A stretch of DNA of 64,000 nt from Mycolicibacterium mucogenicum DSM 44124 (GTDB lineage Bacteria; Actinomycetota; Actinomycetes; Mycobacteriales; Mycobacteriaceae): positions 3,720,001 through 3,784,000 of the forward strand of contig NZ_CP062008.1 in assembly GCF_005670685.2 (NCBI RefSeq), read 5' to 3'. Position numbers and translations under genes: made by a program. Positions 1 to 64,000 of this stretch are shown piece after piece (position 1 is the stretch's first letter; each line of letters opens with the position of its first letter). The notes under the pieces were generated by a model. It did no database searches. It saw only the letters and a list, made by a program, of their open reading frames with translations, and was not told where the DNA came from.

Positions 1-1
1 C

Positions 2-2011
2 CAGTTCGCGGCGCTGGCCGAACTCCGGCCGGCCCCGACGTCCGACCTTCTCGACGAACCCGCCCGCTGGGTCTACTACCCGTGGCGTGCGGCGGTGCTG
101 AAGCTGCTGGGCCCGCGGTCGTATCGCCGCCTGCGCCTGGACCGCAACCGGCATCTGGCCACCAGTGCCGAACAGGACCGGCTGGGCCGCCTGCGCGTCG
201 GCATCGTCGGACTCAGCTCGGGCCACCTCATCGCTCATTCGCTCGCCGTGGCGGGATTCTGTGGCGAGCTCCGGTTGACCGATTTCGACGAGCTGGGCGT
301 GTCCAATCTCAATCGCATACCCGCAACGGTCTTCGACATCGGCCTCAACAAGGCGACCGCCGCCATGCGCCGGATCGCCGAGCTCGATCCCTACCTCCTG
401 GTCCGGCATTCGACCGCCGGACTGAGTGCCGAGTCCCTCGCGCCGTTCCTCGACGGGCTCGACGTGCTGGTCGAGCAGTGTGACTCGCTCGAGATGAAAC
501 TGCACCTCCGCCACGGCGCCCGGGCCCGCGGCATCCCGGTACTGATGGCCACCAGCGACCGCGGCCTGATCGACGTCGAACGCTTCGACGTCGATCCCAC
601 CCGCCCGGTCTTCCACGGACTGCTCGGCGACATCGACCCCGACACCATGGCGGGCCTGCCGATCGCTGAAAAGCTGCCGTACCTGATGCAGGTCTTCGAC
701 CCGGCCAGGGTTTCGCCGCGGATGGGCGCGTCCCTGCTCGAGGTGGGCCGCACCCTGTCGGCCTGGCCGCAACTCGTCGGCGACGTAACCGTCGGAGCGG
801 CAACCGTTTTGGAAGCCATCCGCCGCATCGGGCTGAACGAGCCCCTCGCGTCCGGTCGCACCCAGGTCGACATCGGCGGTCTGCTCGGTGAACTTGCCGA
901 ACCCACCCACGTCGCCGGACCCGCCGATGTCCCCCTGCCGGAGGCCGGTGCGGTCTCGACCGGGCTCGGCCAGGTCATCGACGCCGCCGTTGCCGCCGCG
1001 ATTCGCGCGCCTTCGGGCGGCAACGCGCAGCCGTGGCGCATCGCGGCGACGGCCGACAGCCTCGTCATCGGCATCGATCCCGCACGCACTTCGGCCATGG
1101 ACGTCGGTTTCCGGGGCAGTGCGGTCGCCGTCGGGGCCGCGGCCTTCAACGCGCGAGTTGCTGCCGCCGCCAACGGTTTTGCCACGGAGTTGAGCTATAC
1201 CGAGCCCGACGGCGCATACCCGTTGCGGATCGCCCTCCGACTGCGGCCGGGCGGTGCCCCTGAGCTCGCGCGGTGGCACCCCGGGGTCTTCGAGCGCGAG
1301 ACCAATCGGCACCGCGGAACGGGCGCACCGTTGACACCCGAGGTGGCCGAGACGTTGTCGCAGGTGGCAAAGGAATACGACGCACGCGTGCACGTCATGG
1401 TCGACCACGGTGAGATCGCACGCGCGGCAACGGTCTTCGCAGCTGCCGACCGGATCCGCTACCTCACCCCTACCCTGCATCGCGAGATGATCTCGGAGCT
1501 GCGCTGGCCCGGCGACGACGACATGGACTTCGGCATCGATGTCCACTCCCTCGCGCTCGATTCCGGCGATCTGGCCGTACTGCCGCTGCTGCGCCGGACC
1601 GACGTCGTTGCGGCACTCGACGAATGGGATGCCGGCGCCGTGCTCGGGGACGACACGAGTGATCGCCTGCGTGCCAGCAGTGCGGTCGTCACCGTACTGA
1701 TCCAAGGCGCGGCGCTGAGCGACTTCGCCCGTGGCGGTGCCGCCGTGGTCGCCGTGTGGATGGCGGCGCAGGCCGCCGGACTGGCCGTGCAGCCGATGTC
1801 GCCGCCGTTTCTCTACGCCCACACCGGAACCGAGTTCGGCGAACTCTCCGGCAAGTACGCCGACCAACTCCACCGACTACAGGACACATTCAACGAGTTG
1901 ACCAGCAAAGGGCAGGACGAGTCGGTGGTCCTCGTGCTCCGAATATCGGATGCGCCACCGGCTTCGGTACCGAGCCGTAGGAGCACCGCCTTTGAGGTCG
2001 GTGCAGGTTAA
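2..2011 (+). CDS. moeY: Rv1355c-like ThiF/E1 + nitroreductase fusion protein (5' truncated by window)
   Basis: The reading frame is already open at base 2 and has no stop before 2011, so the true start lies left of the window; the GTG at 95 is internal. The first half is a ThiF/E1-type adenylating fold: a nucleotide-binding strand followed by GLSSGH in place of the usual GxGxxG, an acidic strand end (LTDFDEL) and the NLNR segment typical of E1-like enzymes. The second half (from about 1010) is a nitroreductase/FMN fold with SGGNAQPWRI near its start. This architecture and the next gene match M. tuberculosis Rv1355c (annotated moeY) beside Rv1354c. The moeY name implies molybdopterin synthesis, but that role is weakly supported. 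The nitroreductase part suggests a flavin redox step acting on an adenylated or peptide substrate, which is inference. Confidence 0.85.
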   Translation, partial: QFAALAELRPAPTSDLLDEPARWVYYPWRAAVLKLLGPRSYRRLRLDRNRHLATSAEQDRLGRLRVGIVGLSSGHLIAHSLAVAGFCGELRLTDFDELGVSNLNRIPATVFDIGLNKATAAMRRIAELDPYLLVRHSTAGLSAESLAPFLDGLDVLVEQCDSLEMKLHLRHGARARGIPVLMATSDRGLIDVERFDVDPTRPVFHGLLGDIDPDTMAGLPIAEKLPYLMQVFDPARVSPRMGASLLEVGRTLSAWPQLVGDVTVGAATVLEAIRRIGLNEPLASGRTQVDIGGLLGELAEPTHVAGPADVPLPEAGAVSTGLGQVIDAAVAAAIRAPSGGNAQPWRIAATADSLVIGIDPARTSAMDVGFRGSAVAVGAAAFNARVAAAANGFATELSYTEPDGAYPLRIALRLRPGGAPELARWHPGVFERETNRHRGTGAPLTPEVAETLSQVAKEYDARVHVMVDHGEIARAATVFAAADRIRYLTPTLHREMISELRWPGDDDMDFGIDVHSLALDSGDLAVLPLLRRTDVVAALDEWDAGAVLGDDTSDRLRASSAVVTVLIQGAALSDFARGGAAVVAVWMAAQAAGLAVQPMSPPFLYAHTGTEFGELSGKYADQLHRLQDTFNELTSKGQDESVVLVLRISDAPPASVPSRRSTAFEVGAG

Positions 2012-2023
2012 GCTGATCGTCTC

Positions 2024-3904
2024 ATGTCCATCGACGAGTCTCCCCCTTCACTGGATCGCGTGGTCACAGAGGTAGCGACGCGGCTGATGGCGGCGGACTC
2101 CAGCAACTACACCCAGGTGTACACGGACGTGCTGGAGATCCTCGTCGACTACTTCGGGGTCGACGTCAGCTTCCTGCGGCGCAATGATCACGAGATCGGT
2201 GCCTCGATTCTCGTCGCGGAATGGCCACTGCGGCCGGAGATTCCGGACCCCGATCCCCTGCGCGTGGTGTACTTCGCCGACGCCGACCCGGTCTTCGCGG
2301 AATTGGAACATCGCAAGAAACCGCTCATCGTGCGCCCCGAGCCGGAGACCGACGACTATCAGCGGCGCATCGAGGCCGGCCGCAATGTCTCTCAGATATC
2401 CCTGGCAGCAACGCCTTTGGTGTCCGGCGAACGCACCACCGGGGCGCTCGGCTTCGTCAAGTACGGCAACCGCGAATGGGTCACCGAAGAGATCAACGCG
2501 CTGCAGGCCATCGCATCACTGTTGACCCAGGCCCAATCTCGGGTGCTCGCCGAGGAGCAGCTCCGGTACCTGGCCGAACACGATGACCTGACCGGCCTGA
2601 ACAACCGGCGCGCCCTCATCGCCCACCTCGATGCCCGGTTGCAGCCGGGACAGCCCGGTCCGGTGACCGCCCTGTTCTTCGATCTCGACCGGCTCAAGGC
2701 CATCAATGACTACCTCGGGCACAGCGCCGGCGATTCGTTCATCCGCGTCTTCGCCCAGCGCCTCACCGAGGGAGTCGACAGCAAGACCGTGATCGCCCGG
2801 CTCGGCGGAGACGAGTTCGTGGTCGTCCCGGCAGACCCGATATCCGCCAACAAGGCCGAGGCACTCGCCTACCAGCTTCAGGACTCCTTGCGGCGCCGCG
2901 TGTGGATCGACGGTGAACGGCTCACGCGGGCAGTGAGTGTCGGCGTCGCTTCGGGCCTTCCGGGCTCCGACACCTCCTCCGACCTGTTGCGCCGCGCCGA
3001 CCAGGCCGTCTTGAGCGCGAAGTCTGCCGGCGGGGACCGTGTTGCGGTGTTCACCACCGCGATGTCCCTGGAAACGGCCTACCGCAACGATATCGAGCTG
3101 CACCTGCAGGACGTCATCGAGAACGGCGCGCTGCTGCTCAACTATCTCCCGGAAATCGACATGCGCACCGGGAAGCTGCTCGCGACCGAAGCGCTCGTAC
3201 GCTGGGACCACCCCACCCGCGGGCTGCTCCCACCTGCCGCATTCATCGGCATCGCCGAATCGATCAACCTGGCAGGCGAATTGGGCCGGTGGGTGCTGCG
3301 GACGGCATGCCGCGAATTCGCCCGCTGGCGCGAGGACTTCCAAGCCTCGAAACCCGGCAGCGACGATCGCGACGATTTCGAGTTGCGCGTCAACGTCTCC
3401 CCGGTTCAGCTGGTCACCGACGGCTTCGCCGAGTCGGTGGCCGAGATCCTCGACGAATTCGGTCTCGACCGCGGGTCGGTGTGCCTGGAGATCACCGAGA
3501 ACGTCGTCGTGCAGGACAGCGAATCCTCCCGCGCCACATTGGCCGACCTCCGCAGAACCGGCGTTCGGTTGGCGATCGACGACTTCGGCACCGGATACAG
3601 CGTGCTGTCCCACCTCAAGTCGCTGCCTGTCGACATCCTCAAGATCGATCGCAGCTTCGTGACCGACCTCGGGTCCAACCCCGGCGACCTGGCGATCGTC
3701 CGGGCGATCATCGCGCTGGCCGACTCGTTCGGTCTGCAGATCGTCGCCGAGGGCGTCGAAACCAAGGCTGCCGCAACCACATTGCTGCGCCACGGCTGCC
3801 ACCGGGCGCAGGGGTTCCTGCTGTCGCGGCCGCTGCCGAGCGACCAGATGGCGACGCTGTACCGCAAGGGACGGGTGCCGGTCCGGTTCACCAGCGACAT
3901 GTGA
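2024..3904 (+). CDS. dcpA: Bifunctional diguanylate cyclase/phosphodiesterase, GAF-GGDEF-EAL
   Basis: A 626-residue cytosolic protein with no membrane segment. The order is GAF sensor (about 15-165), GGDEF (about 170-345) and EAL (about 355-615). The active-site motif RLGGDEFV is intact. The RxxD product-inhibition site expected just before it is absent (DSKT at that position). The EAL domain keeps EALVRWDH, a metal Asn (RVNVSP), Glu (ITENV), DDFGTGYS, the Lys in LKIDRSF and Glu in VAEGVE, so it should hydrolyse c-di-GMP. Known family: this matches M. tuberculosis Rv1354c and M. smegmatis DcpA in domain order and length, and both synthesise and degrade c-di-GMP. It starts 13 bp after the moeY-like stop, so the two are probably cotranscribed. 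The GAF ligand is unknown. Confidence 0.92.
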   Translation: MSIDESPPSLDRVVTEVATRLMAADSSNYTQVYTDVLEILVDYFGVDVSFLRRNDHEIGASILVAEWPLRPEIPDPDPLRVVYFADADPVFAELEHRKKPLIVRPEPETDDYQRRIEAGRNVSQISLAATPLVSGERTTGALGFVKYGNREWVTEEINALQAIASLLTQAQSRVLAEEQLRYLAEHDDLTGLNNRRALIAHLDARLQPGQPGPVTALFFDLDRLKAINDYLGHSAGDSFIRVFAQRLTEGVDSKTVIARLGGDEFVVVPADPISANKAEALAYQLQDSLRRRVWIDGERLTRAVSVGVASGLPGSDTSSDLLRRADQAVLSAKSAGGDRVAVFTTAMSLETAYRNDIELHLQDVIENGALLLNYLPEIDMRTGKLLATEALVRWDHPTRGLLPPAAFIGIAESINLAGELGRWVLRTACREFARWREDFQASKPGSDDRDDFELRVNVSPVQLVTDGFAESVAEILDEFGLDRGSVCLEITENVVVQDSESSRATLADLRRTGVRLAIDDFGTGYSVLSHLKSLPVDILKIDRSFVTDLGSNPGDLAIVRAIIALADSFGLQIVAEGVETKAAATTLLRHGCHRAQGFLLSRPLPSDQMATLYRKGRVPVRFTSDM

Positions 3905-3916
3905 CCCCGAACAGCG

Positions 3917-4822
3917 CTAGCGCGCAACCAGTTCCACGCGGGCGAACCTGCTGGCGGGCTGGCCCACGATACAGACTTCGAGGTCGCCGGCCGGCAGGGC
4001 GTCAGCCTCCGCCGGTCCGCCCCCGCCGGTGAAATCGGGCGAGATCACGACACCGTGACGCGCACGCACGAAGTACGGTCCGTCGGGCGTGTTCAGTTCC
4101 GCTCCGATGATCCGGCGGTCTTCGAAGAGCAGCGCCCGCAGCGTGCTGTCCGCGCTCACCGCGATGTCGCGTTCGGCAGCGGCCACCGCCAGCCAGTCGA
4201 ACAGTTCGTCCGGTCCGTCACCGGCGCGCCATTCGATGGCGCCGAGCGAAGCCAGCCGAAGCGTCTTGCCCACCGAGTCGCGCAGGGTCTCCGCGGACCA
4301 GCCGCGAACCGTGCTGTAGAGCGCGCCGGTGACGGAATCCAGACACGCCCCGGCCCAGTCGAGCAGGCCCGCGCCGAAGAACGTCTCGATGGTGCGTGCG
4401 TGTGTTTCGGACTCCGTCAGCTCGCGTACGGCACGGGCCGGCACCGGCCGGCCGTTCGCCGGCGGTGCGCTCGCGTCGACGTCGACCTCGGCGGTCACCG
4501 CGGCGAAGTAGACGGCGGTGGCGTCGAGCTGCTCCTCGGTTTCGGGCTCGGCCGATTCGGCCTCACCGGGTCGAGCGGCGTCCGGCTCGGGCGCGTCGTC
4601 GGGAACCCCGCGCGGTACACCGAACTCGTCGATGCGAGCATCGAGGACGGCGCCCAGAGTGACGCAGTGCACATCGTCACCGCGCAGCCAGCGCCCGTCA
4701 TCGGCGGGCAGCGCTCCGGCAACCATCACATCTGCGGCGGCGTCGACCGCGGCAATGGCTGTCGCCAGGCCACCGATACCGGCGCCGACGCACAGCACGT
4801 CAACTTCTGCGTCCCAATCCAA
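3917..4822 (-). CDS. Degenerate FAD-dependent oxidoreductase-like protein
   Basis: About 301 residues from TTG at 4822, preceded by AGGGA; an upstream TTG at 4861 is also possible. The N-terminus carries a Rossmann dinucleotide-binding signature, LCVGAGIGGLATAIAA, as in FAD-dependent oxidoreductase 2 / ketosteroid dehydrogenase-like proteins. The protein is only about 60% of their usual length, and its middle (about 75-120) is an acidic low-complexity stretch rich in Pro, Glu and Ala. A C-terminal segment (GAELNTPDGPYFVRARHGVVI) resembles the second nucleotide-binding part of flavoproteins. It is convergent with dcpA and divergent from the TetR gene. It may bind FAD without a full substrate domain; the catalytic role is unknown. 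Confidence 0.7.
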   Translation of the reverse strand: MDWDAEVDVLCVGAGIGGLATAIAAVDAAADVMVAGALPADDGRWLRGDDVHCVTLGAVLDARIDEFGVPRGVPDDAPEPDAARPGEAESAEPETEEQLDATAVYFAAVTAEVDVDASAPPANGRPVPARAVRELTESETHARTIETFFGAGLLDWAGACLDSVTGALYSTVRGWSAETLRDSVGKTLRLASLGAIEWRAGDGPDELFDWLAVAAAERDIAVSADSTLRALLFEDRRIIGAELNTPDGPYFVRARHGVVISPDFTGGGGPAEADALPAGDLEVCIVGQPASRFARVELVAR

Positions 4823-5007
4823 CCTGAATTCCCTGAGTTGAGCGTTAGCGAACTGCAACAATCCGACAGTCAGGGATCGCTTTCGCCGTTCGGCTACTTT
4901 ACATACTCACGGAATGAACGACACCAACAACGGCCTACGTTATGGCACCCTTAGGATGATCCGGGGGGCTAGCCACTGAACGCGCGCTGACGGAAGGTGA
5001 TCGACGA

Positions 5008-5676
5008 ATGGGGCGCCAGCCGCGATCCGAAGTGACCCGACGCAAGATCATTGACTCTGCTGTCGATTTGATCAACGAGATCGGTTATCCCGCCGCCGGA
5101 TTGGCTGACATCATCGAACGCGCCGAGCTGACGAAGGGCGCGCTGTACTACCACTTCGATTCCAAAGAAGCCCTGGCCACTGTCATCATCGAAGAGGCAA
5201 TGGTCTTGCTGCACAACGTGTTCCAGTCTGCCCGGGACTCGGAGCACAGCGCGATGAAGTCACTGATCGTCGGCACCTTCACCACCAGCGATCTGCTGGC
5301 GACCAACCGGACCGCCCAGGCCGGAACGAAACTGTTGCGCACGTTCGCGGGGTTCAACCCGACAGCGCGACACAGCTACGTGAACTTCGTCGACCAGTTC
5401 ACCTCGGACATCAAACGCGCCGAAACGGACGGCGATCTGCGCCCCGGCGCGGATCCTGCCGATGTCGCCAACACACTGGTGGCCTGGATCCTCGGCGCGG
5501 AGCTGATGTCCAGCGCCGCGTCTGACGGCGACGACCTCCGCGACCGGTTCACCAGGCAATGGCGCGTTCTGATGCCGGCGATCGTGACCCCGGAATCGCT
5601 CGACCGCCACCTCGACTTCATGGTGGCCGCGTCCACGCGACAGCCGAACATCGTGGAGCACACCGCCACCCCCTGA
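5008..5676 (+). CDS. TetR-family regulator (ScbR/gamma-butyrolactone-receptor-like)
   Basis: 222 residues. The N-terminal helix-turn-helix runs over about 10-57 with the signature LTKGALYYHFDSKEALA, followed by a helical ligand-binding domain. The N-terminal pattern (RRKIIDSAVDLINEIGYPAAGL..) resembles actinobacterial butyrolactone-receptor-type TetR proteins more than fatty-acid repressors. ATG 5008 is preceded by GGAAGG at a good distance. It lies 71 bp upstream of the acyl-CoA dehydrogenase pair on the same strand and divergent from the flavoprotein gene, so either could be a target. The ligand is unknown. Confidence 0.88.
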   Translation: MGRQPRSEVTRRKIIDSAVDLINEIGYPAAGLADIIERAELTKGALYYHFDSKEALATVIIEEAMVLLHNVFQSARDSEHSAMKSLIVGTFTTSDLLATNRTAQAGTKLLRTFAGFNPTARHSYVNFVDQFTSDIKRAETDGDLRPGADPADVANTLVAWILGAELMSSAASDGDDLRDRFTRQWRVLMPAIVTPESLDRHLDFMVAASTRQPNIVEHTATP

Positions 5677-5688
5677 CTCCACATCGCT

Positions 5689-5697
5689 AACTAAGTT
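5689..5697. promoter_or_regulatory. Small inverted repeat AACT-A-AGTT before the acyl-CoA dehydrogenase operon
   Basis: The sequence AACTAAGTT, with 4-bp arms and one central base, lies 50 bp upstream of the ATG at 5748, in the 71-bp gap after the TetR gene. It could be half of a TetR operator, but it is short and may be chance. Confidence 0.3.
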
Positions 5698-5747
5698 CAC
5701 TTCTTTGTTGCTAGGCTGCCATCAGCCCAAGCGACAGAGGAGTCTGC

Positions 5748-6980
5748 ATGGACCTCAATTGGTCGGCCAGCGATCTGGCATTCCGCGATGAAGTACGCAC
5801 ATTTCTGCAGGAAAATCTGACACCGGACATCCGAGAAGCCGGTCGTCTGATGACGAGCGTCTATAGCGATCACGACGCGAGCCTCGCCTGGCAGCGCATC
5901 CTGCACGAGCGCGGTTGGGCCGCACCGGCCTGGCCCGTCGAATACGGCGGCTGCGATTGGAGCCTGACCCAGCACTACATCTTCAGCCGGGAGTCGACCC
6001 TGGCCGGGGCGCCGGCACTGTCCCCGATGGGTATCCGGATGGTCGCTCACGCGATCGTCCGGTTCGGCACCACGGAACAGAAGGACTATTTTCTGCCCCG
6101 CATCCTGACCGGTGAGGTCTTCTTCTGCCAGGGCTACTCCGAACCCGAAGCCGGATCCGACCTGGCCGCCCTGACCATGGCGGCCGTCTCCGACGGCGAT
6201 GACCTGGTGTGTACCGGCAGCAAGATCTGGACCACCCACGCCACCGAGGCCAACTGGATGTTCGCGCTGGTGCGCACCACCCGCACGGCCAAGAAGCAGC
6301 AGGGCATCACCTTCGTGCTGATCGACATGAGCACGCCGGGCATCGAGATCCGGCCACTGGTGATGACGTCCGGCGAAGAGGTCCAGAACCAGGTGTTCTT
6401 CGACGAGGTCCGGGTGCCCAAGAGCAACGTCATCGGGCAGATCGACGACGGCTGGACCGTCGCGAAGTACCTGCTCGAGTTCGAGCGCGGCGGCGGCGCC
6501 GCCGCCCCGGGGCTGCAGGTGCTGGCCGACGACATCGCCACGGCAGCGGCGCAAGCGCCGGGCCCCGAAGGCGGCCGCCTGCTCGACGATGCCGCGTTCT
6601 CGCGCAAGCTCGCCGACGCCCGGATCCGTACCGAAGTGCTCGAGATACTCGAATACCGCGTGCTGGCCGCGCTGGCCGGCGGCGGCCATCCGGGCGCAGC
6701 GTCGTCGATGTTGAAGGTGCTCGGCACGGAGCTGAGCCAGACCCTGACCGAACTGGCCATGGAGGCCGCCGGACCCCGCGGCCGGGCATACCAGCCACAC
6801 GCCACCCGTCCCGGCGGCCCGGTGGCCGAATTCACCCCTCCCGCAGACGGTTACGTCAGCGGCGAGGCATGGCAGGCGGTCGCGCCACTGCGGTACTTCA
6901 ACGACCGTGCCGGGTCGATCTACGCCGGCAGCAACGAAATTCAGCGCAACATCCTCGCCAAAGCAGAATTGGGGCTGTAA
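5748..6980 (+). CDS. Acyl-CoA dehydrogenase, large (FAD-binding signature) subunit
   Basis: 410 residues with the standard acyl-CoA dehydrogenase layout: N-terminal helical, middle beta (GYSEPEAGSDLAALT; IWTTHATEANW) and C-terminal helical domain ending YAGSNEIQRNILAKAELGL. It oxidises an acyl-CoA to the enoyl-CoA with FAD. AGAGGAG precedes ATG 5748 by a normal spacing. Its stop is directly followed by the ATG of a second, smaller and divergent acyl-CoA dehydrogenase. Such adjacent pairs in mycobacteria commonly form alpha2beta2 enzymes acting on bulky CoA esters such as steroid side chains (the FadE26/27 type), so a heterotetramer is likely. Substrate unknown. Confidence 0.9.
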   Translation: MDLNWSASDLAFRDEVRTFLQENLTPDIREAGRLMTSVYSDHDASLAWQRILHERGWAAPAWPVEYGGCDWSLTQHYIFSRESTLAGAPALSPMGIRMVAHAIVRFGTTEQKDYFLPRILTGEVFFCQGYSEPEAGSDLAALTMAAVSDGDDLVCTGSKIWTTHATEANWMFALVRTTRTAKKQQGITFVLIDMSTPGIEIRPLVMTSGEEVQNQVFFDEVRVPKSNVIGQIDDGWTVAKYLLEFERGGGAAAPGLQVLADDIATAAAQAPGPEGGRLLDDAAFSRKLADARIRTEVLEILEYRVLAALAGGGHPGAASSMLKVLGTELSQTLTELAMEAAGPRGRAYQPHATRPGGPVAEFTPPADGYVSGEAWQAVAPLRYFNDRAGSIYAGSNEIQRNILAKAELGL

Positions 6981-8105
6981 ATGGACTTCACCTTCTCCGC
7001 GGAACAGGAACTTCTCGCCGGCGGCCTGTCCAAGTTCCTGTCCGGCCGGTACGACCTCGAAACCAGCCGGGCCGCAGCGAAATCCGGCCCCGGCTGGCAG
7101 CCCGACATCTGGCAGTCGTTCGCCGAGGAACTCGGCATTCTCGGTGCGGCCCTGCCGGAGGACGTCGGCGGTATCGGCGGCGGACCCGTCGAGGTCATGC
7201 TGATCGCCGAAGCGCTGGGTCACGCCCTGGTCATCGAACCGTACGTGGACACCGCGGTGGTCGCCGCCGGTCTGTTGCTGCGATCCGGTAGCCCGGTTGC
7301 CGGCCCCATCTTGGCGGAAATCGCCTCCGGCACAGCCGTTGTCGCGCTCGCCGCGGCCGAGGCCCACAGCGGCGACCGGTGGCAGGACGTCCAGACCACC
7401 GCCTCCCGCGAGGGCGACGCCTGGGTACTCAGCGGCGACAAGATCATGGTGGTGAATGCGCCGTTGGCCACCCACCTGCTCGTCACCGCGCGGACCGACA
7501 ACGGCGTCTCGCTGTTCCTGGTCGACATCTCCGAGCCCCGCGAGGGGCTGGTGATGCACAGCTACCGCACCGTCGACGACCGTCGGGCCGCCGACCTGGA
7601 GCTGCGCGAAGTCCGGCTGCCGGGCGACGCGCTCCTGGGCGCTGAAGGCGAGGCCTGGCCGTCGATCGCCCAGGCCCGCGACGAGGGCGCCGCCGCCGTG
7701 TGCGCCGAAGCCGTCGGCAACATGCGGAAGGTGTTGGCCGACACCGTCGAATACGCCAAGCAGCGCCAGCAGTTCGGCCAGCCGATCGGCAGCTTCCAGG
7801 CCCTGCAGCATCGCATGGTGGACATGCACATGGAGCTCGAACAGTCCGTGTCGGCGGTCTACCTGGCCGTGCTCAACCTGGAAGCCGACGCGCACACCCG
7901 GGCACGCGCGGTTTCCGCGGCCAAGGCCACCGTCGGCCGCGCCGCGCGGTTCATCGGCCAGAACGCCGTACAGTTGCACGGCGGCATGGGCATGACCGAG
8001 GAACTCGCCATCGGCCATTACTTCAAGCGGCTCACCGCCGTTCAGTACGAGTACGGCTCCACCGACCACCACGTGACCCGTTATGCAGAACTGACCCGCC
8101 GCTGA
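6981..8105 (+). CDS. Acyl-CoA dehydrogenase, second (beta) subunit
   Basis: 374 residues, starting at the base after the preceding stop, so translation is coupled. It has the acyl-CoA dehydrogenase fold with KQRQQFGQPIGSFQALQHR (flavin/adenine contact region) and a C-terminal QLHGGMGMTEELAIGHYFK. The middle-domain FAD signature of the partner (SEPEAGSD type) is missing, as in the beta subunits of heterotetrameric FadE enzymes. It probably works only with the 5748 product. The gene ends 12 bp before a perfect bidirectional hairpin. Confidence 0.9.
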   Translation: MDFTFSAEQELLAGGLSKFLSGRYDLETSRAAAKSGPGWQPDIWQSFAEELGILGAALPEDVGGIGGGPVEVMLIAEALGHALVIEPYVDTAVVAAGLLLRSGSPVAGPILAEIASGTAVVALAAAEAHSGDRWQDVQTTASREGDAWVLSGDKIMVVNAPLATHLLVTARTDNGVSLFLVDISEPREGLVMHSYRTVDDRRAADLELREVRLPGDALLGAEGEAWPSIAQARDEGAAAVCAEAVGNMRKVLADTVEYAKQRQQFGQPIGSFQALQHRMVDMHMELEQSVSAVYLAVLNLEADAHTRARAVSAAKATVGRAARFIGQNAVQLHGGMGMTEELAIGHYFKRLTAVQYEYGSTDHHVTRYAELTRR

Positions 8106-8117
8106 GTTCGGCGCGCG

Positions 8118-8154
8118 CCCTCACCTGATCCGGCCGGGCCGGATCAGGTGAGGG
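8118..8154. terminator. Bidirectional terminator between convergent genes
   Basis: Perfect 18-bp arms, CCCTCACCTGATCCGGCC and its complement, are separated by a single G at 8136, so the real loop takes a few arm bases. It starts 12 bp after the dehydrogenase stop. Its right arm contains the last codons and stop (8144-8146) of the convergent amidohydrolase gene. There is no U-tract, as is usual in mycobacteria. Confidence 0.8.
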
Positions 8155-9406
8155 TCATCTGCTTCTGCGCGTACAACTTTGCCCACTCCGCCCGCGGCCG
8201 GATCGACGTGTCGACGTCGGCGGCCTTGGCGCGCAGGGCACCTGCCGTCGCCTGTGCCTTCGGGGTCAACTTGAACGGATCCCAGCCGAAGAACCGGCAG
8301 GAGTTCTCCCAGGTGATCTTGTTGATGTCGGAGTCCGAGGCGCCGGCCGCGTTGAGTTCGGCCAGGACCTGCTCGGGCGCGTCGGGCCAGAAGCAGTCCG
8401 AGTGCGGGTAGTCGCACTCCCAGGCGATGATGTCGATGCCGATTTCGTGGCGCAACTTCAGCGACGTCTTGTCGGTGACGTAGCAGGCCAGCGAATGCTC
8501 ACGGAAGACGTCACTGGGCAGCTTGTCCCCGAAGTCGCGGCGCAGCCACTTCTGATTGGTGTAATGCCGGTCGCTGCGATCCAGATAGAACGGAATCCAG
8601 CCGATACCGCCTTCGGAGAACGCGAATTTCAGGTCCGGATAGTTGCGCATCGCCGGGCCCCACAACAAGTCCTGGGCGCACATCGCCGACACCTGCGTGG
8701 CCAGGATGATCAGGTTGTCGATCGGGGCGTCCTTGGCCATCGAGATCGCGCCGAAGCCGGTGCCGATGTGCAGACACATCACGACGTTCTCTTCGGAGAG
8801 GGTCCGGAACACCGGGCCCCAGTAGTTCTCGTCGAAGTAGCTGGGCAGGCCTTCCAGGTGCGGCAACTCGGGCATGGTCACGGCCCGGCAGCCCTTCGCG
8901 GCCACCCGGCGGATCTCACGGCACATCGCCTCGGGGTTCCACGTCGGCAGAATCGCGATCGGGATGAACCGGTCCGGGTACGCGCCGGCCCATTCGTCGA
9001 TGTGCCAGTCGTTGTAGGCCGAGACCATCACCAGGGTGGCCTCTTCGCGGTGCATGTTCAGGTGCCGGGCGGAGAAACCCGTGAAGGTCGGGAAGCACAT
9101 CGAGGCCAGGATGCCGTTGCGGTTCATGTCCCGCACCCGCTCATGCACGTCGTAGACACCGGGACGCATTTCGGCGAAGCCGGCGGGATCGCGTCCCCAC
9201 TCCTCGGCCGGCCAGGAGACCACGGCGTTGAGCCCGCTCACGCCTTGGGGGCGGCCCTGATACATCCACTGGTCGACGCCGTTGGCGTCGGTGACGACGA
9301 TCGGCGCCTCGGGCTTGTACTTGTCCGGAACGTGGTTGACGAACATGTCGGGCGGCTCCACGACGTGGTCATCGATGCTCACCAGGATCAGGTCGTCGGT
9401 ATTCAC
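8144..9406 (-). CDS. Amidohydrolase-2 family metal-dependent hydrolase/decarboxylase
   Basis: 420 residues from GTG 9406; GGAG stands 4 bases before it, which favours it over an in-frame upstream ATG at 9460. It is a TIM-barrel amidohydrolase: SIDDHVVEPP near the N-terminus (DxH-type metal site), CLHIGTG (His) mid-protein, SEGGIGWIP and WECDYPHSD near the C-terminus (Asp/His pair). Related proteins include gamma-resorcylate and aminocarboxymuconate-semialdehyde decarboxylases and many uncharacterised mycobacterial homologues found with CoA ligases and P450s. The reaction may be decarboxylation or C-C/C-N hydrolysis. It is divergent from the AraC regulator, whose probable sites lie in the shared gap. 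Confidence 0.88.
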   Translation of the reverse strand: MNTDDLILVSIDDHVVEPPDMFVNHVPDKYKPEAPIVVTDANGVDQWMYQGRPQGVSGLNAVVSWPAEEWGRDPAGFAEMRPGVYDVHERVRDMNRNGILASMCFPTFTGFSARHLNMHREEATLVMVSAYNDWHIDEWAGAYPDRFIPIAILPTWNPEAMCREIRRVAAKGCRAVTMPELPHLEGLPSYFDENYWGPVFRTLSEENVVMCLHIGTGFGAISMAKDAPIDNLIILATQVSAMCAQDLLWGPAMRNYPDLKFAFSEGGIGWIPFYLDRSDRHYTNQKWLRRDFGDKLPSDVFREHSLACYVTDKTSLKLRHEIGIDIIAWECDYPHSDCFWPDAPEQVLAELNAAGASDSDINKITWENSCRFFGWDPFKLTPKAQATAGALRAKAADVDTSIRPRAEWAKLYAQKQMTLT

Positions 9407-9420
9407 GGGACTCCAATTGC

Positions 9421-9451
9421 TCCTCACGTGCGCGGCATCCTCACGTCCGCG
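9421..9451. promoter_or_regulatory. Two 14-bp direct repeats, candidate AraC-type operator
   Basis: TCCTCACGTGCGCG (9421-9434) and TCCTCACGTCCGCG (9438-9451) differ at one base and are 17 bp apart start to start. They lie in the 75-bp gap between the amidohydrolase (GTG 9406) and AraC (GTG 9482) genes. AraC/XylS proteins normally bind direct repeats through two HTH motifs, so this is a plausible site for the adjacent regulator. A -10-like TAGTAC is at 9465-9470. Confidence 0.55.
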
Positions 9452-9481
9452 ACTGCACACTCAGTAGTACCGTCTAGAGGC

Positions 9482-10342
9482 GTGACCGTCTCTGCACTTT
9501 CGGACAGAGGTTTATCCCAAACGGCCAAGATGCCCGAGCGGCCGATGATCGAGCTGCGTCGCGGCGGCGGCGCCCTCGGCGGCAGCTATCTCTACGAGGG
9601 CGACGCGCTGATCACCGGCTGGCACTCACATGAGGTGCACCAGATCGAATACGCACTGCACGGCCTGGTCGAGGTGGAAACCGATGTCGCCCACTATCTG
9701 CTGCCGCCACAACAGGCCGCCTGGATTCCGGCGGGTCTACCCCATCAGGCAGTGATGAATCCGGACGTCAAGACCGTTGCCGTGATGTTCGATCCCAGGC
9801 TCATCTCGGACCGGTCGGATCGGGCCCGCATCATCGCCGTTTCCCCGCTGATCCGGGAGATGATGATCTACGCGTTGCGGTGGCCCATCGACCGGCCGCG
9901 GGGTGACGCCGTCTCGGACGGGTTCTTTCGCACCCTGGCACATCTCGTGGCCGAAGCGCTGGACCACGAAGCGCCGCTGAGCCTGCCCACGTCCGAGCAC
10001 CCGATCGTTGCCGCGGCAATGGCCCACACCAAAGCGCATCTGGCTTCGGCGACGGCCGAACAGGTGAGTCGCGCAGTCTCGGTATCTGAGCGGACGCTGC
10101 GGCGGCTGTTCCAGGAGAACATCGGATTGTCTTGGCGGACTTATCTTCTCAATGCCCGGATGCTCCGGGCGATGGCGTTGCTCACCGAGCCGGGACAATC
10201 GGTGCAAGCCACCGCCACCGCGGTCGGTTTCGAGAGCCTCAGCGCGTTCACCCGCTGCTTCACCCAGTTCAGCGGGCAATCACCGTCGGCGTACCGCCGC
10301 CAGACTGCCGAGACGGCGCGCTCGCCGCACGAGCCCCGGTAA
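9482..10342 (+). CDS. AraC-family transcriptional regulator, cupin + HTH
   Basis: 286 residues from GTG 9482. The N-terminal half is a cupin sensor (GWHSHEVHQIEYALHG, then PPQQAAWIPAGLPHQAVM). The C-terminal half is a two-HTH AraC domain: AEQVSRAVSVSERTLRRLFQ and VGFESLSAFTRCFTQFSGQS. An AGAGG sits too close to the GTG for a normal Shine-Dalgarno, and TAGTAC lies 12 bp upstream, so the mRNA may be leaderless. ATG 9530 is an alternative start (270 aa). The divergent amidohydrolase is the likely target, sensed through the cupin domain; ligand unknown. Confidence 0.88.
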   Translation: MTVSALSDRGLSQTAKMPERPMIELRRGGGALGGSYLYEGDALITGWHSHEVHQIEYALHGLVEVETDVAHYLLPPQQAAWIPAGLPHQAVMNPDVKTVAVMFDPRLISDRSDRARIIAVSPLIREMMIYALRWPIDRPRGDAVSDGFFRTLAHLVAEALDHEAPLSLPTSEHPIVAAAMAHTKAHLASATAEQVSRAVSVSERTLRRLFQENIGLSWRTYLLNARMLRAMALLTEPGQSVQATATAVGFESLSAFTRCFTQFSGQSPSAYRRQTAETARSPHEPR

Positions 10343-10351
10343 AGGCCGCGA

Positions 10352-10993
10352 TCACGACCGGTCGCCGTCATCCATCTCCCAGGTGCGATCACATCGCTCC
10401 TCGGTCTCGGCGATCAACTGCGCGTTCGGCTCGTCGACCGCACGAACCCAATGCTCGGCGGCGATCAGACTCCGCCCACCGGCAATGTGACGCGCGAGCA
10501 GACGCCGGCGCCGCACGTCGTCAGCGCCCCTGAGGTAGTAGAGCCGATCGATCAGCTCCCGCGCACCGGAGAAACCGTGGGACGGCAACGCCAGGTAGTT
10601 ACCCTCGGTGACCACGAGCCGGGCCGCCGCCGGCACGACCAAACCAGCTGCGACAGACTCCTCGAGCGCCCGATCGAACTGCGGCACATAGACATCAGCA
10701 GTCTGATAAGCGTCCCGCACCCGGGCCAGGGACACCACGAAGCCGGCGGCATCGAAGGTGTCGGGGGCACCCTTGCGTCCTTTGCGGCCCAGCCGCACCA
10801 GCTGCCGGTTGGCGAGATGAAACCCATCCATGGGCACCAGGGCGGCGAAATCGCGCTGAGTGGAAGTGAATTCATCGACGAGGCGCTCGGCTGCCGTCGA
10901 CTTGCCGACACCCGGCGGTCCGGTCAGACCGACGATCACCCGGCCCGACCGCTCCTCGAGCAGTCGGGCGACATCGTCGGTCAACCGGGCCAT
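10352..10993 (-). CDS. P-loop nucleoside/nucleotide kinase family protein
   Basis: 213 residues. Walker A is GLTGPPGVGKST at about 22-33. MDGFHLANRQL follows, as in uridine kinase / phosphoribulokinase / pantothenate kinase-like proteins of the YggC/fructose-kinase type. VTEGNYLALP is the strand with the catalytic or Mg-binding acidic residue. RRRRLLARHIAGGRS is a basic lid region. It phosphorylates a small molecule, probably a nucleoside, sugar or vitamin; the substrate cannot be read from the sequence. It lies 65 bp after the 25-residue lipopeptide gene on the same strand and is convergent with the AraC gene by 9 bp. Confidence 0.85.
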   Translation of the reverse strand: MARLTDDVARLLEERSGRVIVGLTGPPGVGKSTAAERLVDEFTSTQRDFAALVPMDGFHLANRQLVRLGRKGRKGAPDTFDAAGFVVSLARVRDAYQTADVYVPQFDRALEESVAAGLVVPAAARLVVTEGNYLALPSHGFSGARELIDRLYYLRGADDVRRRRLLARHIAGGRSLIAAEHWVRAVDEPNAQLIAETEERCDRTWEMDDGDRS

Positions 10994-11033
10994 GGCGCGG
11001 ACACTAGCCGCTCAGCGCGTCCAAGTCGAAGAC

Positions 11034-11061
11034 GTGACGCACCCGACGTCGAGGGTGTCAC
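11034..11061. terminator. Imperfect hairpin at the end of the WXG/HExxH operon
   Basis: GTGAC (11034-11038) pairs with GTCAC (11057-11061), and ACCC pairs with GGGT inside, with a 2-base bulge and an 8-base loop. It overlaps the stop of the small lipopeptide gene. It is a modest structure and may be a weak terminator. Confidence 0.35.
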
Positions 11062-11135
11062 CGCCGCTGCGGCTCGGGCGCACACGCCATCAACGTCACC
11101 AAAGCCGCACCCAGGATGAGGATTCGACGAATCAC
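11058..11135 (-). CDS. 25-residue lipopeptide, last gene of the WXG/HExxH operon
   Basis: A very short frame starting at a GTG that overlaps the TGA of the preceding HExxH gene (GTGA), the same coupling used by the rest of the operon. The product begins VIRRILILGAALVTLMAC: two Arg, a hydrophobic stretch and a classic lipobox ending in Cys, followed only by APEPQRR. It would be exported, lipidated and cleaved to an eight-residue lipopeptide. It resembles lysis/entericidin-type micro-lipoproteins in layout only. It may instead be the stub of a truncated lipoprotein. No family is recognised. Confidence 0.5.
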   Translation of the reverse strand: MIRRILILGAALVTLMACAPEPQRR

Positions 11136-12313
11136 GAATAGCCGCCATCGGAAGCGCCGGCGTTGGTCTCGAACGGATTTCGACGGCCGGTGAGCCTTTC
11201 GGCGCCCAGGCTGATCGCGTACTGCTTGACGAATTCGACACGTCCCAACGCGGCCCACTGTGCCGAGTGTCGCTCTTCGTGATGCAGGACACGATCGATG
11301 TCCACGTCCTGTTGGCGTGCACCGCGGGGCCCGTCGTACCACATCTGCCCCGACCCGATGATCTTGCGGAGTTGGTCGCCCGCATCGGTCGGGTGGGCGA
11401 TGTTGATCAGGAACACGTCACCGTAGGTCGACCCGGCCTGCTGGCTCAGCTGGTTCTGGATGAACCCGCCGCCCAGTCCCATCAGCATGCCGTTGGGCGT
11501 GGTGGCGAACCGTCCGCCGCTGCCCGCCAGTCGCGGAACCTGTTCGTAACTCCAGGAATTCGAAGCCTGCCGGTCGACGATGCGCTGCACCTCGTTCGCG
11601 GTGTAGGGCGTCTCGGCGAAGTCGGTGTTCGGGTTTCCCTTCGTGTAGCCGGTGCCCGCATTCAGGATGTACGTCATCAGCGCGGCCCGGCGGGCGTCGC
11701 CGGCACTGGTCCCCGCAGACAAAAGGAAGTAGGTGTTGTCGTCGCTGGGATCGCTGCTGGTCCGGTTGTTGTCGACGACGCGCTCCATGCCCGTGAGGAT
11801 GTCGAAACTCGCCGGCGTGATGTGCTGCTGCCCCGCGATGTCGACGATGACCTGGGGTGGCACACCCTTTTTCGCCGCATTCTGCAGCCACTCCCGGTGA
11901 TACCCCTCGCTCGTTCCGCTCAGCAGACCCGCGTCGCGCAGCGCGTCCTCGTACTTGTTGACGGGGTCGTATCCCGGCTCCCCGGGATCGTCGCCGATTC
12001 GGGTGTCTTTCGCCTCCGGCACATCGAACGCAATACGTTCGGCGGCCGCGCGATCGCCGTGCTCGTAAAGGAACGCGGCCGATTCGAGCTTCCCCGCGAA
12101 CACGGACATGCCCTGTCCGAGCACCTGCGCACGGCGGACAAACGCATCACCCACCTCCCGGCACGCCTGGCCGCTGTCGAGTGCGGCCACCGGATCCGCG
12201 GCGGCCGAGAGCGCGGGGCCACCATCGTCGTCGCACAGGCCGTCGGCCAGACCCGCCAACCGGGCCGCGGTGTCGCGCAACGCGGCCACGACGACGGTCA
12301 GCGGCGCGGTCAT
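11132..12313 (-). CDS. Large WXG-operon partner with C-terminal HExxH motif
   Basis: 393 residues from ATG 12313, which overlaps the stop of the upstream WXG gene (ATGA). The N-terminal 100 residues are helical and Ala-rich (MTAPLTVVVAALRDTAARLA..), like an ESX-type partner helix bundle. The middle (about 115-330) is a globular domain I do not recognise. The C-terminus holds HHEERHSAQWAALG with an HExxH zinc-protease motif (HEERH at 345-349), a downstream Tyr (KQYAIS) and a closing NPFETNAGASDGGY segment. Similar HExxHxxQW plus closing Gly-Tyr patterns occur at the C-termini of actinobacterial secreted proteins of unknown function. No signal peptide is seen; export would be through a type VII (ESX-like) route with its partner. 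The peptidase role is inference. Confidence 0.7.
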   Translation of the reverse strand: MTAPLTVVVAALRDTAARLAGLADGLCDDDGGPALSAAADPVAALDSGQACREVGDAFVRRAQVLGQGMSVFAGKLESAAFLYEHGDRAAAERIAFDVPEAKDTRIGDDPGEPGYDPVNKYEDALRDAGLLSGTSEGYHREWLQNAAKKGVPPQVIVDIAGQQHITPASFDILTGMERVVDNNRTSSDPSDDNTYFLLSAGTSAGDARRAALMTYILNAGTGYTKGNPNTDFAETPYTANEVQRIVDRQASNSWSYEQVPRLAGSGGRFATTPNGMLMGLGGGFIQNQLSQQAGSTYGDVFLINIAHPTDAGDQLRKIIGSGQMWYDGPRGARQQDVDIDRVLHHEERHSAQWAALGRVEFVKQYAISLGAERLTGRRNPFETNAGASDGGYS

Positions 12314-12825
12314 GCCAGTTCCCAACCGACCTTGCGGATCTGATAGCCGGTGTCCCGGTCGGCCGCCTCGAATTTCGCGAGCAGTAGTTTGATCGCGTTC
12401 TCGACCTCGATCCGCTTGGCTGCGATCTGCAGCGCCTGGACCGGCGAAACCCGCGCATACCAGCGGAGCCAGAAACCGGGTGTGACGCCACCGTCGTCGG
12501 CGACGTCCCACTGTGCCTCAGCGGCGTCGACTGCCTTCTTCAGGCCCGCGCGGAGCTCCGCGAGCAGCGCACCACCAGTCGCCAACGGCCCCGCCACCGC
12601 ATCGAGGTGGTTCCGATATGCGGTCTGCTCGTCGAGTGATTCGCGGCCCTGCTTCTGCGCGGCATCGGCGGCAGTGCCGGTCCAGCCCTCGGCAAGGTGG
12701 GCGAATTGCGTTCGTGCCCGGTCGATCTGAGCGTCGACACGCTGGGCCGCGGCGCGCGCATCGAGGGATGCCGTCAGCAAGGATTCCGGATCGGAATTGA
12801 GCACCTGCGACACCGTGTACGGCAT
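12310..12825 (-). CDS. WXG100-like protein, first gene of a three-gene operon
   Basis: 171 residues from ATG 12825, with GGGGGA upstream. The N-terminal 95 residues form a predicted long-helix hairpin with the turn HLAEGWTGTAADAAQ, a WxG motif at 48-50, as in ESX/EsxA-type proteins, but the protein is longer than the usual 100 residues. The C-terminal third has another helical part (SPVQALQIAAKRIEVENAIK). I see no clear YxxxD/E export signal. It is coupled by ATGA to the HExxH gene, so the two products probably form one complex. The gene is divergent from an MDR oxidoreductase gene. Confidence 0.75.
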   Translation of the reverse strand: MPYTVSQVLNSDPESLLTASLDARAAAQRVDAQIDRARTQFAHLAEGWTGTAADAAQKQGRESLDEQTAYRNHLDAVAGPLATGGALLAELRAGLKKAVDAAEAQWDVADDGGVTPGFWLRWYARVSPVQALQIAAKRIEVENAIKLLLAKFEAADRDTGYQIRKVGWELA

Positions 12826-12968
12826 GGACCATCCCCCGTTCCAATCGGTCCTTTCATTGTCCCCCACAGGCCGCAGGCCACCGGTCACGAAAATCGAATC
12901 CCTCGCTGCAAGGGTGTCACCGAGTGGGAACCCGCCTTCCGCGGACCGCGCGGGCCGACTAAGACCGA

Positions 12969-13988
12969 ATGATGACCTCCCATATCGCTCCTCCGCCGGA
13001 CACCATGCGGGCGATGGTGCTCACCGAGTTCGGCGGCCCCGATGTCCTGCATGCCGCCGAGCTGCCCACCCCGGTGCCCCGAGCCGACGAGGTGCTGGTG
13101 GAGATCGCCTGCTCCAGCGTCAACCCGGCGGATTGGAAAACCCGCGAGGGCAAGCTCTCCGCGTACATCGACTACCACTTCCCGTTCGTGCTGGGCTTCG
13201 ACCTGGCCGGCGTCATCGCTGCCGTCGGGCCGGGCGTGACGCGCTGGCAGGTGGGTGATCAGGTTTTCGGGATGTCCAACCAGCGCAGCGGTGAAGACGG
13301 CACGTACGCCGAGTACTGCCTCGCCTCTTCCGAACTGCTCGCGCCGTTGCCCGATGGCTGGGGCTACGTCGACGCCGCCGGTCTGCCAGTGGCGGGTAGC
13401 ACCGCCTACGGCGGCATGGTCGACGCCGGCGAGCTGCAGAACGGCCAGACCGTGTTGATCAACGGCGGTGCCGGCGGTGTCGGCAGCATCGCGATCCAGA
13501 TCGCTCACGCGCTGGGTGCACGGGTCGCGGTGACCTGCAGCCCGAAGAACTTCGATTACGTCTCCGCACTCGGCGCCGACCTGGCCATCGACTACCGGGG
13601 CGGCGACGTCGTGACGCAGCTGCGTGCCTGGGCTCCGTCGGGTGTCGATCAGGTGCTCGACGCCGTGGGTCTGGACACGCTGCTGCCGCACGCCGAGGAA
13701 CTGGTGGCACCCGGCGGCCGCTACGTCGAGATCGAGACGCTCATCTCGCGTGCCGACGAGGAGCGGGTGGCCCGCGCTGCCGAGCGCGGGGTGCGGATCG
13801 TCTCCAACATGATCGCGATCCAGCGCCAGCCGCAGCACCTGATGGAGTTGGCTGCACTCTGCGCCAAGGGCGCGATCCGGCCGCCCGAGACCGAGGTGCT
13901 GCCGCTGTCCAGGGTGGCTGACGCGCACCGCCTCGTCGAGGCCGGTCACGTTCGCGGGAAGGTCATCCTCGCCGTGCACACCGACTGA
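12969..13988 (+). CDS. NADPH:quinone reductase / zinc-independent MDR alcohol dehydrogenase family
   Basis: 339 residues. An N-terminal GroES-like domain (MRAMVLTEFGGPDVL.., CSSVNPADWKTREG, FVLGFDLAGVIAAVGPGV) is followed by a Rossmann domain with NGGAGGVGSIAIQIAHALGA and ALGADLAIDYR. The zinc-ligand Cys/His set of classical alcohol dehydrogenases is absent, which fits quinone oxidoreductase or enoyl reductase activity with NADPH. In-frame ATGs at 12972 and 13005 are alternative starts. It stands alone between divergent and downstream genes. Confidence 0.88.
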   Translation: MMTSHIAPPPDTMRAMVLTEFGGPDVLHAAELPTPVPRADEVLVEIACSSVNPADWKTREGKLSAYIDYHFPFVLGFDLAGVIAAVGPGVTRWQVGDQVFGMSNQRSGEDGTYAEYCLASSELLAPLPDGWGYVDAAGLPVAGSTAYGGMVDAGELQNGQTVLINGGAGGVGSIAIQIAHALGARVAVTCSPKNFDYVSALGADLAIDYRGGDVVTQLRAWAPSGVDQVLDAVGLDTLLPHAEELVAPGGRYVEIETLISRADEERVARAAERGVRIVSNMIAIQRQPQHLMELAALCAKGAIRPPETEVLPLSRVADAHRLVEAGHVRGKVILAVHTD

Positions 13989-14080
13989 GCTCTCGGGCCA
14001 AAGCCCTTGGGACGGAGATGTATCCGACCGCGGGGCTGGTAGCGTGATGCGGACGTTCAGGCCGAGGTACGGGAGGCGTT

Positions 14081-15550
14081 GTGGGGCAAGGTGAAATGCT
14101 CCATCACCTGGTGTCCGACGCCGCTGCCGCCGCACCCGATCGTCCTGCCATCATCGCCGAAGACGGCACCGTCACGACGTTCGCGCAATTCGACCGGTCG
14201 ATCGCGGCAGTCGCCGGCTGGATCGCATCCCGAACCACCCGCGGCGACCGCGTCGCAGTGATCGCCGACAACGGCCCGGACTACGCCACGCTCTACTACG
14301 CGGTGCCGCGCGCCGGATGCATCCTCGTCCTGATCAACCAGCGGCTCAGCGCCGACGAGCATGTCGCGCAACTCGCGACCGCGGCTCCCACCCTGGTCCT
14401 CGGTGACGGCCGCTATCTGGAGTCTCTGGGCCGCCCCGATGCGATCTCGTTCGACAACGAACAATGGGCTGCGGCAACGCAATCGACGCAACGTTCCGTG
14501 CCCGACGAACCCGACCCGGACGACCCGGTCTGGCTGCTCTTCACCAGTGGGTCGACGGGAACACCGAAAGGTGTTGTCCACACGCATCGTTCGATCACCG
14601 CAGCGGTCCGGGGCAGCATCGCCGGCAGGTCGGTCCGTCCCGGCGGCGTCTATCTGCTGCCGTTTCCCATGTGCCACATCGCCGGGTACAACATGCTGGT
14701 GCACCACGGCGCACAGTCGACGGTGCTGCCGGTGGCGGCATTCCGGCCCGACGCTTTCGCGGCCACGGTGAACCGGTACCGGGTGACCTCGTGTTCGTTG
14801 GCCCCGACCATGCTGCACAGCCTGTTGGCCCATCTCGACCAGACCGGCATCGAGCTGCCGTCATTGCGGGACATCGCCTATGGTTCGTCCGCCATCCCGG
14901 CCGACCTGCTGCGGCGTGCCCTCGACCGTCTCGACGTGGGATTCCACCAGGGCTATGGCATGACCGAAACCGGTGGCAACGTCACGTTTCTCGGCCCCGA
15001 GGACCACCGCGCGGGCGCCGCCGGTGATACCGCCGTGCTCACCACCGCCGGCCGTCCCCATGCCGACGTACAGATCCGGATCGCGGCGAACGGCGAGATC
15101 CTGGTTCGCGGAGACCAAGTGGCGGTCCGGTACTGGCCCGACACACCCACGACCGCCGATGGCTGGTTACCCACCGGCGACGTCGGATACCTCGACGACG
15201 AGGGCCGGCTCGTGGTGTCCGACCGGCTGAAGGACATCATCATCACTGGCGGCGAGAACGTGTCCTCGCGGGAAGTCGAGGACGTGCTGTCATCGCACCC
15301 CGACGTGGATCAGGTTGCGGTCGTGGGGGTCCCGGATCCGTATTGGGGCGAGGCGATCTGCGCAGTCGTCGTGCCCACCGCCGGCACTCGACCTGACGCG
15401 GACGCCCTGACCGCGCACGTGCGGGAACGCATCGCGGCCTTCAAACGCCCCCGGCACGTCGTGTTCGTCGACGCGCTACCCCTGACGACAAACGGCAAGA
15501 TCGCGAAACAGGTACTGCGCGAACAACTCCGGGCGCAGTTCGCCGGTTAG
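14081..15550 (+). CDS. AMP-forming acyl-CoA synthetase / CoA ligase
   Basis: 489 residues from GTG 14081, with GGGAGG upstream; ATG 14096 is an alternative. ANL-superfamily motifs in order: P-loop LLFTSGSTGTPKGVVHTH, GYGMTETGGN, LPTGDVGYLDDEGRL, a hinge DRLKDIIITGGENVSSREVE and the C-terminal catalytic Lys in TTNGKIAKQVL. It activates a carboxylic acid to the acyl-AMP and then the CoA thioester. It is downstream of the MDR gene but separated by 92 bp. Substrate unknown. Confidence 0.9.
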   Translation: MGQGEMLHHLVSDAAAAAPDRPAIIAEDGTVTTFAQFDRSIAAVAGWIASRTTRGDRVAVIADNGPDYATLYYAVPRAGCILVLINQRLSADEHVAQLATAAPTLVLGDGRYLESLGRPDAISFDNEQWAAATQSTQRSVPDEPDPDDPVWLLFTSGSTGTPKGVVHTHRSITAAVRGSIAGRSVRPGGVYLLPFPMCHIAGYNMLVHHGAQSTVLPVAAFRPDAFAATVNRYRVTSCSLAPTMLHSLLAHLDQTGIELPSLRDIAYGSSAIPADLLRRALDRLDVGFHQGYGMTETGGNVTFLGPEDHRAGAAGDTAVLTTAGRPHADVQIRIAANGEILVRGDQVAVRYWPDTPTTADGWLPTGDVGYLDDEGRLVVSDRLKDIIITGGENVSSREVEDVLSSHPDVDQVAVVGVPDPYWGEAICAVVVPTAGTRPDADALTAHVRERIAAFKRPRHVVFVDALPLTTNGKIAKQVLREQLRAQFAG

Positions 15551-15561
15551 CGCAGGCCGGC

Positions 15562-16329
15562 TCACTGCGTTGCCGTCGCCAGGCCGGCCCGCTCGACACT
15601 CATCAGGCTCTCGGTCTCGTGTTCCCGCCGGTACGCCGCACCACCGCCATTCAGGCCGAAAAGCCGCTTGCTCCACAACAACCACAGCACGGCGATGATG
15701 TTCACCAGCAACATCGCCACCCGCAGCGTGGTGACCTTCTCGGTCAGTTCGTAAATCTCCAGCGGCAGGAAGATACCGGTGGCCACCACCGCGAAATACT
15801 CTCCCCAGCGCCACATTCCCCACAGCCCAACGGCCTCCACCAGCTCGATCAACGCATACACCGCGATGCCGATCCCGATCCACAACAGGGTTGTGCCCGA
15901 CATGGTGAACGCGTCGTTGATATGCCGAATGATCTTGGAGCCGTCGATGTTCCAGCCGATCTGGTCGGCCAGCGGCCGCAGCAGAGGCAGGTCCTTCTCG
16001 AACATGTCCCGCAGATGCACTCGTGCCGCCCGCACCCGGAAGACGCCATAGGACATCAAGGCCAGCAACAGAAATCGGAAGACACGCTCGACGGCCAGCA
16101 CCCGCATCAGCACTCGGTCACGCAGCAGTCGGCCGCGCGGGACTTCGGGTGCCGATTCCGCCGGCCCCTTCCCTCGGGGCGGGCCGACGACGAATGTCTC
16201 GCACCGCAGGCAGCGCCATGCCTCACCGACCGGGGTCTGCACGTGCAGGCGGGCGGCCAGGTCCGGTTCATCCGGTGCGAATGTTGCATGGCCGCGCAGG
16301 CCACAGGACCGGAGGGCGAAATCCACCAT
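15562..16329 (-). CDS. DUF2127 integral membrane protein with N-terminal CxxC segment
   Basis: 255 residues from ATG 16329; in-frame upstream codons to 16443 would run across the palindrome at 16421. The first 60 residues are soluble and carry CGLRGH and WRCLRCETF (CxxC), a possible small metal-binding knob. Then come about four membrane segments (VFRFLLLALMSYGVF; TTLLWIGIGIAVYALIELVEAV; YFAVVATGIFLPLEIYEL; VAMLLVNIIAVLWLLW), the DUF2127 pattern. Function is unknown for the family. It is convergent with the CoA ligase (11 bp apart) and divergent from the response regulator gene. Confidence 0.8.
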   Translation of the reverse strand: MVDFALRSCGLRGHATFAPDEPDLAARLHVQTPVGEAWRCLRCETFVVGPPRGKGPAESAPEVPRGRLLRDRVLMRVLAVERVFRFLLLALMSYGVFRVRAARVHLRDMFEKDLPLLRPLADQIGWNIDGSKIIRHINDAFTMSGTTLLWIGIGIAVYALIELVEAVGLWGMWRWGEYFAVVATGIFLPLEIYELTEKVTTLRVAMLLVNIIAVLWLLWSKRLFGLNGGGAAYRREHETESLMSVERAGLATATQ

Positions 16330-16420
16330 GTCAGTACCGTAGTGGCACCATCCGGCAGTCGGCCCGAATTCGACCGGTGCGCCCGAAATCCCGCGCCTAC
16401 CAGCGGGAACTCCGTGCTCA

Positions 16421-16438
16421 TAGCCTATCCATAGGCTA
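16421..16438. promoter_or_regulatory. Near-perfect 18-bp palindrome in the DUF2127/response-regulator gap
   Basis: TAGCCTAT-CC-ATAGGCTA has perfect 8-bp arms and a 2-bp centre. It lies 92 bp from the DUF2127 start and 41 bp upstream of the response regulator start, so it can serve either divergent promoter. The symmetry suggests a dimeric repressor site. Confidence 0.55.
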
Positions 16439-16478
16439 ACCACAGATCGTCGCTAAACCGGTTGGCAACAATGTCGCG

Positions 16479-17252
16479 ATGCGATATGCGCCAGACGCCT
16501 ACGCCGCGACCGGGCGGCCACACACCGCCGGACACGCAGCTCCGGCGCCGATGACCCGCCACGATGGCAGCCCGATCGAGGTCCTCGTGGTCGACGACGA
16601 ACCGGCGCTCGGCGACCTGGTGTCCATGGTGCTGAGGTATGAAGGGTGGCAGGTCACCGCCGCTCAGGATGGTGCGACGGCCATCAAGAAGGCCGCTGCC
16701 GAGAAGCCCGACATCGTGGTGCTGGACATCATGCTGCCCGACATGAGCGGGCTCGACGTGCTCCACGAATTGCACCGCATCCGCCCCGAACTGCCCGTGC
16801 TGCTGCTCACCGCAAAGGACACCGTCGAGGACCGGATCGCCGGATTGTCCGCCGGCGGAGACGATTACGTCACCAAGCCGTTCAATGTCGAGGAAATGGT
16901 GCTCCGGATGCGGGCGCTGATCCGCCGCTCCGGCATCGGCGTCGTCGCCGACACCGCGCAGCTGGTCGTGGGTGATCTGGTGCTGGACGAAGACAGCCGT
17001 GAGGTCACCCGGGCCGGTACCGAAATCAATTTGACGGCAACCGAATTCGAAGTTCTCCGTCTCATGATGAACAATCCGCGGCGGGTACTGACCAAGGCCC
17101 AGATTCTGCACGCGGTGTGGGACTACGACTTCGAAGGCCGTTCGAACGTCGTCGAGCTGTACATCTCCTATCTCCGCAAGAAGATCGATGTCGACCGCGC
17201 GCCCATGATCCACACGGTCCGCGGTGTCGGCTATGTCCTCAAACCTCAGTGA
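16479..17252 (+). CDS. OmpR/PhoP-type response regulator
   Basis: 257 residues from ATG 16479, or 233 from ATG 16551; neither has a clear ribosome-binding site. The receiver domain has the acidic pocket DDE (EVLVVDDEPAL), the phosphoacceptor Asp in VVLDIMLPD, the Thr in LLLTAKD and the Lys in YVTKPF. The C-terminal winged helix follows (LTATEFEVLRLMMNNPRRVL; VVELYISYLRKKID; HTVRGVGYVL). It is close to the TrcR/PhoP group of mycobacteria. It overlaps the sensor kinase gene, so they form a two-component pair, and a GT39-type glycosyltransferase gene follows in the same direction. Confidence 0.92.
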   Translation: MRYAPDAYAATGRPHTAGHAAPAPMTRHDGSPIEVLVVDDEPALGDLVSMVLRYEGWQVTAAQDGATAIKKAAAEKPDIVVLDIMLPDMSGLDVLHELHRIRPELPVLLLTAKDTVEDRIAGLSAGGDDYVTKPFNVEEMVLRMRALIRRSGIGVVADTAQLVVGDLVLDEDSREVTRAGTEINLTATEFEVLRLMMNNPRRVLTKAQILHAVWDYDFEGRSNVVELYISYLRKKIDVDRAPMIHTVRGVGYVLKPQ

Positions 17253-18816
17253 CGTCGTCGTGGCGGCGCCCCTCGCACCGCCGCGACGTGGCCGGAAACT
17301 CGCACCCCGCACCTGGATGCTGCGCACCCGCCTCATCGTCGTCGTGGCGGTCCTCGGTGCGGGTCTGTGCGCCGCGGTGGGCGCCGGCACGCTGATTGCG
17401 TTGCGCGACTTCCTCATCGGCCAGCTCGACAGCCAGGTGTTCGATGCCCAATCCCGGTCCATGGCGTTCTACGAGATCGGACCACCACCGTTCGTGCGAT
17501 TCTCCGGCCCCGGACCGATGTTCCTCGATGGGCCCGGCCAATCAGCGGGCACCGTCGGCGCGGTTGTCGCGCAGCCCGGGCAGAGCCAGGGGGCGGTCAT
17601 CCTGACCAGTGGCGACCGCCGGTCGGTCAGTTCTGCGGCACTGAAACAGCTGGAGCAGGTTCCCGAGGAACGTACCGTCAGTGTCGACCTCGACGGCCTG
17701 GGGCCCTACCGGCTCGTGGCGGAGTCATCGAATGACGGGGTCGTGGTGGCGGGTCTGCCGCTGTCCGGGGTGCAACAGACGCTGCGGTCCGTCACCTGGA
17801 TGATCGGCGGGTTCTCCGCGCTGGCGCTGGCCGCGGCGATTGCCGCGGGCACCGTGATGATCCGCAGGGAACTCGTTCCGCTGTCACGGATGTCCGAAGC
17901 GGCGCAACACGTTGCCGGGCTGCCGCTGCACGAAGGCGAGGTGCGATTGCCGGCGCAGATCGAGCCGGTGTCCGCCGATACCGCGCATACCGAGGTGGGC
18001 CGGCTCGGCACCGCTCTCAACAGCATGGTCGACCGCGTCGCCGACGGGCTGGCCACCCGCCATGCCAGCGAGACCCGGGTACGCCAGTTCGTCGCCGACG
18101 CGAGCCACGAGTTGCGCACCCCGCTGGCCTCGATACAGGGGTACACCGAGGTGGCCCGCCGCCTGGTCACGGGAATACCCGGGGACGCGACCGATGCGTC
18201 ACGCGACGATCTGGTCTATGCGCTGACCCGCGTCCATGCCGAGTCCCGCCGAATGAGTCAACTGGTCGAGGACATGCTGCTGCTGGCCCGGCTCGACGCC
18301 GGCCGGCCCTTGGCCCATGACGAAGTCGATCTGTCCCAGATGGTGATCGATGCGGTGAGCGATGCCCACATGGCCGGCCCCGAACATCGGTGGGCCCTGG
18401 ACCTGCCGGATCACCCGGTGATCGCCGTCGGCGACCGGCCGCGGTTGCAACAGGTACTGACCAACCTGCTGTCGAACGCCCGCGTCCACACCCCCGCCGG
18501 CACCACGGTGGTCACTGCGCTCACCGATACCGCCGACGGTGCCATCTCGTTGACGGTGTCCGACAACGGGCCCGGCATCCCCGCCGATGTGCTGCCGGAC
18601 ATTTTCGAACGCTTCGCGCGAGGAGACGAATCCCGATCGCGTGCTGCCGGCAGCACCGGCCTCGGTTTGGCCATCGCGCAAGCCGTCGCCAAGGCACATC
18701 GCGGCACCATCGCAGTCGACAGCAGCCCGAATGGGTCTGCATTCACAGTGACGCTCCGGCACGCGACGCATAGTCATAGCCGCGCCCCAGAGTCAACCAA
18801 CGGACTACCCAGCTAG
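17233..18816 (+). CDS. Sensor histidine kinase (TrcS/PhoR-like)
   Basis: 527 residues from ATG 17233, overlapping the regulator stop by 20 bp; GTG 17224 is also possible. A first membrane segment (RLIVVVAVLGAGLCAAVGAGT) is followed by an extracytoplasmic domain of about 140 residues rich in Pro, Gly and Gln, a second segment (WMIGGFSALALAAAIAAGTV) and a HAMP linker. The dimerisation/phosphoacceptor helix is VADASHELRTPLASIQGY (His acceptor). The ATPase has LTNLLSNARVHTP, DNGPGIP and GSTGLGLAIA. All catalytic boxes are intact. The signal is unknown. The adjacent glycosyltransferase suggests envelope sensing. Confidence 0.92.
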   Translation: MSSNLSDVVVAAPLAPPRRGRKLAPRTWMLRTRLIVVVAVLGAGLCAAVGAGTLIALRDFLIGQLDSQVFDAQSRSMAFYEIGPPPFVRFSGPGPMFLDGPGQSAGTVGAVVAQPGQSQGAVILTSGDRRSVSSAALKQLEQVPEERTVSVDLDGLGPYRLVAESSNDGVVVAGLPLSGVQQTLRSVTWMIGGFSALALAAAIAAGTVMIRRELVPLSRMSEAAQHVAGLPLHEGEVRLPAQIEPVSADTAHTEVGRLGTALNSMVDRVADGLATRHASETRVRQFVADASHELRTPLASIQGYTEVARRLVTGIPGDATDASRDDLVYALTRVHAESRRMSQLVEDMLLLARLDAGRPLAHDEVDLSQMVIDAVSDAHMAGPEHRWALDLPDHPVIAVGDRPRLQQVLTNLLSNARVHTPAGTTVVTALTDTADGAISLTVSDNGPGIPADVLPDIFERFARGDESRSRAAGSTGLGLAIAQAVAKAHRGTIAVDSSPNGSAFTVTLRHATHSHSRAPESTNGLPS

Positions 18817-18834
18817 GCCGCAGAAGATGCGAGC

Positions 18835-20769
18835 ATGTTGCAGAATCCGACCTTGCACCCTGCGCGGCTGCCCCAGACCGCTCATTCGCGGTCCTCAGTG
18901 ACCGACCCGAGGTGGGCGCGGCCCGCTGTCGTGGCGCTACTGGTGTCCACCGCCGCGTTCTGGAGTGTGACGCTGGGCCGGATGGGTTGGGCCAACGCGT
19001 TTTACGCCGCTGCGGTGCAGGCCGGCACCCAGAGCTGGAAGGCCTTCCTGTTCGGCTCATCGGACGCCGCCGATGCGATCACGGTGGACAAGCCACCCGC
19101 GTCGCTGTGGCCGATGGAGTTGAGCGCCAGGATCTTCGGCGTCAACACCTGGTCCATCCTGCTCCCGCAGGTCTTGATCGGCGTCGCGTCCGTCGCCCTG
19201 TTGTATCTGATCGTGCGACGGCGATTCGGCGCAGTGGCCGGCCTGATCGCCGGTGCCGCGCTCGCTTTGACGCCGGTGGCCACGTTGATGTTCCGCTACG
19301 ACAATCCCGACGCGCTGCTGGTGCTGTTGATGATCGGCGCGGTCGGCGCGCTGTTGCGGGCGGTGGAGGACGGCCGCACCCGGTGGTTGGTCCTGTGCGG
19401 TGCGCTCATCGGATTCGGTTTTCTGACAAAGCAATTGCAGGTCATGCTGGTGGTTCCAGGACTGGCCCTGACCTATCTGGTCGCCGGTCCGCCGCGGCTG
19501 CGCGCCCGGTTGCTCCAACTGATCGCAGCTCTGCTGTCGATGGTGGTGGCGGGCGGCTGGTGGGTCGCCCTGGTCGAGCTCATCCCCGCGGCCGACCGGC
19601 CCTACATCGGCGGGTCGACCGACAACAGCTTCTTGAATCTGACGTTCGGCTACAACGGCATGTCCCGCCTCAGCGGCGGTAAAGGCGGGTTCCCGGAGCC
19701 GCCACCGGGACTTCCCACGCCCCCTGGTGGCTCGCACGGCGGATTCCCGTTCGGGTCGGAGCCGAGCATCCTCCGGCTGTTCACCGGCGAATCCGGGGCC
19801 CAGGTCTCCTGGCTGCTGCCTGCCGCGTTGATCTTCCTTGCCGTGGGAATCATCCTGTGCGGCAAGGCTGTCCGCACAGACGCCGGACGCGCTCAGTACC
19901 TGGTGTGGGGCAGTTGGCTGCTCGGCACCGGCGGTGTGTTCAGTTTCATGTCGGGGATGTACCACGACTACTACACGATGGCACTGTCCCCCGCGGTCGC
20001 CGCACTGGTCGGTATCGGGGCGACCGATCTCTGGCGCCGCCGATCAACCACCTGGATCTGGCTGGTGCTGGCCGCGACGACCGCGATCACCACGGGCTGG
20101 TCGTGGGTACTGCTGAACCGCACACCCGATTTCGTGCCCTGGCTGCGCTGGGCCGTACTGGCGGCCGGGATTGCCGCAACGGCGCTGTTGCTGCTGGACC
20201 GCCTGCACGGCGCCCGATTCGGATCGTGGGCTGCCGCCCTCGCCGTCGTCGCGGCGCTGGCCGGCCCGTTCTCGTACTGCGTGCAGACCGTGGCCACGTC
20301 ACACAGTGGCGGCATCGTGACCGCGGGCCCGCAGGTGGCAGGCGGCCACTCCCCCGGGCCGCTCCCCGGATTCGACAAGGCGCCCAGCGCCCACCTGGCA
20401 CAGCTCTTGCAGGCGAACGCCGCCGAGTACACGTGGGCGGCGGCCACGAACGGCTCCAACGAAGCAGCCAACTACCAGTTGGCTTCTGGCGAGCCTGTGA
20501 TGGCGATCGGCGGATTCATCGGCAGTGACCCGTCGCCGACGCTGGCTCAGTTCCAGAAGTACGTCGCTGACGGGCAGATTCACTACTTCATCGTGTCTCG
20601 TGGACCGGGTGGACCCGGGATGCCTGACGGGCCCGGGCCGCAGGACAAGGACAAGTCACCGACCGAGGGCACCAAGATCGCCGACTGGGTGAAGCAGAAT
20701 TTCACCGCTGCCGCCCTCGACGGGACGACGTACTACGACCTGACCGCGCCGCAGTACGACGTCAAGTAA
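18835..20769 (+). CDS. GT39/ArnT-like integral membrane glycosyltransferase
   Basis: 644 residues with about 11-12 membrane segments, starting 18 bp after the kinase stop. The first periplasmic loop contains FYAAAVQAGTQSWKAFLFGS and ITVDKPPASLW, a signature of the YkcB/PMT-like family that uses polyprenyl-phosphate sugars. A large Gly/Pro-rich loop lies at about 280-315. The C-terminal 150 residues are a soluble outer domain (HYFIVSRGPGGPGMPDG..). It should add a sugar to a cell-wall or lipid acceptor on the outer face of the membrane. Its place behind the two-component system suggests control by that system. Confidence 0.87.
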   Translation: MLQNPTLHPARLPQTAHSRSSVTDPRWARPAVVALLVSTAAFWSVTLGRMGWANAFYAAAVQAGTQSWKAFLFGSSDAADAITVDKPPASLWPMELSARIFGVNTWSILLPQVLIGVASVALLYLIVRRRFGAVAGLIAGAALALTPVATLMFRYDNPDALLVLLMIGAVGALLRAVEDGRTRWLVLCGALIGFGFLTKQLQVMLVVPGLALTYLVAGPPRLRARLLQLIAALLSMVVAGGWWVALVELIPAADRPYIGGSTDNSFLNLTFGYNGMSRLSGGKGGFPEPPPGLPTPPGGSHGGFPFGSEPSILRLFTGESGAQVSWLLPAALIFLAVGIILCGKAVRTDAGRAQYLVWGSWLLGTGGVFSFMSGMYHDYYTMALSPAVAALVGIGATDLWRRRSTTWIWLVLAATTAITTGWSWVLLNRTPDFVPWLRWAVLAAGIAATALLLLDRLHGARFGSWAAALAVVAALAGPFSYCVQTVATSHSGGIVTAGPQVAGGHSPGPLPGFDKAPSAHLAQLLQANAAEYTWAAATNGSNEAANYQLASGEPVMAIGGFIGSDPSPTLAQFQKYVADGQIHYFIVSRGPGGPGMPDGPGPQDKDKSPTEGTKIADWVKQNFTAAALDGTTYYDLTAPQYDVK

Positions 20770-20819
20770 GCCGCCGACGCAGAATTCGGTTGACGGACAA
20801 CGCAACAGCGAATGACGCA

Positions 20820-20851
20820 CCGGGCGGTTGACGATCAGGTTAGCCGCCCGG
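20820..20851. terminator. Hairpin between convergent glycosyltransferase and small exported protein genes
   Basis: CCGGGCGG (20820-20827) pairs perfectly with CCGCCCGG (20844-20851) across a 16-base loop. The right arm overlaps the final codons of the minus-strand small gene (stop at 20840-20842). Confidence 0.5.
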
Positions 20852-21025
20852 CTGCGTTCGGGTCCGCTCGGGCAAGGACCTGACAGCGATCTCGGCAGCA
20901 GGTTCGGTGACCTGCTGAATCACGATGGCAGCAACGGCCGCGCCCAATCCTGCTCCGACACTTACCAACCCGACGGCCGCCAGCACGATCCCAGCCCGAC
21001 GACGCGTCGTGCGCTGCACGCCCAT
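20840..21025 (-). CDS. Small exported/membrane protein A (paralogue of the 22846 gene)
   Basis: 61 residues from ATG 21025, with GAGGAG 8 bases upstream. A basic start (MGVQRTTRRRAG) is followed by one hydrophobic segment (IVLAAVGLVSVGAGLGAAVAAI) and a short polar tail. The N-terminus matches the 22846 product: both have M-x-x-Q-x-x-T-R-x-R-A-G, the GAG[LF]GAA turn, and the same leader with an identical 8-base spacing. It may be a membrane-anchored or secreted micro-protein. No function is known. Confidence 0.65.
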   Translation of the reverse strand: MGVQRTTRRRAGIVLAAVGLVSVGAGLGAAVAAIVIQQVTEPAAEIAVRSLPERTRTQPGG

Positions 21026-21283
21026 GAGACCATCTCCTCGTTGCAGAACATCCTGACAGCCGCAGACCATAGCTCAGCGACGTGCCGCGCGCCGAGCTCT
21101 CGAAAGTGTAGGCAGAGCACCGGAAATGGGCTGCGAACCGTGACTCACGGACAGACACCAATAATCGCCGCGTCCGGCTAATACTTTGGTGCGAAAGGCA
21201 TTTCATCTCTCATCGACCGCCGCCGACGGCGACCGGGATCGAATCCGATTGACGACACGAGGCCCGTCGGACACCGCGAGCGC

Positions 21284-21330
21284 CGCCATATTCATATCGG
21301 CGCAATACGGAATCCATACGAATTCCCCAG
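21284..21330. repeat. 47-bp conserved element, copy 1 (upstream of photolyase and small protein A)
   Basis: Matches 45 of 47 bases of the copy at 23351-23397. It lies 54 bp upstream of the photolyase GTG and 258 bp upstream of small protein A on the other strand. On the plus strand it contains GGAAT (21309-21313), and CGTT follows 17 bases later (21331-21334), a spacing like that of ECF sigma (SigE/SigH) promoters. On the minus strand it contains GGGGAA, an ATG at 21317 and eleven open codons (MDSVLRRYEYG). Confidence 0.75.
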
Positions 21331-21384
21331 CGTTGACCTTGAACCGGCTGGCGTTGTGGCCCGGCGGTCGGTAAGGATGGAACC

Positions 21385-22737
21385 GTGCCGTCCCTGCTCT
21401 GGTTCCGCCGAGACCTCCGGTTGAGCGATCTGCCCGCACTGTCGGCGGCGGTCGAGCAAGACCGTGAGGTGCTCGCCTGTTTCGTCCTCGACCCCCGTCT
21501 CGAGGCGTCTTCGAGCGCTCGCCGCCTGCAGTTCCTGGGAGATTCCCTCAGCCGGTTGCACGCTGATCTGGCCGGCCGACTGCTGGTCACCCGTGGTCGG
21601 CCGGAAGAACGAATCCCGTTGATCGCCAGGGAGATCAGCGCCTCCGCGGTTCATGTGTCCGCAGACTTCACCCCGTTCGGGCATCGGCGCGATGTGCGGG
21701 TCCAAGAGGCGCTGGGTGACGTACCGCTGGTGCCGACGGGTTCGCCGTATCTGGTCTCACCCGGCCGGGTCGTCAAGGACGACGGCACCCCTTATCGGGT
21801 GTTCACCCCGTTCTTCCGGCGGTGGCGCGATCACGGCTGGCGTGGGCCGGCGCGAACCGGGGTTCAGTCGGCACAGTGGGTGGATCCGGACGGTTTGACT
21901 GCAGCGGCGACCCAACCGGCCGATATCCCGAATCCCGGTGTGTCGCTCTACTTGCCCGGCGGCGAAGCGTCGGCGTTGCAGCAGTGGCGACGATTCGCCG
22001 ACTCGGGACTCGCGGACTACGCCGAACAAAGAGACCGTCCCGAGGCCGACGGCACCAGCGGTCTGTCCGCGCACCTGAAGTTCGGCACCATCCACCCGCG
22101 CACCATGGTCGCCGATCTCGACCTCGGCGAGGGCGGTCATGCTGCGTATTTGCGGCAGTTGGCGTTTCGCGATTTCTACGCCGCGGTGCTGCACCACTGG
22201 CCGGACAGCGCGTGGCACAACTGGAACCGCGATTTCGACGCGATCGAGATGGACACCGACGCCGGGGCGATCCAATTGTTCGAGGCGTGGAAGCAGGGCC
22301 GGACGGGCTTCCCGTTCATCGATGCCGGCATGCGGCAATTGAGCGAGACCGGTTTCATGCACAATCGCCTGCGGATGGTCGCCGCGTCGTTTCTGGTCAA
22401 AGACCTGCACCTGCCGTGGCAATGGGGTGCCCGCTGGTTCCTGGAGCAGCTGATCGACGGTGACATCGCCAACAATCAGCACGGCTGGCAGTGGTCCGCC
22501 GGCAGCGGTACTGACGCCGCTCCGTACTTTCGGGTGTTCAACCCCACGGCGCAAGGGCAGAAGTTCGATCCATCGGGGGCGTACATCCGCCGGTGGGTGC
22601 CCGAGCTCGCGGATGTCGCGGACGCTCACCTCGCCTCGGGTCCACGTCCACCCGGTTACCCGTCACCGATCGTCGACCACGGCGACGAACGCGCCGAAGC
22701 ACTTCGGCGATATCACGCCATCGGGAGTCGCGGCTGA
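21385..22737 (+). CDS. phr: Deoxyribodipyrimidine photolyase (class I CPD photolyase)
   Basis: 450 residues from GTG 21385, with AAGGAT upstream. The N-terminal antenna domain (SLLWFRRDLRLSDLPAL) and C-terminal FAD domain are complete: TSGLSAHLKFGTIHPR, WKQGRTGFPFIDAGMRQL, TGFMHNRLRMVAASFLVKDL, DGDIANNQHGWQWSAGSGTD and FNPTAQGQKFDP. It repairs UV cyclobutane pyrimidine dimers with light energy and FADH. The 47-bp element upstream is shared with the tspO-like gene, suggesting common control, perhaps by light or oxidative stress. Confidence 0.95.
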   Translation: MPSLLWFRRDLRLSDLPALSAAVEQDREVLACFVLDPRLEASSSARRLQFLGDSLSRLHADLAGRLLVTRGRPEERIPLIAREISASAVHVSADFTPFGHRRDVRVQEALGDVPLVPTGSPYLVSPGRVVKDDGTPYRVFTPFFRRWRDHGWRGPARTGVQSAQWVDPDGLTAAATQPADIPNPGVSLYLPGGEASALQQWRRFADSGLADYAEQRDRPEADGTSGLSAHLKFGTIHPRTMVADLDLGEGGHAAYLRQLAFRDFYAAVLHHWPDSAWHNWNRDFDAIEMDTDAGAIQLFEAWKQGRTGFPFIDAGMRQLSETGFMHNRLRMVAASFLVKDLHLPWQWGARWFLEQLIDGDIANNQHGWQWSAGSGTDAAPYFRVFNPTAQGQKFDPSGAYIRRWVPELADVADAHLASGPRPPGYPSPIVDHGDERAEALRRYHAIGSRG

Positions 22738-22759
22738 ACCGCCGCCAGCGAAACGTGCC

Positions 22760-22818
22760 GACCGCCCGGCTGCGCCCCGGTCCACATCAGCGGTAACCGG
22801 TGCACGTGCCGGGCGGTC
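22760..22818. terminator. Long-loop inverted repeat between photolyase and small protein B
   Basis: GACCGCCCGG (22760-22769) and CCGGGCGGTC (22809-22818) are perfect 10-bp arms with a 39-base loop, in the convergent gap. The left arm region (CCGCCCGGCTGCG) also occurs at 20844-20856 by the end of small protein A. It could terminate both genes, but the loop is long. Confidence 0.35.
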
Positions 22819-22845
22819 GAGTCGCTACGCCGACTCAGCGTCCGA

Positions 22846-23085
22846 TCAGAACGGCGGAGGCGGCAGGAGCGGACCACCCGGCGGCGGAACGTCCGGCCCC
22901 GGAGGCGGGACGCCGGGACCACCGGGCGGCGGCAAACCGGGTCCGGGCGGCAGGATGCCCGGACCGGGCGGCGGGGGCGGCTGCGCGCCGGCAATCGCGG
23001 CGCCGAATCCCGCGCCGGTACCCATCAGCGCGATCGCAAGCAATGCGACCCCTGCGCGTTGACGTGTCTTGTGCTGCATTGACAT
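22846..23085 (-). CDS. Small secreted Pro/Gly-rich protein B
   Basis: 79 residues from ATG 23085, with GAGGAG 8 bases upstream, exactly as in small protein A. The signal peptide MSMQHKTRQRAGVALLAIAL..GAAIAGAQ would be cleaved near residue 35. The mature part is about 45 residues made almost only of Pro and Gly with repeats of the type PPGPGxxPPG and PPPGGP, ending LLPPPPF. No Cys or catalytic residue. It is probably an extended wall or surface polypeptide. It is paralogous to the 20840 product in leader and signal peptide only. Confidence 0.7.
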   Translation of the reverse strand: MSMQHKTRQRAGVALLAIALMGTGAGFGAAIAGAQPPPPPGPGILPPGPGLPPPGGPGVPPPGPDVPPPGGPLLPPPPF

Positions 23086-23350
23086 TCGCACATCTCCTCG
23101 TTGTGGAACTACTGACAGTCGCCGACACTAACGCAATTTGTAAGTGGGGTGAATTGTCAAATTTCGATAACATCGCACCCCGGAACGTTATTCGAAAAAC
23201 GATTCGGTCAATTTCACCAGCAGCCGGAATGCGGCTAACTCCATTGTTGGACAACCACTTTCACGAGTTCGCACACGGCCCTACAATTCTGATTCACTCA
23301 CCGAACGAGTGAATAGAACACATTGCACACTTTCCGATCACCCATCTCGG

Positions 23351-23397
23351 CGCCATATTCATATCGGCGCAATACGGAACTCATACGAATTCCCCAG
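23351..23397. repeat. 47-bp conserved element, copy 2 (upstream of tspO-like gene and small protein B)
   Basis: 45/47 identical to 21284-21330. It lies 154 bp upstream of the tspO-like ATG and 265 bp upstream of small protein B. The distance to the small-protein gene is nearly the same in both copies, whereas the distance to photolyase/tspO differs. The minus-strand start codon (ATG 23384) and ten of eleven following codons are kept (MSSVLRRYEYG). GGAAC (23376-23380) replaces GGAAT, without a CGTT at 17 bases. The 466-bp gap 23086-23551 is AT-richer than its surroundings and shows no other gene. Confidence 0.75.
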
Positions 23398-23551
23398 GCT
23401 CGGGGGCGGACGTGAGTCGCAACAACCACGATCACGTCGCGCGCACCGCGGAAATCAGGTCGATACCGCGGCGTATGGCAGCATCGAATGAGCGTCCCTG
23501 GCATTTGCCCGGAGCGCTCGAGATTCGGCCGTACCCGGGGGAAGGATTTCC

Positions 23552-24049
23552 ATGCGTGTCACCACCTTGCTGATCACGGGAGTTGCGACTGCTGCCACCG
23601 CGGCGATCGGCGGAGCGGCCACGGCGCCGGCGGTCCGATCGAGTTGGTATGCGCAGTTGCGCAAGCCGGCCTACCAACCGCCACGTCAGGTGTTTCCGGT
23701 GGTCTGGCCGGCGCTCTACGCCGACATCGCCGTGGTGTCGGCCGCCGCGATCGACGAATTGGGGGCGACCGGCCGCGACAGCGAGCGCCGTGCCTACCGA
23801 AACGGGCTCGCACTGAACCTCGCGCTCAACGCGGCGTGGTCCTGGCTGTTCTTCAACCGCCGTCGCTTCGGCACCGCGACCGCGGTCAGCGCCGCGCTGA
23901 CGGTGAGCAGCGCCGATCTGACGCGGCGGGCCACCGACGCCATCGGTGGGCGCGCCGCGCCGTTGGCGCTGTATCCGTTGTGGTGCGCTTTCGCCACCGT
24001 GTTGTGCGGGCACATCCGGCAACTGAACCGCCGAGCCGAACAGTCATAG
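23552..24049 (+). CDS. tspO: TspO/MBR family membrane protein
   Basis: 165 residues with five hydrophobic helices. Family signatures: SSWYAQLRKPAYQPPRQVFPVVWPALY after helix 1, LNLALNAAWSWLFF in helix 3 and YPLWCAFATVLCGHI in helix 5. GGGGGAAGG precedes the ATG. TspO proteins bind porphyrins/haem intermediates and act in tetrapyrrole, oxidative or light stress control. Sharing an upstream element with photolyase fits a photo-oxidative response, which is inference. Confidence 0.9.
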   Translation: MRVTTLLITGVATAATAAIGGAATAPAVRSSWYAQLRKPAYQPPRQVFPVVWPALYADIAVVSAAAIDELGATGRDSERRAYRNGLALNLALNAAWSWLFFNRRRFGTATAVSAALTVSSADLTRRATDAIGGRAAPLALYPLWCAFATVLCGHIRQLNRRAEQS

Positions 24050-24106
24050 CGTCCGAAGGTCTGGCACAGCACGGGGCAATCGACTTACGCTGGCGACTAT
24101 CGCTCG

Positions 24107-24460
24107 ATGCATGCGGAGGCCAGGTTGCAGAATCCGGAAGCTTTTCTCGACCAGTTCGCCGATGACGCGGCCGGGCGGGTGTTCGCCGAGCCGTACCACA
24201 CACCCGATGGATCGACTGTGATTCCCGTCGCCAAGGTCAGCCATTCCGGCAGCGGAACGACGGCAAAACCACTGGGCGTCTTCGTGATCCGCGACGACGG
24301 AACGACCTGGGTGCCGGCCGTCGATGCCGACCGGATCGCGTTGATCGGCGTGGTGACGGGCCTGGTGGCCGCGACGATCGGCTGCCTGACGCTGCTGCGG
24401 CGCCCGCCCTGGCCGGACCTGTCCGACCACGGACACCCGGCTTCGCGTCGGCACCGCTGA
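24107..24460 (+). CDS. GerW/YtfJ-like small protein with C-terminal hydrophobic tail
   Basis: 117 residues from ATG 24107. GACTAT ends 6 bases before this ATG, the spacing of a leaderless mycobacterial promoter. TTG 24125, preceded by GGAGG, is an alternative. The core (GRVFAEPYHTPDGSTVIPVAKVSHSGSGT, then PLGVFVIRDDGTTWVPAVD) matches the sporulation-protein YtfJ/GerW fold seen widely in non-sporulating actinobacteria. A hydrophobic helix (ALIGVVTGLVAATIGCLTLL) and a basic tail follow, so it is probably membrane-anchored. Function unknown. Confidence 0.72.
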   Translation: MHAEARLQNPEAFLDQFADDAAGRVFAEPYHTPDGSTVIPVAKVSHSGSGTTAKPLGVFVIRDDGTTWVPAVDADRIALIGVVTGLVAATIGCLTLLRRPPWPDLSDHGHPASRRHR

Positions 24461-24465
24461 GTTCG

Positions 24466-24482
24466 TCCGCGCCGGGCGCGGA
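24466..24482. terminator. Compact GC hairpin after the GerW-like gene
   Basis: TCCGCGCC-G-GGCGCGGA directly follows the stop at 24460 and is followed by a T-rich TTTCATCT. With a realistic loop the stem is five base pairs. Possible intrinsic terminator. Confidence 0.5.
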
Positions 24483-24646
24483 TTTCATCTCACAGATTCA
24501 AATCGTCGGCTTGTCGACACTTGCGTAGTTTCGCGAGCCCGCCTCTGGGTATCTGGTGTTGCGGGGGTCGTGGAGTTGTTCTGCCGCGGGACAGCGCGGA
24601 AGAGCGATTCCTCTTTCATCACGAGCACACGCAAGGAGTTCAACCC

Positions 24647-25057
24647 ATGACCTTGAAGAAGACCGCAGCGCGTGCAGTCGCAACCAGCATGCTTGGCCTG
24701 GCCGGACTCGGTATCGGGGCCGGTCTCGCGCAGGCGGATCCGCATACCCCGATGCCGCCGCCACCGCCGGTACCCGGCATGACCGGACCTGGCGTAAACG
24801 CCGGAACTCCGGGCAATCCGCTCCCGCCGGGACACGGCTACCTCCCGCCTCCTGGACACGGCGGACCGATGCCGCAGGACCGCATTCCGTTCACCGCGAC
24901 ACCGTCCTGGGTCCTGGCCCCGGTCGTGCCGCCGATGGGAACGCCACCGGCACCGCCGCTCCCGGACTGGGCCACCGGTATGCAGGTGGTCTGGAACCCT
25001 GACCTGGGCGCTTGGGGCGTCTGGGACATGCAGGGCAGTGCGTTCATTCGCATCTAG
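24647..25057 (+). CDS. Small secreted Pro-rich protein with Trp-rich C-terminus
   Basis: 136 residues from ATG 24647, with AAGGAG upstream. The signal peptide MTLKKTAARAVATSMLGLAG..GLAQA has a likely cleavage before DPHTP. The mature protein is Pro/Gly-rich (about 32-70), then PSWVLAPVVPPMG.., and ends VVWNPDLGAWGVWDMQ, a closing segment I associate with a family of mycobacterial exported hypothetical proteins. It shares the GxGAGL turn of its signal peptide with small proteins A and B. No enzymatic motif. It has its own strong terminator. Confidence 0.78.
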   Translation: MTLKKTAARAVATSMLGLAGLGIGAGLAQADPHTPMPPPPPVPGMTGPGVNAGTPGNPLPPGHGYLPPPGHGGPMPQDRIPFTATPSWVLAPVVPPMGTPPAPPLPDWATGMQVVWNPDLGAWGVWDMQGSAFIRI

Positions 25058-25071
25058 CCAGTAACAAGCGG

Positions 25072-25102
25072 CCGCCACCCTGTCGTAGTGACGGGGTGGC
25101 GG
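25072..25102. terminator. Strong hairpin terminator
   Basis: CCGCCACCCTGTC (25072-25084) pairs with GACGGGGTGGCGG (25090-25102) with one T-G wobble across a 5-base loop, 14 bp after the stop of the Pro-rich protein. The remaining gap to 25260 holds the promoter region of the phosphoesterase gene, in which I see no clear conserved box. Confidence 0.75.
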
Positions 25103-25260
25103 TCGCCTGCCAGGCCGCCGACCGCAGCACTGGTCAGCACAATCCCGGGAAACTGTACGGAAACTCCCAGCCGCATCCCAGGCAGAAATGCTAACTCGGA
25201 CGTCAATTCTTTCTACCGTTACCGCGGACGGTCAACAGCGGGCGGGCGGAAGGAACGACC

Positions 25261-27564
25261 ATGGGTTGCTCACGGTACATCGGCCGGGTCGGCGCTCTGG
25301 CAGTGTTTCTCGGGGTCGGCGTATCGATCACGACCGGACAGACGACCGCCTACGCCGAGCCGTCATCGCCGTCGACAGACACTTCGCATGCCGCGGAGGC
25401 GGCAACCCCCGGCAAACCGGCGCCCAAGCACGCGCCCGCCCCGGCGACAGCGGCAGCGCCCGATGCCGCGGCGGCCACGTCATCAGACGGGCCGGCGCCA
25501 TCGGCCCACAAACCCAAGCGACAGCCCAAAAACAAGGGCGGCGAAGGCAGAAGCGCGGACGCCGCCGACAAGCGCCGTGACGCGAACCCCAGTCACCACG
25601 CGGACAGCGCCGTCAAGGCAGGGCCGACCTCAACTTCCGGCGAATCCATCGGCGCCACAACAAAAATCAGTCAGCCGCAGCCCGCCGCCACGGTCAAGCG
25701 CTCCCCCACACCGGCCATCGTCACAACCGCGGCCGTGCCCGCGACCGCATCGGTAGTCCGTACCGCGGCGGCACCACTGGCAGCGGTCGTCACGCCCAAC
25801 GTGTCGGCCCCGACTGTTCCCAACCCGATCGGCCAGATCGTCACCGCGGCAAAGCAACTCCTCAGCATCGCGCTGAAACCGCTGGTGTCGGTCCTGCCGT
25901 CGAACGTGCCCGCCAATTCACCGGCCTTGTGGACGGTACTCGCGTGGGTGCGCAGGCAGATCGAGACGAATCTCCTTCCGCCCCATGTGGTTTCCGCCTG
26001 GAATGTGACCAGCCCGAACCTGCTGACCAACCCCGGCGCGGAGCTGGGTGATCCGTCGCTGTCCGGCGGCAGCACGGTGTCCATCCCCGGCTGGACCGTC
26101 ACCGGCACGCCGACCGTAATCAAGTACGGCACCGTGCGCCAGCTCCCGTTGGGTCTGCCGACGCCGGGGCCGACGCTCCCGGCCATCTTCAACTTCCCCA
26201 GCGATCGGCCCACCCCGGGCGACACCCAGTTCTTCGGCGGCGGCAACGTCGCAACCTCCACGCTGACCCAGACCGTCGATCTCAGCGGCGCCGCGGCGGG
26301 CATCGACGCCGGCACGACACCGTTCAAGCTGAGCGGATTCCTGGGCGGCGCCATGATCGATCCTTCGGCCGCGTCGATCAAGGTCACGTTCTTCGACGCC
26401 GGCGGGACACAGCTCGGCGTCGGCAAAGTGGCACCGGTCGGTCCCCTCGAGCGCTGGTTCCAGACCGGATTGCTCGAACGCAGCACCGAAGGCACCATCC
26501 CCGTCAACACCCGAACCGCGCAGGTGGTCGTCACGCTCAAGGACTCGAACCCGCTGACCGGCGGCTACAACAACGCGTTCGCCGACGATCTGTCCTTCAC
26601 CGTCGGGGCGTCGCTGCCGGCACCGCCGCCGCCCACGCCGCCGAAGTCGACGGTCGGCGCACTCGACCACATCTTCATGGTCTACCTGGAGAACAAGGGC
26701 TACAAGGACATCGTCGGCAGCGCCAACGCGCCGTACCTCAACAGCCTGATCGACACCTACGGCGTCGCGACCGACTACCACGCGCTGACGCACCCGAGCG
26801 ATCCGAATTACTACCCGATCCTCGGCGGCTCCGACTTCGGCCTCAGCTACAACTGCGCGACCAACTGCATCGATGCCACCAACCTTGCCGACAGAATCGA
26901 ATCGGCGGGCAAGACATGGGCCGGCTACGCGCAGGGCATGTCCGCCGCTGGGCCCTACGTGTCGACAAGCGGTTACGCGCCCGACCAGTTGCCTTTCCTG
27001 GCATATAGCGACATCTACAACAACCAGGCCCGCGCCACCGCGCATCTGCACCCACTGACCCAGATGGCGACAGATCTCTCGTCGTCGGCCACCACTCCCA
27101 ATTTCGTGTGGTTCGCGGCCAACGAGGCCAACAACGGTGAAGGGCCGCTCGACTTCCCCGGCGGCTATCTCAATTACATCGGGGCGCTGCTCACCAACCA
27201 CCAGTACAACGTGAAGGCGGCCGACCAGTTCGCTCAGCAGACCATCCCGACAATTCTGAATTCGGCGGTCTGGAACGACCCGACGCAGAAGTCGGCGATC
27301 GTCGTCACATTCGACGAAGACACCGACAACCTCTCGCTCGGCTTCGGCAACGGCGGCAATCGCGTTGTCACCGTGGTGATCCCATCTCCGGCAGCCGTCG
27401 ACGCCGGGATGCGTTCGGGGAACTTCACCAGCACCAGCTACGCCAACCACTACAGCCTGCTGCGCACTATCGAGGATTCACTGCAATTGGGGCCGTTGAC
27501 CAACAACGACGCCTACGCCGTGCCGCTCAACGACTTCTGGGGCACGCCGCCGGTCATGCCGTAG
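25261..27564 (+). CDS. Secreted multidomain phosphoesterase (SapM-like acid phosphatase domain)
   Basis: 767 residues, ATG 25261 with GGAAGGAA upstream. A signal peptide (GRVGALAVFLGVGVSITTG..AYA) precedes a low-complexity Ala/Pro/Lys/Thr region to about 190. A beta-rich module (about 250-455) begins NLLTNPGAELGDPSLSGG and contains GWTVTGTPTV, like galactose-binding/DUF642-type folds. The C-terminal domain (about 465-765) has DHIFMVYLENKGY, ALTHPSDPNYYPILGG, VVTFDEDTDN and YANHYSLLRTIEDSL. These are the acidic and His residues of the PF04185 phosphoesterase family, as in M. tuberculosis SapM. It probably removes phosphate from extracellular lipids or other esters. It ends at a perfect hairpin. 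Confidence 0.85.
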   Translation: MGCSRYIGRVGALAVFLGVGVSITTGQTTAYAEPSSPSTDTSHAAEAATPGKPAPKHAPAPATAAAPDAAAATSSDGPAPSAHKPKRQPKNKGGEGRSADAADKRRDANPSHHADSAVKAGPTSTSGESIGATTKISQPQPAATVKRSPTPAIVTTAAVPATASVVRTAAAPLAAVVTPNVSAPTVPNPIGQIVTAAKQLLSIALKPLVSVLPSNVPANSPALWTVLAWVRRQIETNLLPPHVVSAWNVTSPNLLTNPGAELGDPSLSGGSTVSIPGWTVTGTPTVIKYGTVRQLPLGLPTPGPTLPAIFNFPSDRPTPGDTQFFGGGNVATSTLTQTVDLSGAAAGIDAGTTPFKLSGFLGGAMIDPSAASIKVTFFDAGGTQLGVGKVAPVGPLERWFQTGLLERSTEGTIPVNTRTAQVVVTLKDSNPLTGGYNNAFADDLSFTVGASLPAPPPPTPPKSTVGALDHIFMVYLENKGYKDIVGSANAPYLNSLIDTYGVATDYHALTHPSDPNYYPILGGSDFGLSYNCATNCIDATNLADRIESAGKTWAGYAQGMSAAGPYVSTSGYAPDQLPFLAYSDIYNNQARATAHLHPLTQMATDLSSSATTPNFVWFAANEANNGEGPLDFPGGYLNYIGALLTNHQYNVKAADQFAQQTIPTILNSAVWNDPTQKSAIVVTFDEDTDNLSLGFGNGGNRVVTVVIPSPAAVDAGMRSGNFTSTSYANHYSLLRTIEDSLQLGPLTNNDAYAVPLNDFWGTPPVMP

Positions 27565-27575
27565 CCCAAACGAGT

Positions 27576-27605
27576 GTCGGACCCGAGGAAAACCTCGGGT
27601 CCGAC
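27576..27605. terminator. Bidirectional hairpin terminator
   Basis: GTCGGACCCGAGG-AAAA-CCTCGGGTCCGAC has perfect 13-bp arms with an AAAA loop. It lies in the convergent gap between the phosphoesterase (ends 27564) and acyl-CoA dehydrogenase (ends 27631) genes. Confidence 0.85.
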
Positions 27606-27630
27606 GTCTACTTGCGGTTGATTCGGCGGA

Positions 27631-29406
27631 TCAGAACCAGTCGACGTGCGCCTCGACGGTGGTGCGGTCCAGGCTGGCCAACAGGTCCAGCTGGGTCGTC
27701 ACCTTCGGCAGCTCGTAACGGAAGAAGTACTGCGCGGCAGCACGTTTCCCGTCGTAGAAGTTGCCGGTGTTGCCGCCGGCGGCAACCAGCTGCTCCAGCC
27801 AGATCCAGGCCATCACGATGTGGCCGGCGGCTTCCAGGTAAGCGGTCGAGTTGGCGAGCGTGGTCTCGGGATCGCCCGCGGCCCACAGCACCGCGGTGAC
27901 CTCGGCGAGGCGGTCGGTCTGCGCCTGCAGGTCACGCGCGTAGCCGGCCGTCGCCTCCGACTGCAGTGCGGTCTGGACGGTGTCACCGATCCGGCTCTGC
28001 AGCAGCTTCAGGCCGGCGCCGCCCTGCATGACCACCTTCCGGCCGAGCAGGTCGATGCCGTGAATGCCATGCGTGCCTTCGTGAATGGCGTTGAGGCGGT
28101 TGTCGCGGTACTGCTGCTCGACGTCGTACTCGGTGGTGTAGCCGTAGCCGCCGTGAATCTGGATGCCGAGGTTGTTGGCTTCCAGGCACCACTGCGACGG
28201 CCAGCTCTTGGCGATCGGCGTGAGGACCTCGAGCATCAGCTCGGCCTCGTCACGCTCGGCCCCGGTGAAGATCTTGATCTGGTCGACCAGCCGTGCGCAG
28301 TACAGGCCGAGCGCCAAAGCGCCTTCCACGTAAGACTTCTGGGCCAGCAGCATGCGCTTGACGTCGGCGTGCTCGATGATCGCGACCTGTGCCCGCGACG
28401 GATCCTTGTCGCCGACCGGACGGCCCTGGGTGCGCACCTTGGCGTACTCCAGCGACGTCAGGTAACCGGCGTAGCCGATGGCGGTGGCCATGGAGCCGAC
28501 GGCCACGCGGGCCTCGTTCATCATGTGGAACATGTAGGCCAGACCGCGGTGCTCCTCACCCACGAGGTAGCCGACGGCGCCGGGCTCGTCGGTGGGCTGG
28601 TGGCTGCCGTCACCGAAGTTCAGCAGGGCGTTGGTGGTGCCGTGGTTGCCCATCTTGTGATTGAGGCTGACGAGCGCGACGTCGTTGCGGGTGCCGTCGG
28701 TCAGGAACTTCGGCACGATGAACAGCGAGATGCCCTTCACGCCGGGGCCGCCGCCGGGGACCTTGGCCAGGACCAGGTGCACGATGTTCTCGGACAGCTC
28801 GTGGTCACCACCGGTGATCCACATCTTGGTGCCGGTGACGCGGTAGGTGCCGTCGGCCGCCTTGGTGGCCTTGGTGCTGATGTCGGCGAGCGACGAGCCG
28901 GCGTCCGGCTCGGAGAGGCACATGGTGCCGAAGTAGCGACCCTCGAGCATCGGGCGCACCCAGGTGTCGATCTGCTCTTCGGTGCCGTACTCGGTCAGCA
29001 GGTTCGCGTTGCCGACAGTGAGGAACGCGTACGAGAAAGTGGCGGGGTTCGCGGCACGGAAGAACGCGGCCGACGACTGCGCAACCACGTTGGGCAGCTG
29101 CATACCGCCGACACGCTCGTCGAACGAGCTGGCCATCAGGCCCGCGCCGTTGAAGTCGTCCAGCGCCTGCTTGATCTCGTCGATCAGCACGACCTTGCCG
29201 CTCTCGTCCACGAACGGCGGGTTGTGGTCGGCCTTCTTGTTGTGCGGCGCGAAGCGCTTGGTGGCAATGTCGGCGCTCAGATCGAGGACGGCATCGAAGG
29301 TGTCCCGCGAGTGCTCCGCGAAGTGCTCGTGCTTGGTGAGCTCGACGACGTCAAGCCACTCGTACAGCAAGAAGTCCAGGTCGCGCCGAGACATGAAATC
29401 AGTCAC
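27631..29406 (-). CDS. Long acyl-CoA dehydrogenase (FadE5-like class)
   Basis: 591 residues from GTG 29406 (GGAAGG upstream); ATG 29394 is an alternative. It belongs to the long ACAD class with an extra C-terminal helical domain. Motifs: GTMCLSEPDAGSSLADI, KMWITGGDHEL, NHKMGNHGTTNALLNFGD, the FAD/dimer region MMNEARVAVGS, and GGYGYTTEYDVEQQYRDNRLNAIHEGTHGI with the catalytic Glu in a Y-EGT context. Broad-chain acyl-CoA oxidation in the cytosol is expected. It is divergent from a TetR gene, with a large palindrome between them. Confidence 0.92.
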   Translation of the reverse strand: MTDFMSRRDLDFLLYEWLDVVELTKHEHFAEHSRDTFDAVLDLSADIATKRFAPHNKKADHNPPFVDESGKVVLIDEIKQALDDFNGAGLMASSFDERVGGMQLPNVVAQSSAAFFRAANPATFSYAFLTVGNANLLTEYGTEEQIDTWVRPMLEGRYFGTMCLSEPDAGSSLADISTKATKAADGTYRVTGTKMWITGGDHELSENIVHLVLAKVPGGGPGVKGISLFIVPKFLTDGTRNDVALVSLNHKMGNHGTTNALLNFGDGSHQPTDEPGAVGYLVGEEHRGLAYMFHMMNEARVAVGSMATAIGYAGYLTSLEYAKVRTQGRPVGDKDPSRAQVAIIEHADVKRMLLAQKSYVEGALALGLYCARLVDQIKIFTGAERDEAELMLEVLTPIAKSWPSQWCLEANNLGIQIHGGYGYTTEYDVEQQYRDNRLNAIHEGTHGIHGIDLLGRKVVMQGGAGLKLLQSRIGDTVQTALQSEATAGYARDLQAQTDRLAEVTAVLWAAGDPETTLANSTAYLEAAGHIVMAWIWLEQLVAAGGNTGNFYDGKRAAAQYFFRYELPKVTTQLDLLASLDRTTVEAHVDWF

Positions 29407-29435
29407 TGGGTTCTACCTTCCAATGCAGCCAGACA

Positions 29436-29468
29436 TTAGCAGTCGCTCATTTCCTAAGCGATTGCTAA
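29436..29468. promoter_or_regulatory. 33-bp palindromic operator between acyl-CoA dehydrogenase and TetR genes
   Basis: TTAGCAGTCGCT (29436-29447) and AGCGATTGCTAA (29457-29468) are inverted with 11 of 12 bases matching, spaced by 9. They sit 30 bp upstream of the dehydrogenase GTG and 51 bp upstream of the TetR ATG. Position and symmetry fit a TetR dimer-of-dimers site controlling both genes. Confidence 0.75.
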
Positions 29469-29518
29469 TATCGCCTATCGGTGAGGCCTGTGTCAACTGT
29501 GTGTACGATCACGTGCAC

Positions 29519-30103
29519 ATGAAGACCGACCGGACGACCGACTCGGCCGCAGCCGAGCGCATCCGGCGGGCGGCCATCGAGGCGTTCGCGGAGTCCGGCT
29601 ACGGCGGCACCTCGACCCGTCAGATCGCCAAACGCCTCAACATGAGCGCGACGGCCATGTACCCGCACTACCGCTCGAAAGAAGAACTGCTCTACGCCAT
29701 TGCCCTGGAAGGGCACGGCAGCCTCCTGGCGACGCTGCGCGCCACCGATGATGCCGCCGCACCGAGCGCGGAGCGCTTCCACACGGTCGTCGCGGCGTTC
29801 GCCACCTGGCATGCGGAAAACAGCAAGCAGGCCAGGGTCGTGCAATACGAACTCCACGGCCTGACCCCGGCCCACTACCGAACCATCGCCCCATTGCGGC
29901 ACCAGGTCACCGCCGTCATCGCCAACATCATCGAAACCGGCATGGCGACAGGCGAATTCCATGTCGACAACCTCGACGACGTGGTGATGGCGATCTCGTC
30001 GCTGTGCGTCGACGTGTGCCGGTGGTTCCCCTCGCGCACGCACCGCGACCCCCACAAACTGGGCGAGATCTACGCCCAGGTCGCCGCCCGTCTGGTGCGC
30101 TGA
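29519..30103 (+). CDS. TetR-family repressor, probable regulator of the divergent acyl-CoA dehydrogenase
   Basis: 194 residues from ATG 29519 (GTG 29513 in frame). The HTH covers about 12-58: AAIEAFAESGYGGTSTRQIA, then LNMSATAMYPHYRSKEELLY. The rest is a helical ligand domain with a His/Tyr-rich centre (YELHGLTPAHYRTIAP). The palindrome in the promoter gap makes autoregulation and control of the 27631 gene likely, probably relieved by an acyl-CoA. A weak hairpin, CCCGA-TTTT-TCGGG (30145-30158), follows. Confidence 0.9.
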   Translation: MKTDRTTDSAAAERIRRAAIEAFAESGYGGTSTRQIAKRLNMSATAMYPHYRSKEELLYAIALEGHGSLLATLRATDDAAAPSAERFHTVVAAFATWHAENSKQARVVQYELHGLTPAHYRTIAPLRHQVTAVIANIIETGMATGEFHVDNLDDVVMAISSLCVDVCRWFPSRTHRDPHKLGEIYAQVAARLVR

Positions 30104-30229
30104 CCGCACCCTGCGGAGTTCCGTCGGAAGCGCCGTCGCGCGCCCCCGATTTTTCGGGTTCTACCTGCCATAACCTGCCGGTGACCGGCGGCCGTCGTGA
30201 TGTACTTGCTGCCGACGACAGGAGGCCCG

Positions 30230-32428
30230 ATGGTCAACCCTCCACCGGAGGACCGCGAAGAGGTCGCGACGGCGGCCGACGACAGCCCGTCCACCACGGG
30301 CGACGCGCCAACGACCGAGGTCCGGTTGCGCCGCGTGCGCGGCAGATTCAGCATCCAGTCGAAGCTCATCACGATGTTGTTGGCCGCGAGCATCGTCTCG
30401 GCCGCCATCGTGGGTTTCATCGGATATCAGACCGGGCAGGCCTCGTTGCGCAACGCCGCCTTCGACCGGTTGACGCAGGTCCGTGAGACGCAGGCCCGGC
30501 AGTTCGCCGTCCAGGTCACCAATCTGAAGAACGCGCTGCTCATCTACACCAGCGGGCCCGCGATGGCCGAAGCCGTGCAGGCCTTCAGCACCGGATTCAA
30601 CGAATTGGCCAATGCCACAATCGATCCCGCTGAGCAGAACGCAATCGTCGATTACTACAACCAGGAACTGATCAACCCGGTCGAACGCGCGACGGGCGCC
30701 AAGTTGAACCTCAACGTGCTGTTGCCGTCGTCCAACGCGGCCAAGTACCTGCAGGCCCGGTACACCGTCGCCGCGGCTCGGCCGAACGGCCCGCCGCCGC
30801 CGCCCGATCCCACCGCCTGGGGCGCCGCCGCCAACCGCTACAACCTGTTCTTCCAAGAGGTCGTGCGGTTGTTCGGCTACGGCGACGCCCTGTTGATCGA
30901 TGCCGCCGGCAATGTCGTCTACTCAGCCAAGAAGCGCGCGGACCTCGGTACGAACGTCCTGTCCGGCCCGTACCAACAGGGCAACCTGCACGACGCCTAC
31001 GCCAAGGCGATGGGCGCCGACCGCGTCGGGTACGTCGCCATCACCGACTACCAGACCTATCACCCGGCCGCCGACCACCCCATCGCCTGGATGGCAGCGC
31101 CGGTCGTTTCGGGCGGGCGCACCGTGGGAGTGGTGGCACTGCAGTTCCCGATCTCCGGGCTGAATGATCTGATGACCTTCAACGGCAAGTGGCAGGCGAA
31201 CGGTCTGGGCGCCACTGGCGAAACCTATCTCGCCGGGACCGACGACCTCATGCGGTCGAATTCGCGCGTCTTCGAGGAGAATCGGCAGACCTATCAACGC
31301 GACGTCGTCGCGGCCGGGACACCGGCCGAGCTGGCGGAGCGGGCCGTCCGGCTCGGCGGTACCACGCTGATACAGCCCGTCGGTGGAGCCGCCACCCGCG
31401 CGGCGCAGCGCGGACAGTCGGGGGTCCTCATCGCCACCGACTACCTCGGCCAGGAGACGCTGCAGTCATATGCGCCCGTGACCGTCGGTCCCGACGTCAA
31501 TTGGTCGATCGTCGCGAAGATCAACACCGCGGAAGCCTTTGCGCCCGAACGTGTCTTCACCCGAACCATGGGCGTGGCCGTGACCGCGATCGTCATCCTG
31601 GACTGCCTGGCCGCCATGGCGCTCGCGCAACTGTTCGTACGGCCCATCCGACGGCTCGAGGCCGGTGCCCAGAAAGTCAGCAGGGGCGACTACGACGCGA
31701 TGATCCCGGTGCGGACGCGCGACGAATTCGGGGATCTGACCAAGACATTCAACGACATGAGCCGGCTGCTCGGCATCAAGGACGACCTGCTGCGCCGCGA
31801 ACGCCGGGAGAACGCCCAGCTGCTGCGCTCGCTGATGCCCGAATCGGTCATCGAGCGGTACCGCAACGGCGAGGAGACCATCAGCGAGAACCACCAGGAC
31901 GTCGCGGTGCTCTTCGCCGACATCGACGGCCTCGACGCGCTCTCCAGTGCGCTGCCGGCCGACGAATTCCTCACCGTGGTCAACGAATTGGTCCGCCAGT
32001 TCGACGACGCCGCCGAACGCAGCGGGGTCGAGCCGGTGCGCATCCTGCGCAACGGCTACACGGCGAGCTGCGGTTTGAACGTGCCCCGGCTGGACAACGT
32101 CGAGCGCATCGTCAACTTCGCCATCGAGTTGCAGCGCATCGTGGCCCGCCTCAACGACGAGGACAATCTGCAGCTCGGTTTCCGGGCCGGCATCGACACC
32201 GGCACCGTCACCAGCGGCCTGGTGGGCGGCGCCACCATGATGTACGACATGTGGGGCAGCGCAGTCGATTTGGCCTACCAGATTCAGGCCGGCGGCGCCG
32301 AGCCCGGGATCTACATCACCGGGCGGGTGTACGACGCCGTGCACGACACCCACCGGTTCACACCGGCCGGGCAGCACACGGTCGACGACGTCGAAGAGCC
32401 CATCTGGCGACTGGCCGGGCGGCGGTAG
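30230..32428 (+). CDS. Receptor-type class III adenylate/guanylate cyclase with altered active site
   Basis: 732 residues from ATG 30230, with AGGAGG upstream. Membrane segment (ITMLLAASIVSAAIVGFIGY, about 45-65), a large extracytoplasmic sensor of Cache type (about 66-440), a second membrane segment (GVAVTAIVILDCLAAMALAQ), HAMP (about 470-525) and a cyclase domain (about 550-730). Layout, length and downstream channel match M. tuberculosis Rv2435c. The first metal Asp is present (VLFADIDGLD), but the second metal position reads LRNGYTAS (Asn for Asp). The transition-state Asn/Arg pair reads GSAVDLAYQI (Asp and Gln). Catalysis may be weak or absent. It is coupled to an MscS channel gene 3 bp downstream. 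Confidence 0.88.
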   Translation: MVNPPPEDREEVATAADDSPSTTGDAPTTEVRLRRVRGRFSIQSKLITMLLAASIVSAAIVGFIGYQTGQASLRNAAFDRLTQVRETQARQFAVQVTNLKNALLIYTSGPAMAEAVQAFSTGFNELANATIDPAEQNAIVDYYNQELINPVERATGAKLNLNVLLPSSNAAKYLQARYTVAAARPNGPPPPPDPTAWGAAANRYNLFFQEVVRLFGYGDALLIDAAGNVVYSAKKRADLGTNVLSGPYQQGNLHDAYAKAMGADRVGYVAITDYQTYHPAADHPIAWMAAPVVSGGRTVGVVALQFPISGLNDLMTFNGKWQANGLGATGETYLAGTDDLMRSNSRVFEENRQTYQRDVVAAGTPAELAERAVRLGGTTLIQPVGGAATRAAQRGQSGVLIATDYLGQETLQSYAPVTVGPDVNWSIVAKINTAEAFAPERVFTRTMGVAVTAIVILDCLAAMALAQLFVRPIRRLEAGAQKVSRGDYDAMIPVRTRDEFGDLTKTFNDMSRLLGIKDDLLRRERRENAQLLRSLMPESVIERYRNGEETISENHQDVAVLFADIDGLDALSSALPADEFLTVVNELVRQFDDAAERSGVEPVRILRNGYTASCGLNVPRLDNVERIVNFAIELQRIVARLNDEDNLQLGFRAGIDTGTVTSGLVGGATMMYDMWGSAVDLAYQIQAGGAEPGIYITGRVYDAVHDTHRFTPAGQHTVDDVEEPIWRLAGRR

Positions 32429-32431
32429 ACC

Positions 32432-33910
32432 GTGTACTCCTCCGGTTCGTCATGGTTCCTGTGGGTCGCAGCCATCGCCATCGGGCTACCGGTCGGCCTG
32501 ATCGTCCTGACCGAGTGGCGCCGCTCCCTGATCCGCCGGCACAGCCCGCTCGCCGCGCCCGTCGGGCTCCTGCGCACGTATGTGCTCCCCGTGATCGCCG
32601 TCCTGTTGCTGATGCTCAAGGTCGCCGTCGTCCCCGCCCGCGACGTTCCCATCCGGATCGTGGCGACCGTCCTGGTGTTCCTGGTGCTGCTGCTGGTGCT
32701 GTCCGCCTTGAGCAACACGATGTTCGCGAACGCCCCGGAAACCTCGTGGCGCAGCCGCATCCCGCGCATCTTCCTCGACGTGGCCCGGATGGTGCTCATC
32801 ATCCTGGGCTTGGCGGTGATCTCCCGCTATATCTGGGGCAGCAATATCAAGGGCGTCTTCACCGCGGTCGGTGTCAGCTCCGTGGTCCTCGGCCTCATGC
32901 TGCAGCATTCCGTCGGGCAGATCGTGTCCGGGTTGTTCATGTTGTTCGAGCAGCCGTTCCGGATGGGCGACTGGCTTGACACCGCCGCGGCGCGTGGCCG
33001 CGTCGTCGAAGTCAACTGGCGCGCCGTGCACATCGAGTCCAGCACCGGCGTGCAGATCACCCCCAACTCGGTGCTGGCCGGCACGTCGTTCACCAACCTG
33101 AGCCGGCTGGCCACCTCGCACACGACCGTCACCACCACGTTCGCCGCCACTGACCCGCCCGATCAGGTGTGCGCGATGCTCACCCGGATTGCGGCCGCCC
33201 TGCCCAACCGCGGCGACGACGTCGAGCCCACCGCCGTGCCCATCGGCGATCACAAGTACCGCACCACCATCGGGCTGAAATCGCCCGGGGACGACGACGC
33301 CGTGCAGGCCACCTTCCTACGCTGGGTCTGGTATGCGGCCCGGCGCGACAAGCTGCACCTCGACGGTGTGGCCGACGACTACTCCACCCCCAAACGCGTC
33401 GACGAAGCGCTCGAGGAGGCGGCGGCGCCCGCACTCCGGCTGAACAAGGCCGACCAGCAGGCTCTCGCCGCGTACGCGCGCCTGATCCGGTACGGCACCG
33501 GCGAGCTCATCCAGGCGCCCGGCGAGGTCCCGAAAACCATCAACGTGGTGGTGTCAGGCCGGGTCCGGTTGACCGTGCCGACGGCCGATGGTTCAGTCGC
33601 CGGCGTGCGCAGCCTGGACAAGGGCGCGCTCATCGGCGTCGCCGCGTTCACCCACCAGGCGAACCTGGCCTACGTGCACGCCCTCGACGAAGTCACCCTG
33701 CTGCAGATCGAGCACGACGAAATCCAGCGCCTGCTCACCGACCGGCCCCAACTGTCCCGGGAGTTCGGCCGCCTCATCGACGAACGGCGGAGCGAGGCCA
33801 GAGCCACCATCAGATCCGCGGGGAAAGCAGACCGCGCCAAGGCAATTCGGGATGCCGGGCCTGCACAGCTCGGCACTGCCGGTGGAGCCAAGGGGTTCGA
33901 GTCCCCTTAG
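32432..33910 (+). CDS. MscS-type channel with C-terminal cyclic-nucleotide-binding domain
   Basis: 492 residues starting 3 bp after the cyclase stop. Four or five membrane segments are followed by the MscS pore/beta domain (VGVSSVVLGLMLQHSVGQIV; LFEQPFRMGDWL; VHIESSTGVQITPNSVLAG) and a cNMP-binding fold at about 345-460. It matches Rv2434c in order. In the phosphate-binding cassette the usual GE and R positions read GVAAFTHQANLAYVHAL (Val for Glu, Asn for Arg), so cAMP binding by the standard mode is doubtful. The last residues (GGAKGFESP) are encoded by a tRNA-like sequence at 33891-33914, so the natural C-terminus may have been replaced. Confidence 0.87.
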   Translation: MYSSGSSWFLWVAAIAIGLPVGLIVLTEWRRSLIRRHSPLAAPVGLLRTYVLPVIAVLLLMLKVAVVPARDVPIRIVATVLVFLVLLLVLSALSNTMFANAPETSWRSRIPRIFLDVARMVLIILGLAVISRYIWGSNIKGVFTAVGVSSVVLGLMLQHSVGQIVSGLFMLFEQPFRMGDWLDTAAARGRVVEVNWRAVHIESSTGVQITPNSVLAGTSFTNLSRLATSHTTVTTTFAATDPPDQVCAMLTRIAAALPNRGDDVEPTAVPIGDHKYRTTIGLKSPGDDDAVQATFLRWVWYAARRDKLHLDGVADDYSTPKRVDEALEEAAAPALRLNKADQQALAAYARLIRYGTGELIQAPGEVPKTINVVVSGRVRLTVPTADGSVAGVRSLDKGALIGVAAFTHQANLAYVHALDEVTLLQIEHDEIQRLLTDRPQLSREFGRLIDERRSEARATIRSAGKADRAKAIRDAGPAQLGTAGGAKGFESP

Positions 33911-33914
33911 CCCC
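33891..33914 (+). other. tRNA-like T-arm plus 3' acceptor strand, possible attachment-site remnant
   Basis: AGGGG-TTCGAGT-CCCCT forms a perfect 5-bp T stem with a 7-base loop carrying the invariant GTTCRA..C positions. It is followed by TAGCCCC, which would pair with a GGGGCTA 5' acceptor (as in some alanine tRNAs). The 5' half and anticodon arm are absent upstream. It lies exactly between the conserved cyclase/channel pair and the catabolic block. Confidence 0.45.
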
Positions 33915-33916
33915 CG

Positions 33917-35410
33917 TCACGCGGTGCCGGCGGCGACGCTCAATTCGCCGGCCAGTTCGCGCCGCAGCACCTTGCCCGTCGGCGAGGTCGGCAACTGGTC
34001 GCGGAACACCACGCGGTCGGGTGTGCGGGAGCCACGCAGGGCCGCCCGTACGTACTCGCGTAGTTCCTCGGGGTCGGGTGAGGTGTCCGCTTCCGGGACG
34101 ACGACCGCGACCATGATCTGCCCCCACTCAGGGTCCGGCACACCGACCACCGCGACGTCGCACACGTGGGGATGTTCGACGAGGACGTCCTCCAGTTCGG
34201 CGGGCGCGATGTTCTCTCCCCCGCGGATGATGGTGTCGTCGGACCGGCCGTTGATGAACAGGAAGCCCTCGGCGTCCAGCCAGGCGAGGTCGCGCGTCGG
34301 GAACCAACCGTTCTCGTCGAGCACCGACCCGATGCCGGTGTACTTGCCCGACACCTGCTCACCCCGGATGAACAGCTCACCGATCTCGCCGTGGCCCAAC
34401 GGCTTACCGTCTTCGGCGCGGATCTCCACCTCGATACCCGGCACCGGCCTGCCGACCGAACCCAAGCGCCGCTTGACGTCCGGGTCCGGTGATCCGTGGG
34501 CGTCGCGGTGGTCCTCGGGGGTCAGGACGGCGATCGTCGAACTCGTCTCGGTCAGCCCGTAGGCGTTGACGAATCCGACGTCGGGCAACAGGTCGAGCGC
34601 TCGCCGGACCAGTGGCAGTGGCACCTTCGATCCGCCGTAGGCCAGGTTGCGCAGGGAACTCGGGGCCGGCGCGCCGCGCACGAGTTCGGCGACGATGCGG
34701 TCCAGCATCGTGGGTACCACGGTGCCCGACGTGACGCTTTCCGCGTTCGCCAGGCGCAGCCATTCGGCGGCCTCGAATTTGGTCAGGTACACCATCTTTC
34801 GGCCCGCGTACAGGTTCGACAGCGCCGCGCTCACGCCGGCGTGATACGGCGGCACGCAGATCAGCGCGGCATCCTGCGCGTCTGCAGAATCGAATTCCAC
34901 AGTCCCGGTGATGTAACTCGTCAGGTTGTGATGGGAGAGCTCAACGGCCTTCGGCTTGTTGGTCGTGCCGGAGGTGAACAGCACGATGGCGACGTCGTCC
35001 GGGTCCGCGAATTCGGCAGCGGGGTCCGCGGTGGTCGCCGCGTCGACGAAGGCCTTCGATTCCATTGCGCGACCGACGGTCTCGGCGACATCGGCGAATT
35101 CCTCGTCGTAGATCACCAGCGGGTCCGGCAGTCGTGCGATGAGTTCGCGCAGCGCGCCCGGACTCAGCCTGTAGTTCAGCGGCGTCAGCGGACGATTCGC
35201 GCGCGCCGCGGCGAAGATGAGCAGGGGCAGCATGGCGCCGCCGGTCCCGATGTACGCGACACTGCCGGCGCCCGACTCAGCGACCACACCGCCGCCACCG
35301 TCCGCGAGGCGGTTCAATTCAGCTGTGGTCCAGCGGGTTTCGCCGGAGACGACAGCGGCCCGGTCCGAATTGGCCGATGCCGCCATGTCGAGCAGTATCG
35401 CGAGACTCAA
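33917..35410 (-). CDS. AMP-forming CoA ligase (third of three tandem ligases)
   Basis: 497 residues from TTG 35410, which overlaps the stop of the upstream ligase (TTGA) and has GGAG six bases before it; ATG 35386 is an alternative. ANL motifs: IVLFTSGTTNKPKAVELSH, NAYGLTETSSTIAV, FPTRDLAWLDAEGFL, NGRSDDTIIRGGENIAPAEL and PTSPTGKVLRREL with the catalytic Lys. It forms a CoA thioester of an unknown carboxylic acid. It ends 6 bp from the convergent channel gene. Confidence 0.9.
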   Translation of the reverse strand: MSLAILLDMAASANSDRAAVVSGETRWTTAELNRLADGGGGVVAESGAGSVAYIGTGGAMLPLLIFAAARANRPLTPLNYRLSPGALRELIARLPDPLVIYDEEFADVAETVGRAMESKAFVDAATTADPAAEFADPDDVAIVLFTSGTTNKPKAVELSHHNLTSYITGTVEFDSADAQDAALICVPPYHAGVSAALSNLYAGRKMVYLTKFEAAEWLRLANAESVTSGTVVPTMLDRIVAELVRGAPAPSSLRNLAYGGSKVPLPLVRRALDLLPDVGFVNAYGLTETSSTIAVLTPEDHRDAHGSPDPDVKRRLGSVGRPVPGIEVEIRAEDGKPLGHGEIGELFIRGEQVSGKYTGIGSVLDENGWFPTRDLAWLDAEGFLFINGRSDDTIIRGGENIAPAELEDVLVEHPHVCDVAVVGVPDPEWGQIMVAVVVPEADTSPDPEELREYVRAALRGSRTPDRVVFRDQLPTSPTGKVLRRELAGELSVAAGTA

Positions 35411-36885
35411 TGAACACTCCAATTCGTACGACGCTCCAACAGCGGCCCGGCCCGCTCGACCAGGGCGTCCTTCGTGACCTTCCCGGTGGCGTTCTGCGGC
35501 AGCTCGGCGACGAACTCGACGAACCGCGGCGCTTTGAACCCCGCCATCCGCTGCCGGCTCCACGTCACCAACTGCTGCTCGGTGACCGGCGACGCCGGGA
35601 CCACGAAGGCCATACCGACCTGCCCCAGTCGGTCGTCGGGAACGCCGATGACCGCGACCTGATCCACCGCCGGATGCTCGAGCAGATAGCCCTCGATCTC
35701 CGCCGGATACGCATTGAAGCCGCCGACGATGAACATGTCCTTCTTGCGGCCGACGATGCGCAACCGGCCACCGTCGTCGAACGATCCGAGATCGCCGGTG
35801 TGCAACCAACCATCGGCGTCGATGGCCTCCGCAGTGGCGATCGGATCGTCAAAGTAGCCGGCCATCACGGTATAGCCGCGAACCAGGACCTCCCCGTCAT
35901 CAGCGATCCGCACCTCGACGCCGTCCGACGGTCGGCCCACCGTGTTGGCGATGTCTTCGAACGAATCGCCCGGCCGTGACATCGTGGCCGTGCCGCATTC
36001 GGTCAGGCCGTACCCGGTGGCGAGCGCCTCGAACGGCAACTCGTGCAGCACGCGGCGCACCAACTCCACCGGGATGTCGGCGGCTCCCGTGACGCCGGCC
36101 CGCAATGTCGCGAGCCTGGACTTGTCGGGTACGGCGAGCAGTGAGTGATACAGCGTCGGCGGTCCGGGCAGTACCGTGACGCGTTCCCGCTCAACGAGTT
36201 CCACCACAGTATCGGCATCGAATACGGCCATGGGCAGCATCGTCGCGCCGCGGATCATCGCCGCGATGATGCCCGCTTTGTAGCCGAAGGTATGGAAGAA
36301 CGGATTGATGATCAGGTACCGGTCACCGGCGCGGAGACCAACCCGGTCACACCATTCGGCGTATTGGCGCAGCGTCTGCCGGTGGTTCATCATCACGCCC
36401 TTGGGGCGGCCGGTGGTGCCCGACGTGTAGATGATGTCGGCGATGTCATCGCCGTCGATGTCGCGGCACTCGAATGGCTCGGCATCGTCGAGAAATCCCG
36501 ACTTCAGGTCGATGGCCGGGACACCCGCGGGCACCGCGAAATCCTGTCCGAGGAAACCCTTCTCGACCAGTACTGCCTTGGCGCCACTGCGCGTGATGAT
36601 ATCGGCGGCTTCTTCGGTCTTGAACCGGGTGTTGACCGGGACCACTATCCCGCCCGCGGTCACCACGCCGAGCGCGGCGATCACCCAGTGAGCGGAGTTC
36701 GGCGCCCAGATGGCCACGCGGTCACCTTTGTCGACACCCAGCGTATGGAAGGCCCCGGCCGCTCGCCGGATGCGCTGCGCCAGTTCGGTGTACGACAGCC
36801 GCAATGGCCCGTCGACCAGAGCCTCGGCGTCGCCGAATCTGTCGGCGGCGCTGAGCGCCATGTCCGGAATCGTGTGCCACGTCAT
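35407..36885 (-). CDS. AMP-forming CoA ligase, FadD3/FadD17-like class (second of three)
   Basis: 492 residues from ATG 36885, overlapping the upstream stop (ATGA). Motifs: IIYTSGTTGRPKGVMMNHRQ, ATGYGLTECGTATMS, LHTGDLGSFDDGGRL, IVGRKKDMFIVGGFNAYPAE and NATGKVTKDAL. The FIVGGFNAYPAEIE hinge is typical of FadD ligases acting on short, often cyclic or steroid-derived acids, but the substrate is not determined. Translation is coupled with both neighbours. Confidence 0.9.
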   Translation of the reverse strand: MTWHTIPDMALSAADRFGDAEALVDGPLRLSYTELAQRIRRAAGAFHTLGVDKGDRVAIWAPNSAHWVIAALGVVTAGGIVVPVNTRFKTEEAADIITRSGAKAVLVEKGFLGQDFAVPAGVPAIDLKSGFLDDAEPFECRDIDGDDIADIIYTSGTTGRPKGVMMNHRQTLRQYAEWCDRVGLRAGDRYLIINPFFHTFGYKAGIIAAMIRGATMLPMAVFDADTVVELVERERVTVLPGPPTLYHSLLAVPDKSRLATLRAGVTGAADIPVELVRRVLHELPFEALATGYGLTECGTATMSRPGDSFEDIANTVGRPSDGVEVRIADDGEVLVRGYTVMAGYFDDPIATAEAIDADGWLHTGDLGSFDDGGRLRIVGRKKDMFIVGGFNAYPAEIEGYLLEHPAVDQVAVIGVPDDRLGQVGMAFVVPASPVTEQQLVTWSRQRMAGFKAPRFVEFVAELPQNATGKVTKDALVERAGPLLERRTNWSVH

Positions 36886-38435
36886 GACCGAAGTCCTTGG
36901 CGCACCAGGAATTTCTGCACTTTGCCGCTGGCGGTCCGCGGATAGTCCGCCACCTCGTGCACTTCTTCGGGCCACTTCTGGCGTGCCACGCCAGCGGCCG
37001 CGAAGTGTTCTCGCACCTGCTGCAACGTGGGCAGGACGTGGCCGGGCCGCATCCGCACCACGGCGGCCACGCGCTCCCCCAACCGGACGTCGGGCGCCGC
37101 CACGACTACCGCATCGGCGATGCCCGTCATGCCGAGCAGCACCTCTTCGACCTCCACGGCGCTGACGTTCTCGCCACCGCGGATGATCACATCGGATTTA
37201 CGGTCGGTGATGGTGAGATATCCGTCGTCGTCGAGGAATCCGATGTCACCGGTGCGGTACCAGCCCTCATCGTCGAACGCCTTCGCGGTGAGCGTGTCGT
37301 CGGTGTAGCCAAGGCACAGATCAGGGCCGCGGCTGAAAATCTCGCCGTCCTCATTGAGCCGAATCTCCACGCCGGGCCGGGGATCGCCATCGGTGAAGAG
37401 GCGCTTGTCCTCGGGTGCACTCGGATGAGTACCGGTGATCGACGGGTGTTCGGTGCTCCCATAGGCGCGGTAGACGAAGACGCCGAGATCCGAGAGCCGG
37501 CGCGTCACGGCCGCAGGCACCGACGACCCGCCCAGGCCAACGGTTTTCAGCAGCGAACGGTGTTCGTCGGTGCAGTCGGGATGGTCGAGCAGACTGGTCA
37601 CGAAGTACGGCGGCCCGCCGCCGACCGAAAGCCCATCGCGCTTCATCAACGCCAGCACTTGGCCCGCGTCCCAGCTGTCGCAGAGGTTGATGGGCCGTCC
37701 CTCCAGCACCGGGATGAGGAACGCCCCGACCATGCCGATGAAATGGCCGACGGGAGCGACGGTCAACTCCTTGCCGCGCTTGGTGGGGTACCCGGCGTTG
37801 AGCTGGCGCGTCTCACAGACCAGCGACTGGTGGCTGTGCACGACGCCTTTCGGATTGCTCGTCGTGCCGGAGGTGTACGCGATGAGCGCCGGTGCCGAGG
37901 GCTCAACCGCCAACGTCCCTGCCATCGGTTCGTCGGCGAGCAGGTCGTCGAAGTCCCGGCCCACCACCGCGACGATCGGCACGTCGGCGCACAGGTCGGC
38001 GTGGTACGCGGGGCGGCCGGCATTGTCGGCCGTGATGAAGACGCGCGGCGCGGCATCGGCCAGGATGTGGGCCAATTCCTTGCGCCCGTAGAAGTGCACG
38101 ATCGGCACGACGACCGCGCCCAGGAATGCCGACGCCCAGAACACCGCGGCGGCTTCCATCCAGTTCGGCAGTTGGAAAGCGACGACGTCGCCGGGGCCCA
38201 CGCCGCGGGCCCGCAGGCCTGCCGCGAGCCGGCGGGCCACACGCTCGGCCTCAGCGTAGGTACCCGACCAGCCCCGGACAGCCGAGTGGATCCGGAAGTC
38301 GGCGTCTGGCGCGGACCGCAGACCGGCGGCCAGCAGGTCGCCGACGGTCTCGCTGGTCCACCAGCCGTTGTCTCGGTAGCGGGCGGCGAGACCGGCGGGG
38401 ACTGTGCGGTTTACGGGGCTGCGGAGACCAGTCAT
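36882..38435 (-). CDS. AMP-forming CoA ligase (first of three tandem ligases)
   Basis: 517 residues from ATG 38435; upstream in-frame codons reach 38474 but would run over the operator. Motifs: IAYTSGTTSNPKGVVHSHQS, RAYGSTEHPSITGTHP, YRTGDIGFLDDDGYL, DRKSDVIIRGGENVSAVEVE and TASGKVQKFLVRQ. The GSTE version of the adenine motif resembles cyclohexane-carboxylate/short-chain ligases. It leads a three-ligase operon transcribed from the divergent promoter at about 38440-38490. Confidence 0.9.
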   Translation of the reverse strand: MTGLRSPVNRTVPAGLAARYRDNGWWTSETVGDLLAAGLRSAPDADFRIHSAVRGWSGTYAEAERVARRLAAGLRARGVGPGDVVAFQLPNWMEAAAVFWASAFLGAVVVPIVHFYGRKELAHILADAAPRVFITADNAGRPAYHADLCADVPIVAVVGRDFDDLLADEPMAGTLAVEPSAPALIAYTSGTTSNPKGVVHSHQSLVCETRQLNAGYPTKRGKELTVAPVGHFIGMVGAFLIPVLEGRPINLCDSWDAGQVLALMKRDGLSVGGGPPYFVTSLLDHPDCTDEHRSLLKTVGLGGSSVPAAVTRRLSDLGVFVYRAYGSTEHPSITGTHPSAPEDKRLFTDGDPRPGVEIRLNEDGEIFSRGPDLCLGYTDDTLTAKAFDDEGWYRTGDIGFLDDDGYLTITDRKSDVIIRGGENVSAVEVEEVLLGMTGIADAVVVAAPDVRLGERVAAVVRMRPGHVLPTLQQVREHFAAAGVARQKWPEEVHEVADYPRTASGKVQKFLVRQGLRS

Positions 38436-38450
38436 GACGCTGGTGATGTT

Positions 38451-38469
38451 ATTCTCCAAAAGAGAGAAT
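38451..38469. promoter_or_regulatory. Inverted repeat in the divergent ligase/echA promoter
   Basis: ATTCTC (38451-38456) and GAGAAT (38464-38469) flank a 7-base spacer. The 17-mer TTCTCCAAAAGAGAGAA here matches TTCTCCAATATGCAGAA at 45338-45354 in 13 positions, including both half-sites. A common regulator for the two divergent promoters is likely; the GntR product encoded between them is the candidate. Confidence 0.55.
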
Positions 38470-38491
38470 GCCAATATCAGTTAGGTGGCAC

Positions 38492-39256
38492 ATGCAGGGC
38501 GAGCGAAGCGACAGTGCCGTGAACGTGGAGTTCGACGGCGGGTTGGCGGTGCTGACCATCGACCGGCCGCACGCCCGCAACGCCATTTCACTGGACACGA
38601 TGGACCAGCTGAATGCCGCGCTGGACACCGTCGCCGAGGCCCGGGTGCTGGTGGTCAAGGGCGCCGGTGAGCGCGCCTTCGTCTCGGGCGGTGACCTCAA
38701 AGAGCTGGCCGCCATCACGACGCACGACGGCGCCGCCGAGATGGCGTGGCGGATGCGCGCGATCTGCGACCGGCTGGTGAATTTTCCCGGCCCGGTGATC
38801 GCTGCCCTCAACGGTCATGCGCTCGGCGGGGGTGCGGAGTTCGCCACCGCTGCCGACATCCGGCTGGCGGCCGACGACATCAAGATCGGCTTCAACCAGG
38901 TGACATTGCAGATCATGCCGGCGTGGGGCGGCGCCGAACGGCTCGCCGCCCTGGTGGGCACCGGCCGGGCGCTGCTGCTCGCGGGCACCGGCGAAATCCT
39001 GACGGCCGGCGATGCCGAGCGAATCGGCTTGGTGGACAGGGTCTTCGAACGGTCACGCTTCGAAGACGGCTGGCGCCAGGTGGCCCAGGCACTGACAGCT
39101 GCGCCCGTACGCGACATCAAGCGCGTCGTCCGCGGACTGCCGCCTGCCGACGCTGTCGACGCCTTCGCTCGGCACTGGGTCGCCGACGAGCACTGGGCGG
39201 CCGTCGACAACCGCACCAAACCGGTGCAGAGTCTTGACGCCGGACGCTCAGCCTGA
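38492..39256 (+). CDS. Enoyl-CoA hydratase/isomerase family protein (crotonase fold)
   Basis: 254 residues from ATG 38492 (AGGTGG upstream); ATG 38468 and GTG 38519 are alternatives. Crotonase motifs: oxyanion segment RAFVSGGDLKEL and HALGGGAEFATAADIR with the first catalytic Glu. The second position, normally Glu in the FGQPE strand, reads IGFNQVTLQIMPAWGG (Gln). A classical hydratase uses both acids, so an isomerase, hydrolase or retro-reaction is equally possible. It is divergent from the triple-ligase operon and overlaps the next ligase by 9 bp at its 3' end. Confidence 0.87.
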   Translation: MQGERSDSAVNVEFDGGLAVLTIDRPHARNAISLDTMDQLNAALDTVAEARVLVVKGAGERAFVSGGDLKELAAITTHDGAAEMAWRMRAICDRLVNFPGPVIAALNGHALGGGAEFATAADIRLAADDIKIGFNQVTLQIMPAWGGAERLAALVGTGRALLLAGTGEILTAGDAERIGLVDRVFERSRFEDGWRQVAQALTAAPVRDIKRVVRGLPPADAVDAFARHWVADEHWAAVDNRTKPVQSLDAGRSA

Positions 39257-40714
39257 CGCGCCACCGGCTGTCAGCCGCGTCCGTAGTTCACGTTTGAGCA
39301 CCTTGCCGTAGCTGTTCTTGGGCATCTCGTCGAGGTACACGTAGCGCTTCGGCCGCTTGAAGCGCGCGATGCGGTCGAGCAGGTGGGCATCCAGCTCGTC
39401 GGCCTGTGCGGCGCCGACGATGAACGCGACGACGATCTCACCCCACTCGGCATCAGGCGCACCGACCACCGCGGCCTCGGCGACATCGGGGTGCTCCAGC
39501 AGCACTTCCTCGACCTCCCGCGGATAGATGTTGCTGCCGCCACTGATCACGACGTCCTTCGACCGGTCGCGCAGCGTCAGGTACCCGCGGTCGTCGAACG
39601 AACCCATGTCCCCGGTGTACAGCCAGCCACCCCGCAACGCGTCGGCGGTGGCCGCGGGGTTGTGCCAGTAGCCGGCCATGACAACGTCACCGCGACAGAC
39701 GATTTCACCGATCTCACCGATACCGGCGCGGCTGCCGTCCGGCCGCAGCACAGCCACCTCGACACCGGAACGGGCGTAACCGACCGAGCCGAGGACCGCG
39801 TCGTCACCGGATTCGTGGTCGGTGCGGCGAAGCCCGGTGATCGTCATCGGCGCCTCCCCCTGCCCGTACAACTGCGCGAACACCGGGCCGAACGCGGCCG
39901 TCGCCTTCTTCAGACCGTCGAGGTACATCGGGCCGCCCCCGTAGATGACGGTCCGCAGATTGCGCGGCCGGGCGCGGCCGGTGTCGACGAGACGTGCCAC
40001 CATGGTCGGAGCGAGAAACGCACTGCTGCCGGGGTGGTGGTCGCAGAGGTCGAGGAACTCGTCCGGGTCGAACGAGCCGGACTCGGGGATGACCTGGCGC
40101 GCGCCGCGCAGCACGTAGGGCGGTATGTACAGCCCGGATCCGTGCGACATCGGGGCCCCGTGCAGCAGGCTGCAGTTCTCGTCGGGGTCGTCGAGGTCGG
40201 CCAGGTGGGCGAGCGTCATGGCCATCAGGTTGCGATGCGACAGCATCGCGCCTTTCGAGCGTCCTGTCGTGCCGCTGGTGTAGAACAGCCAGGCCAGTGC
40301 TGCCGGGTCGGTGTCCGGTGGCGCGCTGGGCGGTGCGGCCAGGCGGCGCGAATAGCCCTCGGCACCAATGACTTCCGATGGCCACTCGAGGCGGGCCGCA
40401 ATGGCCGGCGACGCGAAGACCAGCGATGCGCCGCTGTCGTCGAGGATTTGCGCCATCTCGCGCGCGTGCAGTTTGTAGTTGATGGGGACCGCCACACACT
40501 GCGCGGCCCAGATCGCGAACAGCAGCTCGACGATCTCGGGACGGTTCTCGCTGGCGATCGCGATCCGCGCACCGGGCGGGCCGAGACCGGCGGCCAGGCG
40601 TAACGCACGCTCCCGCAGCTCCTTCCAGGTGTACAGCTGCGACTGTCCGCGATACACCGCGCCGCGGTCACCGAATCGGGTGGCAGCAGAATCCAGCAGC
40701 GCGAACATGTTCAC
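39248..40714 (-). CDS. AMP-forming CoA ligase
   Basis: 488 residues from GTG 40714, which overlaps the stop of the upstream SDR (GTGA); ATG 40708 follows two codons later. Motifs: LFYTSGTTGRSKGAMLSHRN, QLYGQGEAPMTITGL, LYTGDMGSFDDRGYL, DRSKDVVISGGSNIYPREVE and NSYGKVLKREL with the catalytic Lys. The GQGEAP adenine motif and ISGGSNIYPREVEE hinge are common in actinobacterial aromatic/long-chain FadD proteins. It is the last gene of the operon 45242-39248. Confidence 0.9.
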   Translation of the reverse strand: MNMFALLDSAATRFGDRGAVYRGQSQLYTWKELRERALRLAAGLGPPGARIAIASENRPEIVELLFAIWAAQCVAVPINYKLHAREMAQILDDSGASLVFASPAIAARLEWPSEVIGAEGYSRRLAAPPSAPPDTDPAALAWLFYTSGTTGRSKGAMLSHRNLMAMTLAHLADLDDPDENCSLLHGAPMSHGSGLYIPPYVLRGARQVIPESGSFDPDEFLDLCDHHPGSSAFLAPTMVARLVDTGRARPRNLRTVIYGGGPMYLDGLKKATAAFGPVFAQLYGQGEAPMTITGLRRTDHESGDDAVLGSVGYARSGVEVAVLRPDGSRAGIGEIGEIVCRGDVVMAGYWHNPAATADALRGGWLYTGDMGSFDDRGYLTLRDRSKDVVISGGSNIYPREVEEVLLEHPDVAEAAVVGAPDAEWGEIVVAFIVGAAQADELDAHLLDRIARFKRPKRYVYLDEMPKNSYGKVLKRELRTRLTAGGASG

Positions 40715-41478
40715 CGCGCGACCCACTCCGAGTCCAGTGCACGGTCCGACAGGTACTTGGTGGCGCTCCACCCGCCGTCGACGACGATGGTCTGGCCGTT
40801 GATGAAACTGCCTGCCTCCGAACAGAGAAAGGCCACAGTGCCGGCGATGTCCTCGACCCGGCCGAGCCGCTGGTGCGGCGTCATCTCGACATTGATCTTG
40901 CGGAACCGGTCGTCTTCCAGCCGGTGGGCGACCATCGGCGTCACCGTCACCCCCGGCGCCACCGCGTTGCACCGGATGCCCTGCGCGCCGTACTGGCATG
41001 CGATGTGTGTGGTCAGCGCGGTCAGCCCGCCCTTGGCCGCCGAGTACGCACCGCCGCGCAACCCACCGACAACCGCGAAGGTCGATGTGACGTTGATGAT
41101 CGCCGATCCGGGAGCCAGGTGCGGGATGACCTCACGGGCCAGGCGGAAGGGCGCGCGCAGCATCAGGCCGAGCGCATAGTCCAGCGCATCATCGTCGGTC
41201 TCGTGCAACGGTTTCGGGCTGCCGACGCCGGCGTTGTTCACCAGGAAGTCGATGCGTCCCCATCGGTTCAGTGCGGCCTCGACGATGCGGGACGGCGCGT
41301 CGTTGTCGGTGAGGTTCACCGCGACGGTGGCGATGCGCTCCGGGTCGGCCCGCTGCAGGTCCGCCAGGCGGTCCTCGTCCCGGCCGGTGCCGAGGACGGC
41401 GATGCCGGCCGCGGCGAGCGTTGTCGCGCACCCGAATCCGATCCCGCTGCTGGCGCCTGTGACTATCGCTACCTGCAT
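40711..41478 (-). CDS. SDR-family dehydrogenase
   Basis: 255 residues from ATG 41478, overlapping the upstream ligase by 10 bp. Classical SDR: TGASSGIGFGCA cofactor loop, NNAGVGSPK, Ser in INVTSTFA and catalytic YSAAK. The C-terminal INGQTIVVDGGW is typical. It oxidises or reduces a hydroxyl/keto group with NAD(P); within a ligase operon a 3-hydroxyacyl-CoA or cyclic alcohol substrate is likely. Confidence 0.92.
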   Translation of the reverse strand: MQVAIVTGASSGIGFGCATTLAAAGIAVLGTGRDEDRLADLQRADPERIATVAVNLTDNDAPSRIVEAALNRWGRIDFLVNNAGVGSPKPLHETDDDALDYALGLMLRAPFRLAREVIPHLAPGSAIINVTSTFAVVGGLRGGAYSAAKGGLTALTTHIACQYGAQGIRCNAVAPGVTVTPMVAHRLEDDRFRKINVEMTPHQRLGRVEDIAGTVAFLCSEAGSFINGQTIVVDGGWSATKYLSDRALDSEWVAR

Positions 41479-42923
41479 GTCAGCCTCGCTCTGATCTGGT
41501 GCTTGAGTACCTTGCCCGCATCGTTCTTCGGCAACGTCTCCCACGTCTCGACCTGCTCGGGGATCTTGAATCGGGCAATCCCCTTGGCCGTGAGGAACGT
41601 TCGCAGATCGGCGATCCCCGGGCCCGAACCGGCGGCCGGCACGATCACCGCACACGCGCGCTCCCCCGTCCGCTCGTCCGGCAACCCGACGACGGCGACC
41701 TCCGCGATGCCCGGGTGGCCGACCAGGATGTCCTCGACTTCCTTGGGCGCGATGTTCTCCCCGTTGCGGACGATGATGTCTTTCGCCCGACCCGTCACCA
41801 CCAGGCAGTCTCGGTCCCACCGGCCGAGGTCGCCGGTCCGGAAATACCCTTCGGTATCACAGGATTCATCCTCGGCGTGCCGATAGCCGATAAGCATCTG
41901 GGGACCCCGCACCCGGATTTCGCCGTCGACAAGCCTGATGTCGGCGATCCCGGCACGGCCGTCGGTGTCCGCGGCGGCGTCGGGATCGTCCAGCGCACCG
42001 ACGGTGGTGACGGGAACCTCGGTGGACCCGTAGACGCGGCTGACCTTGGCGCGCGCGAAATACGCGGTGGCTCTGCGGATCAACGACGGCGGTACCGAGG
42101 CGCCGCCGCAGATGAAGACCTTCAGATCGGGCAGCCGGGTGCCGGCGCGCTCGGCCGCCGCCAGAATCTGTTCGAGGAACGGTGTCGCGCCTGCGATGTG
42201 TGTGCAGCGCTGCGCGGTCATCAGCGCGACTGCCGCGTCGGCGTCCCAACGTTCCATGAGCACCGCGGTGGTACCCAGCAACAACGGGCATTCGAACGCG
42301 TAGATGGAACCGCCGATGTGGGCGATCGGCGACGGGACCAGGAACGTGTCACCGGGCTCGATGAGCCAGTGGTCACGGAGTTGCCCGATCAGTGCGCCGA
42401 TCGAATCGTGGTTGTGCAGCACGCCTTTGGCTCGCCCGCTGGTGCCCGAGGTATAGAGCAGCAGCGCAGGGTCCTCGGGCACGACCGCCGGGAACTCCCG
42501 TGGCGCCGCCGCCGGCAGTGCACCGTCGCCCACCACGACGATCTCCGGTGGCGCATCCATGTCCGCCGTCACTCGCGAGAGCATCGCGATATAGTCGTGG
42601 CCGCGAAACTCTTTGGGGATGAAGATCATCCGGCAGCTCGCATCGGCGAGGATGAATGCCAGCTCACGGTCGCGCAGCGACGGCAGGATCGGGTTCACCA
42701 CCATCCCGGCCAGCAGCGCGCCGAGGTAGACGACGGCAGCCTCCGACCAATTCGGCAGCATGAACGACACCACACTGCCGCGCGGCAGGCGTTCGGCAAG
42801 GTGAGCGGCGAGCCCGAGGGCCTCGTCATGCAACGCCGTGCCGGCGACGCGGTGCGCGCCGTCGACCAGGACGGTCCGGTTGTCGTCCGCGAGTGCGCGG
42901 AGACCATCGATGATCGTGCGCAT
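41469..42923 (-). CDS. AMP-forming CoA ligase
   Basis: 484 residues from ATG 42923 (GAGGCGG upstream; GTG 42926 also possible). Motifs: LLYTSGTSGRAKGVLHNHDS, RVYGSTEVPVTTVGA, FRTGDLGRWDRDCLV, GRAKDIIVRNGENIAPKEVE and NDAGKVLKHQI. The GSTE adenine motif groups it with the 36882 gene. It starts 7 bp after the GntR gene in one transcription unit. Confidence 0.9.
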   Translation of the reverse strand: MRTIIDGLRALADDNRTVLVDGAHRVAGTALHDEALGLAAHLAERLPRGSVVSFMLPNWSEAAVVYLGALLAGMVVNPILPSLRDRELAFILADASCRMIFIPKEFRGHDYIAMLSRVTADMDAPPEIVVVGDGALPAAAPREFPAVVPEDPALLLYTSGTSGRAKGVLHNHDSIGALIGQLRDHWLIEPGDTFLVPSPIAHIGGSIYAFECPLLLGTTAVLMERWDADAAVALMTAQRCTHIAGATPFLEQILAAAERAGTRLPDLKVFICGGASVPPSLIRRATAYFARAKVSRVYGSTEVPVTTVGALDDPDAAADTDGRAGIADIRLVDGEIRVRGPQMLIGYRHAEDESCDTEGYFRTGDLGRWDRDCLVVTGRAKDIIVRNGENIAPKEVEDILVGHPGIAEVAVVGLPDERTGERACAVIVPAAGSGPGIADLRTFLTAKGIARFKIPEQVETWETLPKNDAGKVLKHQIRARLTCR

Positions 42924-42930
42924 CACCGCC

Positions 42931-43662
42931 TCAGCTCTTGACCCGCCGCATCGTCATCGAATGCCGGTACCGCGCCGCGGGATGCGTGTTGACGGTGACC
43001 TGGGCGACGTCGCCGTCCGACGTCCGGTAGGTACGCCGCATCTGCAGCGCCGCGGTCCCGGCCTCCACCTTGAGCTGCGCCGCCAGCTCCGGCGTCACGA
43101 CCACCGCCGAAATCTCCTGGTGCACTTCGGCGATACTCACCCCGAACAGATCCTCGATCAGCGGGAATATCGGTCCCGAGTGCCGGTGCAGTAACCGGCC
43201 CACGGCCGCGAACTCCCGGTTGATGTAGTACTCCGTCCGGCAGATGGGCGCATCATCACCACGGCGAAAGCCGTCCACCGCCAACCACTGGGAACCCGCG
43301 ACCAGCCCGGTCCTGTTCTCGAGGCCGGGGTCGATGGTGACCATGGTGGTGGACACGATCTCGAACTGGGCGCCTTCGGCGAAGGCCAGCAGATCGTCGA
43401 TCGACATCACGTCCTGTGCGTAGGTGTTCGCCACCGACCTGGGCACCACCAACGTTCCGGCGCGTGGCTTCGACTCGACCAGGTTGTCATCGCGGAGTCG
43501 TCGCAGTGCTTCCCGAACGGTGTAGCGGGACACCGCGAATCGCTCACAGAGTTCGTGTTCAGTCGGCAGCTGCGAGCCCACGGGATAGATCCCGTCGACG
43601 ATCTCCTTCCGCAGGGTGCGGGCCACCTGCAGATAGCGGTGTTCGGTGGTGGCGGCGGTCAT
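42931..43662 (-). CDS. GntR-family regulator, HutC subfamily (UTRA domain)
   Basis: 243 residues from ATG 43662, overlapping the upstream stop (ATGA). The N-terminal winged helix covers about 8-75 (RKEIVDGIYPVGSQLPTEHE, ELCERFAVSRYTVREALRRL). The UTRA effector domain at about 90-240 contains DGFRRGDDAPICRTEYYINR and ISAVVVTPELAAQLKV. It probably senses a pathway acid or CoA ester and controls the divergent promoters at 38.45 and 45.3 kb, which share an operator-like sequence. Confidence 0.9.
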   Translation of the reverse strand: MTAATTEHRYLQVARTLRKEIVDGIYPVGSQLPTEHELCERFAVSRYTVREALRRLRDDNLVESKPRAGTLVVPRSVANTYAQDVMSIDDLLAFAEGAQFEIVSTTMVTIDPGLENRTGLVAGSQWLAVDGFRRGDDAPICRTEYYINREFAAVGRLLHRHSGPIFPLIEDLFGVSIAEVHQEISAVVVTPELAAQLKVEAGTAALQMRRTYRTSDGDVAQVTVNTHPAARYRHSMTMRRVKS

Positions 43663-45242
43663 GAGAGCTCCCGAGACAGGGCCAGCACACTGCCATCGCC
43701 GTCTGCCGAAACGTAGAGCGTGCCGTCGGGCCCGACGGCGATGCCCGCGAACGGGCCCTGGGGCCCGGAGAACGGTGGCAACCCCTTGAGCGGTTTCGGC
43801 ACGACACCGGGTGGCGCACCGATGGGCAAGTTCGTGGCAATGGTGTTGCACGACAGGTCGTTCAGGTCGATCACGACCACCTCCTTGGCGCCCGCGTCGA
43901 CGAGGTACAGGAGACCTCCGGCGACAGCGATGCCCTGCGGAGCACTGAGTCCGTCGGCCACGACGTCGAGGGACGAGCCGCCCAGCTTCAGCACCCGGCC
44001 CGCCGCGGACTCCGCGACCAGCACGCCGCCGTCGGGCGCGAACGCCACACCCACCGGGTCGAGCAGCCCGGTAGCCAGCACCTCCACCGAGCCGTTGCGC
44101 AGCGCCAGCACCCGGCCGGTGCCGAGTTCGGCGACGACGACGGTGGCGCCATCGACCGCAACGCCGTAGAGCTGGTCGAACCCCTCTGCCAGGACCTCGG
44201 TTTCGGCGCGGTCGGGCGCATACCTGCTGACCTGACCGCCAGAGGTCGTGACCACGAACTCCCCAGCGCCACACGGTGCCAGGCCCCTCATGAACCCGGG
44301 ATAGCCCGGCGAGAACAGCATCCCCACCGTGTTCAACGTGCCATCGGCGCCGACGGCATAGAAGTACGTGCCATCGGCGACATACAGCTGCCCGTCGGCG
44401 GCTACCGCGAGGTCCAGCGGCCAGTTCAACCCACCCGGCAGTAGAGCCCGAGTCGAGCCGTCAGCAAGGATCTCGGTGATCTCACCGGTGAAATTCGATG
44501 CGAACAAACGCTTTCCGACGAACGTCAGGTTGTCCAGGCCCGGCGACAACTGCGCCAGCACCTGCTGCTCACCGCTGCGCGGATCGATGCGGAGTACCTG
44601 GCCGGTCGCCACCTGAGTGGAGACGAGGAAGCCGTCTGCGTCGAACTTGACGGCGTCGGGCACCCCGAGGCCCGCCGCAACCCGCTGCGGCTCACCACCA
44701 TCCGGATCGATCCGCCAGATCTCATTGGCGCTCAGCAGCGGGAAGTACAGCATGCCGTCGGGACCGACTTCCATCGCGTTCGGTGACGGCAGGTCGTCCA
44801 GCAGGATTCGCGACACTCCCCCGGCGCGGTCGAGTTCCAGCAGCCGTCCGCCGTCACGGCATTCGTTGACGAACAAACGATCCTGATGCACGGTGATGCC
44901 GTTGGCACTGGGCAGGTCGTCCCGCAGCACGCGGGTCCGGCCGGCCGGTTCGAGCACGCTCACACGACCGTCCATCACCTCGGTGGCGTACAGGTTCCCG
45001 GCCCCGTCGAACGCGACGTCGTCGGGCGCGATGATGTCGCCACCTTTGGCGGCCACCGTCTCCAGCGCTCCGGTAACCGGATCGAGCGCGCTGATCTGGC
45101 TGCCTGTCACCTGCGCGACATAGATGCGCCCGTCCGGACCGGTGCGTAGTCCGTTCGCGCCGAACAGCCGACTCGACGCGGTCACCCGCTCCAGACGCCA
45201 GCCCTGCGCAACGCTCGGTTCGGTCGCGATGTAGCGGCTCAT
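43659..45242 (-). CDS. NHL/SMP-30-like beta-propeller protein
   Basis: 527 residues from ATG 45242. It is built of about a dozen repeats of the type PxxVAFDGAGNLYATEVxxGRV, as in NHL, SMP-30/gluconolactonase and ScyD-like propellers. The length fits two six-bladed propellers in one chain. No signal peptide or membrane segment is seen at the chosen start. SMP-30 relatives hydrolyse lactones, and a lactonase would fit downstream of a Baeyer-Villiger monooxygenase encoded on the other strand, but the lactonase metal site is not clear here. First gene of the minus-strand operon, divergent from the Rieske operon. Confidence 0.8.
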   Translation of the reverse strand: MSRYIATEPSVAQGWRLERVTASSRLFGANGLRTGPDGRIYVAQVTGSQISALDPVTGALETVAAKGGDIIAPDDVAFDGAGNLYATEVMDGRVSVLEPAGRTRVLRDDLPSANGITVHQDRLFVNECRDGGRLLELDRAGGVSRILLDDLPSPNAMEVGPDGMLYFPLLSANEIWRIDPDGGEPQRVAAGLGVPDAVKFDADGFLVSTQVATGQVLRIDPRSGEQQVLAQLSPGLDNLTFVGKRLFASNFTGEITEILADGSTRALLPGGLNWPLDLAVAADGQLYVADGTYFYAVGADGTLNTVGMLFSPGYPGFMRGLAPCGAGEFVVTTSGGQVSRYAPDRAETEVLAEGFDQLYGVAVDGATVVVAELGTGRVLALRNGSVEVLATGLLDPVGVAFAPDGGVLVAESAAGRVLKLGGSSLDVVADGLSAPQGIAVAGGLLYLVDAGAKEVVVIDLNDLSCNTIATNLPIGAPPGVVPKPLKGLPPFSGPQGPFAGIAVGPDGTLYVSADGDGSVLALSRELS

Positions 45243-45334
45243 GCCGGGCGACGGTATCAAGCGACAGTAGTCCAGACAATAGGGCGATTCGTTCCCGCCA
45301 AACCTCTTGACTAGCCGATTCTCGCTGCGGAATA

Positions 45335-45357
45335 GTGTTCTCCAATATGCAGAACAC
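45335..45357. promoter_or_regulatory. 23-bp inverted repeat in the divergent propeller/SDR promoter
   Basis: GTGTTCT-CCAATATGC-AGAACAC has perfect 7-bp arms and a 9-base spacer. It shares its core with 38452-38468. It lies 23 bp upstream of the SDR ATG at 45381 and about 90 bp from the propeller start, in the right place for an operator of both operons. Confidence 0.65.
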
Positions 45358-45363
45358 GCTATG

Positions 45364-45375
45364 TTGTCCGGACAA
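45364..45375. promoter_or_regulatory. Perfect 12-bp palindrome TTGTCCGGACAA directly before the SDR start
   Basis: TTGTCCGGACAA ends 5 bp before ATG 45381, where a ribosome-binding site would be expected but is not seen. A related TAGTCCAGACAATA occurs at about 45268-45281 near the other start. The GT...AC spacing resembles GntR-family sites, so two operator types may be present. Confidence 0.5.
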
Positions 45376-45380
45376 TTAGC

Positions 45381-46232
45381 ATGTCGGCCACAGAACTCCT
45401 GAGGTTGGACGGCCGCGTGGTCGTCGTCTCCGGCGCCGGCGGCGGAGGCATCGGCACCGCCGTGACCCGGATGGCCGCGGAAGCCGGAGCCACGGTCGTC
45501 GCCGTCAGTCGCTCACGGGAGAACCTCGACGCGCACGTCGCCCCGCTGGCCACCGCAGGCCTCGCCGTTGTCCCCGTCGCCGCGGACGCGTCGACCGACG
45601 ACGGCATCGCGGCGATCATCGACGCGGTACGACGCACCGACGGTGCACTGCACGGCCTCGTGAACGTCGCCGGCGGCGCCGATCCCGACACCTGGATGCC
45701 CTCGACGCGGGTGAGCCGCGCCGATTGGCGGGAGCTCTTCAGCCGCAACCTGGAGACGGCGTTCTTCATGAGCCAGGCAGTCAGCCGGGAACTACGCGCG
45801 GCACGCCGTCCCGGGTCGATCGTCTCCGTGTCCTCGGTCAGCGGCATGAACACCGCGCCGTTTCACATCGCCTACGGCACAGCCAAGGCCGCCATCGTCG
45901 CGATGACCCGGACCATGGCCGTGGAGCTCGCGGCCGACGGCATCCGCGTCAACGCCGTCGCTCCCGGCGTCACGCAGACCGTCGCCTCGGCCACCTACGT
46001 CGATGACGACCCGGAACGCGATCGCGCGGCCATTGCCATGGGACGCCGCGGCACACCCGAAGAACAGGCGGGCGCAATCCTTTTCCTGCTGTCGGACCTG
46101 TCGAGTTACGTCACGGGACAGACACTGCTGGTCGACGGCGGCCTGAACCTCAAGTGGAGCCACCTCGGCGCGGACCACACCTCGCTGTTCCTCAGAGACG
46201 AGACCTTCCGCGCGACGATCAAGGAGATGTGA
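45381..46232 (+). CDS. SDR-family dehydrogenase, first gene of the Rieske/BVMO operon
   Basis: 283 residues. Cofactor loop SGAGGGGIGTAVTRMAAEAG, NVAGGADPDTW, Ser in VSVSSVSGMN, catalytic YGTAK, and C-terminal SYVTGQTLLVDGGLNL followed by a 25-residue extension. There is no obvious Shine-Dalgarno, so it may be leaderless or the palindrome may mask it. It is coupled by TGATG to the Rieske oxygenase. It probably oxidises the alcohol made by the oxygenase or supplies its ketone substrate. Confidence 0.9.
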   Translation: MSATELLRLDGRVVVVSGAGGGGIGTAVTRMAAEAGATVVAVSRSRENLDAHVAPLATAGLAVVPVAADASTDDGIAAIIDAVRRTDGALHGLVNVAGGADPDTWMPSTRVSRADWRELFSRNLETAFFMSQAVSRELRAARRPGSIVSVSSVSGMNTAPFHIAYGTAKAAIVAMTRTMAVELAADGIRVNAVAPGVTQTVASATYVDDDPERDRAAIAMGRRGTPEEQAGAILFLLSDLSSYVTGQTLLVDGGLNLKWSHLGADHTSLFLRDETFRATIKEM

Positions 46233-47572
46233 TGGAGGAACTGTCACAGCCGACCACGATCGGCGTCGAAGCCTATGTCAGCCCCGAGTACGCGCGTGCC
46301 GAACGGGATCGGCTGTGGCGCAAGGTCTGGCAGCAGGTGGGACGCGTCGAGGAGCTGCCGGAGGTCGGCAGCTACCTGACCTACGACATCCTCGACGACT
46401 CGATCATCGTGGTGCGGACAGGACCCGATGAGTTCGCCGCCCACCACAACGTCTGTGTGCATCGCGGGCGCCGGCTGATCGACACCCCGGCGGGTGCGAA
46501 GAACGCCTGCGGGCGCAGCCACAAGAGCTTCGTGTGCGGATTCCACGGCTGGACCTACGGGCTCGACGGTGCCTGTACCCACATTCGCGAGCAGGATGAC
46601 TGGCAGGGGGCGCTGACCCCGGAGAACACGCACCTGGCGCCAGTGCGCGTCGACACGTGGGGCGGCTGGCTGTTCATCAACATGGACAGCGACTGTGAAC
46701 CGTTGGCGGACTACCTCTTTCCCGCCGCGAAGATCCTCGACCCGTTCCGGCTGGACAACATGCGCTACAAGTGGCGCAAATGGCTGAACTTCGACTGCAA
46801 TTGGAAAGTCGCGATGGAGGCCTTCAACGAGACCTACCACGTGTTCACCACTCATCCGGAATTCAACCGGTTCGGCGAGTTCAAGGGCTGGGCCAAAGCG
46901 CAGGGCCGGCACAGCAACATCGGCTACGACGCCCCCAAGGGCATGGACGAGACCAAGTCCAAGATCCGGCTGGGCATCGGCGACCCCCGCGTCTCGACCG
47001 CCGAAATGCAGGTCTACACAATGGAAGAGACCAATGCGACCACCACGCAGACGCTGGTGGAGGCCGCCAAACGTCTGGTTGACGAATTGCCGGAGGACAC
47101 GCCTGCCGACAAGGTGCTGGAGCACTGGCTGTCCTCGGCGCGGCGTGACGACGCGGCGCGCGGCGTCATCTGGCCGACCATCCCCGCCGACGTCCTGGGC
47201 CAGAGCGGCACCGCATGGCAGATCTTCCCGAATTTCCAGATCGGCCAGGGCCTGACCAGCGCGCTGTGCTACACCGCGCGGCCGGACCCGAGCTATGACC
47301 CGAACAAGTGCATCTTCGAGGTCGCGGTGTTCGAGCTGTACCCGAAAGGCGAAGAGCCGCAGACGCAGTGGGAGTACACCCCGAAGGACAGCCCGAACTG
47401 GCTGTCGGTGCTGCCGCAGGACTTCTCGAACATGGCCGCGGTGCAGCAGGGCATGAAATCCGCCGGCTTCCCGGGCACCAAACCCAATCCCTACCGAGAG
47501 CGCAGCACCGTGAACCTGCACCACCAGCTGTCGAAGTACATGGGTACCGGCGAACCACAGGAGCTGCGATGA
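46232..47572 (+). CDS. Rieske non-haem iron ring-hydroxylating oxygenase, large subunit
   Basis: 446 residues from ATG 46232, overlapping the SDR stop (TGATG) with AAGGAG upstream. The Rieske [2Fe-2S] ligands are CVHRGRRL and CGFHGWTYG (CxH...CxxH). The catalytic domain carries EAFNETYHVFTTHPEF with the two His ligands of mononuclear iron after the bridging acidic residue. It hydroxylates an unactivated or aromatic carbon with O2 and needs an electron-transfer reductase, which is not encoded in this window. Coupled by ATGA to the flavin monooxygenase. Confidence 0.92.
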   Translation: MEELSQPTTIGVEAYVSPEYARAERDRLWRKVWQQVGRVEELPEVGSYLTYDILDDSIIVVRTGPDEFAAHHNVCVHRGRRLIDTPAGAKNACGRSHKSFVCGFHGWTYGLDGACTHIREQDDWQGALTPENTHLAPVRVDTWGGWLFINMDSDCEPLADYLFPAAKILDPFRLDNMRYKWRKWLNFDCNWKVAMEAFNETYHVFTTHPEFNRFGEFKGWAKAQGRHSNIGYDAPKGMDETKSKIRLGIGDPRVSTAEMQVYTMEETNATTTQTLVEAAKRLVDELPEDTPADKVLEHWLSSARRDDAARGVIWPTIPADVLGQSGTAWQIFPNFQIGQGLTSALCYTARPDPSYDPNKCIFEVAVFELYPKGEEPQTQWEYTPKDSPNWLSVLPQDFSNMAAVQQGMKSAGFPGTKPNPYRERSTVNLHHQLSKYMGTGEPQELR

Positions 47573-49416
47573 CGTTGTTCGACACCTGCGGACCAACCCA
47601 GACGCCCGACGACGTCGACATCGACGCGATGCGCGAGAAGTACGCGCACGAGCGCGCGAAGCGCGTGCGGCCGGAGGGCTCGGCTCAATACCTGGAAGTC
47701 AAAGACGATTTCGCGGATTTCGCGGACGTGGATCCGCACACGCCGGTCACGCCGCGCGCCCCGATCGATGCGGATCTCGAGGTGGCCATTCTGGGCGGCG
47801 GGATCGCCGGGCTGCTGGCGGGCGCCTACCTGACCAAAGCCGGCGTCGAGGACATCCACGTCATCGAGGCCGGCGGCGACTTCGGCGGGGTGTGGTACTG
47901 GAACCGCTTCCCCGGAATCCAGTGCGACAACGACGCCTACTGCTACATTCCGCTGCTCGAAGAACTGGGCTTCATGCCGTCGAAGAAGTTCGCCGACGGC
48001 GCCGAAATCCTTGCGCACTGCCAGCACATCGGCAAGCACTTCGGGCTCTACGACGGTGCCCTCTTCTCAACCCAGGTGCGCACCGTGCGCTGGGATGAGG
48101 ACATCAAGCGGTGGCGGCTGTCGACCAATCGTGGCGACGACATCCGGGCCCGTTTCGTGGTCATGACGCAGGGCTCGTACAACCGGCCGAAACTGCCGGG
48201 CATCCCTGGGATCAAAGACTTTCGAGGGCACGTCTTTCATTCCGCGCGTTGGGATTACCAGTACACCGGCGGAGACGCGAGCGGTGGGCTCGACAAGCTC
48301 GCAGACAAGCGCGTCGCCCTGGTCGGCACGGGCGCGACGGGAGTGCAGCTGGTCCCGCACCTCGCCCGGGATGCCCGGCACCTCTATGTCTTTCAGCGCA
48401 CGCCGTCATCGGTGGACTTCCGCGGCAATCAACCCACCGATCCGGCGTGGGCACAGTCGCTGCAGCCCGGCTGGCAGGCCGAACGCAAGCGGAACTTCCA
48501 CCGGTGGTCACCCTTCGAAGGCGTGGTGTTCGATGCGCCGGACCAGGTCTGCGATTTCTGGACCGAGCTGGGCCGCAATCTCACGGCCCGCATCGCGGCG
48601 AGCCCCGACCCGGGAGCCCTCGGCGTCGAACAGATCATGGCGATGCGCGAGGAAGAGGACTACAAGATCATGGAGCGGCTGCGCCGCCGCATCGCCGACG
48701 TCGTGGACGACCCCGGCACCGCGGAGGCGCTCAAGCCGTACTACCGATTCATGTGCAAGCGGCCGACGTCCAGCGACGAGTACCTGCCGAGTTTCAATCG
48801 GGCCAACGTCACGCTGGTCGACGTCTCGGCGTCGCAGGGCGCGGAGCGACTCACCCCGGCCGGAATCGTCGCCAATGGCGTTGAGTACGAGGTGGATTGC
48901 GTCATCTTCGCCAGTGGCTTCGAGATCTCCACCGAGATCAGCCGCCGCTACGCGATGGAGACGATCGAGGGCCGCGGCGGCGTGTCGCTGTTCGACCACT
49001 GGCGTGACAGCTACCAGACGCTCCATGGGATGACGAGCCGCGGCTTTCCCAACCAGTTCCACACCGGCTTCATCCAGGGCGGTGTGTCGGCCAACACCAC
49101 CGCCATGTTCGAGCAGCAGGCCGAGCACATCGCCTACATCATCGCCGAGGCCATCAAGCGCGGCGCCGCGACCGTGGAGCCCAGCCAGGCCGGCCAGGAC
49201 GCGTGGGTGGCCACCATCCGCGAACTCGCCTTTGACAACTCGGCCTTCGACAACAGTTGCACGCCTGGCTATTACAACAACGAGGGCCGCGGGTTCGGCG
49301 CCGCCACCCGATCCTTCCTGGGCGAGGTGTACACGCCCGGCTTCTACGCCTTCGACGACCTGCTGAAGGCCTGGCGCGACGCCGGCGACCTCGACGGCCT
49401 GGAGTTGGGAGACTAG
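47569..49416 (+). CDS. Baeyer-Villiger-type flavin monooxygenase
   Basis: 615 residues from ATG 47569 (ATGA overlap). FAD site VAILGGGIAGLLAGAYL, BVMO region GGVWYWNRFPGIQCDNDAYC, the BVMO fingerprint FRGHVFHSARWDY (FxGxxxHxxxW) and NADPH site ALVGTGATGVQLVPHL. The N-terminal extension and overall length match the cyclododecanone/phenylacetone type. It inserts oxygen next to a ketone to give an ester or lactone. The TA of its stop TAG (49414-49416) is the insertion point of the IS630 element, whose first base restores the stop. Confidence 0.92.
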   Translation: MTLFDTCGPTQTPDDVDIDAMREKYAHERAKRVRPEGSAQYLEVKDDFADFADVDPHTPVTPRAPIDADLEVAILGGGIAGLLAGAYLTKAGVEDIHVIEAGGDFGGVWYWNRFPGIQCDNDAYCYIPLLEELGFMPSKKFADGAEILAHCQHIGKHFGLYDGALFSTQVRTVRWDEDIKRWRLSTNRGDDIRARFVVMTQGSYNRPKLPGIPGIKDFRGHVFHSARWDYQYTGGDASGGLDKLADKRVALVGTGATGVQLVPHLARDARHLYVFQRTPSSVDFRGNQPTDPAWAQSLQPGWQAERKRNFHRWSPFEGVVFDAPDQVCDFWTELGRNLTARIAASPDPGALGVEQIMAMREEEDYKIMERLRRRIADVVDDPGTAEALKPYYRFMCKRPTSSDEYLPSFNRANVTLVDVSASQGAERLTPAGIVANGVEYEVDCVIFASGFEISTEISRRYAMETIEGRGGVSLFDHWRDSYQTLHGMTSRGFPNQFHTGFIQGGVSANTTAMFEQQAEHIAYIIAEAIKRGAATVEPSQAGQDAWVATIRELAFDNSAFDNSCTPGYYNNEGRGFGAATRSFLGEVYTPGFYAFDDLLKAWRDAGDLDGLELGD

Positions 49417-50548
49417 TGTCCTGCGCCGTAAATTAGTTGATTAATTGTAGAATTGGCGGGTGGGAACCAGGGGTAGGCCGGTAGTCGAGTTGGTGTTGAC
49501 CGACGACGAACGTGAGACGTTGCAGCGGTGGGCCCGTCGATCGAAGTCCTCGCAGGCGTTGGCCCAACGTTGTCGGATCGTGTTGGGTTGCGCGGCAGGG
49601 AAATCCAACAAGGAAGTCGCCGCTGATGAAGGTGTGTGGCCGCAAACGGTCGGCAAATGGCGTGGACGGTTCCTGGAGGCGCGACTGGAGGGTCTGGCCG
49701 ATGAGCCGCGTCCTGGTGCGCCGCGCAAGATCACCGACGAGGCGGTCGAGCAGCTGATCGTGGCCACGTTGGAGCGTCAACCCAAAGGCGCCACGCACTG
49801 GTCGCGGTCTTCGATGGCGGCTGAGACCGGGTTGTCGAAGTCAACGGTCGGACGGATCTGGAAGTCGTTCGGCCTCAAGCCGCATCAGGTGGACACCTTC
49901 AAGATCAGCAACGACCCGCAGTTCGTCGACAAGGTCCGTGACGTCGTGGGGTTGTATCTGGACCCGCCGGAGAAGGCACTGGTGCTCTGCGTCGATGAAA
50001 AATCGCAGATCCAGGCCTTGGATCGCAGCGCGCCGGTCCTGCCGATGATGCCCGGCATGCCCGAGCGCCGCACCCATGACTACGTGCGGCACGGAATCAC
50101 CACCTTGTTCGCCGCCCTGGATGTGGCCACCGGCGAGGTCTACGGCTCGATTCACCGCCGGCACCGCGCGATCGAGTTCAAGAAGTTCTTGACCAAGTTG
50201 GACAACACCGTGCCCGCTGACCTGGACGTCCATCTGATCTGCGACAACTACTCGACGCACAAATCGCCGACAGTAACCAAATGGCTTGCCGCCCATCCCC
50301 GATTCCACATGCACTTCACCCCGACCTACTCGTCGTGGCTCAACCAGGTCGAGCGGTGGTTCGGGTTACTCACCGACCAGAAACTGCGCCGCGGCGTTCA
50401 CCGCTCAATTCAGGCCCTCGAGAAGGACATTCGCGAGTGGATCGCAGACTGGAACGACAACCCCCGCCCGTTCAACTGGACCAAGACCGCCGACGAGATC
50501 TTCGAACGACTCGGTTCATATCTTCAACGAATTCCCGGCGCAGGACAC
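49416..50548 (+). mobile_element. IS630-family insertion sequence, 1,133 bp, TA target duplication
   Basis: The ends are perfect inverted repeats: GTGTCCTGCGCCG at 49416-49428 and its complement at 50536-50548. They are flanked by TA at 49414-49415 and 50549-50550, the target duplication of IS630/Tc1-mariner elements. Including the TA and adjacent bases, CTAGTGTCCTGCGCCG and its complement match over 16 bp. Removing the element and one TA rejoins GAC-TAG-ATG, i.e. the monooxygenase stop followed directly by the SDR start. The left end inside the repeat is AT-rich (49429-49455) and probably holds the transposase promoter. Confidence 0.93.
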
Positions 50549-50551
50549 TAG
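49460..50551 (+). CDS. IS630-family transposase
   Basis: 363 residues from GTG 49460. The N-terminal helix-turn-helix part (NKEVAADEGVWPQTVGKWRG; SKSTVGRIWKSFGLKPHQVD) is followed by a DDE catalytic core: VDEKSQIQALDRSAP (first Asp), LICDNYSTHKSP (second Asp) and WLNQVERWFG (Glu). All catalytic residues are intact, so the element may still be active. The stop codon TAG (50549-50551) is formed by the host TA duplication plus the next base, so the element relies on its target for termination. Confidence 0.95.
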   Translation: MGTRGRPVVELVLTDDERETLQRWARRSKSSQALAQRCRIVLGCAAGKSNKEVAADEGVWPQTVGKWRGRFLEARLEGLADEPRPGAPRKITDEAVEQLIVATLERQPKGATHWSRSSMAAETGLSKSTVGRIWKSFGLKPHQVDTFKISNDPQFVDKVRDVVGLYLDPPEKALVLCVDEKSQIQALDRSAPVLPMMPGMPERRTHDYVRHGITTLFAALDVATGEVYGSIHRRHRAIEFKKFLTKLDNTVPADLDVHLICDNYSTHKSPTVTKWLAAHPRFHMHFTPTYSSWLNQVERWFGLLTDQKLRRGVHRSIQALEKDIREWIADWNDNPRPFNWTKTADEIFERLGSYLQRIPGAGH

Positions 50552-51463
50552 ATGCCCGACTCGAGATTCGAGGGTCGCGTCGCGATCGTCACCGGTGCGG
50601 GCCGGGGACTCGGGCGCGCATACGCCCGGTTACTGGCATCTCGCGGCGCGCGTGTGGTGATCAATGATTCCGGCGGTGCCCTGTCCGGCACCGGGGTCGA
50701 CGCAGGCCCGGCCCATGACGTCGTACAGGAGATCGTCGCAGCCGGTGGCCAGGCCGTCGGCTGCACCGAGTCGGTGTCCACCCCGGACGGCGGTCAGGCA
50801 ATCATCGACACCGCGCTGGGGCACTACGGACGGGTCGACGTCCTGATCCACAACGCCGGCAACGTCCGGCGGGCTCCGCTGCGGGAGATGACGTCCGACG
50901 ATTTCGACGCGGTCCTCGATGTGCACCTACGCGGCGCCTTTCATGTTGTGCGAGCGGCATTTCCGGTGATGTGCGACGCGGGCTACGGCCGCGTCGTACT
51001 GACGTCGTCGATCGGCGGGCTATACGGCAACCACCAGGTGGCGAACTATGCAGCGGCAAAAGCCGGCGTCATCGGGCTGTCGAATGTCGTTGCCCTCGAA
51101 GGTGCTTCGGCGGGAGTCACCTGCAACGTCGTGGTCCCGGCGGCTGTCACCCGCATGGCCGAGGGCATCGACACCTCGGCCTATCCGCCGATGTCACCCG
51201 ACCTCGTCGCACCTGTCGTCGGCTGGCTGGCCCACGAATCCTGTTCGGTCACCGGCGAAATCTTCGTCGCGTTGGCCGGCCGGGTGGCGCGTGTCGTGGT
51301 CACCGAAACACCCGGGGTGTACCGGCCGTCGTGGACCATCGAGGACGTGGCCGCGCAGTCGACCGCGATCCGCGATGCCGGTGATCCGGTCAACTTCCCC
51401 GTCGTCCCCGACGGACACGGCGATCACATCCGCTACAGCTTCGCGATGGCCGCTCATGGCTAG
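50552..51463 (+). CDS. SDR-family 3-hydroxyacyl-CoA dehydrogenase-like protein
   Basis: 303 residues. IVTGAGRGLGRAYARLLASR is followed by VINDSGGALSGTGVDAGPAHDVV, an insert typical of the multifunctional-enzyme-type (HSD17B4-like) 3-hydroxyacyl-CoA dehydrogenases. HNAGNVRR, VLTSSIGG and catalytic YAAAK follow. The start lies right after the IS end; AGGA in the IS inverted repeat (8 bases upstream) is now the only ribosome-binding candidate. It overlaps the CoA-transferase gene by 8 bp. Confidence 0.9.
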   Translation: MPDSRFEGRVAIVTGAGRGLGRAYARLLASRGARVVINDSGGALSGTGVDAGPAHDVVQEIVAAGGQAVGCTESVSTPDGGQAIIDTALGHYGRVDVLIHNAGNVRRAPLREMTSDDFDAVLDVHLRGAFHVVRAAFPVMCDAGYGRVVLTSSIGGLYGNHQVANYAAAKAGVIGLSNVVALEGASAGVTCNVVVPAAVTRMAEGIDTSAYPPMSPDLVAPVVGWLAHESCSVTGEIFVALAGRVARVVVTETPGVYRPSWTIEDVAAQSTAIRDAGDPVNFPVVPDGHGDHIRYSFAMAAHG

Positions 51464-52586
51464 CGGGCCGCTGGCAGGAGTACGCGTCGTCGACCTCACC
51501 GCCATGGTCATGGGGCCCTACTGCACGCAGATCATGGCCGACATGGGCGCCGACGTCGTCAAAATCGAACCGCCGCAAGGGGATGACACCCGGTTCATCT
51601 CGGTGGGACCGGCCCCCGGCATGAGCGGGGTGTTCGTCAACGTCAACCGCGGCAAGCGCAGCGTGGTGCTGGATCTGCGTACCGACGCCGGCAAAACGGC
51701 GCTGCGGGCCCTGTGCGAGACGGCCGACGTTTTCATCCATTCGATGCGGGCCAAAGCGATCGCCCGGCTGGGTTTCGGCTACGAGGATGTGGCCGCGCTC
51801 AATCCCCACATCGTCTACACCAACTGCTACGGCTATGGACGCCGCGGACCGAACCGCGACCGTCCCGCATACGACGACACCATTCAGGCCGAATGCGGGC
51901 TGCCTGCCGTCCAGGCACAGCTCACCGGACAGGCCGACTACGTCGGCACGATCATGGCGGACAAGATCGCCGGGTTGACCGCGCTCTACGCCACCACCAT
52001 GGCGCTGTTCCACCGGGAGCGCACCGGGGAGGGACAGGAGGTCGAGGTCGCGATGTTCGAGACCATGGCCTCCTTCATGCTGGTCGAACATGCCAACGGC
52101 GCCATGTTCGACCCTCCCCTGGGTCCTGCCGTCTACCCGCGCACCGTGGCACCCAACCGCCGCCCCTATCGCACGAGCGACGGTGAGATCGCCGCGCTGA
52201 TCTACAACGACCGGCATTGGAAGGCATTCATCGATGCCGTGCAACCGCCATGGGCCGGCGACCATTACGCCACGCTGGAACAACGCGCCCGCAACATCGA
52301 CATCGTCTACGGGCTGGTGGCCGAGACCATGAAGGAACGGACCACCGACGAATGGCTGGCGCTGTTCCGTACGTTGGAGATTCCGGCCGCACCGCTGAAC
52401 ACCCCCGACGCCCTGTTCGACGACCCCCACCTCAATGCCGTGGGCCTGTTCGAAACGGTGGACACGCCGCACGGCCCGGTGCGCTTTCCGGGTGTGCCGA
52501 CGTGGTTCTCCCGCACGCCCGGCCGGGTCGCAGGTCCGGCACCGTTGTTGGGCGCCGACACCGATGAGGTGTTGAGCGAACTGTGA
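51456..52586 (+). CDS. Class III CoA-transferase (CaiB/BaiF/Frc family)
   Basis: 376 residues from ATG 51456. Family signatures: GVRVVDLTAMVMGPYCTQIMADMGADVVKIE (catalytic-type Asp is expected later), NRGKRSVVLDLRTDAGK, FGYEDVAALNPHIVYTNCYGYG, and EVEVAMFETMASFMLVEH. It moves CoA between carboxylic acids and avoids ATP use. Together with the downstream TPP enzyme it recalls the formyl-CoA transferase/oxalyl-CoA decarboxylase pairing, a clue rather than proof. Coupled by GTGA to an acyl-CoA dehydrogenase. Confidence 0.92.
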   Translation: MASGPLAGVRVVDLTAMVMGPYCTQIMADMGADVVKIEPPQGDDTRFISVGPAPGMSGVFVNVNRGKRSVVLDLRTDAGKTALRALCETADVFIHSMRAKAIARLGFGYEDVAALNPHIVYTNCYGYGRRGPNRDRPAYDDTIQAECGLPAVQAQLTGQADYVGTIMADKIAGLTALYATTMALFHRERTGEGQEVEVAMFETMASFMLVEHANGAMFDPPLGPAVYPRTVAPNRRPYRTSDGEIAALIYNDRHWKAFIDAVQPPWAGDHYATLEQRARNIDIVYGLVAETMKERTTDEWLALFRTLEIPAAPLNTPDALFDDPHLNAVGLFETVDTPHGPVRFPGVPTWFSRTPGRVAGPAPLLGADTDEVLSEL

Positions 52587-53737
52587 GTATGAACTTCGAG
52601 ATGGGCGCCGACGCCACGGCGTTGCGCCAGCAGCTCCGCGACCTCGTGAAAGAGCATGTGCCGGACGACTTCCTGGGCGCCTTCACCGACGATCCGGCGG
52701 ATCTCGCAGTGGCACAGCGGTTCTGCCGCACCCTCGCCGAGCACGACCTGCTGTGCCTGGCCTGGCCGGAGGAGTTCGGCGGCCGCGGTGCCTCGGTGTG
52801 GGAACAGACCGTGGTGCGCGAGGAGATGTGGGCGCACCACGAACCGCGCGGGGCACAGTACATGGGCGTCAACTGGGTCGGGCCAATCATCATGCGCCAC
52901 GGCACCCAACAGCAACGGCAGCAGCACCTGCCACTGATCGCGCGCGGCGAAGTGATCTGGTGCCAGGGTTTCTCCGAGCCCGAAGCCGGATCCGACCTCG
53001 CATCGCTGCGCACCACGGCACGTCCCGACGGCGACGGCTGGCGGATCACGGGTCAGAAGATCTGGACCTCCTACGCCACCATGGCACAGTGGTGCTTCCT
53101 GCTGGCCCGGACGTCCCGGCAGGAGAAGAAGCAGCGGGGGCTCACGATTTTCCTTGTGCCGATGGATGATCCGTCCATCCAGGTGCGGCCCATCCGCACC
53201 ATGCTCGGCCCCCACCATCTCAATGAGGTGTTCATCGACGAGCTGCGTGTCAGCCGGGCCGATGTGCTCGGCACGGTGGATGAGGGCTGGTCGATCGTGC
53301 AGGATGTGATGTCGTTCGAGCGGGTCGGCATCGCCCGCTATGCGCGCTGTGAACGGTTGCTCGCCGCGGCGCCGACGGCTCTCGGCGACCGCTGGCGGTC
53401 ACTACCCGACGAGTTGCGCAGCCGGTGGGTGCGCATGGTGACGCACTGCCGGCGGGCCCGCCTGATGGCCTACCGGGTGGTGGCGCTGCAGGCCGACGGA
53501 CAGGTGCAGCCTGCCGATACGGCGGCCTACCGCATCGCCGTCACCCGGCTGGATCAGGACAGTGCCGAGGTGCTGACCGATCTGGCCGCAGAGGTCACCG
53601 ACGACACCCCGTACACGCGCTGGTTTCAGGCCGAAGTGGCCGACCACTGGCGCTATTCGCAGGCGTCGACGGTGTCGTCGGGCAGCATCGAGATGCAGCG
53701 AATACTGCTGTCGCGCGCCCTGTTGGCGGCACGATGA
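52583..53737 (+). CDS. Acyl-CoA dehydrogenase, large subunit (pair 1)
   Basis: 384 residues from GTG 52583 (GTGA overlap; ATG 52589 alternative). Motifs: WCQGFSEPEAGSDLASLRTT, KIWTSYATMAQWCFLLART and C-terminal SSGSIEMQRILLSRALL. FAD-dependent dehydrogenation of an acyl-CoA is expected. The next gene encodes a smaller partner of the same family, overlapping by 4 bp, so a heteromeric enzyme is likely. Confidence 0.92.
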   Translation: MSMNFEMGADATALRQQLRDLVKEHVPDDFLGAFTDDPADLAVAQRFCRTLAEHDLLCLAWPEEFGGRGASVWEQTVVREEMWAHHEPRGAQYMGVNWVGPIIMRHGTQQQRQQHLPLIARGEVIWCQGFSEPEAGSDLASLRTTARPDGDGWRITGQKIWTSYATMAQWCFLLARTSRQEKKQRGLTIFLVPMDDPSIQVRPIRTMLGPHHLNEVFIDELRVSRADVLGTVDEGWSIVQDVMSFERVGIARYARCERLLAAAPTALGDRWRSLPDELRSRWVRMVTHCRRARLMAYRVVALQADGQVQPADTAAYRIAVTRLDQDSAEVLTDLAAEVTDDTPYTRWFQAEVADHWRYSQASTVSSGSIEMQRILLSRALLAAR

Positions 53738-54624
53738 TCCTCGATCTCGGCGAGCAGGCGAAAGAGTTCGGCCGACAGGCACTTCGGGCCTTCGAAGCGG
53801 CCGGCGGCGACGCGCTCGGGCAGCAGGCGGAGGCCAAGCCGGATACCCGTGCCGAGCTCGTCGACGGCGTGCTGCGCGAACTGGGCACCTGGGAACTGAG
53901 CCCGCGATCCGACGCCGACGAGCTCGAAGCCGCGGCCGCGCTCTGCCGCAGCGCCGGGTACTGGGCGCTGCCCTATCCGGTGGCCGAAACCCTCTCCCGG
54001 CCCGACGATCTCGAGGTCGGCGGCCTGTCGGTGGTGGCCGACGTCAACCCCGCTGCCCCGGTCGCCGGACTCGACGGCCGGTGGGCGGCCGTCACTTTCG
54101 CCGGCATCCGCAGTGAGGTGGCCGGATATGGGAAGGCCGGACCGGCGTTCGTGGCTCCCCTCGAGCTGTCGGCTGTCGACGACCGCGGCGCGGCAGATGT
54201 GGCGCTTGCTTTGGTGCTGCCGTGCTGGACCCTGCTGGGCATGCTCGACCGCGCGCTGGAGCTGACCATCGCGCATGTCACGATGCGCAAGCAGTTCGGT
54301 GCGCCCCTGTCGTCATTCCAGGGTGTGCAGTTCCAGCTGACCGACGCCGAGGTGGAACGCAGTGGACTGGACATCCTCGCCAAGCACGCGCTGTGGAGCG
54401 TCGGAACCGGCCGGCCAGCAGCACTGAATGACGCCCTGGCGCTTCGGATGTCGGCCATCGAAGCCGCCGATGTCGTGTTCCGGGTCTGCCATCAGCTGCA
54501 CGGCGCCGTCGGATTCTGCGACGAGACCACCTTGTCGTGGCTGTCGCGCTACAGCCAACCACTGCGCCGCCTGCCGCTCGGGCTGTCTGCGACGAAAGCG
54601 GAACTGACGCGGAGGATGTCATGA
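53734..54624 (+). CDS. Acyl-CoA dehydrogenase, short second subunit (pair 1)
   Basis: 296 residues from ATG 53734 (ATGA overlap). It is clearly shorter than a full acyl-CoA dehydrogenase: the N-terminal and middle domains are reduced, and the C-terminal helical domain is kept (VTMRKQFGAPLSSFQGVQFQ; CHQLHGAVGFCDETTLSWLS). The middle-domain FAD motif is missing. It should depend on the 52583 product. Coupled to the second pair by ATGA. Confidence 0.85.
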   Translation: MILDLGEQAKEFGRQALRAFEAAGGDALGQQAEAKPDTRAELVDGVLRELGTWELSPRSDADELEAAAALCRSAGYWALPYPVAETLSRPDDLEVGGLSVVADVNPAAPVAGLDGRWAAVTFAGIRSEVAGYGKAGPAFVAPLELSAVDDRGAADVALALVLPCWTLLGMLDRALELTIAHVTMRKQFGAPLSSFQGVQFQLTDAEVERSGLDILAKHALWSVGTGRPAALNDALALRMSAIEAADVVFRVCHQLHGAVGFCDETTLSWLSRYSQPLRRLPLGLSATKAELTRRMS

Positions 54625-55778
54625 CCGCCGACTTCCGCGACCATGTCCGCCGTTGGTGCGACGAGTATGTCCCCCGGGACTGGCGGCGGACCCAGACCGG
54701 CGTCCCAGAAGCCGAATTCGTCAGGTTCCAGAAGGCGTGGTTCGCCGAGCTGCATGCCGCGGGCTTCGCTGTCCCGCACTGGCCCCGCGAGTGGGGCGGC
54801 GGCATGAGCGTCGCCGACCAGATCGTGCTGTACCAGGAGCTGGCCGCGCACGACGCACCGCGGCTGGTGCTGGCGTTCGTCGGCATCCACCACGCCGCGG
54901 CCACCTTGCTGGCGGCGGGCACCGAAGCGCAACGGCGGCGCCATCTTCCGGCGATTCTCGACGGCGAAATCTGGGTGCAGGGATTCTCCGAGCCCGAGGC
55001 CGGCTCCGATCTGGCGAGCCTGCGGACCTCGGCCCGCCGATCCGGCGACTCGTACGTCGTCAACGGCCAGAAGCTGTGGGCCAGTGGCGGCGCGCATGCC
55101 GACTGGTGCCTGCTGTTGGCCCGCACCGATCCCAATGCCCCGAAACGCAAGGGCATCTCGTACTTCCTGCTCGACATGCGCAGCCCGGGCGTGGACGTCC
55201 GGCCGATCCGCAACGCGATGGGCGACTCGCACTTCTGCGAAATCTTCCTGACCGACGTGGTCATTCCGGCGGCCAATCTCGTCGGCCCGGAGAACGCCGG
55301 CTGGCAGGTGGCCCAGTCGACGCTGGGCGCAGAGCGTGGTCTGACGATGCTGGAGCTGTCGGAGCGCCTGTTCCACAACGGCTTTCGCCGCCTCGTCGAG
55401 TCCTGCGCCGCCGAGGATCCGGTGATCGCCGACCGGCTCGCCCAGTTCGAGATCGAGATCACCGGGCTGCGTGGTCTGTGCCGCCGGCTGGTGGAGAACG
55501 CAGAAGAAGGAACCGTGGGACCGGCCGACGCGTCGATCGTCAAACTCTTCTACAGTGAACTGCTGCAACGCCTCACCGATTTCGGCGTCGAGGCCGGCGG
55601 CCTCGACGCCCACACCGACCTGGCGAAACCGATGTCGAGCGGCTGGGAATCGGGTTCGTGGCTGCTGGACTTCATCGGCTCGTGGGAGTGGACCATTCCC
55701 GGCGGGGCAAGCGAGATTCAGCGCACCATCATCGGCGAACGGGGCCTCGGGCTGCCGCGGGAACTGAGTGCGCCGTGA
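54621..55778 (+). CDS. Acyl-CoA dehydrogenase, large subunit (pair 2)
   Basis: 385 residues from ATG 54621 (ATGA overlap). Motifs: WVQGFSEPEAGSDLASLRTS, QKLWASGGAHADWCLLLART, TLGAERGLTMLELSERL and GGASEIQRTIIGERGLGLP. It is most like pair 1's large subunit in the FAD region but is otherwise divergent, so it probably acts on a different intermediate. Overlaps its partner by GTGA. Confidence 0.92.
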   Translation: MTADFRDHVRRWCDEYVPRDWRRTQTGVPEAEFVRFQKAWFAELHAAGFAVPHWPREWGGGMSVADQIVLYQELAAHDAPRLVLAFVGIHHAAATLLAAGTEAQRRRHLPAILDGEIWVQGFSEPEAGSDLASLRTSARRSGDSYVVNGQKLWASGGAHADWCLLLARTDPNAPKRKGISYFLLDMRSPGVDVRPIRNAMGDSHFCEIFLTDVVIPAANLVGPENAGWQVAQSTLGAERGLTMLELSERLFHNGFRRLVESCAAEDPVIADRLAQFEIEITGLRGLCRRLVENAEEGTVGPADASIVKLFYSELLQRLTDFGVEAGGLDAHTDLAKPMSSGWESGSWLLDFIGSWEWTIPGGASEIQRTIIGERGLGLPRELSAP

Positions 55779-56722
55779 CCGAATTCACCGAATTCCATGA
55801 CGAACTGCGGTCGGTGGCCGGCGAGCTGCTGGCCAAAGGCCGCGACGTCGAGTGGCCGGCCGTCGTCGAGGCCGGCTGGGCGGAGCTGGAGGTACCGGAG
55901 GAGTTCGGCGGCGCTGGCGCGACGTTCGCCGAAGTCGCCGTCATCTGCGCGGAGATGGGCCGGGCGGCCAGTGCCACCGCCTACCTCGGCAGCGCGGTGC
56001 TGACCGTCGGCGCGCTGAACATGCTGGCGCCCAGCGCGCTTCGCGACGAGCTGTTGACCGGCGTGGCTGCCGGCAGCATCCGACTCGCCGTGGCGATCGA
56101 TTCGTGCGACTTCGTACCCGATGCTGACGGCGCCGACCGCATCCTGCGCGTCACCGACAGTGGCGTCTGCATCGCCGACTCACGTGCTGTGCCCCGACCC
56201 GTGCTCGATGAGACGCGTCGGCTGGCGAACGTAACCACTGACGGCCAGGGCGCCGAAACCTTGTGCTACGAGGACGCTTCTGCAGACCCGGTCGGGCGCC
56301 TGCGGGACCGCGCCGCCGTGGCGGTGGCCGCCGACAGTCTCGGTATCGCCGAAGCGATGCTGGCCGCAACGGTGGACTACGCCAAGGTGCGCCATCAATT
56401 CGGCCGGCCGATCGGCTCGTTCCAGGCCGTCAAACATGCCTGCGCGGACATGCTCGTCCAGGTCGAGGTGGCGCGCCAACTCGTCAGCGCGGCAGTCGAA
56501 TCCGTGGTGCAGGGCCGGGCGGATTCCGCCCCGTCGATGGCCAAGGCGTACGCCTGCAGTGCGGCCGTCGATGTCGCGGGCAAGGCCATGCAGCTCCACG
56601 GCGGCATCGGCTACACGTGGGAAAGCGGCATCCACGTCTACCTCAAACGCGCTGCGCTCAACCGTTCATTGTTCGGCTCCCCTGCGGCACATCGCAGACA
56701 ACTGGCCAAGCGCTACCTCTAG
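55775..56722 (+). CDS. Acyl-CoA dehydrogenase, second subunit (pair 2)
   Basis: 315 residues from GTG 55775. It keeps VDYAKVRHQFGRPIGSFQAV and QLHGGIGYTWESGIHVYLKR at the C-terminus, with a shortened middle domain (PDADGADRILRVTDSGVCIA). As with pair 1, an obligate heteromer with the preceding gene product is likely. It ends 13 bp before the TPP-enzyme gene, which has its own AAGGAG. Confidence 0.88.
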   Translation: MTEFTEFHDELRSVAGELLAKGRDVEWPAVVEAGWAELEVPEEFGGAGATFAEVAVICAEMGRAASATAYLGSAVLTVGALNMLAPSALRDELLTGVAAGSIRLAVAIDSCDFVPDADGADRILRVTDSGVCIADSRAVPRPVLDETRRLANVTTDGQGAETLCYEDASADPVGRLRDRAAVAVAADSLGIAEAMLAATVDYAKVRHQFGRPIGSFQAVKHACADMLVQVEVARQLVSAAVESVVQGRADSAPSMAKAYACSAAVDVAGKAMQLHGGIGYTWESGIHVYLKRAALNRSLFGSPAAHRRQLAKRYL

Positions 56723-56735
56723 AAGGAGTTTTCAG

Positions 56736-58448
56736 ATGGGTGTACCGGTCTACAAGAGGATTCTCGACCTGTTCGAGGCCGAGGGCGTCAACACGTTGTT
56801 CGGCATCCCGGACCCGAACTTCGTGCACATGTTCACCGAGGCCGAGGCCCGCGGCTGGTCCGTCGTGGCACCACACCACGAATTGAGCGCCGGCTTCATG
56901 GCCGAGGCCGCCTCGCGGATGACGGGGAAACCGGGTCTGTGCATCGGCACACTCGGTCCGGGCGTCGCGAACATCGCGGGCGCGATGATGTGTGCCCTCG
57001 TCGAGAACTCGCCGGTCATCTTCCTGGGCGGACAGCGTGCCCGCATCACCGAACGCCGGGTGCGCCGGGGACGGATCCAATTCGTCCAGCAGGAGGGACT
57101 TTTCGCGCCGTCGGTGAAGTACAGCAGCTCCATCGAATACGCCGATCAGACCGACGAGATCATCCACGAGGCAATCCGCCGGGCGATGTCGGGTACCCCG
57201 GGACCGGCCTACGTCGAGTTCCCATCGCATGTCATCCTCGACGAACTCGAGGTGGCAGACTCACCGAGCCCCGCGTCCTACCGCCTGGTCAACCAGGGCG
57301 CGGGCGCGCGTGAGGTCGCCGACGCCGCGAAGCTCATCCGGGAGGCCGCGAGCCCGATCCTGCTGGTCGGTCACGGCGTGCACACCTCGCGCACCCAGCG
57401 GGAGGTCAAGGAACTCGCCGAGCTGATGAACTGCCCCGTCATCCAGACCTCCGGCGGCACGTCGTTCATCCCCGGCCTGCAGGACCGGACGTTCCCGTAC
57501 CTGTTCTCGCCGGCCGCGAACCAGGCGGTCGAGGAATCCGATCTGTGCGTCGCGCTGGGCACCGAACTCGGTGAACCCATGCACTACGGCCGGACCCAGC
57601 ACTGGGCGGCGGGCAACGCCGATCGCAAATGGGTTTACGTCGAACAGGATCCGACGGCCATCGGCGTCAATCGCTCGTTCGACGTGGCGCTGGTCGGCGA
57701 CCTGCGCGGAGTCGTCCCGCAGCTCGTCGAGGCCCTGCGCGACACCCCGCGGGCTCCGTCTGCGAACCTCGACGCCCTGATCGCGTCCGACGCCGCCGAA
57801 CTCGCGGGGCTCGCCGAGAGCGCGCCGACCGGACGGGCGCCCATCCACTCTGCGCGTTATGTCGTCGAGGCGACCAAGGCGTTCAACGAGCTCGATGACG
57901 GCATCCTGGTGCGCGACGGCGGCGCGACCGTGATCTTCCAGTGGACCTATTCCCAGTCCAAGCCGCGCGACGTCATCTGGAATCAGAACTTCGGCCACCT
58001 GGGCACCGGTCTCCCCTACGCGGTCGGCGCCTCGATCGCCGAGGGCCGCCAACGGCCGGTCATGCTACTGACGAGCGACTCGGCGTTCCTGTTCCACATC
58101 GCGGAGTTGGAAACCGCTGCGCGCGAGGGCCTTCCACTGGTATGTGTAGTTGGTGTCGACCATCAGTGGGGCCTGGAGGTCGGCGTCTACAAGCGGACCT
58201 TCGCACAGCCGTCGCCGCAACCCGGAGTGCACTGGAGCAAGGACGTCCGGATGGACAAGATCGCCGAGGGCTTCGGCTGCCACGGCGAGTACGTTGAGAA
58301 AGAAGACGAGATCGGCCCGGCCATTGCGCGTGCCTACGCCAGCGGCAAGGTCGGAGTGGTGCATGTGTGCATAGACCCGAAGGCAAACTCTGAGGAGATG
58401 CCCAAGTACGACCGATTCCGCACCTGGTACGCCGAGGGCACACAGTAA
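56736..58448 (+). CDS. Thiamine-pyrophosphate enzyme (acetolactate synthase / 2-hydroxyacyl-CoA lyase / benzoylformate decarboxylase superfamily)
   Basis: 570 residues from ATG 56736, AAGGAG upstream. All three domains are present: N-terminal Pyr domain with the activating Glu in VAPHHELSAGFMAEAASRMT, the central domain (AASPILLVGHGVHTSRTQRE) and the C-terminal PP domain. In the PP domain the usual GDG...NN metal motif reads LTSDSAFLFH and VVGVDHQWG: the Asp is kept, the Gly pair is changed to Ser and the Asn pair to Asp-His. Likely reactions are cleavage of a 2-hydroxyacyl-CoA to an aldehyde or decarboxylation of a 2-oxo acid; the adjacent aldehyde dehydrogenase supports an aldehyde product. 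Confidence 0.85.
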   Translation: MGVPVYKRILDLFEAEGVNTLFGIPDPNFVHMFTEAEARGWSVVAPHHELSAGFMAEAASRMTGKPGLCIGTLGPGVANIAGAMMCALVENSPVIFLGGQRARITERRVRRGRIQFVQQEGLFAPSVKYSSSIEYADQTDEIIHEAIRRAMSGTPGPAYVEFPSHVILDELEVADSPSPASYRLVNQGAGAREVADAAKLIREAASPILLVGHGVHTSRTQREVKELAELMNCPVIQTSGGTSFIPGLQDRTFPYLFSPAANQAVEESDLCVALGTELGEPMHYGRTQHWAAGNADRKWVYVEQDPTAIGVNRSFDVALVGDLRGVVPQLVEALRDTPRAPSANLDALIASDAAELAGLAESAPTGRAPIHSARYVVEATKAFNELDDGILVRDGGATVIFQWTYSQSKPRDVIWNQNFGHLGTGLPYAVGASIAEGRQRPVMLLTSDSAFLFHIAELETAAREGLPLVCVVGVDHQWGLEVGVYKRTFAQPSPQPGVHWSKDVRMDKIAEGFGCHGEYVEKEDEIGPAIARAYASGKVGVVHVCIDPKANSEEMPKYDRFRTWYAEGTQ

Positions 58449-58458
58449 AGGAGAGGCA

Positions 58459-59877
58459 ATGCGCGAGTATCTGCAGTTCTATATCGACGGACAGTGGGTC
58501 GACCCGGTCGGGCTGTCGCCACTGGACGTCGAGAACCCCGCCACCGAAGAGGTTGCGGGCCGCATTGCCCTGGGTTCGGCGGCAGACGTGGACAAGGCGG
58601 TCGCGGCCGCACGTCGTGCGTTCGGGTCGTGGTCGCAGACCAGCCGCGAAGAACGCCTCGACCTGCTGCAGGCGATCAGCGCCGAATATCTCAGGCGCCA
58701 AGGCGATCTCGCCGCGGCCGTGAGCGAGGAGATCGGTGCCCCGCCGGCACTGGCCGCAGGTGCGCAGGTGCAGCTCGGCATCGGACATCTGATGACCGCC
58801 ATCGAGGTGCTCAAGAATTTCGAGTTCTCGCGTCAGCTCGGCAAGACGCTGGTGACGAGCGAACCGATCGGTGTCTGCGGCCTCATCACGCCATGGAACT
58901 GGCCGCTCAACCAGATCGCCGTCAAGGTGTTCCCCGCGTTGGCGACCGGCTGCACCGTGGTCCTCAAGCCGTCGGAGGTCGCCCCGTTCTCGGCGCAGAT
59001 CTTCACCGAGGTCATCGACGCCGCGGGAGTGCCCCCCGGCGTGTACAACCTGGTCTACGGCGACGGAGCCGGTGTGGGAGCGGCCATTTCGAGCCATCCC
59101 GGCATCGACATGGTGTCCTTCACCGGCTCGACCCGGGCCGGAATCGAGGTCGCAAGGTCCGCGGCGCCGACCGTCAAGCGGGTCAGCCAGGAGCTCGGCG
59201 GTAAGAGCCCGAACATCGTGCTGGACGACGACGCCTTCGCCACCAGCGTCGCGGCCGGCGTTTCGGCGATGATGCCGAACTCGGGCCAGAGCTGCAATGC
59301 GCCGTCACGCATGTTGGTGCCGAACTCCCGGATGGCCGAAGCCATTTCGATCGCCGCGGAGACCATCGACAGTGTGCGGGTCGCCGACGTCGACAACCCG
59401 AGAGCCATCGGGCCGGTCGCCTCGCGCGCCCAGTTCGAGCGCATCCAGGGCCTCATCGCCAAGGGGGTCGCCGGCGGCGCCAAGCTGGTCGCCGGTGGCG
59501 AGGGACGTCCTGATGGCGTGGACCGCGGATTCTACGTCCGCCCAACGGTATTCGCCGATGTCACGAACGACATGACCATTGCCCGCGAGGAGATCTTCGG
59601 ACCGGTGCTGTGCATGCTCGGATACGACGATATCGATGACGCCGTCGACATCGCCAACGACACCGAATACGGCCTGGCCGGCTATGTTTCGGGCGCCGAC
59701 ATCGACGCCGCCCGTGCGGTGGCCCGCAGAATCCGGGCCGGCTGGATTTCGATCAACCATGCCTTCGACATGAACGCGCCGTTCGGCGGCTACAAGCACA
59801 GCGGCAACGGCCGCGAGTGGGGCGAGGCGGGTTTCCACGAGTACGTGGAGACCAAGAGCGTCCTCGGCCACGGCTGA
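58459..59877 (+). CDS. Aldehyde dehydrogenase
   Basis: 472 residues, ATG 58459 with AAGGAG upstream and 10 bp after the TPP-enzyme stop. NAD(P) site ITPWNWPLNQIAVKVFPAL, FTGSTRAGIEV, catalytic Glu in VSQELGGKSPNIVL and catalytic Cys in NSGQSCNAPSR. It oxidises an aldehyde to the acid, most simply the aldehyde released by the TPP enzyme. It is the last gene of the 14.5-kb plus-strand operon. Confidence 0.93.
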   Translation: MREYLQFYIDGQWVDPVGLSPLDVENPATEEVAGRIALGSAADVDKAVAAARRAFGSWSQTSREERLDLLQAISAEYLRRQGDLAAAVSEEIGAPPALAAGAQVQLGIGHLMTAIEVLKNFEFSRQLGKTLVTSEPIGVCGLITPWNWPLNQIAVKVFPALATGCTVVLKPSEVAPFSAQIFTEVIDAAGVPPGVYNLVYGDGAGVGAAISSHPGIDMVSFTGSTRAGIEVARSAAPTVKRVSQELGGKSPNIVLDDDAFATSVAAGVSAMMPNSGQSCNAPSRMLVPNSRMAEAISIAAETIDSVRVADVDNPRAIGPVASRAQFERIQGLIAKGVAGGAKLVAGGEGRPDGVDRGFYVRPTVFADVTNDMTIAREEIFGPVLCMLGYDDIDDAVDIANDTEYGLAGYVSGADIDAARAVARRIRAGWISINHAFDMNAPFGGYKHSGNGREWGEAGFHEYVETKSVLGHG

Positions 59878-59888
59878 CATTCCGATCC

Positions 59889-59930
59889 GAAGAAGGGGCC
59901 GCCGGCAATATCGCCGGCGGCCCCTTCTTC
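59889..59930. terminator. Strong bidirectional terminator, perfect 18-bp arms
   Basis: GAAGAAGGGGCCGCCGGC (59889-59906), a six-base AATATC loop and the exact complement (59913-59930). It follows the aldehyde dehydrogenase stop by 11 bp and precedes the convergent amidohydrolase stop at 59958. The arm ends give a short A/T-containing tract on both strands, the best intrinsic terminator in the window. Confidence 0.92.
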
Positions 59931-59957
59931 GTCTCAAGTTGCGCAGTTCGCCCTGAG

Positions 59958-61148
59958 TTACACCGTGACGAGCCGGGCGAGGTTGCCGCCCATGATCTTT
60001 GCCTGATCGTCGACCGGCAGGTGCTGCAGCGCGGTCACGTAGTGCGTCGGCTCGGCCAGACCCTCGGGGTGCGGCCAGTCGGATCCGTAGAGCACCTGGT
60101 CGACACCGACCAGGTTGATCAGGTCGTCGATGCCCTCCTCGTAGAAGGGGCTGACGTGAATGCGGTTCTTGATCTCCTCCATGGGATTTCCGAGGAAGGA
60201 CTCCGGGGCCTTCTTATAGACCTCGGCCATCTGATCGAGCAACGGGAACATCCATTTCGACCCCGCCTCGACGATGCCGACCTTCAGCTTCGGGTGGCGG
60301 AACAGCGCGCCGTGGATCACCCACGAAGCCACCGCATCCTGGATCGGGCGCCATTCGTTGAGGATGGCCATTGCGTTGGTCTGGAACGGCAGCATCTCCT
60401 GTGCCGCGCCGTCCCACTCGGACGTGTAGCGGGAGTAGCCGCTGTCGGAGGAGTGCATCCCGATGAAGACGTCGTACTCGACGCACTTCTGCCAGAACGG
60501 ATCGAACTCGGGCAGCGCGAACGACCGGGGACCACGGAAACCGGGCACCGGCGCCGGCCGGATCAGGATGGCGCGCGCACCACGCTTGACGCACCACTCC
60601 AGCTCCTCGATGGCCTTCTCCACGATGGGGAGGGTGATCACCGGCGTGGTGAAGATCCGGTTCTTGTAGTTGAACCCCCACACTTCGTCGAGCCACTGGT
60701 TGAGCGAGTGGATGAGGACGTGGATGGCGACCGGGTCGTCACGCAGCCGCTCTTCGATCAAGCTGGCAAGCGTCGGGAACATCAGTGTGCGATCGAGGCC
60801 CAGTTGGTCCATGAGCTCGAGCCGCGGAGCGGGCTCGAAGAACGCCGGGATGGCCTTCATCGGCTCACCGAAGAGCTCGCGCCGGGACTTGCCCTCGGGG
60901 TTGCCGTACTTGAAGTACTCCTCCCAGGCGCCGGGCCGGGCCACCACGGAGAACGTGGGGTTCGGGATGTAGTTGCTGATCTGGCCTCGGATCGCGATCT
61001 TGGTGCGGCCGTTGACCTCGACGTACTGGACGACGTCCTTGTACTCCTTGGGCAGGTACTTGGTCAGTGCCTCGGGCGGCTCGTAGAGATGGTTGTCCGC
61101 GTCGAACAGCGGAAACGGAATATCGACCCGATGCGACAGTTGTCCCAT
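59958..61148 (-). CDS. Amidohydrolase-2 family protein
   Basis: 396 residues, ATG 61148 with AAGGAG upstream. TIM-barrel metal enzyme: LFDADNHLYEPPEALTKYL at the N-terminus (D-x-N-H-L instead of DxH), IGMHSSDSG (His), VIHGALFRHPKLKVGIVEAG and VLYGSDWPHPEG (Asp/His). Same superfamily as the 8144 gene but only distantly similar. Hydrolysis or decarboxylation of a ring-cleavage or lactone-derived product is plausible. Its promoter carries a perfect 19-bp palindrome. Confidence 0.88.
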   Translation of the reverse strand: MGQLSHRVDIPFPLFDADNHLYEPPEALTKYLPKEYKDVVQYVEVNGRTKIAIRGQISNYIPNPTFSVVARPGAWEEYFKYGNPEGKSRRELFGEPMKAIPAFFEPAPRLELMDQLGLDRTLMFPTLASLIEERLRDDPVAIHVLIHSLNQWLDEVWGFNYKNRIFTTPVITLPIVEKAIEELEWCVKRGARAILIRPAPVPGFRGPRSFALPEFDPFWQKCVEYDVFIGMHSSDSGYSRYTSEWDGAAQEMLPFQTNAMAILNEWRPIQDAVASWVIHGALFRHPKLKVGIVEAGSKWMFPLLDQMAEVYKKAPESFLGNPMEEIKNRIHVSPFYEEGIDDLINLVGVDQVLYGSDWPHPEGLAEPTHYVTALQHLPVDDQAKIMGGNLARLVTV

Positions 61149-61168
61149 GAAATTCTCCTTCGCGATTC

Positions 61169-61187
61169 ATGAGAATCTTATTCTCAT
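61169..61187. promoter_or_regulatory. Perfect palindrome ATGAGAAT-CTT-ATTCTCAT upstream of the amidohydrolase
   Basis: Eight-base perfect arms with a 3-base centre, 20 bp upstream of the amidohydrolase ATG, between it and the convergent-facing TetR gene end (61234). It is the expected size for a TetR dimer site, so the neighbouring TetR protein is the first candidate. Confidence 0.65.
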
Positions 61188-61233
61188 ATGGCGCGAACAC
61201 GCAATCACTTCACCGTGGTTACCGGTCGGAGGC

Positions 61234-61824
61234 CTAGTTGTCGGCGGCCGGATCGAGCTTGCGCAGGTACCGGTCGAAGTAGGCGAGAATCTCGTCGTGG
61301 CCGACGGAGACCCCGAGCGCGGCCTCCATCGTCAGCAGCTGCGACATCCCCACGATCAAGGAGATCGCGACGATCGGCGGCAGCTCATCGGCATCGACGC
61401 CGTGTTGCGCGAGGACCGAGCCGACCAGCTCCGCCTGCCCTTCGAGGAATTGTTGTGCGGCGCCGGCGATCTCGGACCCGAGTTCCTTGCGATGGTTGGC
61501 CAGTGCGGCATATTCCATGATGAGCGCGGTATCGCGGTTCTCGATGAGGAAGGTCCACAGCGCCCGCAGCGGGTTCGGCGCCAGCAGGATCATCGACTGG
61601 GCCGCCAGCCCCTGCTCGGTCCGGCGCCGGAAGGCGGCCAGGAACAGGTCGTCCATGGTGCGGAAGTAGTAATGGACGAGTTGCGGCTTGAGACCGGCCC
61701 TTTCGGCGACCCGCCGGGAGGTCACCGCGGCGTAGCCCTCGTCGAGCATCAGCGCCTCGGCGGCATCCAGTAGGGCCCCGCGGTTCTTCGCCTCGGGTCC
61801 GCCGATCCTTCGTTCCGATGCCAT
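61234..61824 (-). CDS. TetR-family transcriptional regulator
   Basis: 196 residues from ATG 61824. HTH at about 12-60: LLDAAEALMLDEGYAAVTSR, VAERAGLKPQLVHYYFRTMD. The helical effector domain has no recognisable ligand signature. It is upstream of the amidohydrolase on the same strand (85 bp apart) and divergent from the P450 gene; palindromes in both gaps suggest that it controls both. Confidence 0.9.
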   Translation of the reverse strand: MASERRIGGPEAKNRGALLDAAEALMLDEGYAAVTSRRVAERAGLKPQLVHYYFRTMDDLFLAAFRRRTEQGLAAQSMILLAPNPLRALWTFLIENRDTALIMEYAALANHRKELGSEIAGAAQQFLEGQAELVGSVLAQHGVDADELPPIVAISLIVGMSQLLTMEAALGVSVGHDEILAYFDRYLRKLDPAADN

Positions 61825-61919
61825 GCCGTCACAGTCCGTTCTCGATCGCAGCCGCGCCGATCGTAATTGTCCACATCCCGCCGTGTGACCTTGACCACGC
61901 CACAATCCAGATGCTAAGC

Positions 61920-61934
61920 AAGTGCCCAGCACTT
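61920..61934. promoter_or_regulatory. Short inverted repeat AAGTGC-CCA-GCACTT before the P450 gene
   Basis: Six-base perfect arms with a 3-base centre, 35 bp upstream of the P450 ATG and 95 bp from the TetR start. Candidate operator, differing in sequence from the 61169 palindrome. Confidence 0.4.
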
Positions 61935-61969
61935 TGGTTGCAAATCGATGCCTGGAGGCCAGCCCACAC

Positions 61970-63256
61970 ATGACGAACTTCGACGAGGTCGACTACTACA
62001 CCGACCAGTCACTCGTAGCCGACCCGCACCCGTACTTCGATCACCTGCGCAGCAAGTGTCCGGTGACGCGGGAGAACCACTACGGTGTCGTGGCCGTCAC
62101 CGGCTGGGAAGAGGCCAACGCGGTCTACAAGGACGCCGACTCGTTCTCCGCATGCGTGGCGGTGACCGGGCCGTTCACCCCGCTGCCGTTCACGCCCGAA
62201 GGCGACGACATCTGCGCCCAGCTCGCCGAGCATCGCACCGCCATCCCGATGTTCGAGCACATGATCACCATGGATCCGCCGGAGCACACGCGCGCCCGCT
62301 CGCTGCTGTCCCGGCTCCTGACGCCCAAGCGCCTCAAGGAGAACGAGGACTTCATGTGGCGGCTCGCCGACCGCCACATCGACGAGTTCATCGCCGACGG
62401 CAAGTGCGAGTTTCTGGCCTCCTATGCGCGGCCGTTCTCGCTGCTCGTCGTCGCCGATCTCCTCGGCGTCCCCGAAGAGGACCACGAGGAGTTCCGTGAG
62501 GCGTTCGGCGCCGAGCGCCCCGGCAGTCGTGTCGGCGCGCTCGACCACGAACCGCTGGCGTCGAACCCGCTGGAATGGGCCGACGAGAAGGTCGGTCAGT
62601 ACCTCGAAGACCGGCGCAGCCATCCGCGCGACGACGTGCTGACCTCCCTTGCCACGGCGAAGTACGAGGACGGATCCACTCCGGAGATCAGCGACGTCGT
62701 CAAGACCGCGACGTTCCTCTTCGGCGCCGGACAGGAGACGACGGCCAAGCTGCTCACCGCCGCGATGCGCTTCCTCGGCGAGCAGCCCGAGTTGCAGCAG
62801 CGGCTGCGCGAGGACCGCAGCCGGATTCCGAACTTCGTCGAGGAATGCCTGCGCATGGAAAGCCCGGTCAAGACATTGCACCGGTTGGCGCGCAAGTCGA
62901 CGAAGGTCGGCGACATGGACGCCCCGGCCGGCACCATCGTCATGATCAGCCCGGGCGCGGTCAACCGTGATCCGCGCCGGTTCGAGCAGCCGCACGAATT
63001 CCAGTTGGACCGCAAGAACGTTCGCGAACACCTGGCCTTCAGCCGCGGCGTGCACTCGTGCCCTGGTGCCCCACTGGCCCGCGTCGAAGGCCGGGTGTCA
63101 CTGGAGCGGATCCTGGACCGCCTGGGTGACATCCAGCTCGACGAGACCGCGCACGGCGCCGACGGCGACCGGCACTACAACTACGAGCCGACGTTCGTCC
63201 TGCGCGGCGTCACCGATCTGCACATCAACTTCACCCCACTGGCCGCCAGGGCCTGA
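61970..63256 (+). CDS. Cytochrome P450
   Basis: 428 residues from ATG 61970 (GGAGG 11 bases upstream). Soluble bacterial P450: I-helix oxygen-binding segment FLFGAGQETTAKLL, ExxR in VEECLRMESPVK and the haem-binding loop AFSRGVHSCPGAPLAR with the axial Cys. HMITMDPPEHTRARSLLSRL is the conserved C-helix. It hydroxylates an unknown substrate with electrons from ferredoxin and reductase partners not present here. Part of the regulated amidohydrolase/TetR/P450 group. Confidence 0.93.
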   Translation: MTNFDEVDYYTDQSLVADPHPYFDHLRSKCPVTRENHYGVVAVTGWEEANAVYKDADSFSACVAVTGPFTPLPFTPEGDDICAQLAEHRTAIPMFEHMITMDPPEHTRARSLLSRLLTPKRLKENEDFMWRLADRHIDEFIADGKCEFLASYARPFSLLVVADLLGVPEEDHEEFREAFGAERPGSRVGALDHEPLASNPLEWADEKVGQYLEDRRSHPRDDVLTSLATAKYEDGSTPEISDVVKTATFLFGAGQETTAKLLTAAMRFLGEQPELQQRLREDRSRIPNFVEECLRMESPVKTLHRLARKSTKVGDMDAPAGTIVMISPGAVNRDPRRFEQPHEFQLDRKNVREHLAFSRGVHSCPGAPLARVEGRVSLERILDRLGDIQLDETAHGADGDRHYNYEPTFVLRGVTDLHINFTPLAARA

Positions 63257-63363
63257 GCCTGCGGCGACGGCGGCGACACCGCGAATGTGCGTACAGATCA
63301 AGAAATGCGGCCGGAAGGCGATCTGTGCGCACCGTCGGGGTGGCCGCCGCCCACCGCCTGCCA

Positions 63364-63440
63364 GTGGCATGTTCGATCTGGAGAGGTCAACTTTCCCTGA
63401 CGGCCAAGGAAAGTTGATGTCTCCAATTCGCAAGTGCCAC
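63364..63440. repeat. 77-bp imperfect palindrome between convergent genes
   Basis: The inner stem TCAACTTTCC (63387-63396) pairs perfectly with GGAAAGTTGA (63408-63417) around an 11-base loop. After a 2-base mismatch GGAGA pairs with TCTCC, and symmetry continues outward to GTGGCA / TGCCAC (63364-63369 / 63435-63440) with small internal loops. It is far longer than a normal terminator and may be a MITE-like element or structured RNA that also ends transcription of the P450 and CoA-transferase genes. The rest of the gap 63257-63458 shows nothing else. Confidence 0.6.
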
Positions 63441-63458
63441 AAGAGGACCGGAACGCCC

Positions 63459-64000
63459 CTAGGTGACCGCCCCGGCCGACTTGAGCTCGATGATCCGGTC
63501 CCAGTCCATCCCGAGTTCCAGCAGGATCTCCTCGGTCTGCTCGGCAAAAGCGGGCGCCGGCCCGGTCTGCGGCGGGGCCACGTCGAATTGCACTGGGTTG
63601 GCGACCAATTCGAGCTCGCCCGCCTGCACCAGGTAGTCGTTCGCCCGGACCTGCGCGTCGTCGGCAGCCTGCAGCGTGTCCTGGACCGGGGCCCACGGGC
63701 CGGAGAGGGTGGCGAATCGCTCTCGCCACTCCGCCAGCGTCTTGGTCGCCATCGCCTTGCTCAGAATCTCCACGGCCGCCGTGGTGTTGGACGCGATGTC
63801 CTGCGCCGTCGCGAAGCGCGGATCGTCGATGTACTGATCCAGTTCCATGTGCCGGCACACGTCGGCCCAGAACTTCGTCGGCTGCATCATGACCAGCGAG
63901 ATGATGTGACCGTCAGCCGTTTCATAAAGGCCCACAAGAGGATTGATGGGCGAACCGTGCACCCCCGGGGGCGGCGCCTGCATCAACTGGCCGAGGTGGG
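63459..64000 (-). CDS. Class III CoA-transferase (CaiB/BaiF family), 5' part outside the window
   Basis: The frame stays open to the right edge, so only the C-terminal 180 residues are seen. SPINPLVGLYETADGHIISLVMMQPTKFWADVC and the DPRFATAQDIASNTTAAVEIL region are typical of the C-terminal domain of formyl-CoA-transferase-like proteins, as is WAPVQDTLQAADDAQVRAND. A second CoA-transferase of this family beside the P450 supports a CoA-dependent pathway for this locus. Confidence 0.88.
   Translation of the reverse strand, partial: HLGQLMQAPPPGVHGSPINPLVGLYETADGHIISLVMMQPTKFWADVCRHMELDQYIDDPRFATAQDIASNTTAAVEILSKAMATKTLAEWRERFATLSGPWAPVQDTLQAADDAQVRANDYLVQAGELELVANPVQFDVAPPQTGPAPAFAEQTEEILLELGMDWDRIIELKSAGAVT

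What the first reader, a model, noticed from the sequence alone, without database searches (positions are those of the whole stretch)
11058..12825. Three-gene operon: WXG100-like protein, HExxH protein and a 25-residue lipopeptide
All three frames overlap by 4 bp (ATGA, then GTGA), so they are made together. The first product has a WxG turn as in type VII secretion substrates. The second pairs an ESX-like N-terminal helical part with a C-terminal HEERH metallopeptidase motif. The third is almost only a lipobox signal peptide (LMAC plus seven residues). This could be an exported protease or toxin with a membrane lipopeptide, and I know of no description of such a set. Type VII export and protease activity are inferred.
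Basis: partly seen in the sequence, partly recalled or inferred. Interest (0 to 1): 0.72.

Follow-up and report, generated by a model that had tools for sequence, protein, structure and literature searches.

The report
Secreted-protease toxin operon missing its lipoprotein
A mycobacterial gene set for a secreted, protease-like protein and its export partner, in which the supposed tiny third gene is only the leftover of a full-size lipoprotein gene, probably the self-protection gene, that relatives still carry.

Summary
The three frames are real (minus strand, 12825-11058), but the third is not a designed lipopeptide. In 29 of 29 related loci the third gene is a full lipoprotein of 172-343 residues, and the window lacks 929-933 bp that four close relatives have. 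The 25-residue frame is the start of that gene's signal peptide fused in frame to its last eight residues; the lipobox is accidental. Gene 1 is WXG100-like. Gene 2 joins an EspC-like ESX export domain to a gluzincin-like domain that also occurs behind EspA/EspE, DUF4226 and WXG100 heads. At the 40 places closest to gene 2 the lipoprotein gene follows directly; free-standing zincins that I examined lack it. Tandem lipoproteins and displaced toxin-tail-plus-lipoprotein cassettes fit a type VII polymorphic toxin with a lipoprotein immunity protein, a kind already reported from M. abscessus prophages (PMC8092301). I file it as a new member of that kind whose window copy has lost its probable immunity gene while the toxin frame stays open. 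Export, protease activity, toxicity and immunity are inferred, not shown.

The parts
12310..12825 (-). gene 1: WXG100-like export partner, 171 aa, WTG at residues 48-50
   Evidence: a WxG-bearing frame lies upstream in 16 of 16 EspC-type relative loci visible (output cut from L015 to L018; L016 not seen)
11132..12313 (-). gene 2: 393 aa; residues 1-94 EspC-like ESX domain with YxxxD at 83-87; residues about 105-393 gluzincin-like domain, HEERH 345-349, E382 candidate third ligand
11058..11135 (-). remnant of a full-length lipoprotein gene: start of the signal peptide fused in frame to the last eight codons; 929-933 bp missing relative to four close relatives
11079..11094 (-). deletion junction: stretch of the window that blastn aligns to both sides of the extra segment of L033 and L034
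   Evidence: 16-base overlap of the two alignments

Best explanation
This is a chromosomal type VII (ESX) effector-immunity cassette that has lost its third gene. Gene 1 (WxG) and the EspC-like N-terminus of gene 2 (YxxxD) pair as the composite ESX export signal. The exported gene 2 protein carries a zinc metallopeptidase-like toxin domain that acts outside the cytoplasm, most likely on envelope or surface proteins of neighbouring bacteria. In relatives the next gene makes a membrane-anchored lipoprotein that binds the toxin domain at the outer face of the membrane and protects the producer. In the window's genome an in-frame deletion of about 0.93 kb has removed nearly all of that lipoprotein and left a 25-residue frame without a role. 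Shown: gene structure, deletion, conservation, exchange of heads, linkage. Inferred: export, zinc binding, proteolysis, target, immunity.
For: Deletion: 29 of 29 relative loci L003-L031 have a lipoprotein of 172-343 aa here, overlapping gene 2 by 4 or 1 bp; blastn against L032-L035 gives, in all four, two alignments that meet at 11079-11101 with 929-933 bp extra in the relative; the L037 protein begins like gene 3 and ends with the same tail. Linkage: of the first 41 places by E-value, 40 have the lipoprotein next door and the window is the exception. Loss not compensated: best match of a relative's lipoprotein in the own genome E 0.0036 over 71 residues; none with the family profile. Export: EspC-like head, WXG-like partner, YxxxD or YxxxE in 48 of 60 aligned rows; three EccB loci in the genome. 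Catalysis: H345, E346, H349 and E382 invariant in the 60 proteins aligned (two proteins without HExxH were not among the 60); predicted helix 339-356 with HEERH follows a strand. Polymorphic-toxin hallmarks: one tail behind four head types; in L102 the same DUF4226 head with another tail (DUF6973) and its own lipoprotein-like gene, followed by a displaced zincin tail plus lipoprotein; tandem lipoproteins in L098, L100, L101; zincin and lipoprotein adjacent on a Georgenia plasmid. Precedents: PMC8092301; immunity lipoprotein TilA against TslA, PMC10730906 (passages).
Against: No activity, export or protection has been measured. The window lineage keeps an open toxin frame without a recognisable immunity gene, which is odd if immunity is essential (dN/dS of gene 2 0.178-0.187 against its three nearest relatives in the set; this cannot tell recent loss from tolerance). 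HExxH is not universal: 2 of 121 proteins lack it, one a fragment and one with HKERH, and 1 of 29 relative loci, L025, lacks it while keeping its lipoprotein. Foldseek found no match at E 0.001 or better and no zincin among the rows shown; the C-terminal part was barely tested. Tox-MPTase4 scores 12.4 of 25 bits. In the Georgenia set none of the three proteins matches Pfam above cut-off, so an ESX head there is not shown. Some lipoproteins stand without a zincin (L096, L097, L104). One genome per species was searched, so the deletion could be confined to one strain.
Confidence: 0.6

Rival explanations
1. The lipoprotein is not an immunity protein but a working partner: an anchor, folding helper or substrate for a surface metallopeptidase that remodels the cell's own envelope.
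For: The window genome keeps an open zincin frame with no lipoprotein; L025 keeps its lipoprotein although its zincin lacks HExxH; the lipoprotein stays next to the zincin across head types.
Against: Tandem non-identical lipoprotein copies, a toxin-tail-plus-lipoprotein cassette displaced behind another toxin-like gene with its own lipoprotein-like gene, and exchange of heads are what toxin-immunity pairs show rather than housekeeping enzymes.
Confidence: 0.2
2. The exported metallopeptidase acts on eukaryotic hosts or grazing protists, and the lipoprotein only protects the producer's surface from it.
For: Pfam describes EspC as an excreted virulence factor; PMC8092301 suggests growth in infected cells for prophage cassettes.
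Against: Tandem and displaced lipoprotein cassettes fit contest between bacteria better; zincin and lipoprotein also lie together on a plasmid of a granite isolate of Georgenia.
Confidence: 0.15
3. One reading: the 25-residue product is a functional membrane lipopeptide that is part of the system.
For: Frame, GTGA overlap and a passable LMAC lipobox-like site.
Against: Full-length homologous gene in 29 of 29 relative loci; both ends of the frame match the two ends of that gene; no relative with the short form was seen among those loci.
Confidence: 0.03

Closest known systems
WXG-100 polymorphic toxin-immunity cassettes of M. abscessus prophages (PMC8092301; passages and section 11 read)
   Same: Small ESAT-6-like partner, toxin with an ESX head and variable C-terminus, immunity gene immediately downstream, some immunity proteins predicted lipoproteins.
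   Different: Those are prophage-borne; the toxin tails named in the parts I read are Tox-REase-5, TNT, Endo-NS2, Ntox-15 and an AvrE-like motif, no metallopeptidase. Here heads are EspC-like, EspA/EspE, DUF4226 or WXG100; gene 2 has no tblastn match in 50,697 phage records; the lipoprotein showed no LpqN match in Pfam; the window copy has lost it.
TslA/TilA of Staphylococcus aureus (PMC10730906; abstract and passages)
   Same: Type VII-exported enzyme toxin with small helical partners, neutralised by a lipoprotein outside the membrane; variable number of lipoprotein homologues nearby.
   Different: Phospholipase with reversed domain order, in Bacillota; its lipoprotein is of the DUF576 family.
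Tox-MPTase domains of polymorphic toxins (PMC3482391; passages)
   Same: HExxH metallopeptidase domain used as toxin tail, in part behind type VII heads.
   Different: The window protein scores 12.4 bits against a cut-off of 25 for Tox-MPTase4, over 24 residues only.
Lipocone toxins with TM or lipoprotein immunity proteins (PMC12419801; passages)
   Same: Envelope-acting toxins with membrane-bound immunity proteins; a sub-threshold wnt match (12.7 of 20.3 bits) lies on the DUF6973 domain of the neighbour gene in L102.
   Different: A different enzyme fold, and it concerns the neighbour in L102, not the window protein.

Membership tests
Type VII polymorphic toxin-immunity cassette | N-terminal ESX/WXG export domain with a small helical partner gene | tested here: met
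   EspC-like head and WXG-like gene 1, both below curated cut-offs in the window itself, clearer in relatives; predicted hairpin
Type VII polymorphic toxin-immunity cassette | same toxin tail on different heads and same head with different tails | tested here: met
   zincin tail behind EspC, EspA/EspE, DUF4226 and WXG100 heads; DUF4226 head with DUF6973 tail
Type VII polymorphic toxin-immunity cassette | candidate immunity gene directly downstream | tested here: met
   at 40 of the 40 closest related places; in the window only a remnant
Type VII polymorphic toxin-immunity cassette | toxicity neutralised by the immunity protein | not testable with these tools
   needs expression and inhibition assays
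EspC family (PF10824) | curated Pfam score | tested here: not met
   18.2 of 23.5 bits for the window protein; relatives at 85-89% identity carry PF10824 in the precomputed table
WXG100 family (PF06013, TIGR03930) | curated score and about 100 residues with central WxG | tested here: not met
   24.8 of 27.3 and 30.4 of 44.85 bits; WxG present but 171 aa; I call it WXG100-like only
Gluzincin metallopeptidases | HExxH plus a downstream Glu ligand | tested here: met
   H345, E346, H349, E382 invariant in the 60 aligned proteins; that E382 is the ligand is inference; the definition is recalled
Gluzincin metallopeptidases | zincin fold | tested here: inconclusive
   no zincin among the rows shown; aligned rows covered mainly residues 2-102
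Tox-MPTase4 (PF15640) | curated Pfam score | tested here: not met
   12.4 of 25 bits
LpqN-like lipoproteins | Pfam match of the relatives' intact lipoprotein | tested here: not met
   no LpqN match at E up to 1 in any of 5 lipoproteins scanned; one had a sub-threshold lipid-site match. That Pfam holds an LpqN model is recalled

The most novel reading that the evidence does not exclude
Mycobacteria use a family of ESX-exported metallopeptidase toxins, mounted on interchangeable EspC, EspA/EspE, DUF4226 or WXG100 heads, against rival bacteria, guarded by a so far unnamed lipoprotein immunity family; the window's lineage is a natural experiment that carries the toxin but has deleted its guard.
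Probability: 0.45. Interest if true: 0.68.

Novelty: new member of a known kind. Interest (0 to 1): 0.42.

Why it matters
It removes a false micro-gene and puts a testable reading in its place. If right, classical ESX heads (EspC, EspA/EspE), usually discussed as virulence factors, also carry toxin domains with lipoprotein guards, which links mycobacterial type VII secretion to bacterial competition as in Bacillota. Neither the zincin tail of the window protein nor the five lipoproteins scanned reached a Pfam or NCBIfam cut-off. A lineage with an open toxin frame but no guard lets one ask whether the guard is really needed.

Tried and rejected
Rejected: the third frame as a conserved lipopeptide. 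Rejected: that every zincin of this family has the lipoprotein. In the 16 loci L049-L064 tblastn found neither the lipoprotein nor the WXG partner (neighbouring frames), and in the 10 loci L107-L116 neither an ESX head nor the lipoprotein. Considered and dropped: a recalled link to M. tuberculosis Rv0963c/Rv0964c/LprP and Rv2079/LppJ. Paper searches and the third protein search (best 120 of 590 listed) gave no named link, and one passage lists Rv2079 as a predicted esterase/lipase, so I do not claim it.

Selections: alignment A1 holds 60 of the 121 proteins over 200 aa and leaves out the two without HExxH; A3 holds 57 of 99 lipoproteins; one search got the first 57 places plus 8 chosen further down, and one search scored only the top candidates in each genome.

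Full report
What is there. Three minus-strand frames at 12825-11058 overlap by ATGA and GTGA. Gene 1, 171 aa, is WXG100-like, below the curated cut-offs. Gene 2, 393 aa, has an EspC-like first 94 residues, YEHGD at 83-87 and HEERH at 345-349. Gene 3 has 25 codons.

The micro-gene is a deletion scar. In loci L003-L031, the 29 same-genus relatives that one search returned as loci, the gene after gene 2 is a lipoprotein of 172-343 aa that starts 4 or 1 bp inside the end of gene 2: 29 of 29. Blastn of window 8001-15000 against L032-L035 gives in each of the four relatives two alignments that meet or overlap at 11079-11101, with 929-933 bp more in the relative (L032 also differs elsewhere, between 13028 and 13891). 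The lipoprotein of L037 is 335 aa; its first residues match the start of gene 3 and its last residues match the end. So gene 3 is the start of the signal peptide fused in frame to the last eight codons (335 minus 25 is 310 codons). The cysteine read as a lipobox is the C-terminal one of the full protein. I found no second copy in the genome: best match E 0.0036 over 71 residues, none with the family profile.

The family. Of 396 same-genus genomes, own included, 176 have a match to gene 2 at E 0.001 or better, some over the EspC-like part only. The part shared most widely is the C-terminal domain, from about residue 105-135 to the end. Of 60 aligned proteins, window included, 28 match EspC, 9 EspA/EspE, 9 DUF4226, 7 DUF6317 and 3 WXG100 at E 0.01 or better. 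HExxH is in 119 of 121 proteins over 200 aa (one fragment and one HKERH lack it) and in 28 of 29 relative loci (L025 lacks it). In the 60 aligned rows, which do not include those two proteins, D340, H345, E346, H349, W353, E382 and D389 never vary; 48 of 60 have YxxxD or YxxxE at the ESX position.

Linkage. A lipoprotein profile of 11 rows matches in 46 of 396 genomes. I compared 65 zincin places (the first 57 and 8 others) with all 83 lipoprotein places: 44 of 65 have the lipoprotein directly downstream, among them 40 of the first 41; the window is the exception. Of the 20 others without it I looked at 14 (4, 10): frames without the lipoprotein, and without an ESX head in the 10 where heads were searched. 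So in what I examined the lipoprotein travels with the ESX-headed zincin.

Why toxin and immunity. L098 has three lipoprotein copies in a row behind one zincin, L100 two, L101 two two-domain copies; L105 has a zincin end fragment with a second lipoprotein behind the complete set. L102 shows a DUF4226 protein ending in DUF6973, then a gene with a lipobox by eye but no Pfam match, then a short DUF4226 stub fused to the zincin tail and its lipoprotein: a displaced cassette, as known for polymorphic toxins. A Georgenia plasmid carries genes of 107, 464 (zincin) and 188 aa (lipoprotein) in the same order, though none of the three matches Pfam above cut-off. Immunity lipoproteins are known for type VII toxins: TilA (PMC10730906, passages) and, as predictions, in M. 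abscessus prophage cassettes (PMC8092301, section 11). Strings of immunity paralogues that recombine are described in PMC9484751 (abstract only); that recombination made the window's deletion is my inference.

Machinery and state. The genome has three EccB loci, so ESX export is possible. Genes 1 and 2 look constrained (dN/dS 0.09-0.19 against four relatives), but that mostly measures the time before the deletion.

Literature. Nine searches listed no paper that I recognised as describing this set; most subscription papers are not held. The kind is known; this metallopeptidase-lipoprotein pair I did not find described.

Verdict. The reported lipopeptide is a deletion remnant (about 0.97 sure). 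The operon is most likely a type VII toxin-immunity cassette with a metallopeptidase tail that has lost its immunity gene (0.6). Export, enzyme activity, target and immunity are inferred.

Noticed in passing
L102:1445-4124: DUF4226-DUF6973 protein with a lipoprotein-like gene behind it, followed by a displaced DUF4226 stub fused to a zincin tail with a family lipoprotein.
   Followed up: partly
L098:4827-6604: Three lipoprotein copies in tandem behind one DUF4226-headed zincin.
   Followed up: partly
L105:2232-3415: Zincin end fragment plus a second two-domain lipoprotein behind the complete operon.
   Followed up: partly
L106:3066-5346 (Georgenia plasmid NZ_CP094290.1): Three genes in the same order outside mycobacteria: 107 aa, 464 aa (zincin), 188 aa (lipoprotein); none matches Pfam above cut-off.
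   Followed up: partly
L049-L064, L107-L116: Zincins without lipoprotein, mostly free-standing at about 250-280 aa; several lie behind a conserved gene of about 158-176 aa with a TIDPADLP motif; role unknown.
   Followed up: partly
L025 (G345): An ESX-headed relative whose zincin lacks HExxH but which keeps its lipoprotein.
   Followed up: no
L002 (own genome C1:697597-697872): A second, weak EspC-like match in the own genome with one stop inside.
   Followed up: no
L096, L097 and L104: Family lipoproteins with no zincin found in the fetched stretch: possible orphan immunity genes.
   Followed up: no
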